The notes under the pieces were generated by a model that made no database searches, was not told the DNA's origin, and worked only from the letters and a program-made list of their open reading frames with translations. The translations under genes and the position numbers were made by a program. Of a stretch of 64,000 nucleotides of DNA, positions 1 through 64,000 are shown one piece after another. The DNA is from Ruaniaceae bacterium KH17. Lineage in GTDB: Bacteria; Actinomycetota; Actinomycetes; Actinomycetales; Actinomycetaceae. The stretch spans positions 1-64,000 of the forward strand of contig FZQV01000003.1 in the NCBI GenBank assembly GCA_900199505.1, read 5' to 3'. Positions within the stretch are counted from its first letter, which is position 1. Every line of letters begins with the position of its first letter.

Positions 1-274
1 TGTGAGCCTGAGACAAATACGCCGCTGCCCGACGCAACACCTCGTTCTCCATCTCCAACTCCCGGATCCGCTTCAGCGCAGCCATCATCTCGCGGCGCTC
101 GTCAGGATCAGTCGTTGGCGTCAGCCCCTGCGCACGGAATCGGTCATCCCTCACCCACGCCTGCAGCGCGGACTTCGAGATCCCCAGATCCCTACACACC
201 TTCTTCTGGGACACGCCCTGCGCGACCATCGCAACAGCGTCTCGTTTGAACTGCTCGGTATAGATCTTCGGCAT
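1..274 (-). CDS. IS3-family transposase OrfA, cut by the window edge
   Basis: The protein starts at the ATG complementary to 272-274 (MPKIYTEQFKRDAV) and runs off the left edge after about 91 residues. It shows the HTH_Tnp_1 pattern: 'YTEQFKRDAVAMVAQG', then the helix-turn-helix 'VCRDLGISKSALQAW', then a leucine-rich coiled segment 'LKRIRELEMENEVLRRAAAYL' typical of the OrfA C-terminus before the programmed frameshift into the integrase OrfB. OrfA binds the element ends and with OrfB forms the OrfAB transposase. OrfB would lie outside the window. The outer inverted repeat is not clear; it probably lies near 300-330. A complete versus degenerate element cannot be judged here. Confidence 0.85.
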   Translation of the reverse strand, partial: MPKIYTEQFKRDAVAMVAQGVSQKKVCRDLGISKSALQAWVRDDRFRAQGLTPTTDPDERREMMAALKRIRELEMENEVLRRAAAYLSQAH

Positions 275-679
275 GATAGCCATCCTCTCAACACGACCCC
301 CTCACGGGAATCATGCAGTCAAGGACTCAACCAAACCTTCAGCAGACCCTTTCTTGTGAACGGCAACGCCACCACCCAGGTGCAGTCTGCGCCCTTTGAG
401 ACTATCGAGGCCCCTACCCGGCTCGTCGCTAGCACTCTCGACGGCAGGTAGCTCGGAGTGTCGGCGTTGGCGTCGATGCTGGGGGTGGGAAGAGGTCTCG
501 TATGAGGCGTGAGTGCGAGCCGTGCCTGTTTTCATACGTCCCGCGTGCTTGAGACGTACCAGATCATGCACCGGTCGCCCGGTGCGGGCCCGGGACGCGC
601 GGTCGGGGGCGAGGCTCTGTCCCAGATACGGGTGCGAGTCATGGCGCCCCGGCACGATCATAGTCCGCCCGGCACACCG
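275..679. other. Gene-poor stretch beside the IS end
   Basis: About 400 bases without a convincing gene. A minus-strand open frame of 116 codons (311-661) crosses it but has an Arg/His-rich composition and matches no family I recognise. The segment next to the IS probably holds the terminal inverted repeat, perhaps starting with TGACTGCATGATTCCC on the minus strand near 312-327. No tRNA-like fold was seen. Confidence 0.4.
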
Positions 680-2287
680 CTACGCCAGGGTGATGAGATC
701 GACGTAGGCGTCGCTCCAAAGGTCCTCATCGCCGTCGGGCAGGAGGAGCACCCGATCGGGATCCAACGCAACGACGGCGCCCGGATCGTGAGTCACCAGC
801 ACCACCGCGCCTTCATACGTCCGTAGCGCGTTGAGGATCTCCTGGCGCGAGGCTGGGTCAAGGTTGTTCGTGGGTTCGTCGAGTAGGAGCACGTTCGCGC
901 CGGAGACCACGAGTGTTGCGAGCGCGAGCCGAGTCTTCTCGCCACCTGAGAGCACCCCGGCGGGCTTCTCCGCGTCATCTCCCGAGAACAGGAACGAGCC
1001 GAGCACGTTGCGCACCTGGGTGTCCGTGAGATGCTCGGACGCGCGGCGCAGGTTCTCGAACACGGTGGCGCCAGTATCCAAAGACTCGTGCTCCTGGGCG
1101 TAGTACCCAAGCTTGAGTCCATGCCCCGGCTCCACCTCGCCGGTATCCGGGGTCTCGATACCGGAGAGTAGCCGCAGCAGCGTGGTCTTGCCAGCGCCGT
1201 TGAATCCGAGCACCACGACGCGCGCGCCGCGGTCCACGGCGAGGCTCACGTCCGTGAAGACCTCGAGCGAGCCGTAGTTCTTCGAGAGGCCGTCCGCAGT
1301 GAGTGGCACCTTGCCGCAGGGCGCCGGCTCGGGGAAGCGCAGATGCGCCACCTTCTCGGTAGCGCGGACGGCGTCGAGCTCACCCAGCATCTTCTCGGCG
1401 CGGCGAAGCATGTTCTGCGCGGCAACGGCCTTCGTGGCCTTGGCGCGCATCTTGTTCGCCTGGGTGATGAGTGCGTCCGCCTTGCGTTCGGCGTTGGCGC
1501 GTTCCTTGCGGCGGCGCTTCTCATCATCCTCGCGGGCCTTCAGATAGCCGTCCCAGCCGAGGTGGTACTGATCCATGACCGAGCGGTTGGCGTCCAGATA
1601 GAACACGTTGTTCACCACCTCCCGCACCAGGTCCACATCGTGCGAGATCACCACGAGCCCGCCGGAGTAGGTCTTCAGGTAGTCACGCAACCACGCAATT
1701 GAGTCCGCATCGAGGTGGTTGGTGGGCTCGTCGAGCAGGAGGGTCTGCGCGCCGGAGAACAGGATTCGGGCGAGTTCCACGCGGCGGCGCTGGCCACCCG
1801 AGAGCGTCTCCAGTGGCTGATCCAGCACGCGGTTCGGTAGGCCGAGGTTCGCCATCACGCGGGCAGCCTCGGACTCGGCGGCCCACCCGCCCGAGGCGGT
1901 GAACTCGGCGTCGAGCCGGATGTAGCGCTCCATCGCCTTGGTCTGCTTCGCGCCCGTGCCGGTGGACATCTCGTGCTCCGCGCGGCGAATGCGCCTAAGG
2001 ACGACGTCGATCCCACGCGCCGAGAGCACGCGGTCCCGCACGCTCTGGGTCAGGTCCCCGGTGCGCGGGTCCTGGGGGAGGTAGCCCACCGAGTCCGAGC
2101 GGCTGATCGTGCCGGTGTGCTCCATCGCCGAGTGCTCTTCGCCGGCGAGGAGGCGAGTGAGTGTGGTCTTGCCCGCGCCGTTCCGGCCCACCAGGCCGAT
2201 CCTCATCCCCGGCGCCACGCGGAAGCTCGTCGGTTCGAGTAGCACGCGTTCGCCGATGCGCATGGACAGGTTTTGGACAACGATCAC
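680..2287 (-). CDS. ABC-F family ATPase (ribosome-associated, no membrane domain)
   Basis: 535 aa with two nucleotide-binding domains and no membrane segment, the ABC-F architecture. NBD1 has Walker A GRNGAGKTT near residue 34-42, signature LSGGQRRRVELA and Walker B LLLDEPTNHLD. A charged, Lys/Arg/Ala-rich linker follows ('EDDEKRRRKERANAERKADA'), then NBD2 with GFNGAGKTT, LSGGEKTRLALA and LLLDEPTNNLD. Family members act on the ribosome: EttA- and Uup-like housekeeping factors or antibiotic-resistance factors. The linker alone does not decide which. The start is GTG 2287, with TAAGGT six bases upstream suggesting a leaderless message. It is transcribed alone. Confidence 0.9.
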   Translation of the reverse strand: MIVVQNLSMRIGERVLLEPTSFRVAPGMRIGLVGRNGAGKTTLTRLLAGEEHSAMEHTGTISRSDSVGYLPQDPRTGDLTQSVRDRVLSARGIDVVLRRIRRAEHEMSTGTGAKQTKAMERYIRLDAEFTASGGWAAESEAARVMANLGLPNRVLDQPLETLSGGQRRRVELARILFSGAQTLLLDEPTNHLDADSIAWLRDYLKTYSGGLVVISHDVDLVREVVNNVFYLDANRSVMDQYHLGWDGYLKAREDDEKRRRKERANAERKADALITQANKMRAKATKAVAAQNMLRRAEKMLGELDAVRATEKVAHLRFPEPAPCGKVPLTADGLSKNYGSLEVFTDVSLAVDRGARVVVLGFNGAGKTTLLRLLSGIETPDTGEVEPGHGLKLGYYAQEHESLDTGATVFENLRRASEHLTDTQVRNVLGSFLFSGDDAEKPAGVLSGGEKTRLALATLVVSGANVLLLDEPTNNLDPASRQEILNALRTYEGAVVLVTHDPGAVVALDPDRVLLLPDGDEDLWSDAYVDLITLA

Positions 2288-2293
2288 CCAGTT

Positions 2294-2299
2294 ACCTTA
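2294..2299 (-). promoter_or_regulatory. Leaderless -10 hexamer of the ABC-F gene
   Basis: TAAGGT on the minus strand, six bases before GTG 2287, with no Shine-Dalgarno sequence between them. Confidence 0.45.
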
Positions 2300-2451
2300 C
2301 GGCGTTGCGAGTGCCAGAAGCCAAAGAATTCCGGGGGATGTCCGTCACGGTCGCTGCGCGCATTGCGCATTCGAAAGCTGAGCGGATCAGTGTGTCAGGA
2401 CGGCATAACGTATTGAATGGCTCAACCTACGCTGGGGGCGATACGGAGATG

Positions 2452-3237
2452 TCACTCGGCGCCGAGTTGGGCGTCGATGATCGCGTCCTCCTCGGCCTCG
2501 GCACGGCCCTTCTCCCTCACCTTCACGATTCCGGCGGCCTCGCGCTGATCGCGGCGCACCAGGATCACGGCGCCCACGGGAATCGCGGCGGCGAAGAACC
2601 ACCACTGGAAGGCATAGGAGAGGTGATTCCCGAGCGAGTACTCGGGATCGGGGAAGCCCACCAGCGGCGCCTCGGCCGAGACCACCTGAACGTATCCCTG
2701 CAGTACGGGCAGATCGTCCGGAACCACATCGCCCATCGAACGCAGGAGTTCTTGAGTGTTCAAGGTGGTCACGCTCCCGGGGAGCGTGTTAGTGCCGCGG
2801 GCGGACTCCTCGGTGCGGAGCCGCACCACGAGGTCCTGTGGCCCCTCCGGAAGTGGGGGGACGGCGTCGTCGACCCCATTCCAGCCGCGTGCCACGATGA
2901 CGCCCACATCGGGCCCTTCCGATGACGCCCGGAACAGTCCCAACACCATCGACGAGGGTGCGTCCGCCACGTGCCGCCCGCGCAACACCGTGGTGGATTC
3001 GTGGATGAACTCCCCGTGGAGCTCCACGCGCTGCCAATCGTTCTCGAGCGCGAGCCCATCGGCGAGCACGTCATCGAGAGACATCACAGGGGCATCCCAT
3101 GCGGCCTCGATCTGCGCCAGCGCGGCGGACTTCTGCTCGTAGCGGCCCCACTGCCAGGAGCCGAGCAGCACGCAGGTGGCTGAGGCAAGCAGCACCAGCA
3201 GCACCGCGCCAATAACGCGGCCGAGGGATCTAGGCAT
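2452..3237 (-). CDS. SURF1 family protein (cytochrome oxidase assembly)
   Basis: 261 aa from the ATG at 3237 (MPRSLGRVIG). SURF1 proteins help heme-a insertion or maturation of cytochrome aa3 oxidase at the membrane. The protein shows the family plan: an N-terminal membrane helix 'GAVLLVLLASATCVLLGSWQWGR' with the conserved GxWQ-R turn, a periplasmic-side domain with 'WQRVELHGEF' and a 'VIVARGWNG' strand, and a C-terminal helix after 'HLSYAFQWWFFA'. A longer in-frame start at 3330 exists but overlaps the upstream gene heavily. The chosen ATG overlaps the upstream stop by 8 bases, as expected for translational coupling. The C-terminal tail is unusually acidic. Confidence 0.9.
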   Translation of the reverse strand: MPRSLGRVIGAVLLVLLASATCVLLGSWQWGRYEQKSAALAQIEAAWDAPVMSLDDVLADGLALENDWQRVELHGEFIHESTTVLRGRHVADAPSSMVLGLFRASSEGPDVGVIVARGWNGVDDAVPPLPEGPQDLVVRLRTEESARGTNTLPGSVTTLNTQELLRSMGDVVPDDLPVLQGYVQVVSAEAPLVGFPDPEYSLGNHLSYAFQWWFFAAAIPVGAVILVRRDQREAAGIVKVREKGRAEAEEDAIIDAQLGAE

Positions 3238-3427
3238 CGGAATCGAGGGCCTCCACGGGCACGATCTCCAGTGGGAAGGATCGCATAGTGAGGAACTCGG
3301 CGAGCGTGGTCCGGTGCGTATCGCAGGCACACCAGATCTTCACTCGAGCGTCAGGATGGATTGACGGATTGCGCCATTTAAGCGCCCAGACGGCGTCTTC
3401 GAGGCAGCCTCGCGCGGAACATTTCAT
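3230..3427 (-). CDS. Small conserved actinobacterial protein upstream of SURF1
   Basis: 65 aa, MKCSARGC...WALKWRNPSIH...WCACDTHR...FL. The spaced Cys and His residues suggest a small metal-binding fold. From memory, close relatives occur beside surf1 in many actinobacteria, often labelled hypothetical or mis-labelled 'acetone carboxylase', for which there is no basis here. It overlaps the DUF3099 gene (ATGA overlap) and surf1, so the three form one operon. A role tied to oxidase assembly is inference from context only. Confidence 0.75.
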   Translation of the reverse strand: MKCSARGCLEDAVWALKWRNPSIHPDARVKIWCACDTHRTTLAEFLTMRSFPLEIVPVEALDSDA

Positions 3428-3723
3428 CGAAGATATTCTCCATCACGCAGCACGATCGCGCGGCTGTCGTCCGGAACCGTGTCCGTGGGGTCGGCAGGGA
3501 GTTCGCGCCCGCTGTTGGCAATCATCACCGAGAACCACGGTAGAACGATTGCTCCCACGGCGAAGATCCAACGCCACGGACTCGGTGTCACAACCATCAG
3601 GATGAAGCACACCATGCGGATACTCATCGAGACGAGATACCGCACCGTGCGGTCGTGGGTGTCCTCGGAGAGGGCACGGCGCGCCGAGGTAATCTCGAAG
3701 ATCGTCTCTCGTTTTGTGCGCAC
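3424..3723 (-). CDS. DUF3099 family membrane protein
   Basis: 99 aa. The N-terminus 'FEITSARRALSEDTHDRTVRYLVSMSIRMVCF' and the second helix region 'AVGAIVLPWFSVMIANSGRE' match the pattern I know for DUF3099. Two predicted membrane helices lie near residues 32-47 and 51-70. Function is unknown. It is the first gene of the DUF3099, small-protein, SURF1 operon. The GTG start at 3723 is supported by TAGCCT six bases upstream, which suggests a leaderless transcript. Confidence 0.8.
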   Translation of the reverse strand: MRTKRETIFEITSARRALSEDTHDRTVRYLVSMSIRMVCFILMVVTPSPWRWIFAVGAIVLPWFSVMIANSGRELPADPTDTVPDDSRAIVLRDGEYLR

Positions 3724-3729
3724 CTCTTC

Positions 3730-3735
3730 AGGCTA
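3730..3735 (-). promoter_or_regulatory. Leaderless -10 hexamer of the DUF3099-SURF1 operon
   Basis: TAGCCT on the minus strand, six bases before GTG 3723. Confidence 0.5.
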
Positions 3736-3797
3736 GTCCCCGAAACACTGTGGCGGTACTCCAAAGCCTCTCGGGGGTGCCCTCGATACGGTGAGAG

Positions 3798-4511
3798 GTG
3801 ATGAGTACACCACGCAGCGCCATCGTGACCGGCGCGAACAGAGGAATTGGCCGCGCGATCGCAGAGCGACTGGTGGCGGATGGCCACCGGGTCGCGTCGA
3901 TTCACCGCTCCGGGACACTGCCGGACGGCGTGTTCTCGGCGATCGGGGACGTCACGGATACCGAAAGCGTCGATGCGGCGTTCACGTTGATCGAGGCGGA
4001 GCAGGGCCCCACCGAGATCGTCGTTGCAAACGCGGGGATCACTCGGGATCAGCTACTGATGCGGATGTCCGACGACGAATTCGAAGCGGTCCTGAACACC
4101 AACCTTGGTGGGGCGTTCCGTGTGGCACGCCGCGCCGTGAAGTCGATGATCCGCGCGCGGCACGGCCGGATTGTGCTGGTGTCCTCGGTGGTGGGTCTCT
4201 ACGGTGGCCCAGGCCAGGTGAACTACTCGGCGTCGAAGGCAGGCCTTGTCGGCATGGCCCGCTCGATCACCCGCGAACTGGGCTCCCGCAACATCACCGC
4301 GAACGTGGTGGCTCCCGGCTTCATCACCACCGACATGACCAATGCGCTCCCCGAAGCGCAGCAAGAGGCATACAAGGCGGCGATTCCCGCCGCACGGTTC
4401 GGCGCCGCAGAGGATGTCGCCGCCGCGATTTCCTTCCTTTCTTCCGACGATGCGGGGTACATCTCCGGCGCAGTGGTGCCGGTGGATGGTGGCCTCGGGA
4501 TGGGACACTGA
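3798..4511 (+). CDS. fabG: 3-oxoacyl-ACP reductase (MabA/FabG type)
   Basis: 237 aa short-chain dehydrogenase. The NADPH-binding motif TGANRGIG is at residues 11-18, NAG at 78-80, and the catalytic Ser130, Tyr143 and Lys147 lie in 'VSSVVGLYGGPGQVNYSASK'. The C-terminus 'ISGAVVPVDGGLGMGH' is the FabG ending. It reduces 3-oxoacyl-ACP in type II fatty acid synthesis. It is followed one base later by fabI, the same order as mabA-inhA. The start is GTG 3798 or ATG 3801. TACGGT at 3787-3792 lies five bases before the GTG and there is no well-placed Shine-Dalgarno, so a leaderless message is likely. Confidence 0.92.
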   Translation: MMSTPRSAIVTGANRGIGRAIAERLVADGHRVASIHRSGTLPDGVFSAIGDVTDTESVDAAFTLIEAEQGPTEIVVANAGITRDQLLMRMSDDEFEAVLNTNLGGAFRVARRAVKSMIRARHGRIVLVSSVVGLYGGPGQVNYSASKAGLVGMARSITRELGSRNITANVVAPGFITTDMTNALPEAQQEAYKAAIPAARFGAAEDVAAAISFLSSDDAGYISGAVVPVDGGLGMGH

Positions 4512-4512
4512 C

Positions 4513-5283
4513 ATGGCTGGATTCATGAGCGGCAAGAAGGTGCTTGTCACCGGAGTTCTGCGCGATAACTCGATCGCCTTCCACGTGGCGCGGCTTCTGC
4601 TGGAGCAGGACGCCGAGGTGATCCTCACGTCCTTCGGGCGCCAGATGAAGCTCACCGAACTCTCCGCGCGCCGCCTGCCGAAGCCCGTCCCAATCGTCGA
4701 GCTGGACGTGACCGACGCCGATCACCTGGCCGCGCTGCCAGAGCAGGTTCGCCAGCACACGGACACGCTTGACGCCGTGGTCCACTCGATTGGCTTCGCG
4801 CCGCAGTCCGTGATGGGGGGCCGCTTCCTCGAAGCCGAGTGGCCGGACGTTGCCACCGCCATGGAGGTCTCGGCGTTCTCGCTGAAGTCGCTCGCCACCG
4901 CCGCGCTCCCGCTCATGCCGAACGGTGGCGCACTCGTGGGCCTCACCTTCGATGCCTCGTTCGCGTGGCCGGTCTACGACTGGATGGGCGTCTCAAAGGC
5001 TGCCTTCGAGGCCACCGCACGTTACCTCGCCCGCGATCTCGGCCCGAAGGGCGTGCGCGTGAACCTCGTCTCGGCCGGCCCGATCCGCACCACGGCTGCC
5101 ACCTCGATCCCGGGTTTCGAAGAGATGGAGGGCCGCTGGTCCGAGCGTGCCCCGCTCGGTTGGGACGTGACCGATCCTGAGCCGACGGCGCGCGGCGTTG
5201 TGGCGCTCTGCTCGGACTGGTTCCCGGCCACCTCGGGCGAGATCGTGCACGTGGACGGCGGCGTTCACGTGATGGGTCAGTAA
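4513..5283 (+). CDS. fabI: Enoyl-ACP reductase (FabI/InhA type)
   Basis: 256 aa. The divergent SDR cofactor motif 'VTGVLRDNSIAFHVA' near residues 12-26 carries the Ser-Ile pattern of FabI/InhA. The catalytic pair Tyr155 and Lys162 has the InhA spacing Y-x6-K ('PVYDWMGVSKAA'). It catalyses the NADH-dependent last step of each elongation cycle in fatty acid synthesis and is the target class of triclosan and isoniazid adducts. The start ATG 4513 follows the fabG stop by one base, so the two are translationally linked. Length is normal for the family. Confidence 0.93.
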   Translation: MAGFMSGKKVLVTGVLRDNSIAFHVARLLLEQDAEVILTSFGRQMKLTELSARRLPKPVPIVELDVTDADHLAALPEQVRQHTDTLDAVVHSIGFAPQSVMGGRFLEAEWPDVATAMEVSAFSLKSLATAALPLMPNGGALVGLTFDASFAWPVYDWMGVSKAAFEATARYLARDLGPKGVRVNLVSAGPIRTTAATSIPGFEEMEGRWSERAPLGWDVTDPEPTARGVVALCSDWFPATSGEIVHVDGGVHVMGQ

Positions 5284-5295
5284 CACCGGTTGAGT

Positions 5296-5301
5296 CATAC
5301 T
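5296..5301 (+). promoter_or_regulatory. Leaderless -10 hexamer of the SixA-like gene
   Basis: CATACT, six bases before GTG 5308. It decides the start against the longer TTG-initiated frame at 5290. Confidence 0.45.
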
Positions 5302-5307
5302 AGGGGC

Positions 5308-5811
5308 GTGACACACACTCTCGTACTTCTCCGGCACGCCAAAGCGGAGCCTTACGGCGGTCTCGGCGACAAGCAGCGCGCGCTTGCTCCACGCGGGCGC
5401 AATCAGGCATCGGCATTCGGTGATCGGCTTGCCGCAGAGGCGGGACCGTTCGATGTGGCGATCGTCTCCGGCGCGCTGCGCACGCGCGAGACGTATCGCC
5501 TACTTGCGGGGCAGTCGGACCAGTACCCGGCGCCGGTGATCTCCGAGGACCTCTACGAGGCCACGGCTCGACGCCTGCTGACCACCCTCCAGCAGTTACC
5601 GGAGGAGGCGGGTTCGCTGATCGTCGTCGGGCATGAACCGGTGATGTCTACGCTCGGCTACATGCTCCACGACACGCAGGACGATCTGGCCCGCCAGATC
5701 ATGCTTGGGATTCCCACCTCAACCGCGATCGTGCTGGATGTTCCCTGCGCCTGGGCCGCACTGGACCGCAGCACCGCGCACGTCCGCGCCGTGCTTCGGC
5801 CCAAAGAATAG
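5308..5811 (+). CDS. SixA-like histidine phosphatase
   Basis: 167 aa from GTG 5308. The phosphatase motif 'LVLLRHAKAEP' (RHG variant RHA) sits at the N-terminus, 'SGALRTRETYRLL' supplies the second Arg, and 'LIVVGHEPVMS' supplies the second catalytic His. This is the branch-1 histidine phosphatase fold of the SixA subgroup. SixA of E. coli removes phosphate from His-containing phosphotransfer proteins; the substrate here is unknown. It lies 24 bases after fabI but has its own likely leaderless promoter. Confidence 0.85.
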   Translation: MTHTLVLLRHAKAEPYGGLGDKQRALAPRGRNQASAFGDRLAAEAGPFDVAIVSGALRTRETYRLLAGQSDQYPAPVISEDLYEATARRLLTTLQQLPEEAGSLIVVGHEPVMSTLGYMLHDTQDDLARQIMLGIPTSTAIVLDVPCAWAALDRSTAHVRAVLRPKE

Positions 5812-5818
5812 CTTCAAT

Positions 5819-5860
5819 GTCATCCTGCGACTCCGGGCAATGCCCTCCGCGCAGAATGAC
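5819..5860. terminator. Long hairpin between convergent genes
   Basis: 11-base arms 5819-5829 (GTCATCCTGCG) and 5850-5860 (CGCAGAATGAC) pair with one mismatch. An inner GGGCA/TGCCC stem lies at 5835-5845. It sits in the 64-base gap between the SixA-like gene and serB, which converge, so it could terminate both. There is no U-tract. The GTCATNCTGCG arm also resembles dispersed intergenic palindromes. Confidence 0.55.
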
Positions 5861-5875
5861 GGGGATGGGGCGAGG

Positions 5876-6775
5876 CTACGTGACAATATCGGCGAGTAGC
5901 GCGGCGGCGTCGAGGCGGGGAAAGGGGATTCGCGCATCCGCGGCCTCGTTGAGGACGGGCTTCGCGCAGTAGGCGATTCCGAGGTCTGCGGCCTCGACCA
6001 TCTTCAGATCGTTCGCGCCATCGCCCATGGCCACCGTGGGCCCCGGGTGGGCGGCATTCCACTCCTGGAGCGCCGCGAGCTTGGCATCGCCATCGATCAC
6101 GGGACCTAACGGCCTGCCTGTGAGGCGCCCAGCGTGGACCTCAAGCCGATTCGCGCGCACGTAGTCGATGCCGAGTCTCTCGGCGAGTGGGTCCAGTACC
6201 TCGTGGAAACCACCGGACACCACGCCGACGGCGGCCCCGGCCTCGTGCATCTCGTCCACCAGGCGCTTGGCTCCGGGGGAGAAGCGGACCGTTGCGGCCA
6301 CCTCCTCGACGGCGCTCAGTGGCAATCCCGCAAGCAACGAGAGCCGCTCGTGTAGCGACTCCGTGAAGTCGAGTTCGCCACGCATCGCGGCGGAGGTGAC
6401 CCGTTCGACCTCCTCGGCGACCCCGGCGTGTTCGGCGATCTCTTCAATCACCTCGGACGTGAGCAGAGTCGAGTCCGCGTCCATCACGAGCAAACTCGGC
6501 GGGCGGTGTGCGAGATCGCCAGTGATCAGCGCGGCGGAGACGCCCAGTGCGTCCCAGCCGGAGAGGAGATCACGAACCATCGCCTCGTGATCGTGTCCCG
6601 CATGCGAGAAGGTGACAGGCGGGACCACGCCGGTGAGGTGCAATCCCACGAGTCCGTCCATCGGCACGGCACGGCGTTGGAGGCCCACCCAACCCACGTG
6701 CGCGAGCGCGTCCGCGGTGTCGGCTACCAGGTGATCGGGCAGTTCAGGTGCAACGAGGGTGAATCGAGCTCTCAC
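5876..6775 (-). CDS. serB: Phosphoserine phosphatase
   Basis: 299 aa HAD-family enzyme completing L-serine synthesis from 3-phosphoserine. The catalytic motif '[20 protein letters not shown]' places the nucleophile Asp99 and acid/base Asp101. Motif II is in '[11 protein letters not shown]' and motifs III/IV in '[22 protein letters not shown]'. The first 80 residues form a diverged ACT-like domain. Start GTG 6775 overlaps the glgC stop by four bases (GTGA), so serB is translated behind glgC. It converges with the SixA-like gene across a hairpin. Confidence 0.93.
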
Positions 6776-8016
6776 CGTGTCACACGTGCGTCCTTCGGCA
6801 CCACCACGACGCCGCCCTCGGTCACTTCGAAGCCGCGTGCGCGGTCGTGATCGTGGTCAACACCGAGCAGGGCACCCTCTTCGATCACAACTCGCTTGTC
6901 GATGATCGCCTTGTTGACCGTGGCATTGCGGCCCACGTAGACGTCGTCGAACAAGACCGAGCTGCGCACGGAGGACCACGAGTTCACGCGCACGCCGGGG
7001 GAGAGCACCGAGCCGATCACCTCGCCACCAGAGACGATCACTCCGGGGGAGATGATCGAGTCCAGTGCGTGTCCGAGGCGCTCGTGGTGCCCGTAAACGA
7101 ACTTTGCGGGCGGCAACGAGGTGTAGCCGGTATAGAGCGGCCAGTCGTTGTTGTAGAGGTTGAAGACCGGCGTCACCGAGATCAGGTCCATGTTCGCGTC
7201 GTAGAACGCGTCCAACGTCCCCACGTCACGCCAGTAGTCACGATCTCGATCGGTCGAGCCGGGCACGTCGTTGTCGCGGAAGTCGTAGAGACCGGCCAGG
7301 CCACGCTCCACGAAGTACGGCACGATCGAGCCGCCCATGTCGTGTGCGGACTCGTCGTCCTTGGCGTCATGATGCAACACTTCACGGAGCGCATCGGCGT
7401 CGAGTACGTAGTTACCCATCGAGGCGAGGACCTCGTTGGGCGAATCTGCCAGCCCGACGGCGTCCTTTGGCTTCTCGAGGAAGGCGCGTACCTTGCCCGG
7501 CACATCCGGATCGGCATCGATCACTCCGAACTGATCCGCGAGTGAGAGCGGTTGCCGGATGCCTTCGATGGTGAGCGGGAAGCCGGACTCGACGTGCTGG
7601 CGCACCATCTGTGAGAAGTCCATACGGTAGATGTTGTCCGCCCCGGTGATCACGACGACATCGGGCTGTTCATCATCGAGCAGGTTCATCGACTGATAGA
7701 TCGCGTCCGCGCTGCCCTGGAACCAGTGCGCGCCCATGCGCTGCTGCGCGGGAACGGGCGTCACATAGTTGCCGAGCATGGAGGACATGCGCCACGTCTT
7801 CGTGATGTGCGCGTCCAACGAGTGTGACTTGTACTGCGTGAGTACAACGACTCTCAAGTAACCGGAGTTCACGATGTTGGACAGGGCAAAGTCCACAAGA
7901 CGGTACACACCCCCGAACGGGACGGCCGGCTTTGCCCGATCCCGTGTCAGAGGCATGAGTCGCTTGCCTTCGCCGCCAGCAAGAACGATTGCGAGGACGC
8001 GTGGTTTTCTAGCCAT
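6772..8016 (-). CDS. glgC: Glucose-1-phosphate adenylyltransferase
   Basis: 414 aa. It makes ADP-glucose from ATP and glucose-1-phosphate for glycogen synthesis. The N-terminal nucleotidyltransferase motif '[25 protein letters not shown]' lies near residues 12-36. '[12 protein letters not shown]' and '[13 protein letters not shown]' are family blocks, and the C-terminal left-handed beta-helix repeats end at '[20 protein letters not shown]'. It is divergent from glgA across 72 bases, the usual actinobacterial arrangement. TAGATT lies six bases before the ATG. Confidence 0.95.
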
Positions 8017-8022
8017 AGTCCC

Positions 8023-8028
8023 AATCTA
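8023..8028 (-). promoter_or_regulatory. Leaderless -10 hexamer of glgC-serB
   Basis: TAGATT on the minus strand, six bases before the glgC ATG at 8016. Confidence 0.5.
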
Positions 8029-8076
8029 GGTGGTAAATGCGTGCGGCAATAGTGATACCGCGCCGGAACTTTAGGT

Positions 8077-8082
8077 CACAAT
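8077..8082 (+). promoter_or_regulatory. Probable leaderless -10 hexamer of glgA
   Basis: CACAAT, six bases before GTG 8089. It lies back to back with the glgC promoter, so any shared regulator would have about 50 bases to bind. Confidence 0.4.
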
Positions 8083-8088
8083 GGGAGC

Positions 8089-9315
8089 GTGACTACTCAA
8101 GTGAACCGCGTTGACCTGCTGACTCGCGAGTACCCGCCGAATATCTACGGAGGCGCTGGCGTCCACGTTGCCGAGCTATCACGCGTATTGCGCGAGCATC
8201 TTGACGTGCGCGTGCACGCATTTGACGGCCCGCGCGCCGAGGCCGAGCCGGGAGTGACGGGCTACGACGAAGTAGCGGAACTGGCCGGAGCGAACGCCGC
8301 GCTACGCACGTTTGGTGTGGACCTGGAGATGGTGCCTGGAGTCGAGGGCGCCGATGTGGTGCACTCGCACACCTGGTACGCGAACCTCGCCGGGCACCTC
8401 TCGAAGCTGCTCTATGGCATCCCGCACGTGATTTCCGCCCACTCGCTGGAGCCGATGCGGCCGTGGAAGGCCGAGCAGCTCGGGGGTGGCTACGCGCTCT
8501 CCTCGTGGGCCGAGAAGACGGCGTACGAAGGTGCGGATCGGATTGTCGCCGTCTCCCACGGCATGCGTGAGGACATCCTGCGCTCCTACCCGAACGTGGA
8601 TCCCGAGAAGGTTGTGGTGGTCCACAACGGCATCGATCTTGATGTGTGGAAACGCCCGGCCGACGACGATCCACACCGGTTGGCAGTCCTCGAACAGTGG
8701 GGCGTTGACACCAGCAGGCCCACAGTGATGTTCGTGGGCCGGATTACCCGGCAGAAGGGCCTGCCATATCTCCTGAAAGCGCTCGAGCAGTTGCCGCCGG
8801 ACGCACAGTTCATCATCTGCGGCGGCGCGCCGGACACGCCCGAGATCGCCAAGGAAGTTGAAGACCAGGTTGCCGTGTTGCGCGAGAAGCGCGGGGACGG
8901 CGTCATTCTCATCTCTGACATGCTGCCGCGCGCGGACATCGTGGCGTTACTCTCGGCGGCCACCACCTTCGTGACGCCTTCGGTGTACGAGCCGCTCGGC
9001 ATCGTGAACCTCGAAGCGATGGCCGTGGGCGTACCCGTGGTGGGCACCGCGACCGGAGGCATCCCCGATGTGATCGTGGACGGCGAGACCGGGTTGCTCG
9101 TGCCGATCGACCAGGTGCAGGACGGCACAGGAACCCCGATCGACCGTGCGCAGTTTGAGGCGGATCTCGCCGCTAAGCTCACCGAGATGCTCTCCGATCC
9201 CGAGCGTGCGGCCGAGATGGGCCGCAAGTCGCGGATCCGTTGTGAGGAGCATTTCTCGTGGGACGTCATCGGTCAACGGACAGTCGCGCTCTACCAGGAT
9301 GCGGTGGCTGGGTAG
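8089..9315 (+). CDS. glgA: Glycogen synthase, actinobacterial GT4 type
   Basis: 408 aa GT-B glycosyltransferase. The N-terminal domain begins 'VDLLTREYPPNIYGGAGVHVAELSR', the actinobacterial GlgA/GlgM pattern. The C-terminal GT4 domain has 'VMFVGRITRQKGLPYLL' and 'VTPSVYEPLGIVNLEAMAVGVPVVGT', the EX7E donor-binding region. The family uses ADP-glucose for glycogen or, in mycobacteria, for maltose-1-phosphate in the GlgE route, so the exact product is open. The adjacent glgC supplies ADP-glucose. Start GTG 8089 follows a -10-like hexamer by six bases. Confidence 0.9.
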   Translation: MTTQVNRVDLLTREYPPNIYGGAGVHVAELSRVLREHLDVRVHAFDGPRAEAEPGVTGYDEVAELAGANAALRTFGVDLEMVPGVEGADVVHSHTWYANLAGHLSKLLYGIPHVISAHSLEPMRPWKAEQLGGGYALSSWAEKTAYEGADRIVAVSHGMREDILRSYPNVDPEKVVVVHNGIDLDVWKRPADDDPHRLAVLEQWGVDTSRPTVMFVGRITRQKGLPYLLKALEQLPPDAQFIICGGAPDTPEIAKEVEDQVAVLREKRGDGVILISDMLPRADIVALLSAATTFVTPSVYEPLGIVNLEAMAVGVPVVGTATGGIPDVIVDGETGLLVPIDQVQDGTGTPIDRAQFEADLAAKLTEMLSDPERAAEMGRKSRIRCEEHFSWDVIGQRTVALYQDAVAG

Positions 9316-9318
9316 ATT
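9313..9318 (+). promoter_or_regulatory. Leaderless -10 hexamer overlapping the glgA stop
   Basis: TAGATT, six bases before ATG 9325. Its first three bases are the glgA stop codon. Confidence 0.45.
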
Positions 9319-9324
9319 AGGTCT

Positions 9325-10119
9325 ATGACCTCTGTTCTCACGCTCGCCGATGTCTCCGTGCGCCGTGGCGCCAAGACGATCCTCACGCACGTCAACTGGA
9401 CCGTGGATGACGGCGATCGATGGGTGATCCTCGGGCCGAACGGTGCGGGTAAGACCACGATCGTGCAGCTCGCCGCCGCCAGAATGTATCCCACCACCGG
9501 CACCGTGGATGTGTTGGGGGAGCGCCTGGGCCGCGTGGACATTTCTGAGCTGCGTACTCGCGTAGGCCTCGCCTCGGCAGCTCTCGCGGACCGGATCGAT
9601 CCTTCGGAGCGAGCGATCGACGTCGTCCGAACTGCTGCCTGGGGGATGACCGGCCGGTGGCGTGAAGAGTACGACGACTTCGACAACGATCGCGCGGTGA
9701 CGCTACTCAACGTGTTCGGCGTGGGCGGCTTCGCCAACCGCCGGTTCGGGACGCTCTCCGAGGGCGAGAAGAAGCGGGTCCAGGTGGCGCGCGCGTTGAT
9801 GAGCGATCCGGAGCTCCTGATTCTCGACGAGCCGGCATCCGGCTTAGACCTCGCGGGCCGGGAGATTCTGCTTGGCGCACTCTCGGAACTCGCACGGGAT
9901 CCGTTCTCTCCGATCACGATCCTCGTCACGCATCACGTCGAGGAGATCCCGCCCGCATTCACGCACGGGCTGCTCCTCAAAGATGGTGGCGTGGTGGCGG
10001 CGGGGCCGCTACCCGAGGTGATGACCGCCGAGAACCTGAGCGCGGCATTCGGCCTACCACTCGAGGTCACCGCCGATTCCGGTCGCTACACCGCAAGGGC
10101 CGCGGCATCGAACCGATAG
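9325..10119 (+). CDS. ABC transporter ATP-binding protein, orphan
   Basis: 264 aa single NBD. Walker A is 'GPNGAGKTTIVQL', the signature is the unusual 'LSEGEKKRVQVARAL', Walker B is 'LLILDEPASGLDL', and the H-loop is in 'TILVTHHVEEIPPAF'. The LSEGE signature and the 'HHVEEIPP' ending resemble the ModF/YheS-like cytosolic ABC ATPases. No permease is next to it, so substrate and partner are unknown. It follows glgA by nine bases and has its own likely leaderless promoter. Confidence 0.85.
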   Translation: MTSVLTLADVSVRRGAKTILTHVNWTVDDGDRWVILGPNGAGKTTIVQLAAARMYPTTGTVDVLGERLGRVDISELRTRVGLASAALADRIDPSERAIDVVRTAAWGMTGRWREEYDDFDNDRAVTLLNVFGVGGFANRRFGTLSEGEKKRVQVARALMSDPELLILDEPASGLDLAGREILLGALSELARDPFSPITILVTHHVEEIPPAFTHGLLLKDGGVVAAGPLPEVMTAENLSAAFGLPLEVTADSGRYTARAAASNR

Positions 10120-10122
10120 ACT
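10117..10122 (+). promoter_or_regulatory. Leaderless -10 hexamer of the NfeD-SPFH operon
   Basis: TAGACT, six bases before ATG 10129. It includes the stop codon of the preceding ABC gene. Confidence 0.45.
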
Positions 10123-10128
10123 AACCAC

Positions 10129-10569
10129 ATGGCCTGGATCTGGTGGTTGGCAGCGGCGCTCGTGCTCGGAATCGTCGAAATGATGGTTGTCGAGTTCATC
10201 TTCTTGATGTTCGCGGGCGGCGCTCTCGCTGCCATGATCGCGGCTTTGCTGGGTGCACCGGTCGAAATTCAGGTGATCGTCTTCGCGATCGTGTCGGTGG
10301 TTTTGCTCGTGGTCCTTCGCCCCTACATCAAGCAGTGGATGCATCGGACCACGCCCCAAACCCTGACGAACGCCCAAGCACTGATCGGGGCCGAGGCACG
10401 CACGGTGCATGCCGTGACCGGCACGGGCGGGCGGATCAAACTGCGTGGCGAAGTGTGGACGGCGCGCACAGCGAATGCCGAGGAAGAGATCCCGGCAGGA
10501 GAAGACGTCGTCGTCGTTGAAATTGATGGTGCCATTGCCGTGGTCCAGCGGCCGCAGGCCACCTACTGA
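10129..10569 (+). CDS. NfeD family membrane protein
   Basis: 146 aa. Two or three N-terminal membrane helices (residues about 2-65, 'MAWIWWLAAALVLGIVEMMV') precede a C-terminal OB-fold NfeD domain, seen as 'ALIGAEARTVHAVTGTGGRIKLRGEVWTAR' followed by 'VVVVEIDGAIAVVQ'. Short NfeD proteins partner with SPFH/stomatin proteins in membrane quality control or lipid microdomains. The next gene, 28 bases on, is exactly such an SPFH protein. Confidence 0.88.
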   Translation: MAWIWWLAAALVLGIVEMMVVEFIFLMFAGGALAAMIAALLGAPVEIQVIVFAIVSVVLLVVLRPYIKQWMHRTTPQTLTNAQALIGAEARTVHAVTGTGGRIKLRGEVWTARTANAEEEIPAGEDVVVVEIDGAIAVVQRPQATY

Positions 10570-10597
10570 GCTGAATCGTTACTAGAGGAGTAAGAAC

Positions 10598-11770
10598 ATG
10601 ACACCAGGTCAAATGGTCGGCAGCGTCTTGCTGGTACTGATCGCCATCTTCGCCGTTGTCGCGATCGCGCGTGCAGTCCGGATCGTGCCGCAGGCGGTGG
10701 CCCTCATCATCGAGCGGCTCGGTCGCTTCCACGTGGTCTACTACGCGGGCCTGCACTTCCTGATCCCGTTCGTGGATCGCGTGCGCGCAGGGGTGGACCT
10801 GCGCGAACAGGTCGTGTCGTTCCCACCGCAGCCCGTGATCACCTCGGACAACCTCGTTGTCTCGATCGACACGGTCATCTATTTCCAGGTGATGGACCCG
10901 AAGTCCGCCACCTACGAGATCGCCAACTACATCACCGGTATCGAGCAGCTCACCGTCACCACGCTGCGTAACGTGATCGGCTCGATGGACCTCGAGCAGA
11001 CCCTGACCTCGCGCGATCAGATCAACGGCCAGTTGCGTGGTGTGCTTGATGAGGCGACCACCAAGTGGGGGATTCGCGTGAACCGCGTGGAGCTCAAGGC
11101 GATCGATCCGCCGCCCTCGGTGCAGGGCTCGATGGAGCAGCAGATGCGCGCTGAGCGTGACCGTCGCGCCGCGATCCTCACCGCCGAAGGTGTGAAGCAG
11201 TCCCAGATTCTCACCGCTGAGGGTGAGAAGCAGTCTGCGATTCTCCGCGCGGAAGGCCAGGCGCAGTCCGCCATCTTGAAGGCGCAGGGTGAGTCCCGCG
11301 CCATCCTCCAAGTGTTCGACGCGATCCACCGCGGGAATCCGGACTCGAAGCTGCTGGCGTACCAGTACCTGCAGAAGCTGCCTGAAATCGCGAACGGTTC
11401 GTCCTCGAAGCTGTGGGTGATTCCCACCGAGCTGACGGCCGCGCTGAACTCGATCTCCGGTGCGTTTGGTGGCAATGCGGACGCTCCGTCACCCGCGGCG
11501 GGTGCATCGCCCGTGGACTTTGGTGAGCAGGATGCTCTCGTTGGGGACCTCGCGGAGACCAACCTGCAGGATCCTTCGGAGGCGCTGAAGGCCGCGCAGA
11601 GCGAGTCCGCGCGTGCCACTGCGGATGCAACCGACGCCGGTGTGGCGAGCGGCGTGCCGTTCTCTCCGGATGTCGAGGCTGGCCAGCGGCCCGACGGTGA
11701 AGCGGCGGCGCCGACTCCGGTCCCCGTTGAGCCGCCAGAAGACGGCGGCGAGGGGCGTTTCCGTCCTTGA
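10598..11770 (+). CDS. SPFH/stomatin-like (QmcA-type) protein
   Basis: 390 aa. One N-terminal membrane anchor is followed by the SPFH core 'VPQAVALIIERLGRFHVVYYAGLHFLIPFVDRV', the 'TLRNVIGSMDLEQTLTSRDQIN' block, and a coiled-coil stretch rich in AEG repeats ('LTAEGVKQSQILTAEGEKQSAILRAEGQAQ'). The last 100 residues are a low-complexity Pro/Ala/Asp tail. SPFH proteins form cage-like assemblies around membrane proteases. A clear AGAGGAG Shine-Dalgarno precedes ATG 10598. It is operonic with NfeD. Confidence 0.9.
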   Translation: MTPGQMVGSVLLVLIAIFAVVAIARAVRIVPQAVALIIERLGRFHVVYYAGLHFLIPFVDRVRAGVDLREQVVSFPPQPVITSDNLVVSIDTVIYFQVMDPKSATYEIANYITGIEQLTVTTLRNVIGSMDLEQTLTSRDQINGQLRGVLDEATTKWGIRVNRVELKAIDPPPSVQGSMEQQMRAERDRRAAILTAEGVKQSQILTAEGEKQSAILRAEGQAQSAILKAQGESRAILQVFDAIHRGNPDSKLLAYQYLQKLPEIANGSSSKLWVIPTELTAALNSISGAFGGNADAPSPAAGASPVDFGEQDALVGDLAETNLQDPSEALKAAQSESARATADATDAGVASGVPFSPDVEAGQRPDGEAAAPTPVPVEPPEDGGEGRFRP

Positions 11771-12627
11771 TCGTCACGATTGACGACCCTGCCGATCCTC
11801 GGGTCGCCGAATACACGTCGCTCACCGATCTTGCGTTGCGCACGAAGGTGGAGCCCGAGCAAGGGCTCTACCTTGCCGAGTCATCGAACGTGATCCGCCG
11901 CGCCGTGGCCGCCGACCACCGCCCGCGTTCGTTCCTGATGGCCCCGCGCTGGCTGGAATCGATGCGGGATGTGCTCTCCGAGGCGGGAGGGGACGAGTCT
12001 GGTGGTGAGATCCCGGTGTTTGTGGCACCCGAGGAAACGCTTGAGGCGCTCACCGGGTTCCACCTGCACCGTGGCGCGCTGGCGTCGATGTACCGGCCCG
12101 AGCTCCCCTCGCTTGAAGAGGTGCTGGAAGGTGCCCGGCGTGTCGTCGTCCTCGAGAACCTCGTGGACCACACCAACGTGGGTGCCTGCGTGCGTTCGGC
12201 GGCGGCGCTCGGGATCGACGCGATTCTCGTGACGCCGAGTTGCGCGGATCCGCTGTACCGGCGGGCGGTGCGGGTCTCGATGGGGACGATCTTCCAGGTG
12301 CCGTGGACGCGGATCACGCCGTGGCCGCAATCGATCGAGACGCTGCGTTCGCTCGGGTTCACGGTGGCAGCGTTGGCGCTTTCCGATGATTCGGTCTCAC
12401 TGGACGAGTTCTCGGCATCCTTGGCCGATGACGCTCGCGTGGCACTTGTGCTCGGGGCCGAGGGAGATGGGCTCTCGCGCCGCACCATTGCGTCCTGCGA
12501 CGCCGTGGTGCGGATCCCGATGACCGGCGTTGTGGATTCGCTGAACGTGGCTGCCGCTGGCGCCGTCGCCTTCTGGGAGTTGCGCCGGCCGTTGGTCGAG
12601 CGCAGCGCAAAGTCGAAACCAGAGTGA
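11767..12627 (+). CDS. TrmH/SpoU-family RNA 2'-O-methyltransferase
   Basis: 286 aa. The SPOUT-class motifs are in order: 'LVDHTNVGACVRSAAALGIDAIL' (motif 1), 'ALVLGAEGDGLS' (motif 2) and 'RIPMTGVVDSLNVAAAGAVAFW' (motif 3). The N-terminal 100 residues form the substrate-binding domain seen in TsnR/RlmB-like rRNA methyltransferases. The exact target nucleotide cannot be told from sequence. The start is a TTG at 11767 overlapping the SPFH stop by four bases; no better start is in frame. Confidence 0.87.
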   Translation: MIVTIDDPADPRVAEYTSLTDLALRTKVEPEQGLYLAESSNVIRRAVAADHRPRSFLMAPRWLESMRDVLSEAGGDESGGEIPVFVAPEETLEALTGFHLHRGALASMYRPELPSLEEVLEGARRVVVLENLVDHTNVGACVRSAAALGIDAILVTPSCADPLYRRAVRVSMGTIFQVPWTRITPWPQSIETLRSLGFTVAALALSDDSVSLDEFSASLADDARVALVLGAEGDGLSRRTIASCDAVVRIPMTGVVDSLNVAAAGAVAFWELRRPLVERSAKSKPE

Positions 12628-12631
12628 GCGA

Positions 12632-13411
12632 ATGACCAACGAACGTAATAGCCTCCTGCCCCTGATCGGAGTCGGCCTACTCGCCGGCGTTCTTTCGGGC
12701 TTCTTCGGCGTGGGTGGCGGGCTCGTCGTCGTGCCGTTCCTGCTCCTCCTCGGCTTCGATCCGCGTCGTGCTGCGGGGACCTCTGTGGCGGCAATTCTGC
12801 CCACGTCGATCGTGGGTTCGACGACGTACGCACTCCAGGGCAACCTGGACTGGGGCGTGGCTGGCCTGCTCGCCGTCGGTGTGGTGATTGGCGCGCAACT
12901 CGGCACCCGCATTCTCGCTCGGATCCCGAGGGATGCGGTGTTCTGGGCGTTCATGGGCTTCATCGTGTTCGCGCTGATCAGCCTGTGGATCGTGGTCCCG
13001 GTGCGCGATGCTCGGATCGAATGGTCCGTGGTGATGGGGATCGGTCTGGTTGCGACGGGCTTCCTTGCCGGAGTACTCGCCGGAATTCTCGGGATCGGCG
13101 GCGGGCTCGTGGTCATGCCGATCATGATGTTCGCGTTCGGGATCAGCGACTTGGTGGCGAAAGGGAGCTCGCTCCTGATGATGGTGCCGGGATCGATCTC
13201 CGCGACGTTGGGAAATGTGCGGCAGAAGAACGTGGATCTACGGGCCGCCGTATGCCTCGGGCTTGCCGCGTGCGTGGCGTCACCGCTGGGCGTGCAGTCT
13301 GCGCACCTGGTGGAACCGCAGTTCGCCAACATCCTGTTCGCTGTGTTCATCGTGGCAGTGGCGATCCAGCTGATCGTGAAGCAACTCCGCTCACGCCCCG
13401 CCGCGGATTGA
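12632..13411 (+). CDS. TauE/SafE family permease
   Basis: 259 aa with about eight hydrophobic segments and the duplicated family motif: 'GVLSGFFGVGGGLVVVPFLLLLGFDPRRAAGTS' near the start and 'GVLAGILGIGGGLVVMPIMMFAFGISDLVAKGSS' in the second half. The family exports sulfite, sulfoacetate or related anions or takes up small organosulfonates. No sulfur gene is adjacent, so the substrate is unassigned. It follows the methyltransferase by four bases. Confidence 0.9.
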   Translation: MTNERNSLLPLIGVGLLAGVLSGFFGVGGGLVVVPFLLLLGFDPRRAAGTSVAAILPTSIVGSTTYALQGNLDWGVAGLLAVGVVIGAQLGTRILARIPRDAVFWAFMGFIVFALISLWIVVPVRDARIEWSVVMGIGLVATGFLAGVLAGILGIGGGLVVMPIMMFAFGISDLVAKGSSLLMMVPGSISATLGNVRQKNVDLRAAVCLGLAACVASPLGVQSAHLVEPQFANILFAVFIVAVAIQLIVKQLRSRPAAD

Positions 13412-13599
13412 GGAGAGTCGCGGAGCGACGAAGTCGGAACTAGGCGTGCCCGATCTCCGGCCTTCTGCCACTCATGTGAGTGGGAAATGTACGCGTTTGG
13501 GCGTAGCCGGGAGCTGTCCTTGGACCTGTCGCCCGTCGCCTCCGACGGTCCTGCGAACACTCCCGTCTCCACCCAGCCGTAGGCGTTAGCCTTGCTTTC
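13412..13599. other. Short intergenic stretch
   Basis: 188 bases between the TauE and GNAT genes. No ORF or RNA gene is seen. The GNAT -10 hexamer lies at its right end. Confidence 0.5.
13587..13592 (+). promoter_or_regulatory. Leaderless -10 hexamer of the GNAT gene
   Basis: TAGCCT, seven bases before GTG 13600. Confidence 0.45.
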
Positions 13600-14094
13600 G
13601 TGCTTATTCGTGATGCCGTTCCGGCCGATGCCGAGGCGATCGCTGGGATCTATAACGACGCGGTGCTGAACACGACCGCCATCTGGAACGACGTCGTCGT
13701 CGATGCTCGTAATCGTGAGGTGTGGCTGGAGCTGCGTCAGGGGAGCGGCTATCCCGTGCTGGTTGCCGAGGCCGACGACTGCGCGGTGGTTGCGTATGCG
13801 ACGTTCGGGGATTTCCGGGCGTTCGATGGGTATCGGTACACGGTGGAGCACTCGGTGTATGTGCGCTCGGACGTGCGCGGCGGCGGGATTGGCGAGGCGT
13901 TGATGCTCGAGCTCATCGAGCGGGCGCGCGGGATCGGGAAGCACGTGCTGGTGGCGGCGATCGAGTCGTCCAACGCGCACTCGATCCGGCTCCACGAGAA
14001 GCTAGGTTTTGTGCCCGGCGGCACGCTCACGGACGTGGGCACGAAGTTTGGTCGCTGGCTCGACCTCACCTTCATGCAACTCACGCTTGACTAA
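13600..14094 (+). CDS. GNAT N-acetyltransferase, Pat/MnaT-like
   Basis: 164 aa. 'IRDAVPADAEAIAGIYNDAVLNTTAIWN', the acetyl-CoA loop 'VRSDVRGGGIGEALMLELIERA', 'AAIESSNAHSIRLHEKLGF' and the ending 'VGTKFGRWLDLTFMQL' match the phosphinothricin-acetyltransferase-like family. Relatives acetylate methionine sulfone or sulfoximine and phosphinothricin. Resistance or detoxification is family knowledge, not shown here. The gene stands alone. Confidence 0.88.
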   Translation: MLIRDAVPADAEAIAGIYNDAVLNTTAIWNDVVVDARNREVWLELRQGSGYPVLVAEADDCAVVAYATFGDFRAFDGYRYTVEHSVYVRSDVRGGGIGEALMLELIERARGIGKHVLVAAIESSNAHSIRLHEKLGFVPGGTLTDVGTKFGRWLDLTFMQLTLD

Positions 14095-14569
14095 ACGCCG
14101 CTGGCCCCTCGTGTGCCAGTTGTGGAGTTCTCGTCCCTCTATTCCGCTTCATAGAAGGACGACAGCTCCAAGACAGTGTCTATTCGCCGAACTTGCGAGC
14201 ACACTGCGCTGACGCGTTGACGAGTAACGGGTTTATGGGCGCAGAACGATGGTGGAATTGCCACGTCGATGTAGAGCGGCTGGCTGAGGAGTCGGTGGGG
14301 GCTGTTGTCACGGCCGTGGCGGGATCGTGAGGGCGAGCCTATTGGGTGCCTCACGCGAACTGCTCGCATATCCAGCGCCGAGCGACTCTGTCGTCAAACC
14401 CACCTTCGAACCTCAGATGGCAATAGTCCCGTCACCGCACGGCGAGGTTGGGCTCCCTGTGCCACCGTTATTGGTGAACGGACGCACGATCGAGGATCCC
14501 ATCGGTGCCTACGGAGAAGCCCTTCTACGCTGGACCAAGACTGATTAGCGTGGAGCGCGCGGACTACAA
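14095..14569. other. Low-information stretch with one doubtful small ORF
   Basis: 475 bases between the GNAT gene and a minus-strand membrane gene. Base composition is less GC-rich than the surroundings. Apart from the weak ORF at 14327-14548 I see no RNA gene or clear hairpin here. It may be the eroded remains of a lost gene. Confidence 0.4.
14327..14548 (+). CDS. Doubtful small ORF
   Basis: 73 codons from GTG 14327: 'MRASLLGASRELLAYPAPSD', later 'LPVPPLLVNGRTIEDPIGAY' and 'GEALLRWTKTD'. The amino-acid composition is protein-like rather than the Arg-rich type of antisense shadows, but I recognise no family and see no Shine-Dalgarno. It could be a real small protein or the C-terminal fragment of a decayed gene. 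Confidence 0.3.
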   Translation: MRASLLGASRELLAYPAPSDSVVKPTFEPQMAIVPSPHGEVGLPVPPLLVNGRTIEDPIGAYGEALLRWTKTD

Positions 14570-15223
14570 CTAGTCGCCGAGCAACCAGGTATCCATGTCG
14601 ATCAGCCAGTGATTTCTCAGCGTGAGAGCGCGCTCGAATGCGGCGATCACTCCGGCGATGAGCACCGTGGTATTCAGCCACGGAGGTAGCGAGAATGGCG
14701 ACGTGAAGCTACCAATGTTCTCGGCTACCCAGTCAACTTGCGTGAGCATCTCGAGCGTCTGAGGCAGGACGAGCACGAGCGAGATGAGGAGCACGGCGAT
14801 TGCCGTGCCTGCGGTCACCTTTGCGGCGCGAGGATGACGGCGCCCAAATCTGGCCCGCCAGCCCTCGGGGCTCTTGGGATGGGGCCGTAGCTGCTGTTCC
14901 GTGCCGTCCTCGCGCACCAGATGCATACGCTTGAGGCCGTACATGGTGGTCTCGACTTCGATGACGCCGACTGGTGTGGGGAAGGCGGCGGGGAGGACCG
15001 CCGTCGCTGTTTGGATACCGTTGGCGTAGAGCGCCGCCTTGCCGTCGATGTCGAAATAGTCCACGTCCACTGCGTACTCGGTGCGAGAATCGTTCCCATC
15101 CGTGTGGTCGTGGAAGAAGACGGTCCGTGAGAAGGCTTGCCACACACGGTATGGCTTGAGCGGTTTGCCGTTTCCAGGCGTGACTTTCTTCAGGCGCTGC
15201 TTGCGGCGGCGTCGTCCGAACAC
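14570..15223 (-). CDS. Actinobacterial membrane protein of unknown function
   Basis: 217 aa. A basic N-terminus (FGRRRRKQRLKKV) precedes a soluble part with 'DYFDIDGKAALYANGIQ' and 'MYGLKRMHLVREDGTEQQLRP'. Two membrane helices follow, near residues 136-153 ('AVLLISLVLVLPQTL') and 183-195, and the end is 'LRNHWLIDMDTWLLGD'. GTG 15223 follows a GAGAGGA ribosome-binding site by about seven bases. No function is recognised. It stands alone on the minus strand. Confidence 0.75.
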   Translation of the reverse strand: MFGRRRRKQRLKKVTPGNGKPLKPYRVWQAFSRTVFFHDHTDGNDSRTEYAVDVDYFDIDGKAALYANGIQTATAVLPAAFPTPVGVIEVETTMYGLKRMHLVREDGTEQQLRPHPKSPEGWRARFGRRHPRAAKVTAGTAIAVLLISLVLVLPQTLEMLTQVDWVAENIGSFTSPFSLPPWLNTTVLIAGVIAAFERALTLRNHWLIDMDTWLLGD

Positions 15224-15281
15224 ACTGAATCCTCTCGGTGGTATGAGTAATCCACCCTACGCGACCGAGTGTTGCGGCTCC

Positions 15282-15743
15282 TCAGACGCCGCCGGGGAAG
15301 CCTAGCTGGCGCCAGGCCTCGTACGTGGCGATGCCGGCCGAGTTGGCGAGGTTCAGGGAGCGCACGCCCGGGACCATGTGGATTCGGACACGCTCCGTGA
15401 TCGCCGGGTGGCTCATAATTTCTTCGGGCAGGCCATCTGGCTCCGGCCCGAAAAGGAGGGCATCGCCGTCGGTGTATTCGATATCCGTGTACATCCGATC
15501 CGTGTGGCCGGTGAACGCGAAGATCCGGCCGGGTACGGCTGCCACCGCCGCGTCGAAGTTGGGGTGGATCTCGACGTGCGCGAGATCGTGATAGTCGAGC
15601 CCGGCGCGGCGCAGGTGCGCGTCCGTCATCTCGAAGCCGAGTGGCTCCACAAGATGCAGTGCGGAACCAGTACACGCGCTCATCCGGATCGCGTTACCGG
15701 TGTTCGGCGGGATTTTGGGCGAAAAGAAGATGACGTGAAGCAC
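15282..15743 (-). CDS. trmL: tRNA (cytidine(34)-2'-O)-methyltransferase
   Basis: 153 aa minimal SPOUT protein. 'SPKIPPNTGNAIRMSACTGSALHLVEPLGF' at the N-terminus, 'DALLFGPEPDGLPEE' and 'MVPGVRSLNLANSAGIATYEAWRQLGF' at the C-terminus are the TrmL motifs. It methylates the wobble ribose of tRNA-Leu species in known relatives. GTG 15743 directly follows the stop of the PEBP gene, so the two are co-transcribed. Confidence 0.92.
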   Translation of the reverse strand: MLHVIFFSPKIPPNTGNAIRMSACTGSALHLVEPLGFEMTDAHLRRAGLDYHDLAHVEIHPNFDAAVAAVPGRIFAFTGHTDRMYTDIEYTDGDALLFGPEPDGLPEEIMSHPAITERVRIHMVPGVRSLNLANSAGIATYEAWRQLGFPGGV

Positions 15744-16271
15744 CTAGTGAGCGTACGTCACCGTGAGGTATCCGCGCGCAATCGTCTGGAACACCATCGT
15801 GAAGGCGCCCATCGTAGCGGTGGAATCCTCGTCCAGTTCGAGTGTGTCCACGTCGAGGGCATGGACCGCGAAGATGTAGCGGTGGGGGACATCACCCTTG
15901 GGAGGTGCCGCGCCGAGGTAGCCATGCCCACCGCCGTCGTGCCGGAGATGGAAGGCTGCACCGGAAAGGGTCAGATCGGATTCGCCCGCGCCCTGTTCCA
16001 GCTCCGTGGTGCTTGAGTCGATGTCGAGGACGGTCCAGTGCCACCAGCCGGCGGGGGTGGGCGCGTCCGGGTCGAAGCAGGTGACGGCGAAGCTCTTGGT
16101 CTCCGGCGGGAAGCCGGACCACGATAGCTGCGGCGAGATGTTGCCAAGGGCGGCGGTGAACTCATCCGGCATCACTTCGCCGTCGGTCAGATCCATGCTC
16201 GTCACCGTGAAGGTGGGGACGGTGGGGAGAAGCTCGTAGGGATTCGGGGCGGTGGGGCGGGTCAGATCCAT
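15744..16271 (-). CDS. YbhB/YbcL-family PEBP-like protein
   Basis: 175 aa phosphatidylethanolamine-binding-protein fold. Motifs: '[42 protein letters not shown]', the loop '[24 protein letters not shown]' and the ending '[11 protein letters not shown]'. The conserved DPDAP and PPxG-xHRY blocks form the ligand pocket. Bacterial members have no settled role. A strong GAAGGAGG Shine-Dalgarno precedes ATG 16271. First gene of a two-gene unit with trmL. Confidence 0.92.
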
Positions 16272-16343
16272 CGTGTCCTCCTTCGGAACGTGCGTAGCTC
16301 CACGCTACCGCCCGCGCGGTGCTGCCTGTGGGAAACTGGCCGG

Positions 16344-16727
16344 GTGAGTTCTGGTGTGAATGTCCAGCGGTGGGCGGCGGCGCGGGCCGAGGAGTTGCCG
16401 GGATCTGTGCTGGGGCACCCGTTTGGGCCCGAGACAGACGTCTACAAGGTGGGCGGCAAGGTCTTCATGCTCCTCATCACGCATCAGGGCGTGCCGCTCG
16501 TGAACCTTAAGGTGCAGCCGTTCGACGGCGAAGCCCTGCGTGAGGAGTTCGAGGAGATCACCCGGGGCTATCACATGAACAAGCGGCACTGGATCAGCTT
16601 GCGCGCGGGGGAGCGGCTCGATCGGGATCTCGTGGAGGAACTCGTCACGGATTCCTACTGCCTGGTGGTGGCGAAGCTGCCGCGCGCCCAGCGCCCCGTG
16701 GATCCGAAGACCTTCGGCACTCACTGA
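16344..16727 (+). CDS. MmcQ/YjbR family DNA-binding protein
   Basis: 127 aa from GTG 16344. 'LPGSVLGHPFGPETDVYKVGGKVFMLL', 'VPLVNLKVQPFDGEALREEF' and 'GYHMNKRHWISL' are the CyaY-like fold of the MmcQ/YjbR family. The end 'LVEELVTDSYCLVVAKLP' is also typical. DNA binding is a family annotation with little functional proof. The earlier in-frame start at 16290 overlaps the divergent PEBP leader and is less likely. Confidence 0.85.
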   Translation: MSSGVNVQRWAAARAEELPGSVLGHPFGPETDVYKVGGKVFMLLITHQGVPLVNLKVQPFDGEALREEFEEITRGYHMNKRHWISLRAGERLDRDLVEELVTDSYCLVVAKLPRAQRPVDPKTFGTH

Positions 16728-16911
16728 CTGTCGTTCCCTCGGCGAGTGTGCCCTGTGGGGGCGGATTATCGTGACAGTTCCGAACTGGCATGAGAGTCCG
16801 CTCCGCTAAGCGCGTTGTGGCGCGGGGTGAACGGCACGCGAGCGAGGTGAGTGGCGCACGGAGCGGCGAGTTCTGAATCGCTCTGGACCGTGTCAGTGGT
16901 CCGGCCTACAA

Positions 16912-16927
16912 TCGAACACACGTTCGA
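16912..16927 (+). promoter_or_regulatory. SOS box (LexA operator)
   Basis: TCGAACACACGTTCGA is a perfect TCGAAC-N4-GTTCGA palindrome, the actinobacterial LexA consensus. It lies 12 bases before ATG 16940 of imuA', immediately followed by an AAAAGAGG ribosome-binding site. It predicts DNA-damage induction of the three-gene cassette. Confidence 0.92.
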
Positions 16928-16939
16928 AAAGAGGTTGCA

Positions 16940-17605
16940 ATGAGTCAGGCTACGGTGCATGCGCTGGACCGCGCCCGGCAGGCGCTCGCCGCCGCCGAGA
17001 CGCGTGCGGGTGTGCGGTCCTCGGGCGAACACGTGGAGCTCGGCGGGCTCACGCCGTTGTTCCGTGAAGGCTGGGCTCCCGGGCGTGTGGTGAGCGTGCA
17101 GGGCGCCACGAGCGCCGTGTTCGCTGCGGCTGCGGCGGCGATGGGTGCCGAGTGCTGGCTGGCCGCCGTCGGGATGAAGGATGTTGGATGGGCGGCCGCC
17201 GCCGGTGCGGGGATCGATCTGCGCCGGGTGGTGCTGGTGGATGCGGCCACTGCGGATGCGGTGGCGGTGTGCGTGGACGCGTTCGACGTCGTCGTGCTCG
17301 GGGATGTGGCTCTCGCGCCGGGCGAGCGACGCTCGCTGGAGGGCCGGATCCGGATGCGCCGCACCACGGTGCTCACACGCGGCACGTGGCCGGGTGCGGC
17401 GCAGGTTCGTGCGGAGGCGACTTGGACGAAGGGCTGTGGACGTGGTGACGGCTACCTGAGCGAGTGGGGTGTGCGTGCGAAACGCACCGATCGCTCGGCG
17501 CACGTGGAGTTACGCTGCACGGGGCTGATTGCGGAGTGCGCCGAGCTCGCGGCGGTGAGTGATCCGGTATCTGAACAACGCGCCCAGCTACGGGTGGTGA
17601 GCTGA
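16940..17605 (+). CDS. imuA': ImuA' mutasome accessory protein
   Basis: 221 aa RecA-like protein of the actinobacterial mutasome. The region 'LTPLFREGWAPGRVVSVQGATSAVFAAAAAAMGAECWLAAVG' corresponds to the degenerate Walker A part, and 'AFDVVVLGDVALAPGERRSLEGRIRMRRTTVL' to the following strands. A consensus GxxGxGKT is absent, consistent with ImuA' not being a real recombinase. Next to imuB (one-base overlap) and dnaE2, behind a LexA box: this order is diagnostic. Confidence 0.9.
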   Translation: MSQATVHALDRARQALAAAETRAGVRSSGEHVELGGLTPLFREGWAPGRVVSVQGATSAVFAAAAAAMGAECWLAAVGMKDVGWAAAAGAGIDLRRVVLVDAATADAVAVCVDAFDVVVLGDVALAPGERRSLEGRIRMRRTTVLTRGTWPGAAQVRAEATWTKGCGRGDGYLSEWGVRAKRTDRSAHVELRCTGLIAECAELAAVSDPVSEQRAQLRVVS

Positions 17606-19143
17606 TGTCCGCCCGTCGCTACTGCGTCCTCTGGGTGCCCGATTGGCCTATCGCCGCCGCGATCCAGGAGGGTCTCGCCGATCCGCTTGCGCCCATCGCG
17701 GTCCACAACAATCGCGGGCTGCTCGCCGTCTCCGCGCAGGCCCGGGCTGGCGGTGTCCGCACCGGCATGCGCCGCCGGAAAGCCCGGCAGATCTGCCCCG
17801 AGTTGGTGCTCCTCGCCGCCGATCCCGTGCGGGACGCCCGCGCCTTCGACGTGGTGCTGCGCGCGGCAAACGAGGCGATCGCCGCTCCCGCCGTGCTCCG
17901 CCCCGGCCTTGTCATGGCGCAGGCTCCCTCCCGTACCCCCGAGGAGGAGCTCGCGCAGGCGGTCACAAACGAGGTGGCGCGCGGCTCGGGAGTCGAGGGC
18001 TTCGTGGGGATCGCCAGCGGCTTCCTCACCGCGATCCTCGCCGCACGCGCCCAGGCGATCGTGCCGGAGAATGCCAGCGCGCGCTTCCTCGCGCCGTACC
18101 CGGTGACCGCGGTGCGGCAGGCGCTCCTCACGAAGTCTTCGCAACAGGAACTGGACGGCGTCTTCGATGCATTCGCGGTGCTCGGCGTGCGAACCCTGGC
18201 CGACGTCGTCGCCCTCCCGAAAGGGCACCTCGTCTCCCGCTTCGGCAAGGTGGGCGAGACGATCCATCTCCTCGCCAGCGGCGCGGACGTGCGCGCGCGC
18301 CCGGCGGAGGAACGTGGCGGAGACATCCACGTGGGGCGCGAACTCGATCCGCCCGCCGAGCGTGCGGACACCGCCGCCTTCGTGGTGCGTGCGATCGCCG
18401 AGGACCTCGCCGATCTACTCTCCGGGCGCTCCTGCGGCCGCCTGCTCGTGACCGTCCGCACGGAGGATGGCGGCGAACTGAACCGGGTCTGGATGATCGA
18501 GGGAGCGCTCGCCGCCGCCGAGATTACGGATCGCGTGCGCTGGCAGATCGACGGCTGGCTCTCCGGCCGTAGCGGCGGCAAGCCCACAGCCCCGCTGCGA
18601 TTCATCGAACTGGAGGCGCAGGAGGTGGACGGCGCCGCCGCCCGCACCGAGCAACTCTGGGGCCGCACCCGCTCCGCCGAGACCGCTGAGCGCGCCGTGC
18701 TGCGGCTCTCGGGGATGTACGGGGTGCAGGTGGCGCGCCCCGTGGTGCAGGGCGGTCGCGATCCGCGCTCCCGGGTACGCGTGGTGCCCTGGAACGACGA
18801 TCCCGCCCCGCAACGCCGGCTCGATGCACCCTGGCCCGGCGGCGTCCCCGAACCCTTCCCGCCCACGGTCTTTGAGGAGCCACGCCCCGTGCGGCTACTC
18901 GATACGGTCGGCAACGCGGTCACGGTGGGTGCATCCGGATCACTCAGCGCCGCACCCTCCAGGATTGAGGCCGACGGCGCCTCCTGGGACATCGAGGCAT
19001 GGTCCGGTCCGTGGCTCGTGAGTGAGCGGTGGTGGTCGCAGCCGCACCGGGCGGCGTGGCTACAGATCGTGCGGGCGGACGCGCCCGCGCTCCTGATCGC
19101 CGTGCGTGGCGGCGCGGCAGTGGTGGAGGGCGTATATGACTGA
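17605..19143 (+). CDS. imuB: ImuB, inactive Y-family polymerase, mutasome hub
   Basis: 512 aa Y-family fold protein ('CVLWVPDWPIAAAI...IAVHNNRGLLAVSAQARAGGV'). The catalytic DxD of the palm and the S-x-DE motif are missing, as in known ImuB proteins, which scaffold DnaE2 and ImuA' on the sliding clamp. The clamp-binding motif is usually QLxLW; here the matching place reads EQLWG at residues 349-353, two residues shorter. The C-terminal 150 residues include 'AWSGPWLVSERWW', the ImuB-C region that contacts partners. It overlaps dnaE2 by eight bases. Confidence 0.93.
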   Translation: MSARRYCVLWVPDWPIAAAIQEGLADPLAPIAVHNNRGLLAVSAQARAGGVRTGMRRRKARQICPELVLLAADPVRDARAFDVVLRAANEAIAAPAVLRPGLVMAQAPSRTPEEELAQAVTNEVARGSGVEGFVGIASGFLTAILAARAQAIVPENASARFLAPYPVTAVRQALLTKSSQQELDGVFDAFAVLGVRTLADVVALPKGHLVSRFGKVGETIHLLASGADVRARPAEERGGDIHVGRELDPPAERADTAAFVVRAIAEDLADLLSGRSCGRLLVTVRTEDGGELNRVWMIEGALAAAEITDRVRWQIDGWLSGRSGGKPTAPLRFIELEAQEVDGAAARTEQLWGRTRSAETAERAVLRLSGMYGVQVARPVVQGGRDPRSRVRVVPWNDDPAPQRRLDAPWPGGVPEPFPPTVFEEPRPVRLLDTVGNAVTVGASGSLSAAPSRIEADGASWDIEAWSGPWLVSERWWSQPHRAAWLQIVRADAPALLIAVRGGAAVVEGVYD

Positions 19144-22100
19144 GAGCTACGCCGAGCTTCACGCGCATTCTGCGTTCTCCTTCCTCGACGGCGCCAACCA
19201 GCCGAGCGAACTGGTGGCCGAGGCGGTGCGGCTCGGGCTTACCGGCCTCGGCATCACCGATCACAACGGTCTCTACGGGGTGGTCCAACTCTCCGAGGCG
19301 GCGCGCGCGGCGGGCCTACCCACCGTGATCGGCGCCGAAGTGACGCTCGGTGGCGCGCCCCGAACCGGCGGCAAAGCGGCCACGCGTATCGACGCCTACG
19401 ATCCCGCCGGCTCACACCTCGTGATCCTGAGCCGGGGACCCGAGGGCTATCACCGGCTCTCCCGCGCCCTCGCGCTCGCACACCTGGCCACCGGCAAGAA
19501 GGATGCCATCGATATCCGGCTCGAGGAGCTTGCCGAGCAGTCGCGTGGCGAGTGGTTGGTGCTCACCGGCTGCCGCAAGGGAACGGTGCGAAGGGCCCTG
19601 GCCGACGGCGGTGAGCCGGCTGCCCGTGCAGCCCTCGCCGAGCTGGTGGGAGCCTTTGGTCAGGAGAACGTGGCGGTCGAGATCACCGCGCGCGGCGCAC
19701 CCGAAGATTCGGAGATCCACGCCGCGTTGGCGGGCCTCGCCGAGGAGTTCGATCTGCCGCTCGTTGCCACCGGGGGAGTGCACTGTGCCCGGCCCTCCGA
19801 TCAGCGCCTGGCGGACGTGCTCGCGGCCACCCGCGCCCGCGCGGACGTGGAGGAGATCGAAGGCTGGTTACCCGCGTACCCTGCCCACCTGCGTTCCGCC
19901 GAGCAGATGCTGTGGCTGCACCGAGCCCACCCGCACGCCGTCGGGAATGCCGCCCGAATCGCCGCCGAACTCAGCTTCGATCTCACGCTCATCGCCCCGA
20001 GGCTCCCGGATTTCCCGGTGCCGGAGGGCCACACGGAGAGCACCTGGCTCACCGCGCTCACCGAACGTGGCGCAACGGAACGCTACGGCCCGCGCGGCGC
20101 CGAGCGGATGCCGGGCGCTTGGGCCACGATCGATCGCGAGCTCGCCATCATCAACCAACTCGGATTCCCGGGTTACTTCCTGATCGTGCACGAGATCGTC
20201 GAGTTCTGCCGCTCCCGCAATATCCTCTGCCAGGGTCGCGGCTCGGCGGCGAACTCGGCGGTGTGCTTCGCGCTCGGCGTGACCGCCGTGGACGCCGTGC
20301 GGCACAAGATGCTGTTCGAGCGCTTCCTCTCCTTGGGGCGGAGCGGTCCGCCGGATATCGATCTCGATATCGAATCGGGCCGGCGCGAGGAGGTGATCCA
20401 GCACGTCTACGAGCGGTACGGGCGCCACCACGCGGCGCAGGTAGCAAACGTGATCTCCTACCGCCCGCGCTCGGCCGTGCGCGATGCGGCCCGCGCCCTC
20501 GGCTACGACACCGGCCAGGCCGAGGCCTGGTCCAAACAGATCGAACGCTGGGGCCAGGTGCCGGACGATGTGGGCATCCCGGACCGCGTGGTCGAGATCG
20601 CGCGCCCCATGTTGCGCCTGCCGCGGCACCTCGGCATTCACTCGGGCGGAATGGTGCTGTGCGATCGGCCCGTGATCGAGGTGTGCCCGGTGGAGTGGGC
20701 CACGATGCCGGGCCGCACCGTGCTGCAATGGGACAAGGATGATTGCGCCGATGCCGGGCTCGTGAAGTTCGATCTGCTTGGCCTCGGCATGCTCACGGCG
20801 CTGCGGTACGCATTTGATGAGCTTGAATCCCGCGGGGTGTTGCACGAGGGCCGCCCGATCTCGATCCACAACCTGCCGCAAGAGGATCCGCGCGTCTATG
20901 AGCTGCTGTGTGCGGCGGAGACGGTGGGCGTGTTCCAGGTCGAATCGCGTGCCCAGATGGCCACGCTGCCGCGGCTACGGCCGCAGAACTTCTACGACAT
21001 CGTGATCGAGGTGGCGCTGATCCGGCCGGGCCCAATCCAGGGTAACTCGGTGAATCCGTTCATTCGCCGCAAGCTCGGCTACGAGGAGGAGACTTACCTG
21101 CATCCGCTCCTCAAGCCCGCGCTCGAGCGCACCCGCGGCGTGCCACTGTTTCAGGAGCAGCTGATGCAGATCGCCACCGATGTGGCCGGGTTCAGCCCCA
21201 GCGAGGCGGACGCGCTCCGGAAAGCGATGGGCTCCAAGCGTTCGCTGGAGCGGATGGCCGCGCTGAAGGGCCGGCTCATGGAGGGCATGGCGTGCAAGGG
21301 GATTTCCACCGAGATCGGCGAGCAGATTTATGCCAAACTCCAGGCCTTCGCAGATTTTGGCTTCCCCGAGTCACACGCCTTCTCCTTCGCCTACCTCGTG
21401 TACGTGAGTGCCTGGCTGAAGGTGCATCACCCCGAGATATTCTTTGCCTCGCTCCTGGCATCGCAGCCCATGGGTTTCTATTCGCCGCAGTCGCTCGTGG
21501 CGGACGCCCGGCGGCACGGCGTACGAATCCTCCCGGCGGATGTCACGGTTTCGCGCGTTCAGCCGTGTGTGGAGGATCTGCCCGACGGCGATCACGCACC
21601 CCACACTCGCAGGTCCACACTTGTGGATGCGAGTCCTGGGAAGGCGATCCGGCTCGGTCTCGCCGCGATCCGCTCGATTGGAACGAAGACCGCCGAGCAG
21701 ATTGTCGCTGTGCGGGAGCGCCAGCCATTCACGTCGCTCAGCGATCTCACCGCCCGGGTGAAGCTCTCGCGCGCCCAACTCGAAGCGCTTGCTTCCGCTG
21801 ACGCGCTGCAGGCGTGGGGGAGTAGGCGTCAGAACCTCTGGGCGGCAGGGGCACTTTCCGAGGAGTTCGGAATCGTGCGCGGCCAGTGGATCCAACCCCC
21901 ACTTCCGGGCACCGCGTTCGGTGCCGAAGCCCCCGAGCTGCCGCAGATGGACGAGGTGGAGGAGGCCGTGGCGGATGTTTGGGCAACGGGGGTATCGCCG
22001 CGCTCCTATCCCACTGAGTTCGTGCGCGAGGGCCTCGTGGGAGTCTTGACCACGGAGCAGGCGCGCACCGCCGAATCGGGCCGCCGCGTGAAGGTGGCCG

Positions 22101-22354
22101 GGGTCGTGACGCACCGGCAGCGCCCGGCAACCGCTCGCGGCGTCACCTTCCTATCTTTGGAGGACGAGACGGGACTGGTGAACGTCGTGTGCTCCGCGGG
22201 AGTGTGGGCGCGCCATCGGACGCTCGCGCGCACCAGCGCGGCTCTCATCATTCGGGGTGTGGTGGAGAGCAAGGACGGCGTAATGAACCTTGTTGCGGAC
22301 GGGATGGAAGAACTCTCCCTTCGGGTCCCGAGCCGATCGCGGGACTTCCGTTAG
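19136..22354 (+). CDS. dnaE2: Error-prone DNA polymerase III alpha subunit 2
   Basis: 1072 aa C-family polymerase that performs mutagenic lesion bypass with ImuA' and ImuB. The PHP domain starts 'YAELHAHSAFSFLDGANQP' and 'LGITDHNGLYGVV'. Palm motifs include 'CQGRGSAANSAVCFALGVT' and the catalytic aspartates in 'GPPDIDLDIES'. The helix-hairpin-helix and OB-fold ('VKVAGVVTHRQRPATARGVTFLSLEDETG') follow. The length and the missing C-terminal tau-binding part fit DnaE2 rather than DnaE1. ATG 19136 was chosen over the upstream frame start because it overlaps the imuB stop, as in other mutasome operons. Confidence 0.95.
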   Translation: MTESYAELHAHSAFSFLDGANQPSELVAEAVRLGLTGLGITDHNGLYGVVQLSEAARAAGLPTVIGAEVTLGGAPRTGGKAATRIDAYDPAGSHLVILSRGPEGYHRLSRALALAHLATGKKDAIDIRLEELAEQSRGEWLVLTGCRKGTVRRALADGGEPAARAALAELVGAFGQENVAVEITARGAPEDSEIHAALAGLAEEFDLPLVATGGVHCARPSDQRLADVLAATRARADVEEIEGWLPAYPAHLRSAEQMLWLHRAHPHAVGNAARIAAELSFDLTLIAPRLPDFPVPEGHTESTWLTALTERGATERYGPRGAERMPGAWATIDRELAIINQLGFPGYFLIVHEIVEFCRSRNILCQGRGSAANSAVCFALGVTAVDAVRHKMLFERFLSLGRSGPPDIDLDIESGRREEVIQHVYERYGRHHAAQVANVISYRPRSAVRDAARALGYDTGQAEAWSKQIERWGQVPDDVGIPDRVVEIARPMLRLPRHLGIHSGGMVLCDRPVIEVCPVEWATMPGRTVLQWDKDDCADAGLVKFDLLGLGMLTALRYAFDELESRGVLHEGRPISIHNLPQEDPRVYELLCAAETVGVFQVESRAQMATLPRLRPQNFYDIVIEVALIRPGPIQGNSVNPFIRRKLGYEEETYLHPLLKPALERTRGVPLFQEQLMQIATDVAGFSPSEADALRKAMGSKRSLERMAALKGRLMEGMACKGISTEIGEQIYAKLQAFADFGFPESHAFSFAYLVYVSAWLKVHHPEIFFASLLASQPMGFYSPQSLVADARRHGVRILPADVTVSRVQPCVEDLPDGDHAPHTRRSTLVDASPGKAIRLGLAAIRSIGTKTAEQIVAVRERQPFTSLSDLTARVKLSRAQLEALASADALQAWGSRRQNLWAAGALSEEFGIVRGQWIQPPLPGTAFGAEAPELPQMDEVEEAVADVWATGVSPRSYPTEFVREGLVGVLTTEQARTAESGRRVKVAGVVTHRQRPATARGVTFLSLEDETGLVNVVCSAGVWARHRTLARTSAALIIRGVVESKDGVMNLVADGMEELSLRVPSRSRDFR

Positions 22355-23541
22355 GACTCTGCTGGCTCTGTTGGCTCATCAAGCTCTGGGAGGGCATCGA
22401 ACGGTTCCTCACGTTGATAGAGCGCATTGAACACCGCCCACGCCACGGCCATTAATGGAATCGCCATGATCGCGCCGAATAGGCCGCCGAGGAGCGTTCC
22501 GGCGATGACGCCGATACCCACGGCGAGCGGGTGTAGCGCCACCTGCTTGCCCATCACGAGTGGCTGAAGAATGTGGCCTTCGATCTGACCGATCAGCGCC
22601 ACACCGAGCATGATCACGAGTGCCACGATCCAGCCCTTGGTTGCCAGTGCCACCACGGTCGCCACGATCATTGCCAGCGGCGCGCCGATCAGCGGAATGA
22701 ATGTTCCGATAAAGACCAGAACGGATAGTGGTGCGCTCAGTGGCACTTGGAAGATGGAGAGCAGAACAAAAGCCAGGATCCCCACAATGACGGCGATGAT
22801 CAAGGTGCCGCGTGCGTATCCCGCGAATGTGAACCATGCGGCAGACGCCGCGCGGTGGGTCTGTACCCGCCGACGAGAGGGAAGCATGTTGAGGAACCAC
22901 AGCCATATGCTTTCGCCGCGCATCACGAAATACACGGTGATGAACATCGCTAGGGCCAGCACCATGAAGATGATCGCCACGTTCCCTGCGTTCGAGACGA
23001 CCTGGCCGGCGAGCCCGGCGGCGTTGTGCTGAACGTAGTTGACGATCTCCTGTCCCATCTCATTCAGCCAGGTGAAGATCTCGCCACGGCTCACGATGAA
23101 GGGTAAGGAGCCGTCCTCAAGGAGGTCGAGAATCTGGCTGAGGCCATTTTGGAACTGCTGTGCGAGGTCCTCCCACTCGTTCACGATCGAGTAGACCACG
23201 TAGAACATGAGCCCCGCGAAGAACAGAATGAACAACACGAGCGAGATCACCATGGCGATGGCGCGCGGGATGTACTTCTCAGCCCAGTTGCAGATCGGAA
23301 TCAGTACCGAACTCATCACGAGTGCGAGGAATAGCGCCACGAATACCAGCGAGATCTGCAACGTCGCGAAGATGACCAGCCCGACGACGATAATGATCCC
23401 GATTGTGAGCCAGGCGGCCTGGCCAGTGCGCACCAACCAACCAGGAAGCCCATCGAGGGAACGGGAGCTATACGAGGCACGCGCCATCGAGTTGCGCGTC
23501 ACGGAGGCGCGTGGCGGGTGTTCCTGTGACTTGCTACTCAC
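22351..23541 (-). CDS. AI-2E family transporter (PerM/YdiK-like)
   Basis: 396 aa with about eight membrane helices. The first pair is 'WLTIGIIIVVGLVIFATLQISLVFVALFLALVMS'. The family signature region is 'VFIGTFIPLIGAPLAMIVATVVAL' with 'GHILQPLVMGKQVALHPLAVGIGVIAGTLLGGLFGAIMAIPLMAV'. Despite the name, most members are not shown to export autoinducer-2; some are Na+/H+ antiporters. Its stop overlaps the convergent dnaE2 stop by three bases. GTG start at 23541 is divergent from the ABC exporter. Confidence 0.9.
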   Translation of the reverse strand: MSSKSQEHPPRASVTRNSMARASYSSRSLDGLPGWLVRTGQAAWLTIGIIIVVGLVIFATLQISLVFVALFLALVMSSVLIPICNWAEKYIPRAIAMVISLVLFILFFAGLMFYVVYSIVNEWEDLAQQFQNGLSQILDLLEDGSLPFIVSRGEIFTWLNEMGQEIVNYVQHNAAGLAGQVVSNAGNVAIIFMVLALAMFITVYFVMRGESIWLWFLNMLPSRRRVQTHRAASAAWFTFAGYARGTLIIAVIVGILAFVLLSIFQVPLSAPLSVLVFIGTFIPLIGAPLAMIVATVVALATKGWIVALVIMLGVALIGQIEGHILQPLVMGKQVALHPLAVGIGVIAGTLLGGLFGAIMAIPLMAVAWAVFNALYQREEPFDALPELDEPTEPAES

Positions 23542-23600
23542 GTCTCAAGTTTGCCACGCATTCGGGAATCGAACCGTGATCTGACGTGTTGTCACCATCG

Positions 23601-23618
23601 CGGCGTAGTATTACGCCG
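23601..23618. promoter_or_regulatory. Candidate operator before the ABC exporter
   Basis: CGGCGTA-GTAT-TACGCCG is a perfect 7-base inverted repeat with a four-base spacer. It lies 17 bases before the GTG at 23635 and overlaps a possible -10 (TAGTAT). It is the size expected of a MarR- or TetR-type half-site pair, but no regulator gene is adjacent. Confidence 0.5.
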
Positions 23619-23634
23619 ACGTGAAAGGTTCTTC

Positions 23635-25350
23635 GTGCTAGTTAGACTTGTCGGCCGCTACATCCGCGGCCATGTTTGGGCGATCATCGCTGTTGCGGTG
23701 TTGCAGACCGTTTCGACGATCGCATCGCTTGCCCTGCCCTCGTTGAACGCGGACATCATCGACTCCGGTGTTGTGACGGGGGACATCGGTTACATTTGGC
23801 GCACTGGTGGCTGGATGCTTCTCATCTCGGCCGTTCAGGTAGCTGCGGCCATTATCTCTGCGTACCTGGGTTCGCGCATTGCGATGTCCGTGGGCCGTGA
23901 TGCACGCCGCGAGATGTTTGAGACAGTGCAGTCCTTCTCGTCGCTGGAGGTCTCTAGGTTCTCACCGCCGTCGTTGATTACTCGTAGCACGAACGATGTG
24001 CAGCAGGTGCAGATGGTGACGTTAATGACGCTCACCATCATCATCCAGGCGCCGATCACTCTCGTGGGCGGCGTGTTCATGGCTCTGCGGCAGGACACGC
24101 AGCTCTCGTGGATTCTGGTGGCCGTGATCCCTGTCCTCGCGCTCGTGATTGGCTTTCTCGCCACGCGACTCGGACCGCTCTTCCGCACTATGCAGGAGCG
24201 GCTCGACAATGTGTCGCGCGTGCTGCGTGAGCACCTGTCTGGCGTTCGCGTGATCCGTGCCTTCGTGATGCAGAAGGAAGAGAAGGAACGCTTCGCCACG
24301 GCGAACCAGGAGCTTCGTGACGTCTCCTTGAAGACGGGCATGCTGATGGCATTGATGTTCCCGGCCGTCACCTTTATCGTGATGGCCGCGCAGGTTGCCG
24401 TGATCTATTTTGGGGGTCACCGCGTTGAGGCGGGAATGGAAGTTGGCGCCTTGACAGCCTTCATCTCGTACCTCATGCAGATCTTCATGTCCGTGATGAT
24501 GGGGATGATGATGTTCATGATCGTGCCGCGTGCCGAAGTGTGCGCGGACCGGATTATGGAGGTCCTCACAACCACTCCGGCGATCTCCGATCCGGAATCG
24601 GGCAAGGTGCTCGACGGCGGTCGGGCCACGTTCGCGCTCAACGGTGTCAGCTTTCGTTTCCCGGGAGCCGAGCGGGATGTGCTCTCCAACATCACCCTGG
24701 AGCTTGCTCCCGGTACGACAACGGCGGTCATCGGTTCGACCGGTTCGGGCAAGACCACGCTCGTCAACTTACTGCCGCGGCTCATCGATCCCACGAAGGG
24801 CACGGTGACTGCGAATGGTGTTCCGCTGAGCAAACTCAGTCTGTCCGTGCGTGAAAGGGTGGCGCTTGTGCCGCAGCGTGCGCACCTCTTTGCTGGCACG
24901 GTGGCTTCCAACCTGCGACTCGGAGCTCCGGGGGCCACAGATGACCAGCTCTGGGAGGCACTCGATATTGCCCAGGCTCGCGAGTTCATCACCGATCTGG
25001 ATGCGGAGGTGGAGTCCGGCGGAAAGAACTTCTCGGGCGGCCAGCGGCAACGCCTCACGATCGCGCGGGCTCTGGTTCGCCGCGCCGATCTGACAGTCTT
25101 CGATGACTCGTTTTCTGCGCTCGACTATGCCACGGATGCGAAGCTCCGGGCGAGCCTTGATGAATTCCTTGCGGATGCGGCCGTCCTGATTGTGGGGCAG
25201 CGGGTCGCGACGATCCGGGGCGCGGACACGATTGTGGTGCTCGACGCCGGTGAAATAGTTGGTACCGGAACCCATGAGAGTCTGATGGCAACGTGCCCAA
25301 CATATGAGGAGATCGTACTGTCGCAGCTCACCGCTGAGGAGGCCGCATGA
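23635..25350 (+). CDS. ABC exporter half-transporter with degenerate ATP site
   Basis: 571 aa from GTG 23635, preceded by GAAAGG with six-base spacing. A six-helix transmembrane domain (residues about 1-310) precedes one NBD with Walker A GSTGSGKTT, signature FSGGQRQRLTIARAL and Walker B VFDDSFSALD. Asp replaces the catalytic Glu, and the H-loop His is replaced by Gln (LIVGQRVATI). That pattern marks the half that carries the non-hydrolysing site in heterodimeric exporters such as TM287/288 or BmrCD. It pairs with the next gene (ATGA overlap). The substrate, drug or lipid, is unknown. Confidence 0.9.
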   Translation: MLVRLVGRYIRGHVWAIIAVAVLQTVSTIASLALPSLNADIIDSGVVTGDIGYIWRTGGWMLLISAVQVAAAIISAYLGSRIAMSVGRDARREMFETVQSFSSLEVSRFSPPSLITRSTNDVQQVQMVTLMTLTIIIQAPITLVGGVFMALRQDTQLSWILVAVIPVLALVIGFLATRLGPLFRTMQERLDNVSRVLREHLSGVRVIRAFVMQKEEKERFATANQELRDVSLKTGMLMALMFPAVTFIVMAAQVAVIYFGGHRVEAGMEVGALTAFISYLMQIFMSVMMGMMMFMIVPRAEVCADRIMEVLTTTPAISDPESGKVLDGGRATFALNGVSFRFPGAERDVLSNITLELAPGTTTAVIGSTGSGKTTLVNLLPRLIDPTKGTVTANGVPLSKLSLSVRERVALVPQRAHLFAGTVASNLRLGAPGATDDQLWEALDIAQAREFITDLDAEVESGGKNFSGGQRQRLTIARALVRRADLTVFDDSFSALDYATDAKLRASLDEFLADAAVLIVGQRVATIRGADTIVVLDAGEIVGTGTHESLMATCPTYEEIVLSQLTAEEAA

Positions 25351-27242
25351 GTCACGGCCCGATGCGAGGCGTGGATCCCACGGCACGCAGCAATAACTTC
25401 GGCGCGACCGTTCGCCGTCTCTTTTCGTCTCTGCGTGAGCACCGGCTTCGCCTGATCGTCGTCGTGGTCCTGACGGTTGCTTCCGTCGCCATGAACGTGG
25501 TGGGCCCACGAATTCTCGGTGAAGGCACCAACCTGATCTTCGCGGGTATGATCGGCTCTCAACTTCCGTCGGGCCTCGCCCGTGAGGAAGCCATCGCGAT
25601 GGTTCGTGCGAGTGGCGAGGCACAGATGGCGGACATGTTGGAGGGCGTCAACTTTGTTCCGGGGGAAGGGATCGACTTCGGCGCACTCGGCAGGACAGTG
25701 CTCCTGGTACTTGCGCTCTACCTGTCCTCTGCGATCTTCAGTTGGCTTGCGGCACGAATCCTCGCCCGGATCACTCAGGACACCGGATATGCGATGCGTC
25801 GCGAAGTGCAGGCAAAGATCGACACGCTTCCGCTGAGCTATCTCGACTCGCACGCGCGTGGTGACATGCTCTCACGTGTCACGAATGACATCGATAACGT
25901 CACGCAGACGTTGCAGCAGAGTCTCAGCCAGATTGTGACTTCGGTGCTGACCATCGTGGGAATCTTCGCCATGATGCTTTCGGTCTCGGTTCAGCTCTCG
26001 CTGATTGCGCTGATCGTCGTGCCGATCTCCGCGCTCGCGGCCGTCCAGATTGCTAAGCGTGCACAGCCGCAGTTCACGCGGCAATGGAAGGCAACAGGCG
26101 ATGTGGGTGCGGTGATCGAGGAGGCCTTCTCCGGCCACGAAGTGATCGCAGCTTACGGAGCACAGAGCGCATTCGAGGCCGATTTCGCCGCTCACAACGG
26201 TGAACTCTACGAGTCCTCGAGGCTTGCCCAGTTCATCTCCAACACGATGATGCCGGTGATGGGATTCCTCTCGAATATCGGGTACGTGGCGATCGCCGTG
26301 ATCGGTGGCGTGAAGGTGGCGAACGGGCAGATCTCGCTCGGTGAGGTGCAGGCTTTCATCCAGTACTCGCGCCAGTTCAACCAGCCGATCTCGCAGCTCG
26401 CCTCGATGGCGAATCTGTTGCAGTCGGGTGCGGCCTCGGCCGAGCGCGTCTTCGAACTGCTCGACGCCGAGGAGGAGACGCCCGACGCCGTCACCCAGGA
26501 GCTTCCCGACGAGGTCGGCGAGGTGGTCTTCGAGAACGTGAGCTTCTCGTACAACCCCGGCACGCCCGTCATCACGAATCTCAACCTCCGCGCTGCTCCC
26601 GGCCAGACGGTAGCGATCGTTGGCCAGACCGGTGCCGGCAAGACGACGCTCGTGAACTTGCTGATGCGGTTCTACGAAGTGGATTCCGGCCGGATCCTGA
26701 TCGACGGTGTCGACATCCGAAACGTGTCACGGGACGACGTTCGCTGTCGCTTCGGCATGGTGCTGCAAGACACCTGGTTGGTCGAGGACTCGATCGAACA
26801 CAACATTTCCTTTGCGCGACGCGACGCTTCGCGCGAGGAGATCGTCGCCGCAGCGCACGCGACCAGCGTTGACCGCCTTGTGCGGAGCCTGCCGGAGGGC
26901 TACGAAACCCTCGTGACGGATGAGTCGATGTCGGCTGGTGAGAAGCAGTTGGTCACGATTGCGCGAGCCTTCCTCGCCGATCCGCAGATGCTGATCCTCG
27001 ACGAGGCAACCTCCTCTGTTGACACCCGCACCGAGGTGCTCGTGCAGAAGGCCATGAACACGCTACGTGTCGGCAGGACGGCGTTTGTGATCGCGCACCG
27101 GCTCTCAACGATCCGAAACGCCGATCTGATCGTCGTGATGGAACAGGGCGACGTCGTCGAGCAGGGAACGCACGACGAACTGCTGAAGGTCAACGGCGCC
27201 TACGCTCGGCTGTACCGTTCACAGTTCGACGTCGAAGACTAG
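25347..27242 (+). CDS. ABC exporter half-transporter, catalytic partner
   Basis: 631 aa. The TMD has an inserted extracellular-side segment after helix 1 (residues about 60-115, 'GMIGSQLPSGLAREEAIAMV'). The NBD has Walker A GQTGAGKTT, Walker B LILDEATSSVD with the catalytic Glu, and H-loop IAHRLSTI, but a non-canonical signature MSAGEKQLVTIARAF. The canonical Walker motifs pair with the FSGGQ signature of the first subunit, so one complete ATP site forms across the dimer. ATG 25347 overlaps the preceding stop. Confidence 0.92.
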   Translation: MSHGPMRGVDPTARSNNFGATVRRLFSSLREHRLRLIVVVVLTVASVAMNVVGPRILGEGTNLIFAGMIGSQLPSGLAREEAIAMVRASGEAQMADMLEGVNFVPGEGIDFGALGRTVLLVLALYLSSAIFSWLAARILARITQDTGYAMRREVQAKIDTLPLSYLDSHARGDMLSRVTNDIDNVTQTLQQSLSQIVTSVLTIVGIFAMMLSVSVQLSLIALIVVPISALAAVQIAKRAQPQFTRQWKATGDVGAVIEEAFSGHEVIAAYGAQSAFEADFAAHNGELYESSRLAQFISNTMMPVMGFLSNIGYVAIAVIGGVKVANGQISLGEVQAFIQYSRQFNQPISQLASMANLLQSGAASAERVFELLDAEEETPDAVTQELPDEVGEVVFENVSFSYNPGTPVITNLNLRAAPGQTVAIVGQTGAGKTTLVNLLMRFYEVDSGRILIDGVDIRNVSRDDVRCRFGMVLQDTWLVEDSIEHNISFARRDASREEIVAAAHATSVDRLVRSLPEGYETLVTDESMSAGEKQLVTIARAFLADPQMLILDEATSSVDTRTEVLVQKAMNTLRVGRTAFVIAHRLSTIRNADLIVVMEQGDVVEQGTHDELLKVNGAYARLYRSQFDVED

Positions 27243-29251
27243 AGCAGGTTGCGGCGCTTCAGCAGGGGCTCGAGATCCGGCTCGTGGCCCACCAACTCGC
27301 GGAACGAGTCCAGCGGGTCGCGGGTGTTGCCACGTGAGAGCACGGTCTCGCGGAAGCGATGACCTGCAACCGCGTTCAGCTCGCCGTTCTCGCGGAACCA
27401 CTTCTGGGTATCCGCATCGAGCACCTCGGACCAGATGTACGAGTAGTAGTTCGCGTCGTACCCGCCACCAAACGCGTGCGCGAAGTAGGTGGTGCGGTAG
27501 CGCGGCGGCACCACCGTGAGGCCGCACTCTTCCAACACTCGTTGCTCGAACGGGAGGACCTCCGCCGGGTCAGTCGGGACGGCGTCGGGGGCCAGCCGGT
27601 GCCACGCCTGGTCCACAATCGCCGCCGAGAGGTACTCCGCCGTGGCGAAGCCCTGGCCGAACGAGCGCACCGCGAGAAGTGAATCCAGAAGCTCATCCGG
27701 TAGCGGCTCGCCGGTCACGTGGTGCCGCGCGAAGTGGGTCACCACGTCCCGGTCCTCCAACCACATCTCGTTGACCTGCGAGGGGTACTCCACGAAGTCT
27801 CGCGGCACGTTCGTGCCCGCGAGGCCGCGGAATCGTGCATTCGAGAGCATCCCGTGCAAGGCGTGTCCGAACTCGTGGAACGCCGTGGTCGTCTCGTCCC
27901 AGGTGAGCAGCGTGGGCTTGCCCGGTGCGGGCTTGGTGACGTTGAGGTTGTTCGCGATCACGGGAAGGGTTCCGTCCTCGTGCGACTGCTCCACGAGGTT
28001 GTGCATCCACGCGCCGCCGTTCTTGCCGGGGCGCGCGTAGTAGTCGCCCACGAAGAGCGCGAGCGGCTCGCCGTCTTCGTCGCGGACCTCCCAGACCCGC
28101 ACCTCGGGCGCCCAGCCGGTCAGCTCGGGGCGCTCGGTGAACTGCAATCCGAAGAGTTGCGTGGCGGCGTAGAAGACGCCGTCGTTGAGGACCGCGTCGA
28201 GTTCGAGGTAGGGGCGCACGGCGTCGAAGTCCACGTTGGCCACCTCAGTGCGGAGCTTCTCCTCGTAGAAGAACCAGTCCGACGGCGCAAACGGAGCCGC
28301 GCTGTCCCGCGCCTTGAGCTCGGCGAGGGCGGTTGCCTCCTTGGTCACGTTCCGGACGGTCGGAGGGGCGAGGGTATCGAGGCGCTCGGCAACCGCCTCC
28401 GCGCTCGGGGCGGTTGCGTCCGCCACCACCAGGTCCGCGTGCGTCTCGAAGCCGAGCAGACGCGCCTTCTCGGCGCGCAGCCTGGCGAGCTTGAGGACCA
28501 GGGCGCGGGTCTCGTCGTCGTCCCCGCGGGACTCGGATGCGGCGAGGAGAGCGGCCCGCGTCTCAGGGTCGGTGAGGCGCGTGAGCAGTGGCTGCTGGGT
28601 GGGGGAGATCAGCGTGATCAGCCAGCCCTCGAGGCCGCGATCGGCGGCCGACTGCGCGAGCGAATCAAGCGTCTCCTGGTCGAGCCCTGCCAGCTTGGCG
28701 GGATCGGTGATGTGGAGGGCGGCGTCGTCGCGCGCCTTGACCGTGCGTTGCTCGAACTCGGTCTCGCCGGAGGAGATCGCGGCGTTGAGCTCCGTGAGCT
28801 TCGCGCGCTCATCCTCGCCGAGCGCGATTCCGCGCAGTCGGAAGTCCTTCAGATACTCGGAGAGAAGCCGAGCGGTTTCGGGGTCCTCGGGAACCTCGAG
28901 CGCGTCGAGCCGCGCATAGAGAGCATCGTTCATCCAGAGCGAGTCGTAGAGGGCGGAGATCTGCGGCATCAACTCGGCCTGCACTGCGTCCCACTCCTCG
29001 CCTCCGATCGAACTCATCATCGTGTAGCCCGCGCCGAGCTTCGTCTCGAACTCCATGCCGGAGGCACCGAGCGCGATCAGCGTGTTCTCGATGGTGGGTG
29101 GTTCGGGATTGCTGGCGATGGCGTCCCATTCGGCACGCAACGCCGCCATTCCGGCGGCGGCATTCTCCCGGATGTATGCCGGGGTGATTGCCTCGAAGTC
29201 CGCGAGAATGAAGGGAAGTGCTGCCGGTTGAGTCGGGATGAAGTTGGTCAT
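27239..29251 (-). CDS. M3 family oligopeptidase (Dcp-like)
   Basis: 670 aa zinc metallopeptidase. The active site is HEFGH at residues 459-463 in 'TTTAFHEFGHALHGMLSN', with the downstream Glu in 'VEYPSQVNEMWL'. The N-terminus 'PLPFILADFEAITPAYIRENAAAGMAALRAEWDAI' and the ending 'GHEPDLEPLLKRRNLL' match peptidyl-dipeptidase Dcp/oligopeptidase A. It has no signal peptide, so it likely degrades peptides in the cytosol. Its stop overlaps the convergent ABC exporter stop. Confidence 0.93.
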   Translation of the reverse strand: MTNFIPTQPAALPFILADFEAITPAYIRENAAAGMAALRAEWDAIASNPEPPTIENTLIALGASGMEFETKLGAGYTMMSSIGGEEWDAVQAELMPQISALYDSLWMNDALYARLDALEVPEDPETARLLSEYLKDFRLRGIALGEDERAKLTELNAAISSGETEFEQRTVKARDDAALHITDPAKLAGLDQETLDSLAQSAADRGLEGWLITLISPTQQPLLTRLTDPETRAALLAASESRGDDDETRALVLKLARLRAEKARLLGFETHADLVVADATAPSAEAVAERLDTLAPPTVRNVTKEATALAELKARDSAAPFAPSDWFFYEEKLRTEVANVDFDAVRPYLELDAVLNDGVFYAATQLFGLQFTERPELTGWAPEVRVWEVRDEDGEPLALFVGDYYARPGKNGGAWMHNLVEQSHEDGTLPVIANNLNVTKPAPGKPTLLTWDETTTAFHEFGHALHGMLSNARFRGLAGTNVPRDFVEYPSQVNEMWLEDRDVVTHFARHHVTGEPLPDELLDSLLAVRSFGQGFATAEYLSAAIVDQAWHRLAPDAVPTDPAEVLPFEQRVLEECGLTVVPPRYRTTYFAHAFGGGYDANYYSYIWSEVLDADTQKWFRENGELNAVAGHRFRETVLSRGNTRDPLDSFRELVGHEPDLEPLLKRRNLL

Positions 29252-29371
29252 ACTGCTATGTTCTCACCATCGATCGGGGCCAAGCTAATGGGTAAGCGGC
29301 ACTAGACTCGGGGCGATCGGACAAGGAGAGAGATTCTGGCTGAGAGAACTCGACCGTTCGCGCTGGCCAGC

Positions 29372-30676
29372 GTGAAGGACTACGTCGCCGTGTGGGTGAT
29401 GGTGCTCCTCATCTCTGGGCAGGGCTTCCGCTACCTGCTCGGGCTACCCGTCTACACGGCAGTCGTGATCGCAACGATCGTGGCAGTCGGTGTGGCGTAT
29501 CGCCCGTCCTCACGCACGCTCGTGCCGCCGTTGCTCATTGGCACGTTCGTGGGGATCGCGACTCTGACTATCGCATGGTCCGCCACGCGAATGGTGACAC
29601 TTCTCGCCGTCGCGGTCCTTCTTGCGCTCACGTTCATGGCGTTAACGATCGTGCGTGAAACGACCGTTGCGACCTTCATGGGGCAGCTCTACCGCGGCTT
29701 CCAGATCAGTTTGTTCCTCGGTATCGCCTTCGAAATGGTGGTCGCGTTCGTCATTCGGCGACCCGTGGAGCCCCTCTCGAATGACCTGCTGTCACTCGCG
29801 GGTGAGAACTATCAGGGTTCCACAGTCTGGTCCGAGAACAACCTGCTACAAGGCGGGTACCTGCAAGGTTTCGTGGGGAACCGGAACCCGTTTGGCACGA
29901 TTGCGTTGATGGCGTTGATCTGTGCCGCGATCCTCTACCTGGACCGCAGAATCGGCCTGATCGATACCGCAGTGACGGGCGTGGCCGGCATCGCCGTTCT
30001 CTACCTGACGCAATCGGCCACGGTGGCGGTCGCGCTCATCTACACGCTCGGGCTTGGTGCTGCTGGACTGATCATTCGGCGCACGTCCCGGGGCTGGAAG
30101 CGCCCACTCTCGTTTGTGGTGCTCGGCTTCACGGCTGCCGCGGGAATTCTCACGCTCAAGTACCACCGCGTGATTTTCGCGCTCTTCGATCGCAGTGCGG
30201 ATGCCACCAATCGGGGAGACATCTGGAGTGCGATGCTGCCCTTCGCCCTGCAGCGGCCGGAAGGCTGGGGGTATGTGGCATTCTGGCCCGTTTCGCAAGA
30301 GCCGTATGTAACGATCGTGGAGAACTCTGGCGGCTTCTGGGCCGCGCACGGTCACAATGCCTATCTCGACGCGTGGTTGCAGGTGGGAATTCTCGGTGCC
30401 GTGCTCCTTGTGACGATTGTGGTTCTCACCTACCTTGACGCGTGGCGTCTCGTGGAGCGCGGCCACCGGGGTGAGAGCTTCATTCCGCTCGGCTGGGCGC
30501 TCCTGACCGCGGTTCTCGCACTGCAGGGACTCACCGAATCGCGCATGCTCTCCGAGTGGGGGTGGTTCCTCCTCGTGGCTCTGTACTGCTCGGCGCCGGG
30601 GGCACTGACCCTCACCCTGATCAGCGAGGAGACGGTACGCACGGGTGACCGAACGCCGTCGGGAGATCGCGCCTGA
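29372..30676 (+). CDS. O-antigen ligase / Wzy_C family membrane protein
   Basis: 434 aa from GTG 29372, with ten or more membrane helices. The large loop and the motif 'RGDIWSAMLPFALQRPEGWGYVAFWPVS' with 'AAHGHNAYLDAWLQVGILGAVLLV' match the WzyC-type ligase/polymerase fold that transfers lipid-linked glycans. Actinobacteria lack LPS, so a cell-wall or capsule glycan is a more likely acceptor; no glycan genes are adjacent. The GTG has no Shine-Dalgarno, whereas AAGGAG at 29323-29328 sits seven bases before an in-frame CTG at 29336. A true start there would add 12 residues. Confidence 0.8.
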   Translation: MKDYVAVWVMVLLISGQGFRYLLGLPVYTAVVIATIVAVGVAYRPSSRTLVPPLLIGTFVGIATLTIAWSATRMVTLLAVAVLLALTFMALTIVRETTVATFMGQLYRGFQISLFLGIAFEMVVAFVIRRPVEPLSNDLLSLAGENYQGSTVWSENNLLQGGYLQGFVGNRNPFGTIALMALICAAILYLDRRIGLIDTAVTGVAGIAVLYLTQSATVAVALIYTLGLGAAGLIIRRTSRGWKRPLSFVVLGFTAAAGILTLKYHRVIFALFDRSADATNRGDIWSAMLPFALQRPEGWGYVAFWPVSQEPYVTIVENSGGFWAAHGHNAYLDAWLQVGILGAVLLVTIVVLTYLDAWRLVERGHRGESFIPLGWALLTAVLALQGLTESRMLSEWGWFLLVALYCSAPGALTLTLISEETVRTGDRTPSGDRA

Positions 30677-30775
30677 GTGGGCTTGCTCACGGGGATGCTG
30701 ACCGTTTTCATATCGGGGCGGTGGGCGTGTTATCTTTATCTGGCGCCTGAGCCGAAAAGCTCGGGAGCACACCCC

Positions 30776-30861
30776 GTCCGGGTGGCGGAATTGGCAGACG
30801 CGCTAGCTTGAGGTGCTAGTGCCCGTATTAGGGCGTGGGGGTTCAAGTCCCCCTCCGGACA
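30776..30861 (+). tRNA. tRNA-Leu (anticodon GAG)
   Basis: Acceptor GTCCGGG pairs with TCCGGAC before discriminator A30861. The D-arm is 'TGGCGGAATTGGCAGACGC'. The anticodon stem CTAGC/GCTAG encloses TTGAGGT, anticodon GAG. The long variable arm GCCC-gtatta-GGGC is class II, and the T-arm GGGGG/CCCCC-type stem encloses TTCAAGT. CCA is not encoded. A small GC hairpin ('CCTGAGC...GCTCGGG') precedes it at about 30747-30766. Confidence 0.95.
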
Positions 30862-30951
30862 CCGTTACTCTTCGTTGAGATTCCAACGATTTTGGGCTTA
30901 GGACGTGTGTCGAATCGACACTCCACGTACACAGCGTCGCTGCGTGGCGCG

Positions 30952-31302
30952 TCAGAACAGGCGACTGCCGTTGGGGACCGGGGACTCGACTCCAGCAAGG
31001 ACAATCCGGCCCTGCTCATCGGGGACTCCGGTCACAAGCACCTCGGATTTCACGCCGGCTACCCGCTTAGGTGCGAGGTTTACCACGCAGAGTACCTGCC
31101 GCCCGATCAGGTCGGCCTCGGTATAGAGATCAGTGATCTGCGCGCTCGAGCGTCTCACTCCGAGGGGGCCGAGATCGATGTCCAGTACCCACGCGGGAAT
31201 ACGTGCTTTGGGATTCGGTCCGACGGCGAGAACGGTGCCCACGCGGATATCGACCGCTTGGAAGGTCTCCCAGTCGAGCGTCGGCTCGGAAGGCTCTGGC
31301 AT
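30952..31302 (-). CDS. csaA: CsaA-like tRNA-binding-domain protein
   Basis: 116 aa from the ATG at 31302, supported by a GAGAGGA site seven bases upstream; the longer frame to 31362 has no such site. The OB-fold EMAP/Trbp111 domain covers nearly the whole protein: 'FQAVDIRVGTVLAVGPNPKARIPAWVLDIDLGPLG', 'SSAQITDLYTEADLIGRQVLCVVNL' and 'VLVTGVPDEQGRIVLAGVESPVPNGSRLF'. CsaA dimers bind tRNA or preproteins and are chaperone-like. It converges with tRNA-Leu. Confidence 0.88.
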   Translation of the reverse strand: MPEPSEPTLDWETFQAVDIRVGTVLAVGPNPKARIPAWVLDIDLGPLGVRRSSAQITDLYTEADLIGRQVLCVVNLAPKRVAGVKSEVLVTGVPDEQGRIVLAGVESPVPNGSRLF

Positions 31303-31393
31303 ACGTCCATCCTCTCGGTGTCGTTCTGATCGTACGAGAGTGGGCCGGCGGTCTGCACGCACGGCGCTGTCTCGAGTCGCGCGGCGAGTGTCT

Positions 31394-31399
31394 TAGGAT
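31394..31399 (+). promoter_or_regulatory. Leaderless -10 hexamer of the GNAT-MazG gene
   Basis: TAGGAT, six bases before ATG 31406. Confidence 0.5.
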
Positions 31400-31405
31400 C
31401 GAGAT

Positions 31406-32479
31406 ATGGAACCTGTGCGCCTCGACGACCCCACCATCGGAATCGAACTGAAGGCCCCGTCCGAGGCGGACATCCCCGCAATCACGGCGGCCTGCCAGGA
31501 TCGGGCGATCGCCGACTACACCACCGTTCCGTGGCCGTATACCGAGGATGATGCCCGCGTGTTTGTCACCGAGGTGGTTCCTGCTAACTGGGCGAAGGGC
31601 GGCGCCGAGTGGGCGATCTTCGACGCCGGAACGTTGGCCGGAATGATCGGGCTGGCCGTCCGAAACGGGGAGGATTACCACACCTACGAGCTCGGTTACT
31701 GGATGGCCCCGCACGCCCGCGGCCGGGGCATTCTGCACCGGGCGATCGGCCTCGTGCTGGACTTCGCGTTCGACGAGCTTGGCGCCGAGAAGATCTTCTG
31801 GTCCGCCGTGGTTGGCAACTGGGGTTCGTGGCGCGCGGCGTGGAAGTACGGCTTCCGGCGCGAGGGCATCTCGCGATATGCGCACCGCTCGCTGAACGAG
31901 GGCGAGCCCGCCCGCACCATGTGGACCGCTTCGCTGCTGAAGGACTGGCCGCGCGAGCCTGCCACGCCTTGGGACGGCCCGGTGGGCACGGCACCGGCGA
32001 TCCCGAACCCGCGCGATCCGGAGGCGCTGGTTCGCCAGTTCCACGAGACCTACAACCTGCCGGTCACGACGGGGGAGCCCAGCGTCGATTTCGATCGGGT
32101 CCACATGCGCATGGGCCTGATCGCCGAAGAGTTCGCCGAGCTCGTGGGTGCCGTCTATGGTGAAGCGGGCGAGGCGCGGATCAATGAGGCCTTCGCCGAG
32201 GTCGTCGCGAATGACGCGCACACCCGGGACACCGTTGCCGCCGCCGATGCCCTCGCCGATTCAATCTACGTGATCTACGGGATGGCGCTCGAGAGCGGAA
32301 TTCCGCTGGATGCCGTGCTCCGCGAGGTGCAGCGCTCCAATCTCTCGAAGCTTGGGGCCGACGGCGCCCCGATCTACCGCGAAGACGGCAAAGTCATGAA
32401 GGGGCCGGGCTTCTTTGAGCCGCGTATTGCGGAGGCACTGACCGCTACCCGGCTCAAGGAGGAGCTCGACGATGAGTGA
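31406..32479 (+). CDS. Fusion of a GNAT acetyltransferase and a MazG-like NTP pyrophosphatase
   Basis: 357 aa. Residues 1-185 are a RimJ-like GNAT: 'ELKAPSEADIPAITAACQDRAIADYTTVPWPYTEDDA', 'YELGYWMAPHARGRGILHRAIGLVLDFAF' and 'NWGSWRAAWKYGFRREG'. A proline-rich linker leads to a MazG-like/PRA-PH all-alpha domain (about 205-350): 'FDRVHMRMGLIAEEFAELVGAVYG' with the metal-binding EE at 241-242, 'AAADALADSIYVIYGMALESGIPLDAVLREVQRSNLSKLG' and 'DGKVMKGPGFFEP'. Such pyrophosphatases hydrolyse unusual NTPs. No frameshift separates the halves. It overlaps the M20 gene by eight bases. Confidence 0.88.
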   Translation: MEPVRLDDPTIGIELKAPSEADIPAITAACQDRAIADYTTVPWPYTEDDARVFVTEVVPANWAKGGAEWAIFDAGTLAGMIGLAVRNGEDYHTYELGYWMAPHARGRGILHRAIGLVLDFAFDELGAEKIFWSAVVGNWGSWRAAWKYGFRREGISRYAHRSLNEGEPARTMWTASLLKDWPREPATPWDGPVGTAPAIPNPRDPEALVRQFHETYNLPVTTGEPSVDFDRVHMRMGLIAEEFAELVGAVYGEAGEARINEAFAEVVANDAHTRDTVAAADALADSIYVIYGMALESGIPLDAVLREVQRSNLSKLGADGAPIYREDGKVMKGPGFFEPRIAEALTATRLKEELDDE

Positions 32480-33788
32480 GCTCAGCGCCGTCGCCGCGGA
32501 GGCGGTCGAGATCGCGCGGCGCTTGATCCGGATCGACACGTCCAATTTTGGTGACGGCTCCGGCCCGGGTGAACGAGAGGCCGCCGAACTCGTGGCCGAG
32601 CTTCTCACCGAGGTGGGCTACGATCCCACGATCGTGGAATCCGAGGACCGCCGCACCACCGTGCTGCTTCGCATTCCGGGCTCGGACCCGAGCGCCCCGG
32701 CGCTCGTGGTGCACGGCCACACCGATGTGGTCCCCGCGAACGCCGCGGACTGGACGGTCCCTCCCTTCGAGGGCGTGCTCCAAGACGGCATGCTGTGGGG
32801 CCGCGGCGCCGTCGACATGAAGGACATGCTGGGAATGATGCTCGCCGTCGCGCGAGACATGAAGCGGAGCAACTGGCAGCCGCGCCGAGATATCGTGCTC
32901 GCGGTCTTCGCCGATGAAGAGGCCGGTGGCAGGTTCGGTTCGCATTGGGTGGTGGACAACCATCCAGAGATCTTCGAGGGCGCCACGGACGCGATTTCCG
33001 AAGTGGGTGGCTACTCGGTGACGGTCAACGGTCGCCGCGTCTACCTCTTGCAGACCGCTGAGAAGGCGTTGCGCTGGATGCGGCTCGACGCAGAGGGGAC
33101 GGCCGGGCACGGTTCCCTCGTGAATCATGACAACGCGATCACTCGTATCGCAGGCGCCGTGGCGCGGATCGGTGCATACGATTGGCCGCTCCATCTGACG
33201 CCCACCGTCAAGACCTTGCTCGACGGCGTCGCCGATCTCACCGGCCTCTCCTACGATCCCGAGGATCGCGCCAGCATCATTCCACTGATGCGCGCGCTCG
33301 GCCCCTCGAGCGCTTTCGTGGAGGCCACGCTCGCGACCGGCGCGAATCCCACGATGCTCGGCGGAGGGTACAAGGCAAACGTGATCCCAGGCGGTGGCAA
33401 TGCCGCGATCGACATGCGCGTGATTCCCGGCGACGAAGAGGCCGCGATGGCAACGATCAAGGGCCTCGCCGGACCCGGCATCGAGATCTCGGAGATCAAC
33501 TACGACATTGGGCTGGAAGTCCCGTTCGAGGGTGACTTTGTGGACGCGATGGTTGCCTCGATCACGGCGGAGGACCCGGACGCAGTAGTGCTGCCGTACA
33601 TGCTCTCGGCCGGGACAGACAACAAGGCTCTCTCGCGGCTTGGCATTCGCGGTTACGGTTTTACGCCGCTCCGGCTGCCCGAGCACCTCGATTTCGCGGG
33701 AATGTTCCATGGGGTTGATGAACGCGTTCCCGTGGGCGCCATGGAGTTTGGCGTGCGTGCGCTGGAGAACCTGCTTCGTACCGCATAA
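32472..33788 (+). CDS. M20/M28-fold metallohydrolase (dipeptidase or deacylase-like)
   Basis: 438 aa. The metal-binding motifs of the M20 family are clear: 'VVHGHTDVVPANAADWTVPPFEG', 'LWGRGAVDMKDMLGMMLAVA', 'VFADEEAGGRFGSHWVV' with the Glu-Glu catalytic pair, and the Gly-rich dimerisation region 'TAGHGSLVNHDNAITR'. Members cleave peptides or acylated amino acids; the substrate is not predictable. It overlaps the upstream GNAT-MazG gene, so the two are probably co-expressed. Confidence 0.92.
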   Translation: MSELSAVAAEAVEIARRLIRIDTSNFGDGSGPGEREAAELVAELLTEVGYDPTIVESEDRRTTVLLRIPGSDPSAPALVVHGHTDVVPANAADWTVPPFEGVLQDGMLWGRGAVDMKDMLGMMLAVARDMKRSNWQPRRDIVLAVFADEEAGGRFGSHWVVDNHPEIFEGATDAISEVGGYSVTVNGRRVYLLQTAEKALRWMRLDAEGTAGHGSLVNHDNAITRIAGAVARIGAYDWPLHLTPTVKTLLDGVADLTGLSYDPEDRASIIPLMRALGPSSAFVEATLATGANPTMLGGGYKANVIPGGGNAAIDMRVIPGDEEAAMATIKGLAGPGIEISEINYDIGLEVPFEGDFVDAMVASITAEDPDAVVLPYMLSAGTDNKALSRLGIRGYGFTPLRLPEHLDFAGMFHGVDERVPVGAMEFGVRALENLLRTA

Positions 33789-33816
33789 TCCGGTGACTTT
33801 GAGGCGCCGCGGGCGG

Positions 33817-33822
33817 TAGGCT
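33817..33822 (+). promoter_or_regulatory. Leaderless -10 hexamer
   Basis: TAGGCT, six bases before ATG 33829. Confidence 0.5.
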
Positions 33823-33828
33823 CACAGT

Positions 33829-34068
33829 ATGGAGATTGACCCGCGCGCCGCGCTCGACCGGCTCATCGAAGCACTCAACGCTCACTACGAGGCCGCCGTC
33901 CACGCGCAGGATCCCGAAGCTCCCGCGGTGATCTCGGCGACCGTAACTCTTGAGGACGCCTTCATCACGTATGACGACACCCTCATGACCCACTACGACG
34001 TCGATCTCCCATTCGATCTCTTCGACGATGACGACGATGAGTTTGATGACGAGGACGACGACAACTAG
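33829..34068 (+). CDS. Small acidic conserved protein
   Basis: 79 aa. 'MEIDPRAALDRLIEALNAHY' starts a helical N-terminal part, 'LEDAFITYDDTLMTHYDVDLPFDLF' follows, and the last 14 residues are almost only Asp and Glu. I recall similar short actinobacterial proteins with acidic tails, sometimes labelled 'primosomal protein' without good evidence. The function is unknown. The gene ends one base before the convergent aldo/keto reductase stop. Confidence 0.7.
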   Translation: MEIDPRAALDRLIEALNAHYEAAVHAQDPEAPAVISATVTLEDAFITYDDTLMTHYDVDLPFDLFDDDDDEFDDEDDDN

Positions 34069-35010
34069 CTAGCGCTCGGGGTAGCCAATTGGTGGGGCGG
34101 AGACCTCAGCGAGCGCGTTCCCGACAACGTCTGGCAGGTCCACATTCGCCTCGAGAATCGAGCGGAGCTGGGCGGGCGTGCGCGGGCCCACAATTGCGCA
34201 ATCGACTCGTTCAGTGACCCACGCGAGCGCCACATCGAGCGGCGCCGCCTCCAGGCCGTCGGCCGCGCGAGCAACCGATTCGACAATTCGAAATGCCCGC
34301 TCGTTCATGTGCGGTTCGACGAAGCTACGCAAGTGCGCCGAGGCTGCTCGCGAATCGGCCGGTGAGGAGTGCCGGTACTTGCCGGTGAGCACGCCGCGTC
34401 CGAGAGCGGACCAGGCGAGCGTGCCGATCCCGAGCGCCTTCGCCGCCGGGAACACCTCGCGCTCGGCGCCGCGCTCCAGGAGCGAATACTCCACCTGCGT
34501 GGCCGTGATCTTGGTCAGCGAGGCGAGTGTGGCGAGTTGCCAACCGGGATAGTTCGAGAGCCCCACATACCGGGCGCGGCCGGAACTCACCGCGATCTCC
34601 AGCGCATTCGCGGTCTCCTCGAGTGGTGTGCCGGGATCCGGCGCCTGAACGAGGAGCAGATCCACGTGGTCGGTGCCCAGCCGGGCGAGCGAGGAATCGA
34701 GATTCGTGAGGATCGTGCCGCGTGAGGCGTCGATCTGGGCGCGCTTTGAGCGCCAGGTGCGTACGCCGGCCTTCGTGACGATCACAACGTCCTCGCGGGC
34801 CACAGCGGAGCTGAGCATCTGTCCGATCAACTCTTCGGAGGCGCCGTCGGCGTAGCCTGCAGCAGTATCGAGAACCGTTCCGCCAGCGTCAACGAAGTCC
34901 GTGAGCATGGTGTGGGCGTCATCGCCGTCGGTGTCACGACCCCAGGTCATGGTGCCCAACCCGAGGGTGGAAACGCGCAGGCCGGAGGTACCAAGTGAGG
35001 ACTCGTGCAT
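34069..35010 (-). CDS. Aldo/keto reductase
   Basis: 313 aa TIM-barrel oxidoreductase. 'LRVSTLGLGTMTWGRDTDGDDAHTML', the catalytic Asp and Tyr in 'FVDAGGTVLDTAAGYADGASEELIG', the Lys in 'DVVIVTKAGV', and the NADPH-binding 'GTLAWSALGRGVLTGKY' and 'AIVGPRTPAQL' are the AKR motifs. NADPH-dependent carbonyl reduction is likely; the substrate is unknown. ATG 35010 follows TAGGCT by six bases. Confidence 0.93.
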   Translation of the reverse strand: MHESSLGTSGLRVSTLGLGTMTWGRDTDGDDAHTMLTDFVDAGGTVLDTAAGYADGASEELIGQMLSSAVAREDVVIVTKAGVRTWRSKRAQIDASRGTILTNLDSSLARLGTDHVDLLLVQAPDPGTPLEETANALEIAVSSGRARYVGLSNYPGWQLATLASLTKITATQVEYSLLERGAEREVFPAAKALGIGTLAWSALGRGVLTGKYRHSSPADSRAASAHLRSFVEPHMNERAFRIVESVARAADGLEAAPLDVALAWVTERVDCAIVGPRTPAQLRSILEANVDLPDVVGNALAEVSAPPIGYPER

Positions 35011-35016
35011 GGGACA

Positions 35017-35022
35017 AGCCTA
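35017..35022 (-). promoter_or_regulatory. Leaderless -10 hexamer of the aldo/keto reductase
   Basis: TAGGCT on the minus strand, six bases before ATG 35010. Confidence 0.5.
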
Positions 35023-35041
35023 ATGAATGAATCGCATGGGG

Positions 35042-35047
35042 TACGCT
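35042..35047 (+). promoter_or_regulatory. Possible leaderless -10 hexamer of uppP
   Basis: TACGCT, eight bases before GTG 35056. Confidence 0.35.
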
Positions 35048-35055
35048 CGCTTCTC

Positions 35056-35907
35056 GTGGAATGGTGGCATGCAATCGTCCTCGGACTCGTCCAGGGACTC
35101 ACAGAGTTTCTCCCGATCTCATCGTCAGCGCACATTCGTGTAGTGGGAGAGTTGATGGGCCTCGGCGATCCGGGCGCTGCGTTCACCGCGATCACCCAGA
35201 TCGGTACCGAGACCGCGGTGGTGATCTACTTCCGGAAGAAGATCTGGCAGGTCATCACAGCGTGGTGCGGCGCGTTGCCGTTCGGCCCGTGGAAGAACAC
35301 GGTCCCGCGCGATAACCCCGACGCACGTATGGGCTGGTTCATCATCCTGGGCTCGATCCCGATCGTGGTGCTGGGGCTCTTCCTTGAGGACTGGATCGAT
35401 ACCACCTTCCGCAATCTCTACATCACTGCCGCGACCCTTGCGATCTTCGCGGTGATTCTCGGCGCCGCCGATCGCTATTCGAAGCGCACTCGCGAACTCG
35501 ACCAACTGAGTGGCACGCATGCGACCCTGTTCGGTTTCGCGCAGGCCATGGCGCTGATCCCCGGCGTCTCGCGCTCGGGCGGCACGATCACGGCCGGCCT
35601 GCTCATGGGCTACTCCCGCAAGGCGGCCGCCGATTACTCGTTCCTACTGGCGATCCCCGCGGTGCTCGGCTCGGGCTTCTACAAGCTGTTCAAGGACGGC
35701 TTCACGGGGGAGTCCGCCGTCTCGATGCCGCTCACGCTGGTCGCGACCGTCGTGGCATTCGTGGTCGGCTACTTCGTGATCGTGTGGTTCCTGAAGATGA
35801 TCACCACGAAGACCTACACGCCGTTCGTGATCTACCGACTGGTCCTCGCAGCGGTCATCGTGGTGCTGCTCCTGACCGGCACGCTCACCCCGCTACCTAC
35901 GACTTAG
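35056..35907 (+). CDS. uppP: Undecaprenyl-diphosphate phosphatase
   Basis: 283 aa from GTG 35056 (MEWWHAIVLGLVQG). The two BacA/UppP motifs are intact: 'LVQGLTEFLPISSSAHIRVVGELMG' with the catalytic Glu region, and 'ALIPGVSRSGGTITAGLLMG' with the Arg. There are seven to eight membrane helices. It recycles undecaprenyl phosphate for peptidoglycan and glycan synthesis. The GTG gives the family's usual N-terminus; in-frame starts at 35005 and 35023 would add unlikely residues and overlap the divergent gene's promoter. Confidence 0.92.
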   Translation: MEWWHAIVLGLVQGLTEFLPISSSAHIRVVGELMGLGDPGAAFTAITQIGTETAVVIYFRKKIWQVITAWCGALPFGPWKNTVPRDNPDARMGWFIILGSIPIVVLGLFLEDWIDTTFRNLYITAATLAIFAVILGAADRYSKRTRELDQLSGTHATLFGFAQAMALIPGVSRSGGTITAGLLMGYSRKAAADYSFLLAIPAVLGSGFYKLFKDGFTGESAVSMPLTLVATVVAFVVGYFVIVWFLKMITTKTYTPFVIYRLVLAAVIVVLLLTGTLTPLPTT

Positions 35908-36724
35908 GCCCGTCCTCTCGGCGGCGGAGGTAGCGTTCGAACTCGGCGGCGATCGCGTCCCCGCTGGCCGACGGCGAATCGGCAGTATCGCGCAGCTCCT
36001 CCAGTTGGGAGACGTACCCGGCCACGTCCGGGTTCTCGACCGTGAGCTCGTTGACGCCGCCTTCCCACTGCTTCGCGGCCTCCTTGAGCTCGCTCAGGTC
36101 AAGATCCTCACCAAGTACCACGGAAAGCTCCCGCGCGAGTGACAGCGACGCTTTGGGGGAGGGAGGATCCGCAACATAGTGCGGCACCGAGACCCAGATC
36201 TGCATCGTCGCGAAGCCTTCCTCTGCGGCAACGAGCTCGAGCACGCTCGTGATGCCTGCAGGACCCTGGTACTGCGATTGCTGGATCTCGCGCTCACGTT
36301 GCGTCACCGGGCTCGATGACGAGATCGAGAGCGGGAATGGCCGCGTGTGGGGGACATCCGCGAGGAGGGCACCGAGCACGACGAACTCGCCCACCGAGGC
36401 GTTGGTGGCCTCGAAGATGATCTCGGCCACGAACTCCTGCCAGTTGAAAGAAGGTTCGAGCCCGCGCAGGAGGAGCGCCTTCCGTCCGCTGGGCGTGGTG
36501 GCGGTCCAGATTTCGGTACCCGGCCACACGAGCTTGCGATCGCCGTCGTCCGTGGTCTCGAGCTGCGGGCGTGCCACCTGGAAGTCGTAGTACTCCTGCT
36601 CGTCGAGCCGCCCGACGGGGGTGGCATCCCAGGAATCGATCAAGGCCTCCACGAGACTGGTGGCGGCATTGCCGGCGTCACTCCAGCCCTCGAACGCGGC
36701 GATCATGATCGGATCGTTTCTCAT
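35897..36724 (-). CDS. PAC2 family protein
   Basis: 275 aa. 'MIAAFEGWSDAGNAATSLVEALIDSW', 'FYDFQVARPQLE'-like (here YYDFQVARPQLE), 'LLLRGLEPSFNWQEFVAEIIF' and 'VVLGALLADVPHTRPFPLSISSS' are the PAC2 signatures of proteasome-assembly-chaperone-like proteins common in actinobacteria. The bacterial role is unknown. It is notable in a genome segment whose pupylation locus lacks the 20S core. The stop overlaps that of uppP (convergent). TAAGCT lies six bases before the ATG. Confidence 0.9.
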   Translation of the reverse strand: MRNDPIMIAAFEGWSDAGNAATSLVEALIDSWDATPVGRLDEQEYYDFQVARPQLETTDDGDRKLVWPGTEIWTATTPSGRKALLLRGLEPSFNWQEFVAEIIFEATNASVGEFVVLGALLADVPHTRPFPLSISSSSPVTQREREIQQSQYQGPAGITSVLELVAAEEGFATMQIWVSVPHYVADPPSPKASLSLARELSVVLGEDLDLSELKEAAKQWEGGVNELTVENPDVAGYVSQLEELRDTADSPSASGDAIAAEFERYLRRREDGPKS

Positions 36725-36730
36725 CCCTCT

Positions 36731-36736
36731 AGCTTA
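36731..36736 (-). promoter_or_regulatory. Leaderless -10 hexamer of the PAC2 gene
   Basis: TAAGCT on the minus strand, six bases before ATG 36724. Confidence 0.5.
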
Positions 36737-36768
36737 GATGGTGCGCCGGGCGACCCGTCCGGGCAGGT

Positions 36769-36774
36769 TAGGGT
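36769..36774 (+). promoter_or_regulatory. Leaderless -10 hexamer of the HAD phosphatase
   Basis: TAGGGT, six bases before GTG 36781. Confidence 0.5.
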
Positions 36775-36780
36775 GGCTGG

Positions 36781-37449
36781 GTGACGTTACGTGCCGTGCT
36801 CTGGGACCTCGATGGCACGCTTGTCGACTCCGAACCGCACTGGTTCGCCGCCGAGCAGACTCTCGCCGCCGAGTACGGCGCCGTCTGGACCTCCGAGCAG
36901 GCTCTCGCACAAGTGGGCCAACCGATTCGGCAAACACTGGCGAATCTCGTGGCGGCCGGCATTCCGCTGAGCATTGCGGAAGCCGAGCGAGAACTCATGG
37001 AGCGGATGCGCCGCCAAATCGCCGCCGACGGCGTCGAGTTCCGTCCTGGGGTCATGGAACTGTGGAATGCGCTGGCCGAGCAGGGCGTGCGGCAGGCCCT
37101 GGTCACGATGAGTTACGGGCCGTACATGGACGCGGTCATCCCGTGGCTGCCAGCGTTTGATCATCTTCAGCTCGGGAACTCCGTGCAGCGAGGCAAGCCG
37201 GCGCCCGATATCTACCTCGCGGCGATGGACTCTCTGGGTGTCACGCCGGAGCAGTCACTTGGAATCGAGGATTCCGTGGTGGGGGCGGGAGCCCTACTCG
37301 CGGCGGGTCTGACACCGGTCGGCGTGCCGAACCTGCTGGAGCTCCCGGATGACCCGCGCCTGATCGTGCTGGATACGCTCGCCGGCGTGCAGCCTTCGGA
37401 TCTCGAGCGTCTCCACACCTACTGGCAGGGCCGAAATCTCGTTGGTTGA
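36781..37449 (+). CDS. HAD superfamily phosphatase (beta-phosphoglucomutase-like)
   Basis: 222 aa. Motif I 'VLWDLDGTLVDSEPHWFAAEQ' gives the nucleophile Asp. The helical cap follows, motif II is in 'ALVTMSYGPYMD', and 'GKPAPDIYLAAMDSLGVTPEQSLGIEDSVVGAGALLAAGLTPVGV' covers motifs III and IV. It belongs to the subfamily IA phosphatases; the substrate, a sugar phosphate or similar, is unknown. Start GTG follows a leaderless-type hexamer. Confidence 0.92.
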   Translation: MTLRAVLWDLDGTLVDSEPHWFAAEQTLAAEYGAVWTSEQALAQVGQPIRQTLANLVAAGIPLSIAEAERELMERMRRQIAADGVEFRPGVMELWNALAEQGVRQALVTMSYGPYMDAVIPWLPAFDHLQLGNSVQRGKPAPDIYLAAMDSLGVTPEQSLGIEDSVVGAGALLAAGLTPVGVPNLLELPDDPRLIVLDTLAGVQPSDLERLHTYWQGRNLVG

Positions 37450-37457
37450 GAGGGGTC

Positions 37458-37639
37458 GAGACCATGGTGCGTTGGACTCGCTGTCTGGGGACGGTGTGCC
37501 GGCACCGCTCAGGTATCTCTCGCGGCCGGGAGGGGCGTGTGGACTCGGGCTGGGGATGGCACAACCTCGTGGGTTGAGCGGAGCCGGAGGCGGAGTTGAG
37601 ACCATGGTGCGTTGGGCTCGCTGTCTGGGGACGGTATGC
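37458..37639 (+). repeat. Pair of 42-bp direct repeats
   Basis: A unit starting GAGACCATGGTGCGTTGG occurs at 37458-37499 and again at 37598-37639 with two differences. Each copy is preceded by a GGTTGAG motif (37444-37450 and 37572-37578). The repeats fill most of the 247-base gap between the HAD gene and the convergent RecB-like gene. No ORF of significance spans them. Confidence 0.8.
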
Positions 37640-37696
37640 AGGTCGTGCCACCGGCCCGGTTTCGCGTGCGGCCGCCAGGGCGCGATGGACTAGGGC

Positions 37697-38533
37697 CTAA
37701 GACCGGTCGAGTGAGCTGCGGCGGGCGGCGAGGAGGGACTCGAGGCCTTCCTCCGGAATGGGCGGGATGGTGCCGCCAAACTCCGGGCAGAACTCCTGGA
37801 ACGAGCACCATGGGCAGAGCGGCGTCTTCCTCGGACGGAAGTCCTCGCGCCGCGCAGCATCCTCGATCCGATCCCACAGTTGATCAAGCTCGGCCTCAAA
37901 GGCGAGCAGGTCATCGGTGTGCGGATCGAGAGTAAGCGTGCGGCCATCGCCCAAATAGATCAGCTGGAGCCGAGCGGGAGCGACGCCGTCGAGCCGCCAG
38001 AGCATCAACGCGTAGAACCGCATCTGGAACAGCGCCTCCTCGGTGAACCGAGGGGACGGTGCCTTGCCAGTCTTGTAATCGACCACGCGCACGGCACCGT
38101 TCGGAGCGGTGTCTATCCGGTCCACAAAGCCGCGCAGCAGCACCCCCGAGCCAAGCTCCACTTCCACGAACCGCTCCCGCGCCGTGGGATCGAGCCGTTG
38201 CGGGTTCTCCAGCCTGAAGTAGTTCGAGACCAGAGCGCGGGCTTGCGAAAGGAAGGCATCGACGTCCCCCGCCTCGGCAAAGAGCTCGTGCACCTCGGGG
38301 CGCTTCTGCGCGAGCTCGTCCCACTGCGGTCCCACCAGCTCTTGCGCGGCACCCTCGTCACGTGCGGCGGCAGGCAAGTCGAAGATCCGCTCCAGCACCG
38401 CGTGCACCAGTGTTCCACGCACCGCGGCCGACGACGGCGGCTCGGGAAGTTTGTCCACCATGAGATAGCGGAATCGCAACGGGCATTGCTTGAAGTCCTT
38501 GGCCCGGGATGCTGACAGTGCTGCTCGCTTCAT
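37697..38533 (-). CDS. RecB-like PD-(D/E)XK nuclease (Cas4/AddB-type)
   Basis: 278 aa from ATG 38533. 'LSASRAKDFKQCPLRFRY' with the first Fe-S Cys, 'AAVRGTLVHAVLERIF' with the His, 'LLRGFVDRIDTAPNGAVRVVDYKTGKAPS' with the catalytic Asp, Asp and Lys, 'MRFYALMLW' with the QxxxY-type motif, and 'PLCPWCSFQEFCPEFGG' with three further Cys. This is the iron-sulfur exonuclease fold. It is a stand-alone RecB family nuclease of actinobacteria, likely in DNA repair. TAGGCT six bases before ATG 38533 decides this start over GTG 38539. Confidence 0.9.
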   Translation of the reverse strand: MKRAALSASRAKDFKQCPLRFRYLMVDKLPEPPSSAAVRGTLVHAVLERIFDLPAAARDEGAAQELVGPQWDELAQKRPEVHELFAEAGDVDAFLSQARALVSNYFRLENPQRLDPTARERFVEVELGSGVLLRGFVDRIDTAPNGAVRVVDYKTGKAPSPRFTEEALFQMRFYALMLWRLDGVAPARLQLIYLGDGRTLTLDPHTDDLLAFEAELDQLWDRIEDAARREDFRPRKTPLCPWCSFQEFCPEFGGTIPPIPEEGLESLLAARRSSLDRS

Positions 38534-38539
38534 GACCAC

Positions 38540-38545
38540 AGCCTA
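38540..38545 (-). promoter_or_regulatory. Leaderless -10 hexamer of the RecB-like nuclease
   Basis: TAGGCT on the minus strand, six bases before ATG 38533. Confidence 0.5.
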
Positions 38546-38565
38546 AGCTCGGGCACCGACACCGT

Positions 38566-38571
38566 TACCCT
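38566..38571 (+). promoter_or_regulatory. Leaderless -10 hexamer before the pup superoperon
   Basis: TACCCT, seven bases before ATG 38579. It is the first promoter candidate of the 15-gene run ending at trpA. Confidence 0.45.
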
Positions 38572-38578
38572 GGACCAT

Positions 38579-39610
38579 ATGGGTTGGCGTATCGGAAGCA
38601 TCGGGGGAGTACCCCTCTACCTGGCGAAGAGTTGGCCGATCGGCGCGCTGCTGATCGGCTATGTGTACTTCATCAGCTTCAACAACTATGCAACCACCGG
38701 GCGTGCGGCGCTGATTTCCGCCATCGCCGTGGTGATGCTCTTCTTCTCGGTACTCGTACACGAGGTGTCACACGGCGTCGTCGGGAAGCTTCAGAAGCGT
38801 CCTCCCGAGTCCTACACGCTCACCCTCTTCGGTGGCCACACCACCTTCCGTACCCCCGATCCTTCCCCGGGCGCGATGGCGATCATCTCGCTGGCGGGCC
38901 CACTCGCGAACCTGGCACTCGCGGCCCTTGCCTGGGCGGGAACCTTGCTCCCTGTGGTTGGCCCATACATGGAGCCGCTTGCGATCGTGAACCTAATCCT
39001 CGGCCTGTTCAACCTCGCCCCCGGCCTCCCAATGGACGGCGGGTACATCGTGGCCGCGATCGGCTGGTTTGCCACCGACAGCCGCGAGCGCGGCATGGAG
39101 ATTTCCGGGTGGACCGGCCGCGTGATTGCAGGGTTGATCGCCGCCGCCTCTGTGTTCTGGCTCCTTCTCACGCAAGGCCGGAGCACCAGTGCACTCTGGA
39201 TGATCTTCATCGCGATCTTCCTCTGGCAAGGCGCGAGTCGTTCTATCCACGTGGCAAAGGCGCGGCAGGCGGTCACACACGTGGACCTGCGGCCGCTGAT
39301 GATGCCGGTCCCCGCCATTGAACACACCAAGGCCATTCGGGACGTGCCACCCACCGGCGCCGTGCTCGTGGACCGCGGCTGGCCCGTTGCCTTCATTCCG
39401 ATCCAGAATGTGGGGGGCAACGTGGACCCGAACGCCCCGGCAACGGCGATCTCGCTCGCCGTGCCCCGCCGCAACGTGATCACCACTCCCGTGGGAGCGG
39501 ACGCGGTCACCGCGGTGGCCGGAGCCGAGGGAGATCTCGTCATCCTGACCGATGGCGGCTACTACTGGGCGGGCTCGGTGCGCCAGATCGCCACACACGT
39601 GAACCGATAG
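38579..39610 (+). CDS. M50 site-2-protease family membrane peptidase
   Basis: 343 aa. The zinc motif HEVSH at residues 61-65 lies in a membrane helix, and the second motif 'FNLAPGLPMDGGYIV' supplies the Asp. Several further helices follow, then a C-terminal soluble part that looks like a CBS-type or PDZ-less domain. Such Rip-like proteases sit directly before trmI-arc in many actinobacterial pupylation loci. It is 11 bases ahead of trmI. Confidence 0.9.
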   Translation: MGWRIGSIGGVPLYLAKSWPIGALLIGYVYFISFNNYATTGRAALISAIAVVMLFFSVLVHEVSHGVVGKLQKRPPESYTLTLFGGHTTFRTPDPSPGAMAIISLAGPLANLALAALAWAGTLLPVVGPYMEPLAIVNLILGLFNLAPGLPMDGGYIVAAIGWFATDSRERGMEISGWTGRVIAGLIAAASVFWLLLTQGRSTSALWMIFIAIFLWQGASRSIHVAKARQAVTHVDLRPLMMPVPAIEHTKAIRDVPPTGAVLVDRGWPVAFIPIQNVGGNVDPNAPATAISLAVPRRNVITTPVGADAVTAVAGAEGDLVILTDGGYYWAGSVRQIATHVNR

Positions 39611-39613
39611 GCT
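39608..39613 (+). promoter_or_regulatory. Possible internal leaderless -10 before trmI
   Basis: TAGGCT, eight bases before GTG 39622. It overlaps the M50 stop codon. Confidence 0.4.
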
Positions 39614-39621
39614 GGGGCATC

Positions 39622-40617
39622 GTGACACTCATCGGACCGGCCGCACGCCGCGGCCCCTTGCATGACGGCGAACGGGTCCAGTTGACCGACGCCAAGGGCA
39701 AGATGCACACCATCCAGCTTCGTGCGGGCGAGCACTTCCACACGCATCGCGGCGGGATCGATCACGACCGCATCATCGGCCAGCCGGACGGCTCCGTGAT
39801 CCTGACCGAGCTCGAGCACGAGTACCTCGTGCTCCGGCCGCTGCTCTCGGACTACGTGATGGGCATGCCGCGCGGCGCCGCAATCGTCTACCCCAAGGAC
39901 GCCGGGCAGATCATCCAGATGGGCGACATCTTCGCCGGCGCCACCGTGGTGGAAGCCGGCGTGGGTTCGGGCGCGCTCTCGCAGAGCCTGCTCAACACCA
40001 TCGGCACCGAGGGCCGGCTCATCTCGATCGAACGCCGCGCCGACTTCGCCGAGATCGCGACGCTAAACGTGGACGCCTGGTTCGGCGAGCGGCACCCCGC
40101 GTGGGAGGTGCACGTGGGCGATCTGGCCGAGGTGCTTCCCACTCTTGGGGTGGAACCGGACCGGATCGTGCTGGACATGCTGGCGCCCTGGGAGAACATC
40201 GAGGTAGTCGAGCAGACCCTCACTCCGGGTGGCGTGCTGCTCGCCTACGTTGCCACCACCACCCAGATGTCCCGCTTCGTTGAAGAACTGCGCGCCACCG
40301 AGCGCTTCACCGAGCCGCAGGCGTTGGAGTCCATGGTCCGCACCTGGCACGTGGAGGGACTTGCAGTGCGCCCGGACCACCGGATGGTCGCCCACACCGG
40401 ATTCCTGGTCACTGCCCGGCTGTTGGCCCCCGGAACCATCACCCCTGAGCGCTCGCGCCGCCCGGCGCCGTCGGCCCAAGGAGTTGAAGACCACCTGGCG
40501 GGCGTGCCTTTCACCCCCGAGAACCTGGGGGAGCGCGCCACATCGGACAAGAAGATACGCCGCGTGACCCGCGATCTCGCCCGCCGCGCCGCCTATGACG
40601 AGGAGACCCGTGGATAA
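39622..40617 (+). CDS. trmI: tRNA (adenine(58)-N1)-methyltransferase
   Basis: 331 aa. The N-terminal beta domain '[29 protein letters not shown]' precedes a class I SAM fold: '[25 protein letters not shown]' (motif I), '[37 protein letters not shown]' (motifs IV-V). '[14 protein letters not shown]' is the TrmI-specific block. It makes m1A58 in tRNA. The linkage with arc-dop-pup is conserved in actinobacteria. The C-terminal 50 residues are basic. Confidence 0.93.
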
Positions 40618-42142
40618 CGACCTGGACGCAATCTCGCTGGCCGCGAAGAACGAACGCCTCGCACACGCGCTCTCGGACGCGCGCCGCAAGCTCGTCAACA
40701 TGCAGGAGCAGATCGACGCGCTCACCTCCCCGCCGAACTCCTACGGTGTTTTCCTCGAGTCGCACATGGACGATCGCAGTGCGGACGTGATGGTGGCCGG
40801 GCGCAAGATGCGGCTCTCCGTGTCCTCCACGATCCCGCTCGGAGCGCTCCGCCCGGGCCAGGAGGTGCGGCTCTCCGAGGCGCTGAGCGTGATCGGCGCG
40901 CTCGGTTTCGAGCAGGCCGGCGAGGTGGGCCTCGTGCGCGAGCGGCTCGATGACGATCGGGTACTTGTGGCTCTTCGGGCCGACGACGAACGCGTCGTTC
41001 GGCTAGCAGGCCCACTCCTGAAGGCGGACATCAAGCATGGCGACGCCGTCCTGGTGGACCTGCGCGCATACGTTGCCACCGCTGTCGTGGCACGTAGCGA
41101 GATCGAGGATCTGCTCCTCGAGGAGCAACCCACCACCACCTACGACGAGATCGGTGGCCTCGGCCCGCAGATCGAGGAGATCCGCGACACCGTGGAGCTC
41201 CCGTTCTTGCACCCGGAGCTGTACCGGGAGCACGGGTTGCGCCCGCCGAAGGGCCTGCTCCTGTATGGCCCGCCGGGATGCGGTAAGACCCTCATCGCGA
41301 AGGCGATCGCCAACTCGCTCGCGCAGACCGTGGGCGGCGACCGTGCCTACTTCCTGAACGTCAAGGGCCCCGAGCTCCTGAACAAGTTCGTGGGCGAGAC
41401 CGAACGTCAGATCCGTGTGATCTTCCAGCGCGCCCGAGAACGCGCCACCACCGGCGTGCCCGTGATCATCTTCTTCGACGAGATGGAATCGCTGTTCCGC
41501 ACCCGTGGCGGGGGCGTCTCCTCGGACGTGGAGACCACAGTGGTGCCGCAGCTGCTGGCCGAGGTCGACGGCGTCGAGTCGCTCAGCAATGTGGTGATTA
41601 TCGGTGCGTCAAACCGTGAGGACATGATCGATCCCGCGATCCTGCGCCCCGGTCGGTTGGACCTGAAGATCCGGATCGACCGGCCGGATGCGGAAGGCGC
41701 ACGCGAGATCTTCGCGAAGTACCTCACCACGGATCTGCCCATCCGCGCCGATGAGGTGGCGAAGTATGGCTCGGTGGGAAACGCCGTCGGGCAGATCATC
41801 GAGACCGCGGTGCAGGCGCTCTACGCGACGGATTCGAGCACGGCGGCCGCAGAGGTGACGTACACGGACGGCCAGCGTGGCACGCTCTACGTGCGGGACT
41901 TCGTCTCCGGCGCGATGATCGCCGGGATCGTGGACCGCGCCAAGAAGGCCGCGATCAAGGACCTGCTGGCCGGGGGAGAGCGCGGCATCGCCACCGAGCA
42001 TCTGCTACGCGCACTGTCCCAAGAGATCACCGAGAACGAGGACTTGCGCACCGGCGCCGATCCCGAACGCTGGTCCCGGATTCTCGGCGGGCGCCGCCCC
42101 ATCGTGGCGGCCCGGCCCCTGCGAGCGGAGGCGATCCAGTGA
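40610..42142 (+). CDS. arc: Proteasome-associated AAA ATPase ARC/Mpa
   Basis: 510 aa from GTG 40610, chosen because AGGAG lies four bases upstream. An N-terminal coiled coil ('[34 protein letters not shown]') binds Pup. Two OB folds follow, then one AAA domain with Walker A GPPGCGKT at 220-227 and Walker B FFDE with Glu291. It unfolds pupylated proteins. The C-terminus ends RPLRAEAIQ and lacks the QYL-type motif with penultimate Tyr that docks Mpa onto the 20S proteasome. It overlaps dop by four bases. Confidence 0.93.
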
Positions 42143-43590
42143 CACGCGTGATGGGAATCGAGACCGAATACGGCATCCTCGACCCCGCGGATTCATGGGC
42201 GAACCCCATGGAAATGTCCGCGGCGATCGTGATGGCGTACTGCGGGCGCAACCCGCACGCGGCGTGGGACTACATCGGTGAGGATCCGCTGAACGACGCC
42301 CGCGGCTATCGACTGCCGCGCGCCGCGGCGGACATCTCGCAGCTCACCGACTCACCCCAGTTGCGCGCAGGTGCCCCTGGCGCGGTGATCGGCAACGGTG
42401 GCCGGTTCTACGTGGACCACGCGCACCCCGAGTACTCCTCGCCCGAGGTTTCGAACGCCCGGGACGCGTTGCTGTGGGATCGCGCGGGGGACGTCGTCGC
42501 GCGTGCGGCCATGGATGGGCTCGCCAGCGAGGGCCGCACGATCGTGCTGTACAAGAACAACGTGGACGGGAAGGGCGCCTCATACGGCACCCACGAGAAT
42601 TACCTCGTAGACCGCGCCGTGCCGTTCCACGAGATTGGCTACCGGCTCACACCGTTCTTCGTGACCCGGCCGCTCATGGTCGGTTCGGGGCGTGTGGGTC
42701 TCGGGCAGAAATCGCAGGAGCCGGGTTTCCAGATCTCGCAGCGCGCCGATTATGTGGAGAACGACATCGGCCTCGAGACCACCTTCAATCGACCGATCAT
42801 CAACACCCGGGATGAGCCGCACGCGACCCCGGAGAAGTACCGCCGGCTGCACGTGATCGGCGGTGACGCGAACCTGTTCGACGTCCCGAGCTACCTCAAG
42901 TTCGCGACCACCTCGCTCGTACTCACACTCATCGAGCGGGACGTGTTCCCACTCGCGATGGACACGATCACGCTCACCGCGCCCGTGGTGGACTCGTGGG
43001 GCGTGAGCCACGATCCGTTCGATCATGTCCTGTCCACTCAGACCGGCCGCAAGACGGCGCTCGATGTCCAGCGCATGTACCTGGACCTGGCCGCCGAGCA
43101 CCTGGCGGGAGAGGATGACGAGACCGACTTCGCGCTTGCACTGTGGGACGAGGTGCTGACCGGGCTGGCGAGCGATCCCGATTCGGTGGCGGACGCCGTC
43201 GAATGGGTGGCGAAGAAGCAGATCCTTGAGGGGATGCGCTCGCGCTTCGGTACCGGCTGGCAGGATCCGCGGCTGGCCGCGCTCGACCTGCAATGGTCTG
43301 ACCTGCGCCTGGAGACGGGCCTCGTGCCACGCCTCGAGGCGGCAGGGAAGGTTCGCCGCCTGGTGTCCGACGGCGATGTGGCGCGTGCCGCTGTTGAGCC
43401 GCCCGCCGATACCCGCGCCTACGTCCGCGGCACCGCCGTCCAGCGTTTCGGGCTGCGCGCGGCGAGTTGGACTTCGCTCGTTGCCGAAGTGCCGGAGCTC
43501 ACACGCATTCCACTTGGCGATCCGCTCACCGGGACGAAGGCCGAGACGGCTACCCTCGGAAGCCTGAGAGAACTGTTTTCGAAGGAATGA
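42139..43590 (+). CDS. dop: Dop, deamidase/depupylase of Pup
   Basis: 483 aa glutamine-synthetase-like fold. The metal-binding GIETEYGI gives Glu8 and Glu10, and '[18 protein letters not shown]' gives the catalytic Asp93. Compared with PafA it has the longer N-terminal loop typical of Dop ('[20 protein letters not shown]'). Dop deamidates Pup-Gln to Pup-Glu and removes Pup from substrates. Since this Pup already ends in Glu, depupylation is probably its sole task. Seven bases separate it from pup. Confidence 0.94.
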
Positions 43591-43597
43591 TGGAGAG

Positions 43598-43780
43598 ATG
43601 AGCAGCCAGGAATTCGCCCGCAGCTCGCGCCGCGAGGACACGCCCCCGCCCGAGCTTCCCGTGCCCCAGGTCGCCGCGCAGACCAGCTCGGTAGACAGCC
43701 TCCTCGACGAGATCGATTCGATCCTCGTCACGAACGCAGAATCGTTCGTGCAGGGATTCGTCCAGAAGGGCGGCGAATGA
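43598..43780 (+). CDS. pup: Prokaryotic ubiquitin-like protein Pup
   Basis: 60 aa, intrinsically disordered in the family. The Arc-binding helix is '[31 protein letters not shown]'. The protein ends GGE, the form ready for ligation to lysines by PafA. It has a single Lys, at position 57. A Shine-Dalgarno (GGAGAG) lies before ATG 43598. It is followed directly by pafA (ATGA overlap), without the prcB and prcA genes often found there. Confidence 0.95.
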
Positions 43781-45111
43781 TCCCTCGCCGGATCTGGGGC
43801 GTCGAGACTGAATACGGCATCACCTGCGCCTCACTGGATGGCGACGTGCCGCCCATGGATGCCGATGAGGCCGCGCGCCACATGTTCCGCCCGGTCGTGG
43901 CATCGGGCCGCTCGACGAACGTCTTCATGGCGAACGGCGGGCGGCTCTACCTCGACGTGGGCTCGCACCCCGAGTACGCCACTGCTGAATGCGACACCCT
44001 GCCGGACTTGCTCGCCCAGGACCGAGCGGGAGCCGAGATGCTCGCTGAACTGGCCGCGACGGCGTCGGCGGAGTTTGAGACCCAAGGCATTCGGGGGCGG
44101 TTGCACCTGTTCCGCAACAACGTGGACTCCGCCGGGAACTCGTTCGGGTGCCACGAGAACTACCTCGTGCGCCGCCGCCCGGACTTCCCGGCCATGGTCG
44201 CCTCCCTGATCCCGTACTTCGTGAGCCGCCAGATCGTGGCGGGCGCGGGCTTCCTGAGTGGGGGAGCGCTGGCCTTCTCGCAACGCGCCACCCAGACGTG
44301 GGACGCAACGAGTTCGGCCACCACGCGATCGCGGCCGATCGTGAACACGCGCGATGAACCGCACGCGGACGTGGACTTGTACCGCCGCATGCACGTGATC
44401 GTGGGCGACTCGAACATGGCCGAAGGCTCGACTCTTGTGAAGGTTGCCGCCACCAACCTCGTGCTCGCCGCGGTCGAATCGGGTGAGCGGTTCTCACTCG
44501 AACTCTCGGACCCGATGCGGGCGATCCGCGAGTTCTCCACCGATCTCACGGGGACCGTGACGGCCGAGCTCACCGACGGCCGCCGGATGACCGCCGCCGC
44601 GATCCAGCGCTACTACTTCGACGCCGTCGCCGAACTGGCCGACGAGCCGTGGCACGAGAGCGCCGTGGATCTCTGGCGGCGCGGGATCGAGGCCGTGGAA
44701 ACCGGCCGGCACGAGCTCGTCGAGACCGAACTCGACTGGGCGATCAAGCAGAAGCTGGTGACCGGATATGCCGCTCGACCGGGCGCCAACAGTGCCGGCC
44801 TGAAGCGCCTGGTGCTCGCGTACCACGACACCACGGACAACCTGCGCGCCAAGATGGAACAAGGTGGCCTGATGCGCCGGTTCACCACTCCAGAGGCCGT
44901 TCGGAACGCCGCCGCGAACCCGCCCGCAACAACGCGCGCCGCACTTCGTGGCGCCTTTGTTGCCGCCGCGCAGGAACACCGCCGGGACCATGCCGTCGAT
45001 TGGATGCACCTGAAGCTCGCCGATCCGTCGCAGCGCGCCGTGGTGCTCTCCGATCCATTCGCAACCTCGAACGAGGCGGCGGAGAAGTTGATCGCGGCGG
45101 CACGCGCATGA
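43777..45111 (+). CDS. pafA: PafA, Pup-protein ligase
   Basis: 444 aa glutamine-synthetase-like ligase. Metal-binding Glu10 and Glu12 are in GVETEYGI, and catalytic Asp60 in '[19 protein letters not shown]'. The '[21 protein letters not shown]' and '[33 protein letters not shown]' blocks are family features. It activates the Pup C-terminal Glu with ATP and joins it to substrate lysines. It overlaps pup and the FKBP gene, each by four bases. Confidence 0.95.
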
Positions 45112-45950
45112 TGGGGCGCGCCCTGGCGGCGGCGCTAGCCGGCCTGCTTCTCACCGCATGCACGGACGATGTCCCGGTCAACGAGACCTCGCTCTACACT
45201 GTCACGGGCGAGATCGGGGCGATTCCCACGGTGGTCTTGGAGCGGCCGCTTCCCTTCTCGGATCCCACCGTGGAGATCCTGATCGAAGGAGATGGTCAAG
45301 AGATCGGCGACAACATGGCGCTGCTCTCCATCACAACGTTCAGCGGGACCGACGGTGCGATCGTGGGCGTCCCCGCGGAGCCGAGCCTGGTTCAACCCGC
45401 GGACATCTCGTTCGATGGCGCCCTGCGGGCGGCGCTGATAGAGGCGACCGAAGGCTCCAGAATCGCGGAGACGTGGGCAGTAGCGGGCGAAGACGGAGGC
45501 AAGCAAATGGAGATTGTGGTGGTCGATGTGCTGCCCACGATCGCCACCGGTGAGCCCCAGCAGATCGACTTCGCCGCCGAGAACCTGCCTGAGGTCAGTG
45601 GCGACCTGGCGCCCGAGGCGACGATAGGTGAGGGGACGCGCGAACCCAGCGAGCTGCGCGCGCTGGCGCTGCTGAAGGGCGCCGGTACCCAGGTGCTACC
45701 CGGCGATGACGTGTACGCCCAGTACACTGTGTGGGAGTGGGATACGGGAGAGATCGTTGACTCCACATGGGAGGCGGGCGGCGTGCCCACCATGATCGAG
45801 ATCGATGACGCGTTCCCCGGCCTTCGAGACGGCATCCTGGACCAAACGGTTGGCTCGCGCGTGCTCGTATTGATCCCACCAGACCAGGGCATCGGCACCG
45901 ATAGCCTCGTTGCAATAGTGGATATTCTCGCCGTTGGGAGAGCCTCATGA
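45108..45950 (+). CDS. FKBP-type peptidyl-prolyl isomerase lipoprotein
   Basis: 280 aa from ATG 45108 (or ATG 45111). The N-terminal signal ends in lipobox LLTAC with Cys18, so it is a membrane-anchored lipoprotein. It has an irregular N-terminal half and a C-terminal FKBP domain: '[71 protein letters not shown]'. The family helps fold exported proteins. The gene often follows pafA in actinobacteria. It overlaps pafA and hisF by four bases each. Confidence 0.88.
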
Positions 45951-46729
45951 GTGTCGCAATCCGTGTGATTCCGTGCCTGGACGTCAAAGACGGCCGGGTC
46001 GTGAAAGGCGTGAACTTCGAGGGCCTGCGCGATGCGGGTGACCCTGTGGAGCTCGCCCACCGGTACGACGCGGAAGGCGCCGATGAGTTGACCTTCCTCG
46101 ATGTTTCGGCCTCGGTGGAAGGCCGTGGCACCACGCTGGACATGGTGCGCCGCACTGCCGAGGAAGTCTTCGTGCCTCTCACCGTGGGCGGTGGGGTGCG
46201 CTCTGTGGCCGACGTCGATGAGTTGCTTCGCGCTGGCGCGGACAAGGTGGGCATCAACACGGCAGCGGTCGTCCGCCCCGGGGTGATCGATGAGATCGTC
46301 GAGAAGTTCGGCTCGCAGGTCCTCGTGCTGTCTCTGGACGCCCGACGTTCCCAGACGCCGTCGGGCTACGAAGTCACCACACATGGCGGCCGGACGGGAA
46401 CTGGGATCTGCGCCGTGCAGTGGGCGCGCGAGGCAGCCGATCGCGGAGTGGGCGAGGTGCTCTTGAACTCGGTGGACGCAGACGGCACCAGGGCCGGCTT
46501 CGATCTCGAGATGATCCGGGACATACGCGCGGCCGTGGGTGTGCCACTGATCGCCTCAGGCGGGGCCGGCGAGGTGGCACACTTCGTGCCCGCGGCCGAA
46601 GCCGGCGCGAACGCCGTGCTCGCGGCCTCCGTGTTCCACTACGGCGATTTCACGATTGGCGAGGTCAAGGCCGCGTTTGCCGCGGCGGGACTTCCAGTGC
46701 GAGAGGTGAAGCGTGGAGCTCAAGCTTGA
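45947..46729 (+). CDS. hisF: Imidazole glycerol phosphate synthase, cyclase subunit
   Basis: 260 aa TIM barrel. '[34 protein letters not shown]' gives catalytic Asp12, and the second Asp lies in '[10 protein letters not shown]'. '[32 protein letters not shown]' and '[14 protein letters not shown]' bind the phosphates. It makes imidazole glycerol phosphate and AICAR from PRFAR with HisH, whose gene is not in the window. Overlaps with FKBP (four bases) and hisI (17 bases). Confidence 0.95.
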
Positions 46730-47038
46730 CGAGAATGGGCTACTGCCCGCCGTGATTCAAGACGCCACCAGCCGTGACGTGCTGATGGTGGGCTACATGA
46801 ACCCCGAGGCGCTCCAGCGCACCTTGAGCGAAGGCCGAGTCACATTCTGGTCCCGCTCGCGGCAGGAGTTTTGGCGTAAGGGTGACACCTCGGGGAATGT
46901 GCAATACGTCAAGCGGGTCCGGATCGATTGCGATGCCGATTGCCTCCTCGTCGAGGTAGATCAGGTGGGTCCGGCCTGCCACACCGGCGCAACCTCATGC
47001 TTCGATGCGGGCGGCGACCTGCCCCTGGGAGGCATCGA

Positions 47039-47042
<4 letters not shown>
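46713..47042 (+). CDS. hisI: Phosphoribosyl-AMP cyclohydrolase
   Basis: 109 aa. '[44 protein letters not shown]' and the zinc- and magnesium-binding '[28 protein letters not shown]' define the family. It catalyses the third step of histidine synthesis. GTG 46713 lies inside the end of hisF. There is no fused HisE domain, as usual in actinobacteria. Confidence 0.95.
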
Positions 47043-48522
<1,480 letters not shown>

Positions 48523-48526
<4 letters not shown>

Positions 48527-49101
48527 AAGGCCGTACCATCGGGATCCTCGCGGGGTTGGGCGCGATCGTGCTCGGCACCGCGTTGACGACCTGGCTCAGC
48601 GGAACCGTCACGACACTCACCTCCCAGCAGCCACTGGTTGTCTCGGGCACAGCCGCGGCTCCCGCGGTGGTGGCATCCGGCGCAATCCTGCTGGTCAGTG
48701 CACTGGCGCTCACGACGGCCTCGCGAACCGTTGCGAGGGTGATTCTCGCCGTAGCCGCCGCGACCTCAGCGCTCGGAGTGGGAATGGTCGTGTGGGTGCT
48801 GGCGCACACCGAGGATGTCATGATCGCCTCGGCGAGCGGTACCAGCGCTCTCGAGGGCACGATCCATGTGTCGCCGATTCTCTACCTCAACCTGGCCGCA
48901 CAAGGCGTGGCTGTCGTGTTCTCACTTTTCGCTCTCTGGCGCGTGAAGGCGTGGAGCTTCGAACGGACACGGTTTGAATCGGCCAGCACGGCACCGGCCG
49001 ATCCACGCACCCAGGCGATGGACGACTGGGACGCTTTGAGCGCCGGTGACGATCCTTCCGGAGAAACGGGTAGTCTGGGCACGAACAGGAGGTCATCATG
49101 A
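48523..49101 (+). CDS. Trp-operon-associated membrane protein
   Basis: 192 aa with four predicted helices ('IGILAGLGAIVLGTALTTWL', 'AVVASGAILLVSALALTTA', 'VARVILAVAAATSALGVGMVVWVLA', 'YLNLAAQGVAVVFSLFALWRV') and a polar tail. It matches the Trp_oprn_chp family of actinobacterial trp operons by position and pattern. The function is unknown, perhaps transport of an aromatic compound. The GTG start overlaps trpE by four bases. Confidence 0.85.
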
Positions 49102-49355
49102 CGCACGAGGACATCACGCCCCCGCCGAGCGCGGCTCCGGCGAACCACGGACGCACCCGTTCCGCGTGGGTGCTCACCGCAACCGTCATTATCGGCGCGG
49201 TGATCACCGGAGTCGGTATGGTCGCTGAAAATCAGGGCCTCACGGTCGCCGGAATCGTTGTCATCGTGGGTGGCGCCATCGCCTCGTGGATCCTGCGCGA
49301 GCGTGGTCACGGGCAGCCCGTCGCGGCGCGTCCCGAGAACTGGTACGAGGGATGA
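49098..49355 (+). CDS. HGxxPAAW-type small membrane protein
   Basis: 85 aa. '[53 protein letters not shown]' has the His-Gly...Ala-Trp entry and two membrane helices of the HGxxPAAW family, normally found next to the trp-associated membrane gene. The motif is slightly changed (HGRTRSAW). Function is unknown. ATG overlaps at both ends. Confidence 0.82.
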
Positions 49356-50164
49356 GTCATCTCGACGACATCCTCGCCGGAGTCCGGGAGGATCTCGCTC
49401 AGCGCGAGGCAGTGACGAGCCTCGACAGGCTGAAAGAGCGCGCGGCGGCACAGCCGGGTGCGCGCTCGGTGGTGCCCACTCTCTTGAGCCCCTCAGTCAG
49501 CATCATCGCGGAGGTGAAGCGCTCAAGCCCGTCGAAGGGTGCGCTGGCGCCTATCGAGAGCCCGGCCGCGCTGGCAAGCTCATACGAGGCTGGCGGTGCG
49601 TCAATGATCTCGGTGCTGACCGAGCAGCGCCGCTTCGGTGGCAGCCTCGCCGATCTCGATGCGGTGCGCGCCGCCGTCGACCTTCCCGTGTTACGCAAGG
49701 ACTTCATCGTCACCCCGTACCAGATCTGGGAGGCGCGTGCGCATGGCGCCGATGTGGTGCTCCTGATCGTTGCTGCGCTCGACCAGACCGTGCTGACCTC
49801 TCTCATCGAGCGGGTGCACTCGCTCGGCATGACGGCGTTGGTCGAGGTCCACGATCGGCTCGAGGCGATGCGCGCCCAGAACGCCGGCGCACAGGTGATC
49901 GGCGTGAACGCGCGCAACCTCAAGACGCTCGAGGTGGACCGCTCAGTCTTCGAAGACGTCGTCGAAGTGCTGGATGAGCACATCGTGAAGATCGCCGAAT
50001 CCGGAGTGCGGGGCCCGCGTGACGTGATCGACTACGCCCGCGCAGGGGCCGACGCCGTTCTCGTGGGTGAGGCCCTCGTGACCCACGGCGATCCCCGCCA
50101 GGCAGTCGCCGAGATGGTGGCCGCCGGTAACCACCCCGCCCTCCCACAGCGAAGGCAACAATGA
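49352..50164 (+). CDS. trpC: Indole-3-glycerol phosphate synthase
   Basis: 270 aa from ATG 49352. '[73 protein letters not shown]' carries the catalytic Lys and Glu residues, and '[14 protein letters not shown]' and '[30 protein letters not shown]' complete the barrel. It converts CdRP to indole glycerol phosphate. Overlaps with the HG gene and trpB are four bases each. Confidence 0.95.
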
Positions 50165-51372
50165 CGCTCAGTCACCTTGATGGTCCCTACTTCGGCGATT
50201 TCGGTGGCCGCTTCGTGCCCGAGGCACTGATAGCGGCCCTCGACGAGCTCACCGAACAGTGGCTCCGCCTACGGGACGATCCCGGCTTCACCGCCGAACT
50301 CAACGAACTCCACCGGAGCTACTCGGGCCGCCCCTCGATCATCACCGAGGTGCCACGCTTTGCCGAGTATTGCGGTGGTGCACGCGTGTTCTTGAAGCGC
50401 GAGGATCTCAACCACACCGGCTCACACAAGATCAACAACGTGCTCGGGCAGGCACTACTCACCCGCGAGGTGGGCAAGAAGCGCGTGATCGCCGAAACGG
50501 GCGCCGGCCAGCACGGCGTGGCGACGGCAACGGCGGCCGCACTGCTGGGCCTCGAGTGCACCGTCTACATGGGCGCGGAGGATGTGCGCCGGCAGGCCCT
50601 CAACGTGGCCCGGATGCGGCTGCTTGGGGCCGAGGTGATCTCGGTCGAGAATGGCTCGCGGACCCTGAAAGATGCGATCAATGAGGCGTTCCGCGATTGG
50701 GTTACCAACGTGGAGACCACCAACTACATCTTCGGTACGGCCGCGGGGCCGCATCCGTTCCCGATGATTGTGCGCGATCTGCAGAAGATCATTGGCGAGG
50801 AGGCCCGCGCGCAGATGCTCGCGGAGGTTGGCCGCCTCCCCGATGCCGTGCTCGCCTGCGTGGGCGGCGGCTCGAATGCGATCGGCATCTTCAACGCCTT
50901 CCTTGACGATCCCGAGGTTCGGATCATCGGCCTGGAAGCCGCGGGCGACGGCGTCGAGACCGGCAGGCACGCATCCTCCATCACGGGTGGAGCCCCGGGC
51001 GTGCTCCACGGCACGAAGTCCTTCCTCTTGCAGGATGAGGATGGCCAGACCCTCGAGTCACACTCGATCTCGGCGGGACTCGACTATCCCGGTGTGGGTC
51101 CCGAGCACTCATACCTCGCCGCGATCGGACGCGCGGAGTACTGGCCCATCACTGACACGCAGGCGATGGATGCTTTCGCGGCGCTGTCCCACACGGAGGG
51201 CATCCTTCCTGCGATCGAGTCGGCGCACGCGCTCGCCGGGGCGATTGAACTCGCGCGCCGCGAAGGGGAGCGTGCCAACGACATGCTGCTTCTGGTGAAC
51301 CTCTCCGGCCGTGGGGACAAGGACGTCGAGACCGCCGCGCGCTGGTTCAATCTGCTGGGAGATCAGTCATGA
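50161..51372 (+). CDS. trpB: Tryptophan synthase beta chain
   Basis: 403 aa PLP enzyme of the TrpB1 type. The PLP Lys90 lies in '[17 protein letters not shown]', the catalytic Glu in '[20 protein letters not shown]', and the phosphate-binding loop in '[13 protein letters not shown]'. It joins indole and serine. ATG 50161 overlaps trpC and the stop overlaps trpA. Confidence 0.96.
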
Positions 51373-52124
51373 GAGTTTCTTTTGGCGAGCAACCGGCCAT
51401 CATCGGCTACCTGACCGCCGGCTACCCGGATCTCGAGACCTCGATCAAGGCGGGTCACGCGCTGCTCGATGCGGGCTTCGACATCATTGAGCTGGGCCTG
51501 CCCTATTCGGACCCCGGCATGGATGGCCCGATCATTCAGCACACGGGTCAGCACGCTCTTGACGCCGGCACCCGGACGAAGCATGTGCTCCAGGCCGTCG
51601 AGGCGCTGTCCTCGCGCGCGCCGATCCTTGTGATGACCTACTACAACCCGGTCTTCCGCTACGGCGTGGACCGCTTCGCGCGTGATCTCGCGAACGCGGG
51701 CGGCGCCGGGTTGATCACGCCAGATCTGATCCCGGACGAGGCAGAGGAGTGGATCGCCGCATCGGATCAGCACGATCTCGATCGCGTGTTCGTCGTGGCC
51801 CCATCATCCACGGACGAGCGGCTCGCGATGACGTCGAAGGTCGGTACCGGCTTCGTGTACGCGGCTTCCACTATGGGCGTCACCGGCGAGCGGGCCAAGG
51901 TCGACGGCACGGCCGAGACGCTGGTGGCGCGCACGCGCGCTGCGGGTGCCGAGAGTGTGTGTGTCGGCCTCGGCGTCTCGAAGGCGGAGCATGCCCGCGA
52001 GGTGGGTGCCTATGCCGACGGCGTCATCGTGGGTTCGGCCCTGCTTCGTGCGCTGGGCGATGGAATCACCCCGATGCGCGCCCTCGCCGAAGAACTCGCG
52101 GAAGCCGCCCACACCGCCCGCTGA
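51369..52124 (+). CDS. trpA: Tryptophan synthase alpha chain
   Basis: 251 aa TIM barrel. The catalytic Glu41 and Asp52 are in '[19 protein letters not shown]', followed by '[40 protein letters not shown]'. It cleaves indole glycerol phosphate for TrpB. Last gene of the run. There is no clear terminator in the next 200 bases beyond a weak CCTCT/AGAGG pairing near 52151-52170. Confidence 0.95.
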
Positions 52125-52326
52125 CGTCTCGACCCACGAGCTTGTTCTGCCCTCTTGAGAATGGAGAGGTCGCTATCGGAGCAAGAGTCGACGGGCTACG
52201 TGTGGACCGTCGAGTCCTGCTCGCGTTCATTGGGCTTCGAGGTGTGCGCGCCTTTCGCGAGTCCGGAACTTGTCAGGATCGCATTCGATTCGGAAACGTT
52301 GTGAGTACAGGATGAAAGGGCGGGAC

Positions 52327-53553
52327 ATGAGGCGCGTGTTAGCTGGGTTTGCCGCAGCGGCGGTCTCGGTGGCCGCGTGCAGCGGTGGCGTCTCGAACGC
52401 GCAGGTTCCAAGCACGAAGGTCTGGCTCGATCAGACCCGCCATTCGGAAGCCGTCACCGCATCCAACCTGCTCGGCCTCGAGATGGTGCTCGCCGATCCT
52501 GAGGCGGCGAACGCCGTCGCCTCGCCAATCTCGCTGACGATTGCGCTTGCGATGCTGGCGGAAGGAGCCACCGGGGATGGCGTGGCCCAACTCGACACAC
52601 TGCTCGGACTTACCGGAACAGACCGTACCGAGGCATATAGCGCGCTCACCACGGCGCTGGGCGCGTATCAGAGTGAGGAGTTCTCGCTTGAGGCACTTCC
52701 CGAGGAGGCGTTCTTGCGGGTGGCGAACAACCTGACCGCGATGGAGGGCTTCGACATCTCGCCCGAGTTCACCGAGCAACTTGAGGCGTACTTCGGTGCG
52801 CCGCTCGGATTTGCCGATTTCGCCGCGCCGTCGGGAAAGAAGATCCTTGACGACTGGGTGTACGAGAACACGGCGGGCCTGATCGAGAAGTCCGCAATTG
52901 AGCCGGACGCCAACACGCGGCTCGTGCTCCAGAATGCGCTTCTCTTCGCGGCACCGTGGGCGGTGCCATTCGAGGCGGATGCCACCACAACATCCCCATT
53001 CATACTTCCCAGCGGCGCCACAGTGGACACGCCGATGATGAACATGGCCGAGCAGTTCCTATACGGGGAGCGGGACGGCTACCGCGTCGCAGTTCTGCCA
53101 TACGTGGGCGAATTCATGGCATGGGTGATTCTGCCGCCGGAGGGAGAAGAGCCTGACCCTGAGAGTGTCTCGAAGGCAATGGACTCGGTTGAGAACGTGC
53201 GGTTGCTGGAGCTTTCCCTGCCATCGTTCGATTTGGCGGCCAAGGCTGACCTCGTTCCGTTCCTCAGGGACCACGGCGTCACGGCGATTTTCGATGATCC
53301 AACCAGTCTCACCGGCATTGCCGATGCCTCGCTCGTGGTCGACGCCGTCGCCCAGCAGGCCCGGCTCATCGTTGACGAAGAAGGCACGATCGGCGCGGCC
53401 GTCACCGAGATCGCGATGGATGAGTCGAGTGGAGTCTGGGGCGAACCGGTCGAATTCCGCGTCGATCGCCCATTCATCTTCGTGGTTCGGCACCATCCGA
53501 CTCAGACGGATATCTTCACCGCGTACGTCACCGATCCCTCGGCGGCTGAGTAA
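52327..53553 (+). CDS. Serpin family lipoprotein
   Basis: 408 aa from ATG 52327 (GAAAGGG seven bases upstream). The signal 'MRRVLAGFAAAAVSVAAC' ends in a lipobox with Cys18. Then comes a serpin fold: 'NAVASPISLTIALAMLAEGATGDGVAQLD', 'LVLQNALLFAAPWAVPF', 'MMNMAEQFLYGERDGYRVAVLPYVGEFMAWVILP'. The hinge is EEGTIGAAV at residues 351-359 with small residues as in inhibitory serpins. By alignment to the hinge the scissile bond lies near Ser367-Ser368. It probably inhibits a serine protease at the cell surface. Rare in bacteria; bifidobacteria are a known case. Confidence 0.9.
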   Translation: MRRVLAGFAAAAVSVAACSGGVSNAQVPSTKVWLDQTRHSEAVTASNLLGLEMVLADPEAANAVASPISLTIALAMLAEGATGDGVAQLDTLLGLTGTDRTEAYSALTTALGAYQSEEFSLEALPEEAFLRVANNLTAMEGFDISPEFTEQLEAYFGAPLGFADFAAPSGKKILDDWVYENTAGLIEKSAIEPDANTRLVLQNALLFAAPWAVPFEADATTTSPFILPSGATVDTPMMNMAEQFLYGERDGYRVAVLPYVGEFMAWVILPPEGEEPDPESVSKAMDSVENVRLLELSLPSFDLAAKADLVPFLRDHGVTAIFDDPTSLTGIADASLVVDAVAQQARLIVDEEGTIGAAVTEIAMDESSGVWGEPVEFRVDRPFIFVVRHHPTQTDIFTAYVTDPSAAE

Positions 53554-53576
53554 CACAGCTGTAATAATCGTGAAAC
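53550..53576 (+). promoter_or_regulatory. GlnR-like operator upstream of gltBD
   Basis: GTAAC-N6-GTAAT-N6-GAAAC: three half-sites with the 11-base period of the actinobacterial GlnR box (GTNAC-N6-GAAAC). It starts at the last base before the serpin stop TAA, about 63 bases before the gltB ATG. It suggests nitrogen control of glutamate synthase. Confidence 0.6.
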
Positions 53577-53638
53577 TCCAAAGACCTTCACTCGGCGAAT
53601 ACTAGGCGAGTTCATGACGTGTGGAAGGCGGTTCGCAT

Positions 53639-56600
53639 ATGGAGGCTCGAGGGCTCTACAACCCGGCATATGAGCATGACGCCTGTGGTGTCGCATTCGT
53701 TGCAACGTTGACGGGCGTGCCAACCAGGCAGATTGTCGAGAACGGACTTGTGGCCCTGGAGAATCTCGATCACCGTGGCGCTGTGGGTTCGGAACCGAAT
53801 TCGGGCGACGGCGCGGGCATCCTGACGCAACTCCCGCACGCATTGTTCTCCGAGGAGTTGGGCATCGAGCTCGTTCCCGGAGCGTATGCCGCCGGAATCG
53901 CCTTCCTTCCCACCGACGGCGCGGAGCGCGCACGCACCGCCGCCGAGATCGAGGAGATCGCCGACGAAGAGGGCCTGCACGTGATCGGCTGGCGTGATCT
54001 CCCGATTAGCGCGCACGAAATCGGCCGTACCGCGCGCGACTGCATGCCAATCTTCCGCCAGCTCTTCGTCTCCGCGCACGACGGCGCGACTGGCATCGCG
54101 CTTGACCGCAAGGCCTTCCGGCTCCGTAAGCGCTGCGAGAACCACCTGGGCGTGTACTTCGCCTCGCTCTCCAGCCGCACCATCGCCTACAAGGGCATGC
54201 TCACCACGGGCCAGCTCCGCGGCTTCTTCCCGGATCTGCAGGACGAGCGTTACACCTCCGCCATCGCGCTGGTTCACTCGCGCTTCTCCACCAACACCTT
54301 CCCGTCCTGGCCGCTCGCGCAGCCGTTCCGGATGCTCGCTCATAACGGTGAGATCAACACCGTGCGTGGAAACCGGAACTGGATGGCCGCGCGCCAGAGC
54401 CAATTGCGCTCGGATCTTTTGGGTGACCTCAGCGAGCTTGGTGACATCGTCACAGCCGGGGCCTCCGACTCCGCCTCGTTCGATGAGGTCGTGGAGCTGC
54501 TCGAACTCGCTGGACGCTCCTTGCCGCACGCGATGCTCATGATGATCCCCGAAGCCTGGCAGAACGACTCGAGCATGGACCCGAAGCGCCGGGCGATGTA
54601 CGAGTACATGTCGACGATCATGGAGCCGTGGGACGGTCCCGCGTCGATGAGCTTCACCGACGGCACAGTGATCGGTTCGGTGCTGGACCGCAACGGTCTG
54701 CGCCCGGGCCGCTACTGGGTGACCGACGACGGCTTGGTCGTCTTGGCCTCGGAGGCGGGAGTCCTCGAGATCCCCGAGGCATCGATCGTGCGCAAGGGGC
54801 GCCTCGAGCCGGGTCGCATGTTCCTGGTGGACACGGCCGCAGGCCGCATCATCGAGGACGAGGAGATCAAGGACGAGCTCGCGAACGCGTTGCCCTACCA
54901 GGAGTGGCTCGACGCGAACCTGCTGCACCTGAGCGACCTCGCCGATCGCGAGCACATCGCGCACTCACCCTCCTCTGTGGTGCGCCGCCAGCAGACTTTC
55001 GGATACACCGATGAGGAACTGCGGATCCTGCTCGCGCCCATGGCACAGAGCGGCGTGGAAGCCCTCGGCTCGATGGGGACCGACACCCCGATTGCCGTGC
55101 TCTCCTCCCGCCCACGCTTGGTATTCGACTACTTTGCGCAGCTCTTCGCACAGGTCACCAACCCGCCGCTGGACGCGATCCGTGAGGAGATGGTCACCGC
55201 CCTCGACGCCGTGATTGGGCCGGAGCCGAACCTGCTAGAGGACATCCCTGAACACGCCCGAAAGCTTGTGTTGGGCTTCCCGGTGATCACCAATGACCAG
55301 CTCGCCAAGGTGGTCCACGTGGAGCGGTACCAACTGAACAAGGGCTTCTCGGCGCGGAAGATCTCGGGTCTTTACCGTGTCTCCGGCGGGGGAGTGGCGC
55401 TCAAGGAGCGCCTCGATGAGATCTTCGCGGAGGTCGATGAAGCGATCGCATCGGGCGCCTCCTTTATCGTGCTCTCGGACCGCGATGCCACCGCCGAACT
55501 CGGGCCCATCCCGTCGCTGCTGCTCACCTCGGCGGTGCACCACCACACGCTCCGCCAGCGCACCCGGACCCGGATCTCGCTCGTCGTCGAGGCCGGGGAC
55601 GTGCGCGAGGTGCACCACGTGGCCCTCCTGATCGGCTACGGCGCGGCGGCGGTGAACCCGTATCTCGCGGCCGAGTCGGTGGAGCGCCTCGTGGACGAGG
55701 GAATCGTGACAGTCTCCAAAGAGACGGCGGTCGCCAACCTGATCAAGGCGCTCGGCAAGGGCGTGCTCAAGGTGATGTCGAAGATGGGCATCTCGACCGT
55801 GATGTCCTATCGCGGGGCGCAGGTGTTCCAGGCGATCGGACTGTCCCAGGAGCTTGTGGACACCTACTTCACCGGCACCCACAGCCCACTAGGGGGTGTG
55901 GGATTGGACGTGCTCGCCGAGGAAGTGGCGCAACGCCACGCCACGGCCTACCCTCCGTCCGGTATCTCGCCGGCACACCGCGCACTGCGGATCGGGGGCG
56001 AGTACCAGTGGCGCCGCGAAGGCGAGCCGCACCTGTTCAGTCCCGAGACCATCTTCCGGCTGCAGCACTCCACCCGGACCGGGCGGATGGACATCTTCCG
56101 GAAGTACACCGCACTGGTCAACGACCAGTCGAAGGACCTGATGACCTTGCGTGGCCTGCTCGATTTCAAAGGCCGCGAGCCGATCGACATCGAGGAAGTT
56201 GAGCCGATTTCCTCGATCGTCAAGCGCTTTTCCACCGGTGCGATGAGCTACGGCTCGATCTCGATGGAAGCCCACGAGACGCTGGCGATCGCGATGAATC
56301 GGCTCGGCGCAAAGTCGAACACCGGCGAAGGTGGTGAAGACCCGGAGCGGCTCTATGACCCCGAGCGTCGCAGCGCGATCAAGCAGGTCGCTTCGGGCCG
56401 ATTCGGCGTGACCTCCGAATACCTCACCAACGCGGACGATCTCCAGATCAAGATGGCGCAGGGCGCGAAGCCCGGCGAGGGGGGTCAGCTACCCGGCCAG
56501 AAGGTCTACCCCTGGGTGGCCCGGACCCGTCACTCGACGCCCGGTGTTGGCCTGATCTCGCCCCCACCGCACCACGACATCTACTCGATCGAGGACTTGG

Positions 56601-58150
56601 CGCAGCTGATCCACGATCTGAAGAATTCCAACCCGGCCGCGCGGGTCCACGTCAAGCTCGTCTCCGAGGTGGGCGTGGGCACGGTTGCCGCTGGTGTTGC
56701 CAAGGCCCACGCCGACGTCGTCCTCATCTCTGGGCACGACGGCGGCACGGGCGCGAGTCCCCTGACCTCGCTGAAGCACGCGGGTGGGCCATGGGAGATC
56801 GGGCTCGCCGAAACCCAGCAAACCCTCGTGCTGAACGATCTGCGGGATCGGATCGTGGTGCAGACCGATGGCCAGCTGAAGACCGGCCGCGACGTCGTGA
56901 TCGCGGCGTTGCTGGGCGCCGAAGAGTTCGGTTTCGCGACCGCTCCACTGGTGGTCTCCGGCTGCATCATGATGCGCGTGTGCCACAAGGACACCTGCCC
57001 GGTGGGCGTGGCGACACAGAACCCGGAACTCCGCTCGCGATTCTCGGGCAAGCCCGAGTATGTGGTGAACTTCTTCGAGTTCATCGCGCAGGAGGTGCGG
57101 GAGCTCCTGGCCTCGCTCGGCCTGCGTTCGATCGAGGAAGCCGTGGGCCGCGTGGACCTGCTGGAGACGCGCGATGCCGTCGCACACTGGAAGGCGGAAG
57201 GGCTGGATCTCGCGCCGATCCTCGAGCGGATCGACCCGGCTCCGGGCGCGGCCTCGTACCAGGTTCGGGTGCAGGACCACGGCCTCGACCGCGCGCTCGA
57301 CCTCGAGTTGATTGCGGCAGCGCAGCCGGCCCTGGAGGCGGGCGAACCCGTGAAGATTGAGCGTTCGGTGCGCAACATCAACCGCACCGTAGGCACCATG
57401 CTCTCACACGAGGTCACCAAGCGGTACCGCGGGGCGGGCCTGCCGGATGGCACGATCGACATCACGCTGACGGGTGCCGCAGGGCAGTCGTTTGGTGCGG
57501 TGCTCGTGCCAGGCGTGACCCTGCGGCTGCTTGGCGACGCGAACGACTACGTGGGCAAGTCCCTCTCGGGCGGGCGCGTTATCGTGCGCCCCGCGCCGGG
57601 TTCGCAACTCACGGCCAGCGAGAATGTGATCGCCGGAAACGTGGTGGGCTACGGTGCCACCAGCGGCGAGGTGTTCCTCTCGGGGCTCGCCGGCGAGCGC
57701 TTCGCCGTGCGGAACTCGGGCGCCACCTTCGTGGTGGAGGGCGTGGGTGACCACGGCTGCGAGTACATGACGGGCGGCAACGTGGTGATTCTCGGCCGCA
57801 CCGGGAAGAACTTCGGTGCCGGGATGTCTGGCGGAACGGCCTACGTGCTCGATCTTGATGAGACGAAACTGAACCCACAGGCCGTGGCGAATGGCGATCT
57901 GCTGCTTCTGCCGCCCGACGCCGAAGACGTACAGATCCTTGCCGACCTGCTGCGGCGGCATGTGGAGCACACGGGTTCGCAGCGAGCGCAGGAACTGCTC
58001 GATGCCGGCCAACTGGCGCAGCGCTTTACGAAGGTGCTGCCCAGGGCATACGCGGCCGTTGTCGAGGCAATGGCACAGGCACATGCGGACGGCCTCGATC
58101 TCGAGGCGCCCGGCGTGTGGGAATCAATTATGGAGGCGAGCAATGGCTGA
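53639..58150 (+). CDS. gltB: Glutamate synthase (NADPH) large subunit
   Basis: 1503 aa from ATG 53639. The amidotransferase Cys16 lies in '[12 protein letters not shown]', so the first 15 residues are a propeptide. The class II glutaminase domain, central domain, FMN-binding barrel ('[35 protein letters not shown]') with the Fe-S cysteines in '[19 protein letters not shown]', and the C-terminal beta-helix are all present at normal length. It converts glutamine and 2-oxoglutarate to glutamate with GltD. The GTG at 53621 is less likely because GGAAGG lies ten bases before the ATG. Confidence 0.96.
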
Positions 58151-59606
58151 TCCCCGTGGCTTTCTGAACTACCGCGAGCGCGAACTCCCCGAGCGCCGTC
58201 CCGTGGCCGTGCGCCTGCTTGATTACAAGGAGGTCTACGAGCGGCGTGAGGAGGACAAGGCGGCGCTGACCCGCCAGGCCTCGCGGTGCATGGACTGCGG
58301 CGTGCCGTTCTGTCACAACGGCTGCCCGCTCGGGAACCTGATCCCCGAGTGGAATGACCTCACCTGGCGCGATCGCTTCGATGAGGCGATCGATCGGTTG
58401 CACGCCACGAACAACTTCCCGGACTTTACCGGGCGACTCTGCCCGGCACCATGCGAGACGGCGTGCGTGCTCGGAATCAATCAGCCCGCCGTGACGATCA
58501 AGAACATCGAGCAGTCGATCATTGACGAGGCCTTCGAGCGCGGGCTCGTGGCCCCGCAGCCGCCCGACCATCTCACCGACAGGACCGTGGCCGTCATTGG
58601 CTCGGGACCGTCGGGCCTTGCCGCCGCGCAGCAACTCACGCGTGCCGGTCACACCGTGGCCGTGTTTGAACGTGCCGACGACATCGGCGGTCTGCTCCGG
58701 TACGGCATTCCCGAGTTCAAGATGGAGAAGCGTCATCTGGACCGCCGTCTCGACCAGATGCGCGCGGAGGGGACGATCTTCCGGCCCTCGACCAACTTGG
58801 GCACAGACATGACGGGAGAAGAACTCCTGGAGCGGTACGACGCCGTCGTGCTTGCGATGGGTGCCACCATACCGCGCGACCTGCCGATTCCCGGCCGCGA
58901 ACTTGATGGCATTCACCAGGCCATGGACTACCTGCCGCAGGCCAACCGCACGGCGCGCGGGATCGCCGTCGCGGACCAGATTACGGCCCAGGGTAAGGAC
59001 GTGGTGATCATTGGTGGCGGCGACACCGGCGCGGACTGCCTCGGTACCGCGCTTCGCCAGGGTGCCCGTTCGGTCACGCAGCTGGAGATCATGCCGCGCC
59101 CGAGCGAGGAGCGGCCGGAGAGCCAGCCGTGGCCGACCTACCCGATGATTTACCGCGTCGCCTCGGCGCACGAAGAAGGTGGCGAGCGGGTGTACGCCGT
59201 CTCGACGGCGCAGTTCGAGGGCGAGGACGGCACGGTTGCGAGACTCGTGATCGACGAGGTCGACATGTCACAGGGACGACCCACGGTCGTGGAAGGTACG
59301 AGGCGAGAAATCCCAGCGCAGCTCGTCCTCCTGGCGATGGGCTTCACCGGCACGCCGAAGGCCGGCGTGGTAGAGCAGCTCGGGCTGGACATCGATGAGC
59401 GCGGTCGTATTCGCCGCACGGACGACTTCGCGACGGACGTGCCGGGCGTGTTTGTGGCCGGAGACGCGGGCCGCGGACAGTCGCTGATCGTGTGGGCAAT
59501 CGCCGAGGGACGTTCGGCCGCGGCCTCCGCAGATCGGTACCTTCGCGGGCAAACCGAGCTGCCGGCCCCGATCGCCGCCAGCACGATGCAACTCCTTGCC
59601 AACTGA
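58143..59606 (+). CDS. gltD: Glutamate synthase (NADPH) small subunit
   Basis: 487 aa. The N-terminal Fe-S cysteines are in '[25 protein letters not shown]' and '[15 protein letters not shown]'. The FAD motif is '[22 protein letters not shown]', the NADPH motif '[22 protein letters not shown]', and '[23 protein letters not shown]' is the FAD-binding end. It passes electrons from NADPH to GltB. ATG 58143 overlaps the gltB stop by eight bases. Confidence 0.96.
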
Positions 59607-59612
59607 TTCCCA

Positions 59613-59618
59613 TAAGAT
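59613..59618 (+). promoter_or_regulatory. Leaderless -10 hexamer of pyk
   Basis: TAAGAT, six bases before ATG 59625. Confidence 0.5.
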
Positions 59619-59624
59619 AGGCAC

Positions 59625-61067
59625 ATGCGAAGAGCAAAGATCGTCTGCACCATTGGGCCCGCCACCAACTCAGCTGAGCAAGTTCGCGCCCTCGTGGATG
59701 CCGGAATGGACGTTGCCCGTATCAACGCCTCACACGGCGATCACGCCGGTCACGAGATCGTGTACTCGCACGTGCGGAATGCCGCGAAGGAGTCCGGCCG
59801 CGCCGTTGCCGTGCTCGTCGACCTCCAGGGACCGAAGATTCGGCTCGGGCGTTTCGCCACGGAGGACCCGATTCCGCTGAGCGTCGGCGACCGCTTCACG
59901 ATCACGACGGATGACATCGTGGGAACCAAGGAGCGGGTCTCGACCACGTTCAAGGGGCTGCCCGGCGACTGCTCTCCTGGCGACATCCTGCTGATCGATG
60001 ACGGCAAGGTGACGATTCGCGTTGACTCCGTCACGGAGACCGACGTAAACACGATCGTGACTGTGGCCGGTCCCGTCTCGAACAACAAGGGCATTAACCT
60101 GCCCGGTGTGGCCGTCTCGGTGCCGGCCCTGTCCGAGAAGGACAAGGATGACCTGCGCTGGGCGCTCGGCCTCGGTGCCGACTTCATCGCGCTGTCGTTC
60201 GTGCGCAGTGCGCGGGACATCGAGGATGTGCACGAGATCATGGCGGAAGAGGGCCGGTTCGTGCCCGTGATCGCGAAGATCGAGAAGCCGCAGGCAGTGA
60301 ATAACCTCACGGAGATCGTGGACGCGTTCGACGGCATCATGGTTGCACGCGGTGACCTGGGAGTTGAGCTTCCGCTGGAGGACGTGCCGCTCGTGCAGAA
60401 GCGTGCGATCGACCTGGCGCGGCGTTTCGCTAAGCCAGTCATCGTGGCGACGCAAGTTCTCGAGTCGATGATCAGTGCGCCGCGCCCCACGCGAGCCGAG
60501 GCATCGGATTGCGCGAACGCGATTCTTGACGGCGCGGATGCCGTGATGCTCTCGGGCGAGACATCGGTGGGGGAATACCCGATCTTGGCCGTCGAGACGA
60601 TGGCGCGGATCATCGAGACAACAGAGGTGGACGGCGGCGATCGCATCGCCCCGCTCACCTCGGCGCCGCACACCCGCGGTGGTGTAATCACGAAGGCCGC
60701 CGCGGATATTGGCGAGATGCTCGAGGTTAAGTACCTTGTGACCTTCACGCAGTCTGGTGATACCGCACGCCGGATCTCGCGTCTGCGTACCCCGATCCCT
60801 CTGCTGGCATTCACTCCGTTGGAGTCCACACGGAACCAGCTCGCGCTGAGCTGGGGTATTTACACGTACCGGACGCCTGAGGTTGCCCACACAGACGATA
60901 TGGTGGAGCAAGTTCAATACAACTTGCTGAAGCATGACCTCGCGAGCGAGGGCGAGCGCGTGGTGATCGTGGCGGGGATGCCCCCAGGCGTCGTCGGCAC
61001 CACGAACTCGATTCGCATTCATAAGGTCGGCGAGATGAAGATTGCGGGCGCACCTGCGATAGGCTGA
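59625..61067 (+). CDS. pyk: Pyruvate kinase
   Basis: 480 aa. 'AKIVCTIGPATNSAEQVRALVDAGMDVARINASHGDH' at the N-terminus, the B domain, the catalytic 'VPVIAKIEKPQAVNNLTEIVDAFDGIMVARGDLGVELP' with the active-site Lys and Mg-binding Glu, and 'PTRAEASDCANAILDGADAVMLSGETSVGEYP'. Lacks the extra C-terminal phosphohistidine-like domain. It converts phosphoenolpyruvate and ADP to pyruvate and ATP. A tRNA-Leu gene starts nine bases later. Confidence 0.96.
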   Translation: MRRAKIVCTIGPATNSAEQVRALVDAGMDVARINASHGDHAGHEIVYSHVRNAAKESGRAVAVLVDLQGPKIRLGRFATEDPIPLSVGDRFTITTDDIVGTKERVSTTFKGLPGDCSPGDILLIDDGKVTIRVDSVTETDVNTIVTVAGPVSNNKGINLPGVAVSVPALSEKDKDDLRWALGLGADFIALSFVRSARDIEDVHEIMAEEGRFVPVIAKIEKPQAVNNLTEIVDAFDGIMVARGDLGVELPLEDVPLVQKRAIDLARRFAKPVIVATQVLESMISAPRPTRAEASDCANAILDGADAVMLSGETSVGEYPILAVETMARIIETTEVDGGDRIAPLTSAPHTRGGVITKAAADIGEMLEVKYLVTFTQSGDTARRISRLRTPIPLLAFTPLESTRNQLALSWGIYTYRTPEVAHTDDMVEQVQYNLLKHDLASEGERVVIVAGMPPGVVGTTNSIRIHKVGEMKIAGAPAIG

Positions 61068-61076
61068 GCCTCGCTC

Positions 61077-61158
61077 GCTCCCGTGGTGGAATTGGCAGAC
61101 ACACCGCACTCAAAATGCGGCGCCGAAAGGTGTGAGGGTTCGAGTCCCTCCGGGAGCA
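61077..61158 (+). tRNA. tRNA-Leu (anticodon CAA)
   Basis: Acceptor GCTCCCG pairs with CGGGAGC before discriminator A61158. The D-arm is 'TGGTGGAATTGGCAGACAC'. The anticodon stem CCGCA/TGCGG encloses CTCAAAA, anticodon CAA. The variable arm CGCC-gaaa-GGTG is class II, and the T-arm GAGGG/CCCTC encloses TTCGAGT. CCA is not encoded. Confidence 0.95.
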
Positions 61159-61190
61159 CAGAACCCATTGGATAGTAGAAGAGAGAGCAC

Positions 61191-61778
61191 GTGAGCGCTG
61201 AAGATAAGACCCGCAGAGTCGTTGTCGCTGAGGACGAGCCGCTCATCCGTCTCGACATCGTCGAGTCGCTGAAGGATGCCGGGTACGACGTCGTTGGCGA
61301 AGCCGGTGACGGCGCGACCGCCGTGCGCCTGGTTGCCGAACTGGAGCCGGACGTTGTCGTGATGGACGTGAAGATGCCCGAGATGGATGGCATCACCGCG
61401 GCTGAGAAGATCATGGAAGACCGCGCCTGCGCCGTCGTGATGCTCACGGCGTTCTCGCAGACCGATCTTGTGGAGCGCGCCCGCGATGCCGGCGCGATGG
61501 CCTACGTGGTCAAGCCCTTCACTCCGTCCGATCTGCTGCCGGCACTGGAGATTGCCGTCTCGCGTTTCCAGGAAATCGTCTCGCTCGAGTCTGAGGTCGC
61601 CGATCTTGCGGATCGCTTCGAGACCCGCAAGCGCGTGGACCGCGCCAAGGGCCTGCTGATGACGAAGATGGGGCTGGATGAGCCGGAGGCATTCCGCTGG
61701 ATCCAGAAGACCTCGATGGACCGCCGCCTCACCATGCGCGAGGTTGCCGACGCCGTCATCGAGCAGGTCGGCGAGTAG
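61191..61778 (+). CDS. pdtaR: ANTAR-domain response regulator, PdtaR-like
   Basis: 195 aa. The receiver domain covers about residues 8-125, with acidic Glu14 and Asp15 and phosphoacceptor Asp59 in 'VVVMDVKMPEMDG', and Lys in 'AYVVKPFTPSDL'. The ANTAR RNA-binding domain follows, 'EVADLADRFETRKRVDRAKGLLMTKMGLDEPEAFRWIQKTSMDRRLTMREVADAVI'. Its mycobacterial relative is phosphorylated by PdtaS and acts by antitermination. No kinase is in the window. GTG 61191 follows a GAGAGAG purine stretch. Confidence 0.9.
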   Translation: MSAEDKTRRVVVAEDEPLIRLDIVESLKDAGYDVVGEAGDGATAVRLVAELEPDVVVMDVKMPEMDGITAAEKIMEDRACAVVMLTAFSQTDLVERARDAGAMAYVVKPFTPSDLLPALEIAVSRFQEIVSLESEVADLADRFETRKRVDRAKGLLMTKMGLDEPEAFRWIQKTSMDRRLTMREVADAVIEQVGE

Positions 61779-61780
61779 CC

Positions 61781-62120
61781 CGCCACGCACCGCTGAGGCT
61801 GGGACGTTGTGGCGCGGTCATCGTACGCCGGGCCACTGCGCACGGCCGGGGCTCCCGGCCAAGGCTGAGGACTCAAACATCCACCCCTGCATCCGTTCAA
61901 CCGCGCCGCACCCGCCAAACGCCGCTGAGGCTGGGGATGGTGGCGCAGTCTAGGTCGGCTGGGCCACTGCACGCGGCCAGGGCGCATCGCCAAGGCTGGG
62001 GACTCAAACTCCCGCCTCAGCGCCCGTTCAACCGCGCCGCACCCGCCACGCACCGTTGCGGCTCGGGATGGTGGCGCAGTCTAGGTCGGCTGGGCCACTG
62101 CGCACGGCCGGGGATGGACG
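61781..62120 (+). repeat. Tandem repeat of about 131 bp, 2.5 copies
   Basis: Copies start at 61781, 61913 and 62044 (periods of 132 and 131 bases), each with a CGCCAnncnCCG start. Shared blocks are GGGCCACTGCNCGCGGCC-like near the middle, 'CAAGGCTGNGGACTCAAAC', and 'CCGTTCAACCGCGCCGCAC' at the end. Copies 2 and 3 share the exact block 'GGTGGCGCAGTCTAGGTCGG'. The third copy stops near 62120. No ORF convincingly uses the repeats. Confidence 0.85.
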
Positions 62121-62151
62121 CATTGGCTCTGACTTTCGTCACCTTGCGCGT

Positions 62152-62198
62152 GATCTTGGCAGTCAGTGAACGCATAGCGTTCAGCCACTGCCAAGATC
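62152..62198. repeat. 47-bp palindrome, copy A
   Basis: GATCTTGGCAGT ... GCGTTCAGCCACTGCCAAGATC forms a near-perfect 22-base-pair stem with an ATA loop. The AbiEi/DUF559 gene's stop codon starts at 62199 and overlaps it. Copy B at 63294-63340 differs at four of 47 positions. Confidence 0.85.
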
Positions 62199-63174
62199 AG
62201 GCGGCGGTTGGCTTCAACTGAAGCTGGGTGAGGTATCGCGGCATTGTGCAGTTGGGTCCGCAGGTGCGAGGGGTACCAGTCCACCCGCGCTTCGCTAGTG
62301 CGGTCACGACTTGCGCGGCAACCCTGCACGGATCGAGAGTGACGTGCGGCCAGCGGAACCTCAGCGTGATCTCGTCGAGAACGATCCGAACCTCGTTATC
62401 ACGCATCACGTCGTCATCGGTGGCCCTCCCAGGGTGGGCGAGTTCGCCGTCGAGCTCGATTCGGACCTTGTGCGACTTGTGCCAACGATCGGATCGGATC
62501 CAGCGCCCGGCGATGCGTTCGCGCTTCTGGCCCTCAGAATGCGGTAGCCCGTGTGCGCGTTCGACCTGCCGCAGATAGGCGAGTTCGAGATGGGACTCCA
62601 CTCCGAGCTCAGTGATCTCAAGCATTCCTGTGAGATAGCGCCGGTGTTTGAGGCGCTTGCGCTTGTTCATCTTCCCGATGAACTTGTCGATATCCATGCG
62701 GATCTGGATCGCCTTGATGAGGAGTTCCAGGACGTGGGCCCGAGTTGCGACTGTGTCGATGAGGTCCAGAACGGTGTCAGTGAGCGGTGGTCGACGTGGG
62801 TCGCCAAAGCCACTGAGAGGTCGGGTCGTTCTCCGCACGGAAACATACTCGTTGGACCTCAGTCCCGAAGCCGCTGGGACGATGACATCGAGCCGATCTG
62901 GCGGCTTCGTCCGCAGACCATGGAGATACGCGGCGGTCTCACCGGCGAAGATGATGTTGTGATCGCCAGACCACTTCCGGACGAGTGTGACTCTCTGACC
63001 GAAGCTCGGGTTGCCCGGCCACACGAGGTACACGCCTGGAAGTGGGCGACTCCACTCGCCATCTGCGATCTTGTGGGCAATCGTGCTACTTCGCACACCC
63101 AGAGCGGAGAGTTCCGTGCGGGAGAGCACGCCGTTGTGTCGTCGCGATGCTGATGCAAGCCTTGTCTTGTCCAT
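62197..63174 (-). CDS. AbiEi-antitoxin-like N-terminus with DUF559 nuclease-like C-terminus
   Basis: 325 aa from ATG 63174 (MDKTRLASASRRHNG). Residues 1-60 match the AbiEi-type winged-helix: 'SRRHNGVLSRTELSALGVRSSTIAHKIADGEWSRPLPGVY'. The C-terminal third resembles the DUF559/Vsr-like nuclease fold: 'VRIELDGELAHPGRATDDDVMRDNEVRIVLDEITLRFRWPHVTLDP'. Such genes are common and scattered in actinobacteria; type IV toxin-antitoxin or defence roles are proposed, not proven. The longer frame to 63342 runs through the palindrome copy B and is rejected. No partner toxin is adjacent. Confidence 0.8.
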   Translation of the reverse strand: MDKTRLASASRRHNGVLSRTELSALGVRSSTIAHKIADGEWSRPLPGVYLVWPGNPSFGQRVTLVRKWSGDHNIIFAGETAAYLHGLRTKPPDRLDVIVPAASGLRSNEYVSVRRTTRPLSGFGDPRRPPLTDTVLDLIDTVATRAHVLELLIKAIQIRMDIDKFIGKMNKRKRLKHRRYLTGMLEITELGVESHLELAYLRQVERAHGLPHSEGQKRERIAGRWIRSDRWHKSHKVRIELDGELAHPGRATDDDVMRDNEVRIVLDEITLRFRWPHVTLDPCRVAAQVVTALAKRGWTGTPRTCGPNCTMPRYLTQLQLKPTAA

Positions 63175-63293
63175 CCCACGAGTCTGGTCGCAGTGTGCTG
63201 TGCGCGGTAGGTGGCCTGTGGATAGAGACACACTTGCCGTTCGGGGTCTGTGGATAACCTGGCGAAGGTGGCCCCCTCGGCGCCCCGACCCGA

Positions 63294-63340
63294 GATCTTG
63301 GCACTCAGTGAACGCATGGCGTTCACCCACTGCCACGATC
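63294..63340. repeat. 47-bp palindrome, copy B
   Basis: GATCTTGGCACTCAGTGAAC ... TTCACCCACTGCCACGATC, 91 percent identical to copy A by eye. It lies 120 bases upstream of the AbiEi/DUF559 start, so the gene is bracketed by the two copies. Confidence 0.85.
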
Positions 63341-63414
63341 ATGTTGCGGCGAGATCGTCACTGCTACCGTCCTGGCCCTGATCTCAATCCGAAGTGTGGG
63401 CAAGGGTGGCGAGA

Positions 63415-63789
63415 CTATTCTGGCTTTGTGAAGCGCTCCCACGCGGACTGGCGTGTCATCCCGAGCGCTTCGCCGATGCGTGCCCAGCTAATCCCGCGTT
63501 CGCGTGCCGCCACCACCCACGTGCGCAGGTGCGTCTCCACCAGGGTGCCCGCGGCCGCAACGTGGGGGAGTTGGGCGAGGAGAGCATCGTCATCGAGACG
63601 CTGCCACGGAGTCACGGGGCCATCGACGTCGTCGTCGCGGTTCGCACTCGCGAAGAGCGTTACGGCACTCTCGGCGCAGTCTCTGCAGATCGCGGCGAGT
63701 GGGCTCGAAACCAGACGGCCCGTCTCCGCACGGGAGCGAAGGCAGTAGCTGCACATCACATCGGTGGTCACGTCACCAGTATTGCGCAT
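63415..63789 (-). CDS. Zinc-finger and HTH protein, putative regulator
   Basis: 124 aa from ATG 63789. A ClpX-like C4 zinc-binding region, Cys13-x2-Cys16 ... Cys35-x2-Cys38 ('CSYCLRSRAETGRLVSSP'), opens the protein. The C-terminal 45 residues hold a helix-turn-helix, 'VVAARERGISWARIGEALGMTRQSAWERF'. It is divergent from the MFS gene across a palindromic operator and might repress it. The longer frame to 63906 overlaps that operator and MFS gene and is rejected. Confidence 0.7.
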   Translation of the reverse strand: MRNTGDVTTDVMCSYCLRSRAETGRLVSSPLAAICRDCAESAVTLFASANRDDDVDGPVTPWQRLDDDALLAQLPHVAAAGTLVETHLRTWVVAARERGISWARIGEALGMTRQSAWERFTKPE

Positions 63790-63800
63790 GGCAGGTGTAG

Positions 63801-63829
63801 CCTGACAATATGTCAGGGCGGACCTGACA
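63801..63829. promoter_or_regulatory. Palindromic operator with a third half-site
   Basis: CCTGACA-ATA-TGTCAGG at 63801-63817 is a perfect inverted repeat with a three-base spacer. A further CCTGACA half-site follows at 63823-63829, three bases before the GAGGAG Shine-Dalgarno of the MFS gene. It lies between two divergent genes. Confidence 0.7.
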
Positions 63830-63844
63830 GTGAGGAGTCGCTCT

Positions 63845-64000
63845 ATGCCATCTGCGCAGGCACCGGCCGTCCGATGGTTCACGAATACTTCCATCCTGGA
63901 AAGCATCGGAGATTCGGTGGCAAGAAACCTGCTTCCAATCGTGGCCGTGACGATCCTGGGAGCCGGGATTGGGACAGTTGGGTTGCTGAACTCGCTCGGC
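63845..64000 (+). CDS. MFS transporter, N-terminal fragment cut by the window
   Basis: ATG 63845 follows GAGGAG by seven bases. The 52 codons seen read MPSAQAPAVRWFTNTSILES, then a first membrane helix 'LLPIVAVTILGAGIGTVGLLNSLG', consistent with the first helix of a drug-type major facilitator. The rest lies outside the window, so the family assignment rests on this helix. Confidence 0.6.
   Translation, partial: MPSAQAPAVRWFTNTSILESIGDSVARNLLPIVAVTILGAGIGTVGLLNSLG

Follow-up and report, generated by a model that had tools for sequence, protein, structure and literature searches.

The window, the whole 64,000-nucleotide stretch of contig FZQV01000003.1 analyzed here, carries the four genes arc, dop, pup, and pafA, complete and adjacent on the plus strand and all scoring above their NCBIfam equivalog cut-offs. 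The features of the locus and its upstream flank are:

35897 to 36724, minus strand: PAC2-family gene, of the family of proteasome-assembly chaperone 2 (PF09754, 169.7 bits)
38579 to 39610, plus strand: M50-family membrane metallopeptidase (PF02163)
39622 to 40617, plus strand: TrmI-like tRNA m1A methyltransferase, directly upstream of arc (PF14801, PF08704)
40595 to 42142, plus strand: arc, proteasome-associated AAA ATPase, Mpa homologue (515 amino acids; TIGR03689, 737.9 bits)
42139 to 43590, plus strand: dop, Pup deamidase/depupylase (483 amino acids; TIGR03688, 549.7 bits)
43598 to 43780, plus strand: pup (60 amino acids; TIGR03687, 66.3 bits; PF05639, 60.9 bits)
43777 to 45111, plus strand: pafA, Pup ligase (444 amino acids; TIGR03686, 563.1 bits)
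43777 to 43780, plus strand: ATGA, the pup stop and pafA start overlapping (from the sequence and gene coordinates)

The original prediction of intact, full-length genes in this order, with pafA following pup in a four-base overlap, is borne out: pup and pafA share ATGA. The genes arc and dop overlap by four bases as well. The interval proposed for the locus, 38579 to 45111, does contain all four genes, but its first 2 kb belong to the M50 peptidase and the TrmI-like gene, and arc begins only at 40595. The TrmI gene is a conserved neighbor of arc in relatives and not a pupylation gene, and many proteasome-bearing relatives likewise have the M50 peptidase gene upstream of arc. Promoter and terminator scans gave results at or near chance (1 found versus 0.9 expected; 4 versus 2.7). 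A separate observation on the flank is that the PAC2-family gene lies 4 kb upstream of a pupylation locus without a 20S core.

The encoded ARC could be aligned with Mpa (7ljf) over residues 13 to 501; it has OB and AAA domains, and the part N-terminal to the OB domains can be matched to Mpa starting at residue 13. Its C terminus reads RPLRAEAIQ, and the GQYL/HbYX tail is absent. Dop was aligned with Dop 4b0r over residues 1 to 472, carries the YVDHAHPEY motif, and has a stretch missing from PafA, the Dop loop. PafA was aligned with the C. glutamicum-type PafA 4b0t over residues 2 to 439 and contains two motifs, GVETEY and [11 protein letters not shown], the latter with a catalytic role; in PafA, Dop, and ARC alike, the active-site motifs align with those of the solved structures. 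Pup ends in VQKGGE, the GGE type (PupE), and, judging from this encoded end, is already ligation-competent. GGE ends like that of the window occur in 6 of 62 Actinomycetaceae loci, and GGQ ends in the other 56. Since the window Pup is of the GGE type, Dop would not be needed for its activation, which favors a role as depupylase.

Absence of the 20S proteasome in the genome and its relatives

The source genome comprises 2,724,385 bases in 72 contigs, with 100% completeness and 0.1% contamination. Whether prcB and prcA lie elsewhere in it decides the central claim, and their absence holds. PF00227, which covers alpha and beta subunits, had 0 matches across the whole genome (2.72 Mb), and TIGR03690, the model of the bacterial beta subunit, had 0 matches genome-wide at E<=10, with 0/14 over the cut-off in its control set, which was without any bacterial proteasome. 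The PF00227 search was positive in 10/14 control genomes and in 144/248 genomes of the order. One ARC over the cut-off, one Pup, one Dop, and one PafA were found, and genome-wide searches for ARC, Pup, and Dop/PafA did not find a second pupylation system in the source genome. Bpa, the ATP-independent 20S activator, is absent in 151/151 Actinomycetaceae genomes, the source genome included. The first Bpa search had no match in its controls; proteasome-bearing genomes were then used as the control, with Bpa found in 11/15 of them and in 0/5 proteasome-free genomes.

Could prcB and prcA be present and have been missed through an assembly gap, divergence, or a binning error? The division of the genome into 72 contigs would allow for it, but completeness is 100%, two models gave zero matches, the usual site of the genes is closed by the four-base overlap, and the rest of the family is equally negative (0/151), single-contig genomes included, so that the chance of such an oversight is negligible.

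The same 151 Actinomycetaceae genomes, all without a PF00227 match, encode Pup in 145 cases and an above-cut-off ARC in 139, indicating that the pupylation system has been kept without the proteasome. The relatives found by PafA bear the names of Actinomycetaceae and of Georgenia, and the family searched is accordingly taken to be Actinomycetaceae as broadly defined in GTDB. Across a sample of 248 genomes of the order, PF00227 is present in 144, Pup in 226, and both in 143; Pup without PF00227 is seen in 83/226 Pup-positive genomes, spread over 8 GTDB-type families. These 83 consist of 20 Actinomycetaceae members and 63 genomes from seven further families (f9, 18; f11, 16; f3, 14; f5, 6; f17, 6; f20, 2; f8, 1), among which the two f20 genomes, 90% and 67% complete, may lack PF00227 through assembly gaps.

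The literature has precedents for this arrangement. Section 5 of the review PMC3511204 describes some actinobacteria, e.g., corynebacteria, as lacking 20S genes, with pup then directly before pafA and the ATPase retained without its C-terminal motif. Passages of PMC6466877 put the sequenced actinobacteria that are without core genes through loss at about half, and parts of PMC8223512 and PMC4254994 name Micrococcus luteus and bifidobacteria, besides corynebacteria, as proteasome-free. The locus had been put forward as a second, independent-looking case after Corynebacterium; its separateness from Corynebacterium stands on the trees, but with 0/151 in the family, 83/226 in the order, and these precedents it is not the second. 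The proteasome-less pupylation locus is real and was correctly described, and as a phenomenon it is ordinary.

Evolutionary history of the proteasome loss

In proteasome-bearing relatives, prcB and prcA occupy the very point of the pup/pafA junction. The deletion point at this junction is not special to the locus: pup stands directly before pafA in such genomes according to section 5 of PMC3511204, and the four-base pup-pafA overlap recurs in 35/52 measurable Actinomycetaceae loci (63 examined, 11 of them not measurable under the start-codon rule). Of 29 proteasome-bearing loci, 27 allow the prcA-pafA boundary to be measured, and 6 of these have an overlap of exactly four bases there. The pup-pafA overlap may stem either from a clean excision preserving translational coupling or from a renewed tightening.

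The proposed tree comparison of Arc/PafA between proteasome-bearing and proteasome-less actinobacteria was made by IQ-TREE on joined ARC, Dop, and PafA sequences (52 rows, LG+G4, quick search). The 27 Actinomycetaceae rows form one clade (support 100) away from Corynebacterium, and their sister group is the proteasome-bearing Beutenbergiaceae, represented by Serinibacter and Miniimonas (support 89). The family is also one clade, of 30 rows, in an ARC-only tree (support 100). The window groups with UBA1383, Chersky_575, INTA.AUR.005, and AS06rmzACSIP_635 (support 99); its genus is near the uncultured UBA1383/UBA1416 lineage. A FastTree of 122 rows that included second pupylation systems did not keep the family together: Georgenia fell among proteasome-bearing rows, and the second systems fell outside everything, with long branches flagged. 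Because of these long branches, the smaller IQ-TREE sets are preferred.

The label "has prcBA" requires 5 changes on the IQ-TREE and 8 on the 122-row FastTree, indicating that the proteasome was lost several times, although the direction of single changes is not proved. For Actinomycetaceae, we infer that prcB-prcA was probably lost once, in the ancestor of the family, leaving pup directly before pafA. The trees support this putative loss as separate from that of Corynebacterium.

Loss and retention of the ARC docking tail

Complete ARC ends of proteasome-bearing loci show YL in 21/24 cases, mostly as GQYL; the exceptions are L207 (f6) and L219 and L220 (f11). The complete ARC ends of the 8 Corynebacterium loci compared are without YL. 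The system-1 loci of Actinomycetaceae lack YL in 56/61 cases, and the five that have it belong to Georgenia. A sample of high-scoring ARC loci, chosen by score and including second systems, has YL in 17/30, and 20 further ARC ends taken by genus (25 sought, 5 unresolved) have it in none. YL-ended ARC was seen at loci L001 to L006, L009 to L013, L015, L016, L018, L019, L021, and L029. The genera with YL-ended ARC are g8, g9, g13, g22, and g30, all five proteasome-free by PF00227, which deviates from the rule as worded in section 5 of PMC3511204.

The survival of YL tails in five proteasome-free genera indicates that 20S loss and tail loss are not tightly coupled. In the ARC-only tree, for which the tail was removed (42 rows), rows with YL take a basal position, the window falls in a 20-row non-YL clade (support 95), and g3 lost YL separately. 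A retained tail could reflect either a new partner or slow decay.

Outside the family, other stages can be seen. Two f11 loci, L219 and L220 (genomes G208 and G312), have prcB and prcA, a lost ARC tail, and no Bpa, and their close relatives are without prcBA; here the order of losses looks reversed. A Pup locus of f8, L233 (G374), lacks prcBA while its ARC end is still TGTYL, perhaps a recent proteasome loss. Bpa was not found in four proteasome-bearing genomes, G157 and G232 (f8) and G208 and G312 (f11), which speaks against the strict co-occurrence in passages of PMC8223512, where Bpa accompanies every 20S.

Proposed role of pupylation without a proteasome

We regard the window as holding the family's standard proteasome-less locus, left by one prcBA loss and predicted to serve reversible tagging together with ARC unfolding without 20S (probability about 0.72). 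Such a role is the likeliest because ARC lacks GQYL, Pup is of the GGE type, and the active-site motifs of the enzymes are kept. PafA would attach the ready-made PupE to lysines, ARC would recognize Pup via its N-terminal region and unfold or remodel the tagged protein without feeding it into a 20S core, and Dop would remove Pup again, its deamidase step being dispensable with a GGE Pup. The earlier suggestion that Mpa acts as an unfoldase, or a nonproteolytic role in general, fits an ARC without the GQYL tail.

Is there an obvious substrate? Passages of PMC8223512, which name C. glutamicum and M. luteus, describe ARC-driven ferritin unfolding in C. glutamicum. Ferritin was considered for the source genome and rejected: the sole PF00210 protein found in it resembles Dps (its best NCBIfam match, at 100.2 bits, below the cut-off of 114) and not a 24-mer ferritin, which counts against a simple carry-over of the C. 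glutamicum substrate.

Pup might instead still mark proteins for destruction, with a different peptidase replacing the 20S core as the docking partner of ARC. The AAA module of ARC is kept, and the YL-ended ARC of the five proteasome-free genera hints at a docking partner there, but the window ARC itself has no YL tail, and no new peptidase gene has joined the locus, the upstream M50 gene being shared with many proteasome-bearing relatives; we consider this unlikely. A third explanation sees the pupylation genes as remnants in decay now that the proteasome is gone, and the lack of a detectable Pup in 6/151 family genomes and of an ARC over the cut-off in 12/151 would agree with it. Yet the four genes in the window remain intact and coupled, retention is high across the family, and some members carry a second system, which makes decay very improbable.

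A second, divergent pupylation system in some family members

Two Pups are encoded in 23/151 Actinomycetaceae genomes. The second locus was examined in 19 of these 23 (G098, G019, G049, and G073 were left out), and in all 19 the second Pup is part of a second, divergent pupylation locus (L163 to L181, L201, and L202): 16 have arc, dop, pup, and pafA together, two are without dop, and in one (G059) the locus is broken up by contig ends. Within a genome, systems 1 and 2 share 45 to 57% identity for ARC (18 pairs), 40 to 54% for Dop (17 pairs), and 36 to 47% for PafA (19 pairs), and their Pups match at 15 to 21 of the 35 C-terminal residues. Active-site motifs are matched by the second Dop in 16/17 genomes having one and by the second PafA in 18/19. 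In L176, the one second locus scanned with NCBIfam, ARC and Pup exceed their cut-offs, and Dop (424.5 versus 492.3 bits) and PafA (373.2 versus 551.3 bits) are below theirs, yet the best matches of these two are Dop and PafA. In L172 (G061) and L180 (G123), the second system is without dop though its Pup ends in GGQ, implying that the Dop of the first system would be needed.

Where did the second systems come from? By IQ-TREE they form one group with Mobiluncus (support 100), and in the free search Galactobacter and one f11 row stand beside system 2. A tree constrained to join the family's two systems was 48.7 log units higher than the free search (p-AU 0.943), and a putative within-family origin is not rejected. 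Distances in systems 1 and 2 correlate (Mantel r 0.71, 0/5000 permutations as high, 18 genomes). Nearest neighbors conflict between the two systems in some genomes, e.g., G004 and G036, suggesting that some horizontal transfer of second systems is likely. Clustering of open frames by similarity found no conserved partner cluster beyond the four genes in most second loci, and flanks are common to subgroups only; this clustering is coarse, with frames antisense to the four genes clustered too.

No mention of a second pupylation system in Actinomycetaceae was found among open-licence papers; passages of PMC3511204 treat the double systems of Leptospirillum and contain statements on two pup genes. 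It is possible, as a tentative scenario, that pupylation outlived the proteasome in this family, became stand-alone signaling, and then doubled within the family to give some members two Pup codes per cell, with the basal YL-ended ARC docking on a non-20S partner and the window locus representing the ancestral copy, system 1.

The whole family, not one genome, joins the lineages that keep Pup tagging without a proteasome, and its family-wide persistence supports a Pup role beyond degradation. Sharper openings lie in the relatives: a YL-tailed ARC despite the statement in section 5 of PMC3511204, and cells that carry a divergent second pupylation set alongside the first. Through both, the purpose of proteasome-free Pup becomes testable in non-pathogenic soil genera such as Georgenia.

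Comparison with known systems

The window has the parts of a pupylation locus, namely, a GGE Pup, the PafA motifs, a Dop with its loop and motif, and an ARC/Mpa ATPase. Mycobacterium, Streptomyces, and Beutenbergiaceae have homologs of all four genes, arranged as in the window and with the same neighbors, trmI and an FKBP gene, but they carry prcB and prcA between pup and pafA and an ARC ending in GQYL; the marks of a Pup-proteasome locus, prcBA, the GQYL/HbYX tail of ARC, and Bpa, are all absent here.

Duplicated systems are described in passages of PMC3511204, both for Leptospirillum ferrooxidans (L1/L2) and for organisms that have PupQ as well as PupE. Two full systems per genome are likewise seen in the 19 relatives examined, whereas the window genome has one system only. 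The second system of the relatives occurs in a proteasome-free family, in contrast to the Leptospirillum case of those passages, which has a proteasome.

Another close likeness is to C. glutamicum and M. luteus, which in the passages of PMC3511204 and PMC8223512 have arc, dop, pup, and pafA without prcBA and an ARC without docking tail; the window shows the same Corynebacterium-type arrangement of pup directly before pafA. According to parts of PMC8223512, the probable fate of pupylated ferritin in C. glutamicum is unfolding by ARC and recycling by Dop. The window differs from Corynebacterium in that its genome has a Dps-like protein only, with no 24-mer ferritin candidate found, and in its separate loss on the trees: a loss ancestry shared with Corynebacterium is not borne out by IQ-TREE, where the family clade stands beside proteasome-bearing Beutenbergiaceae.
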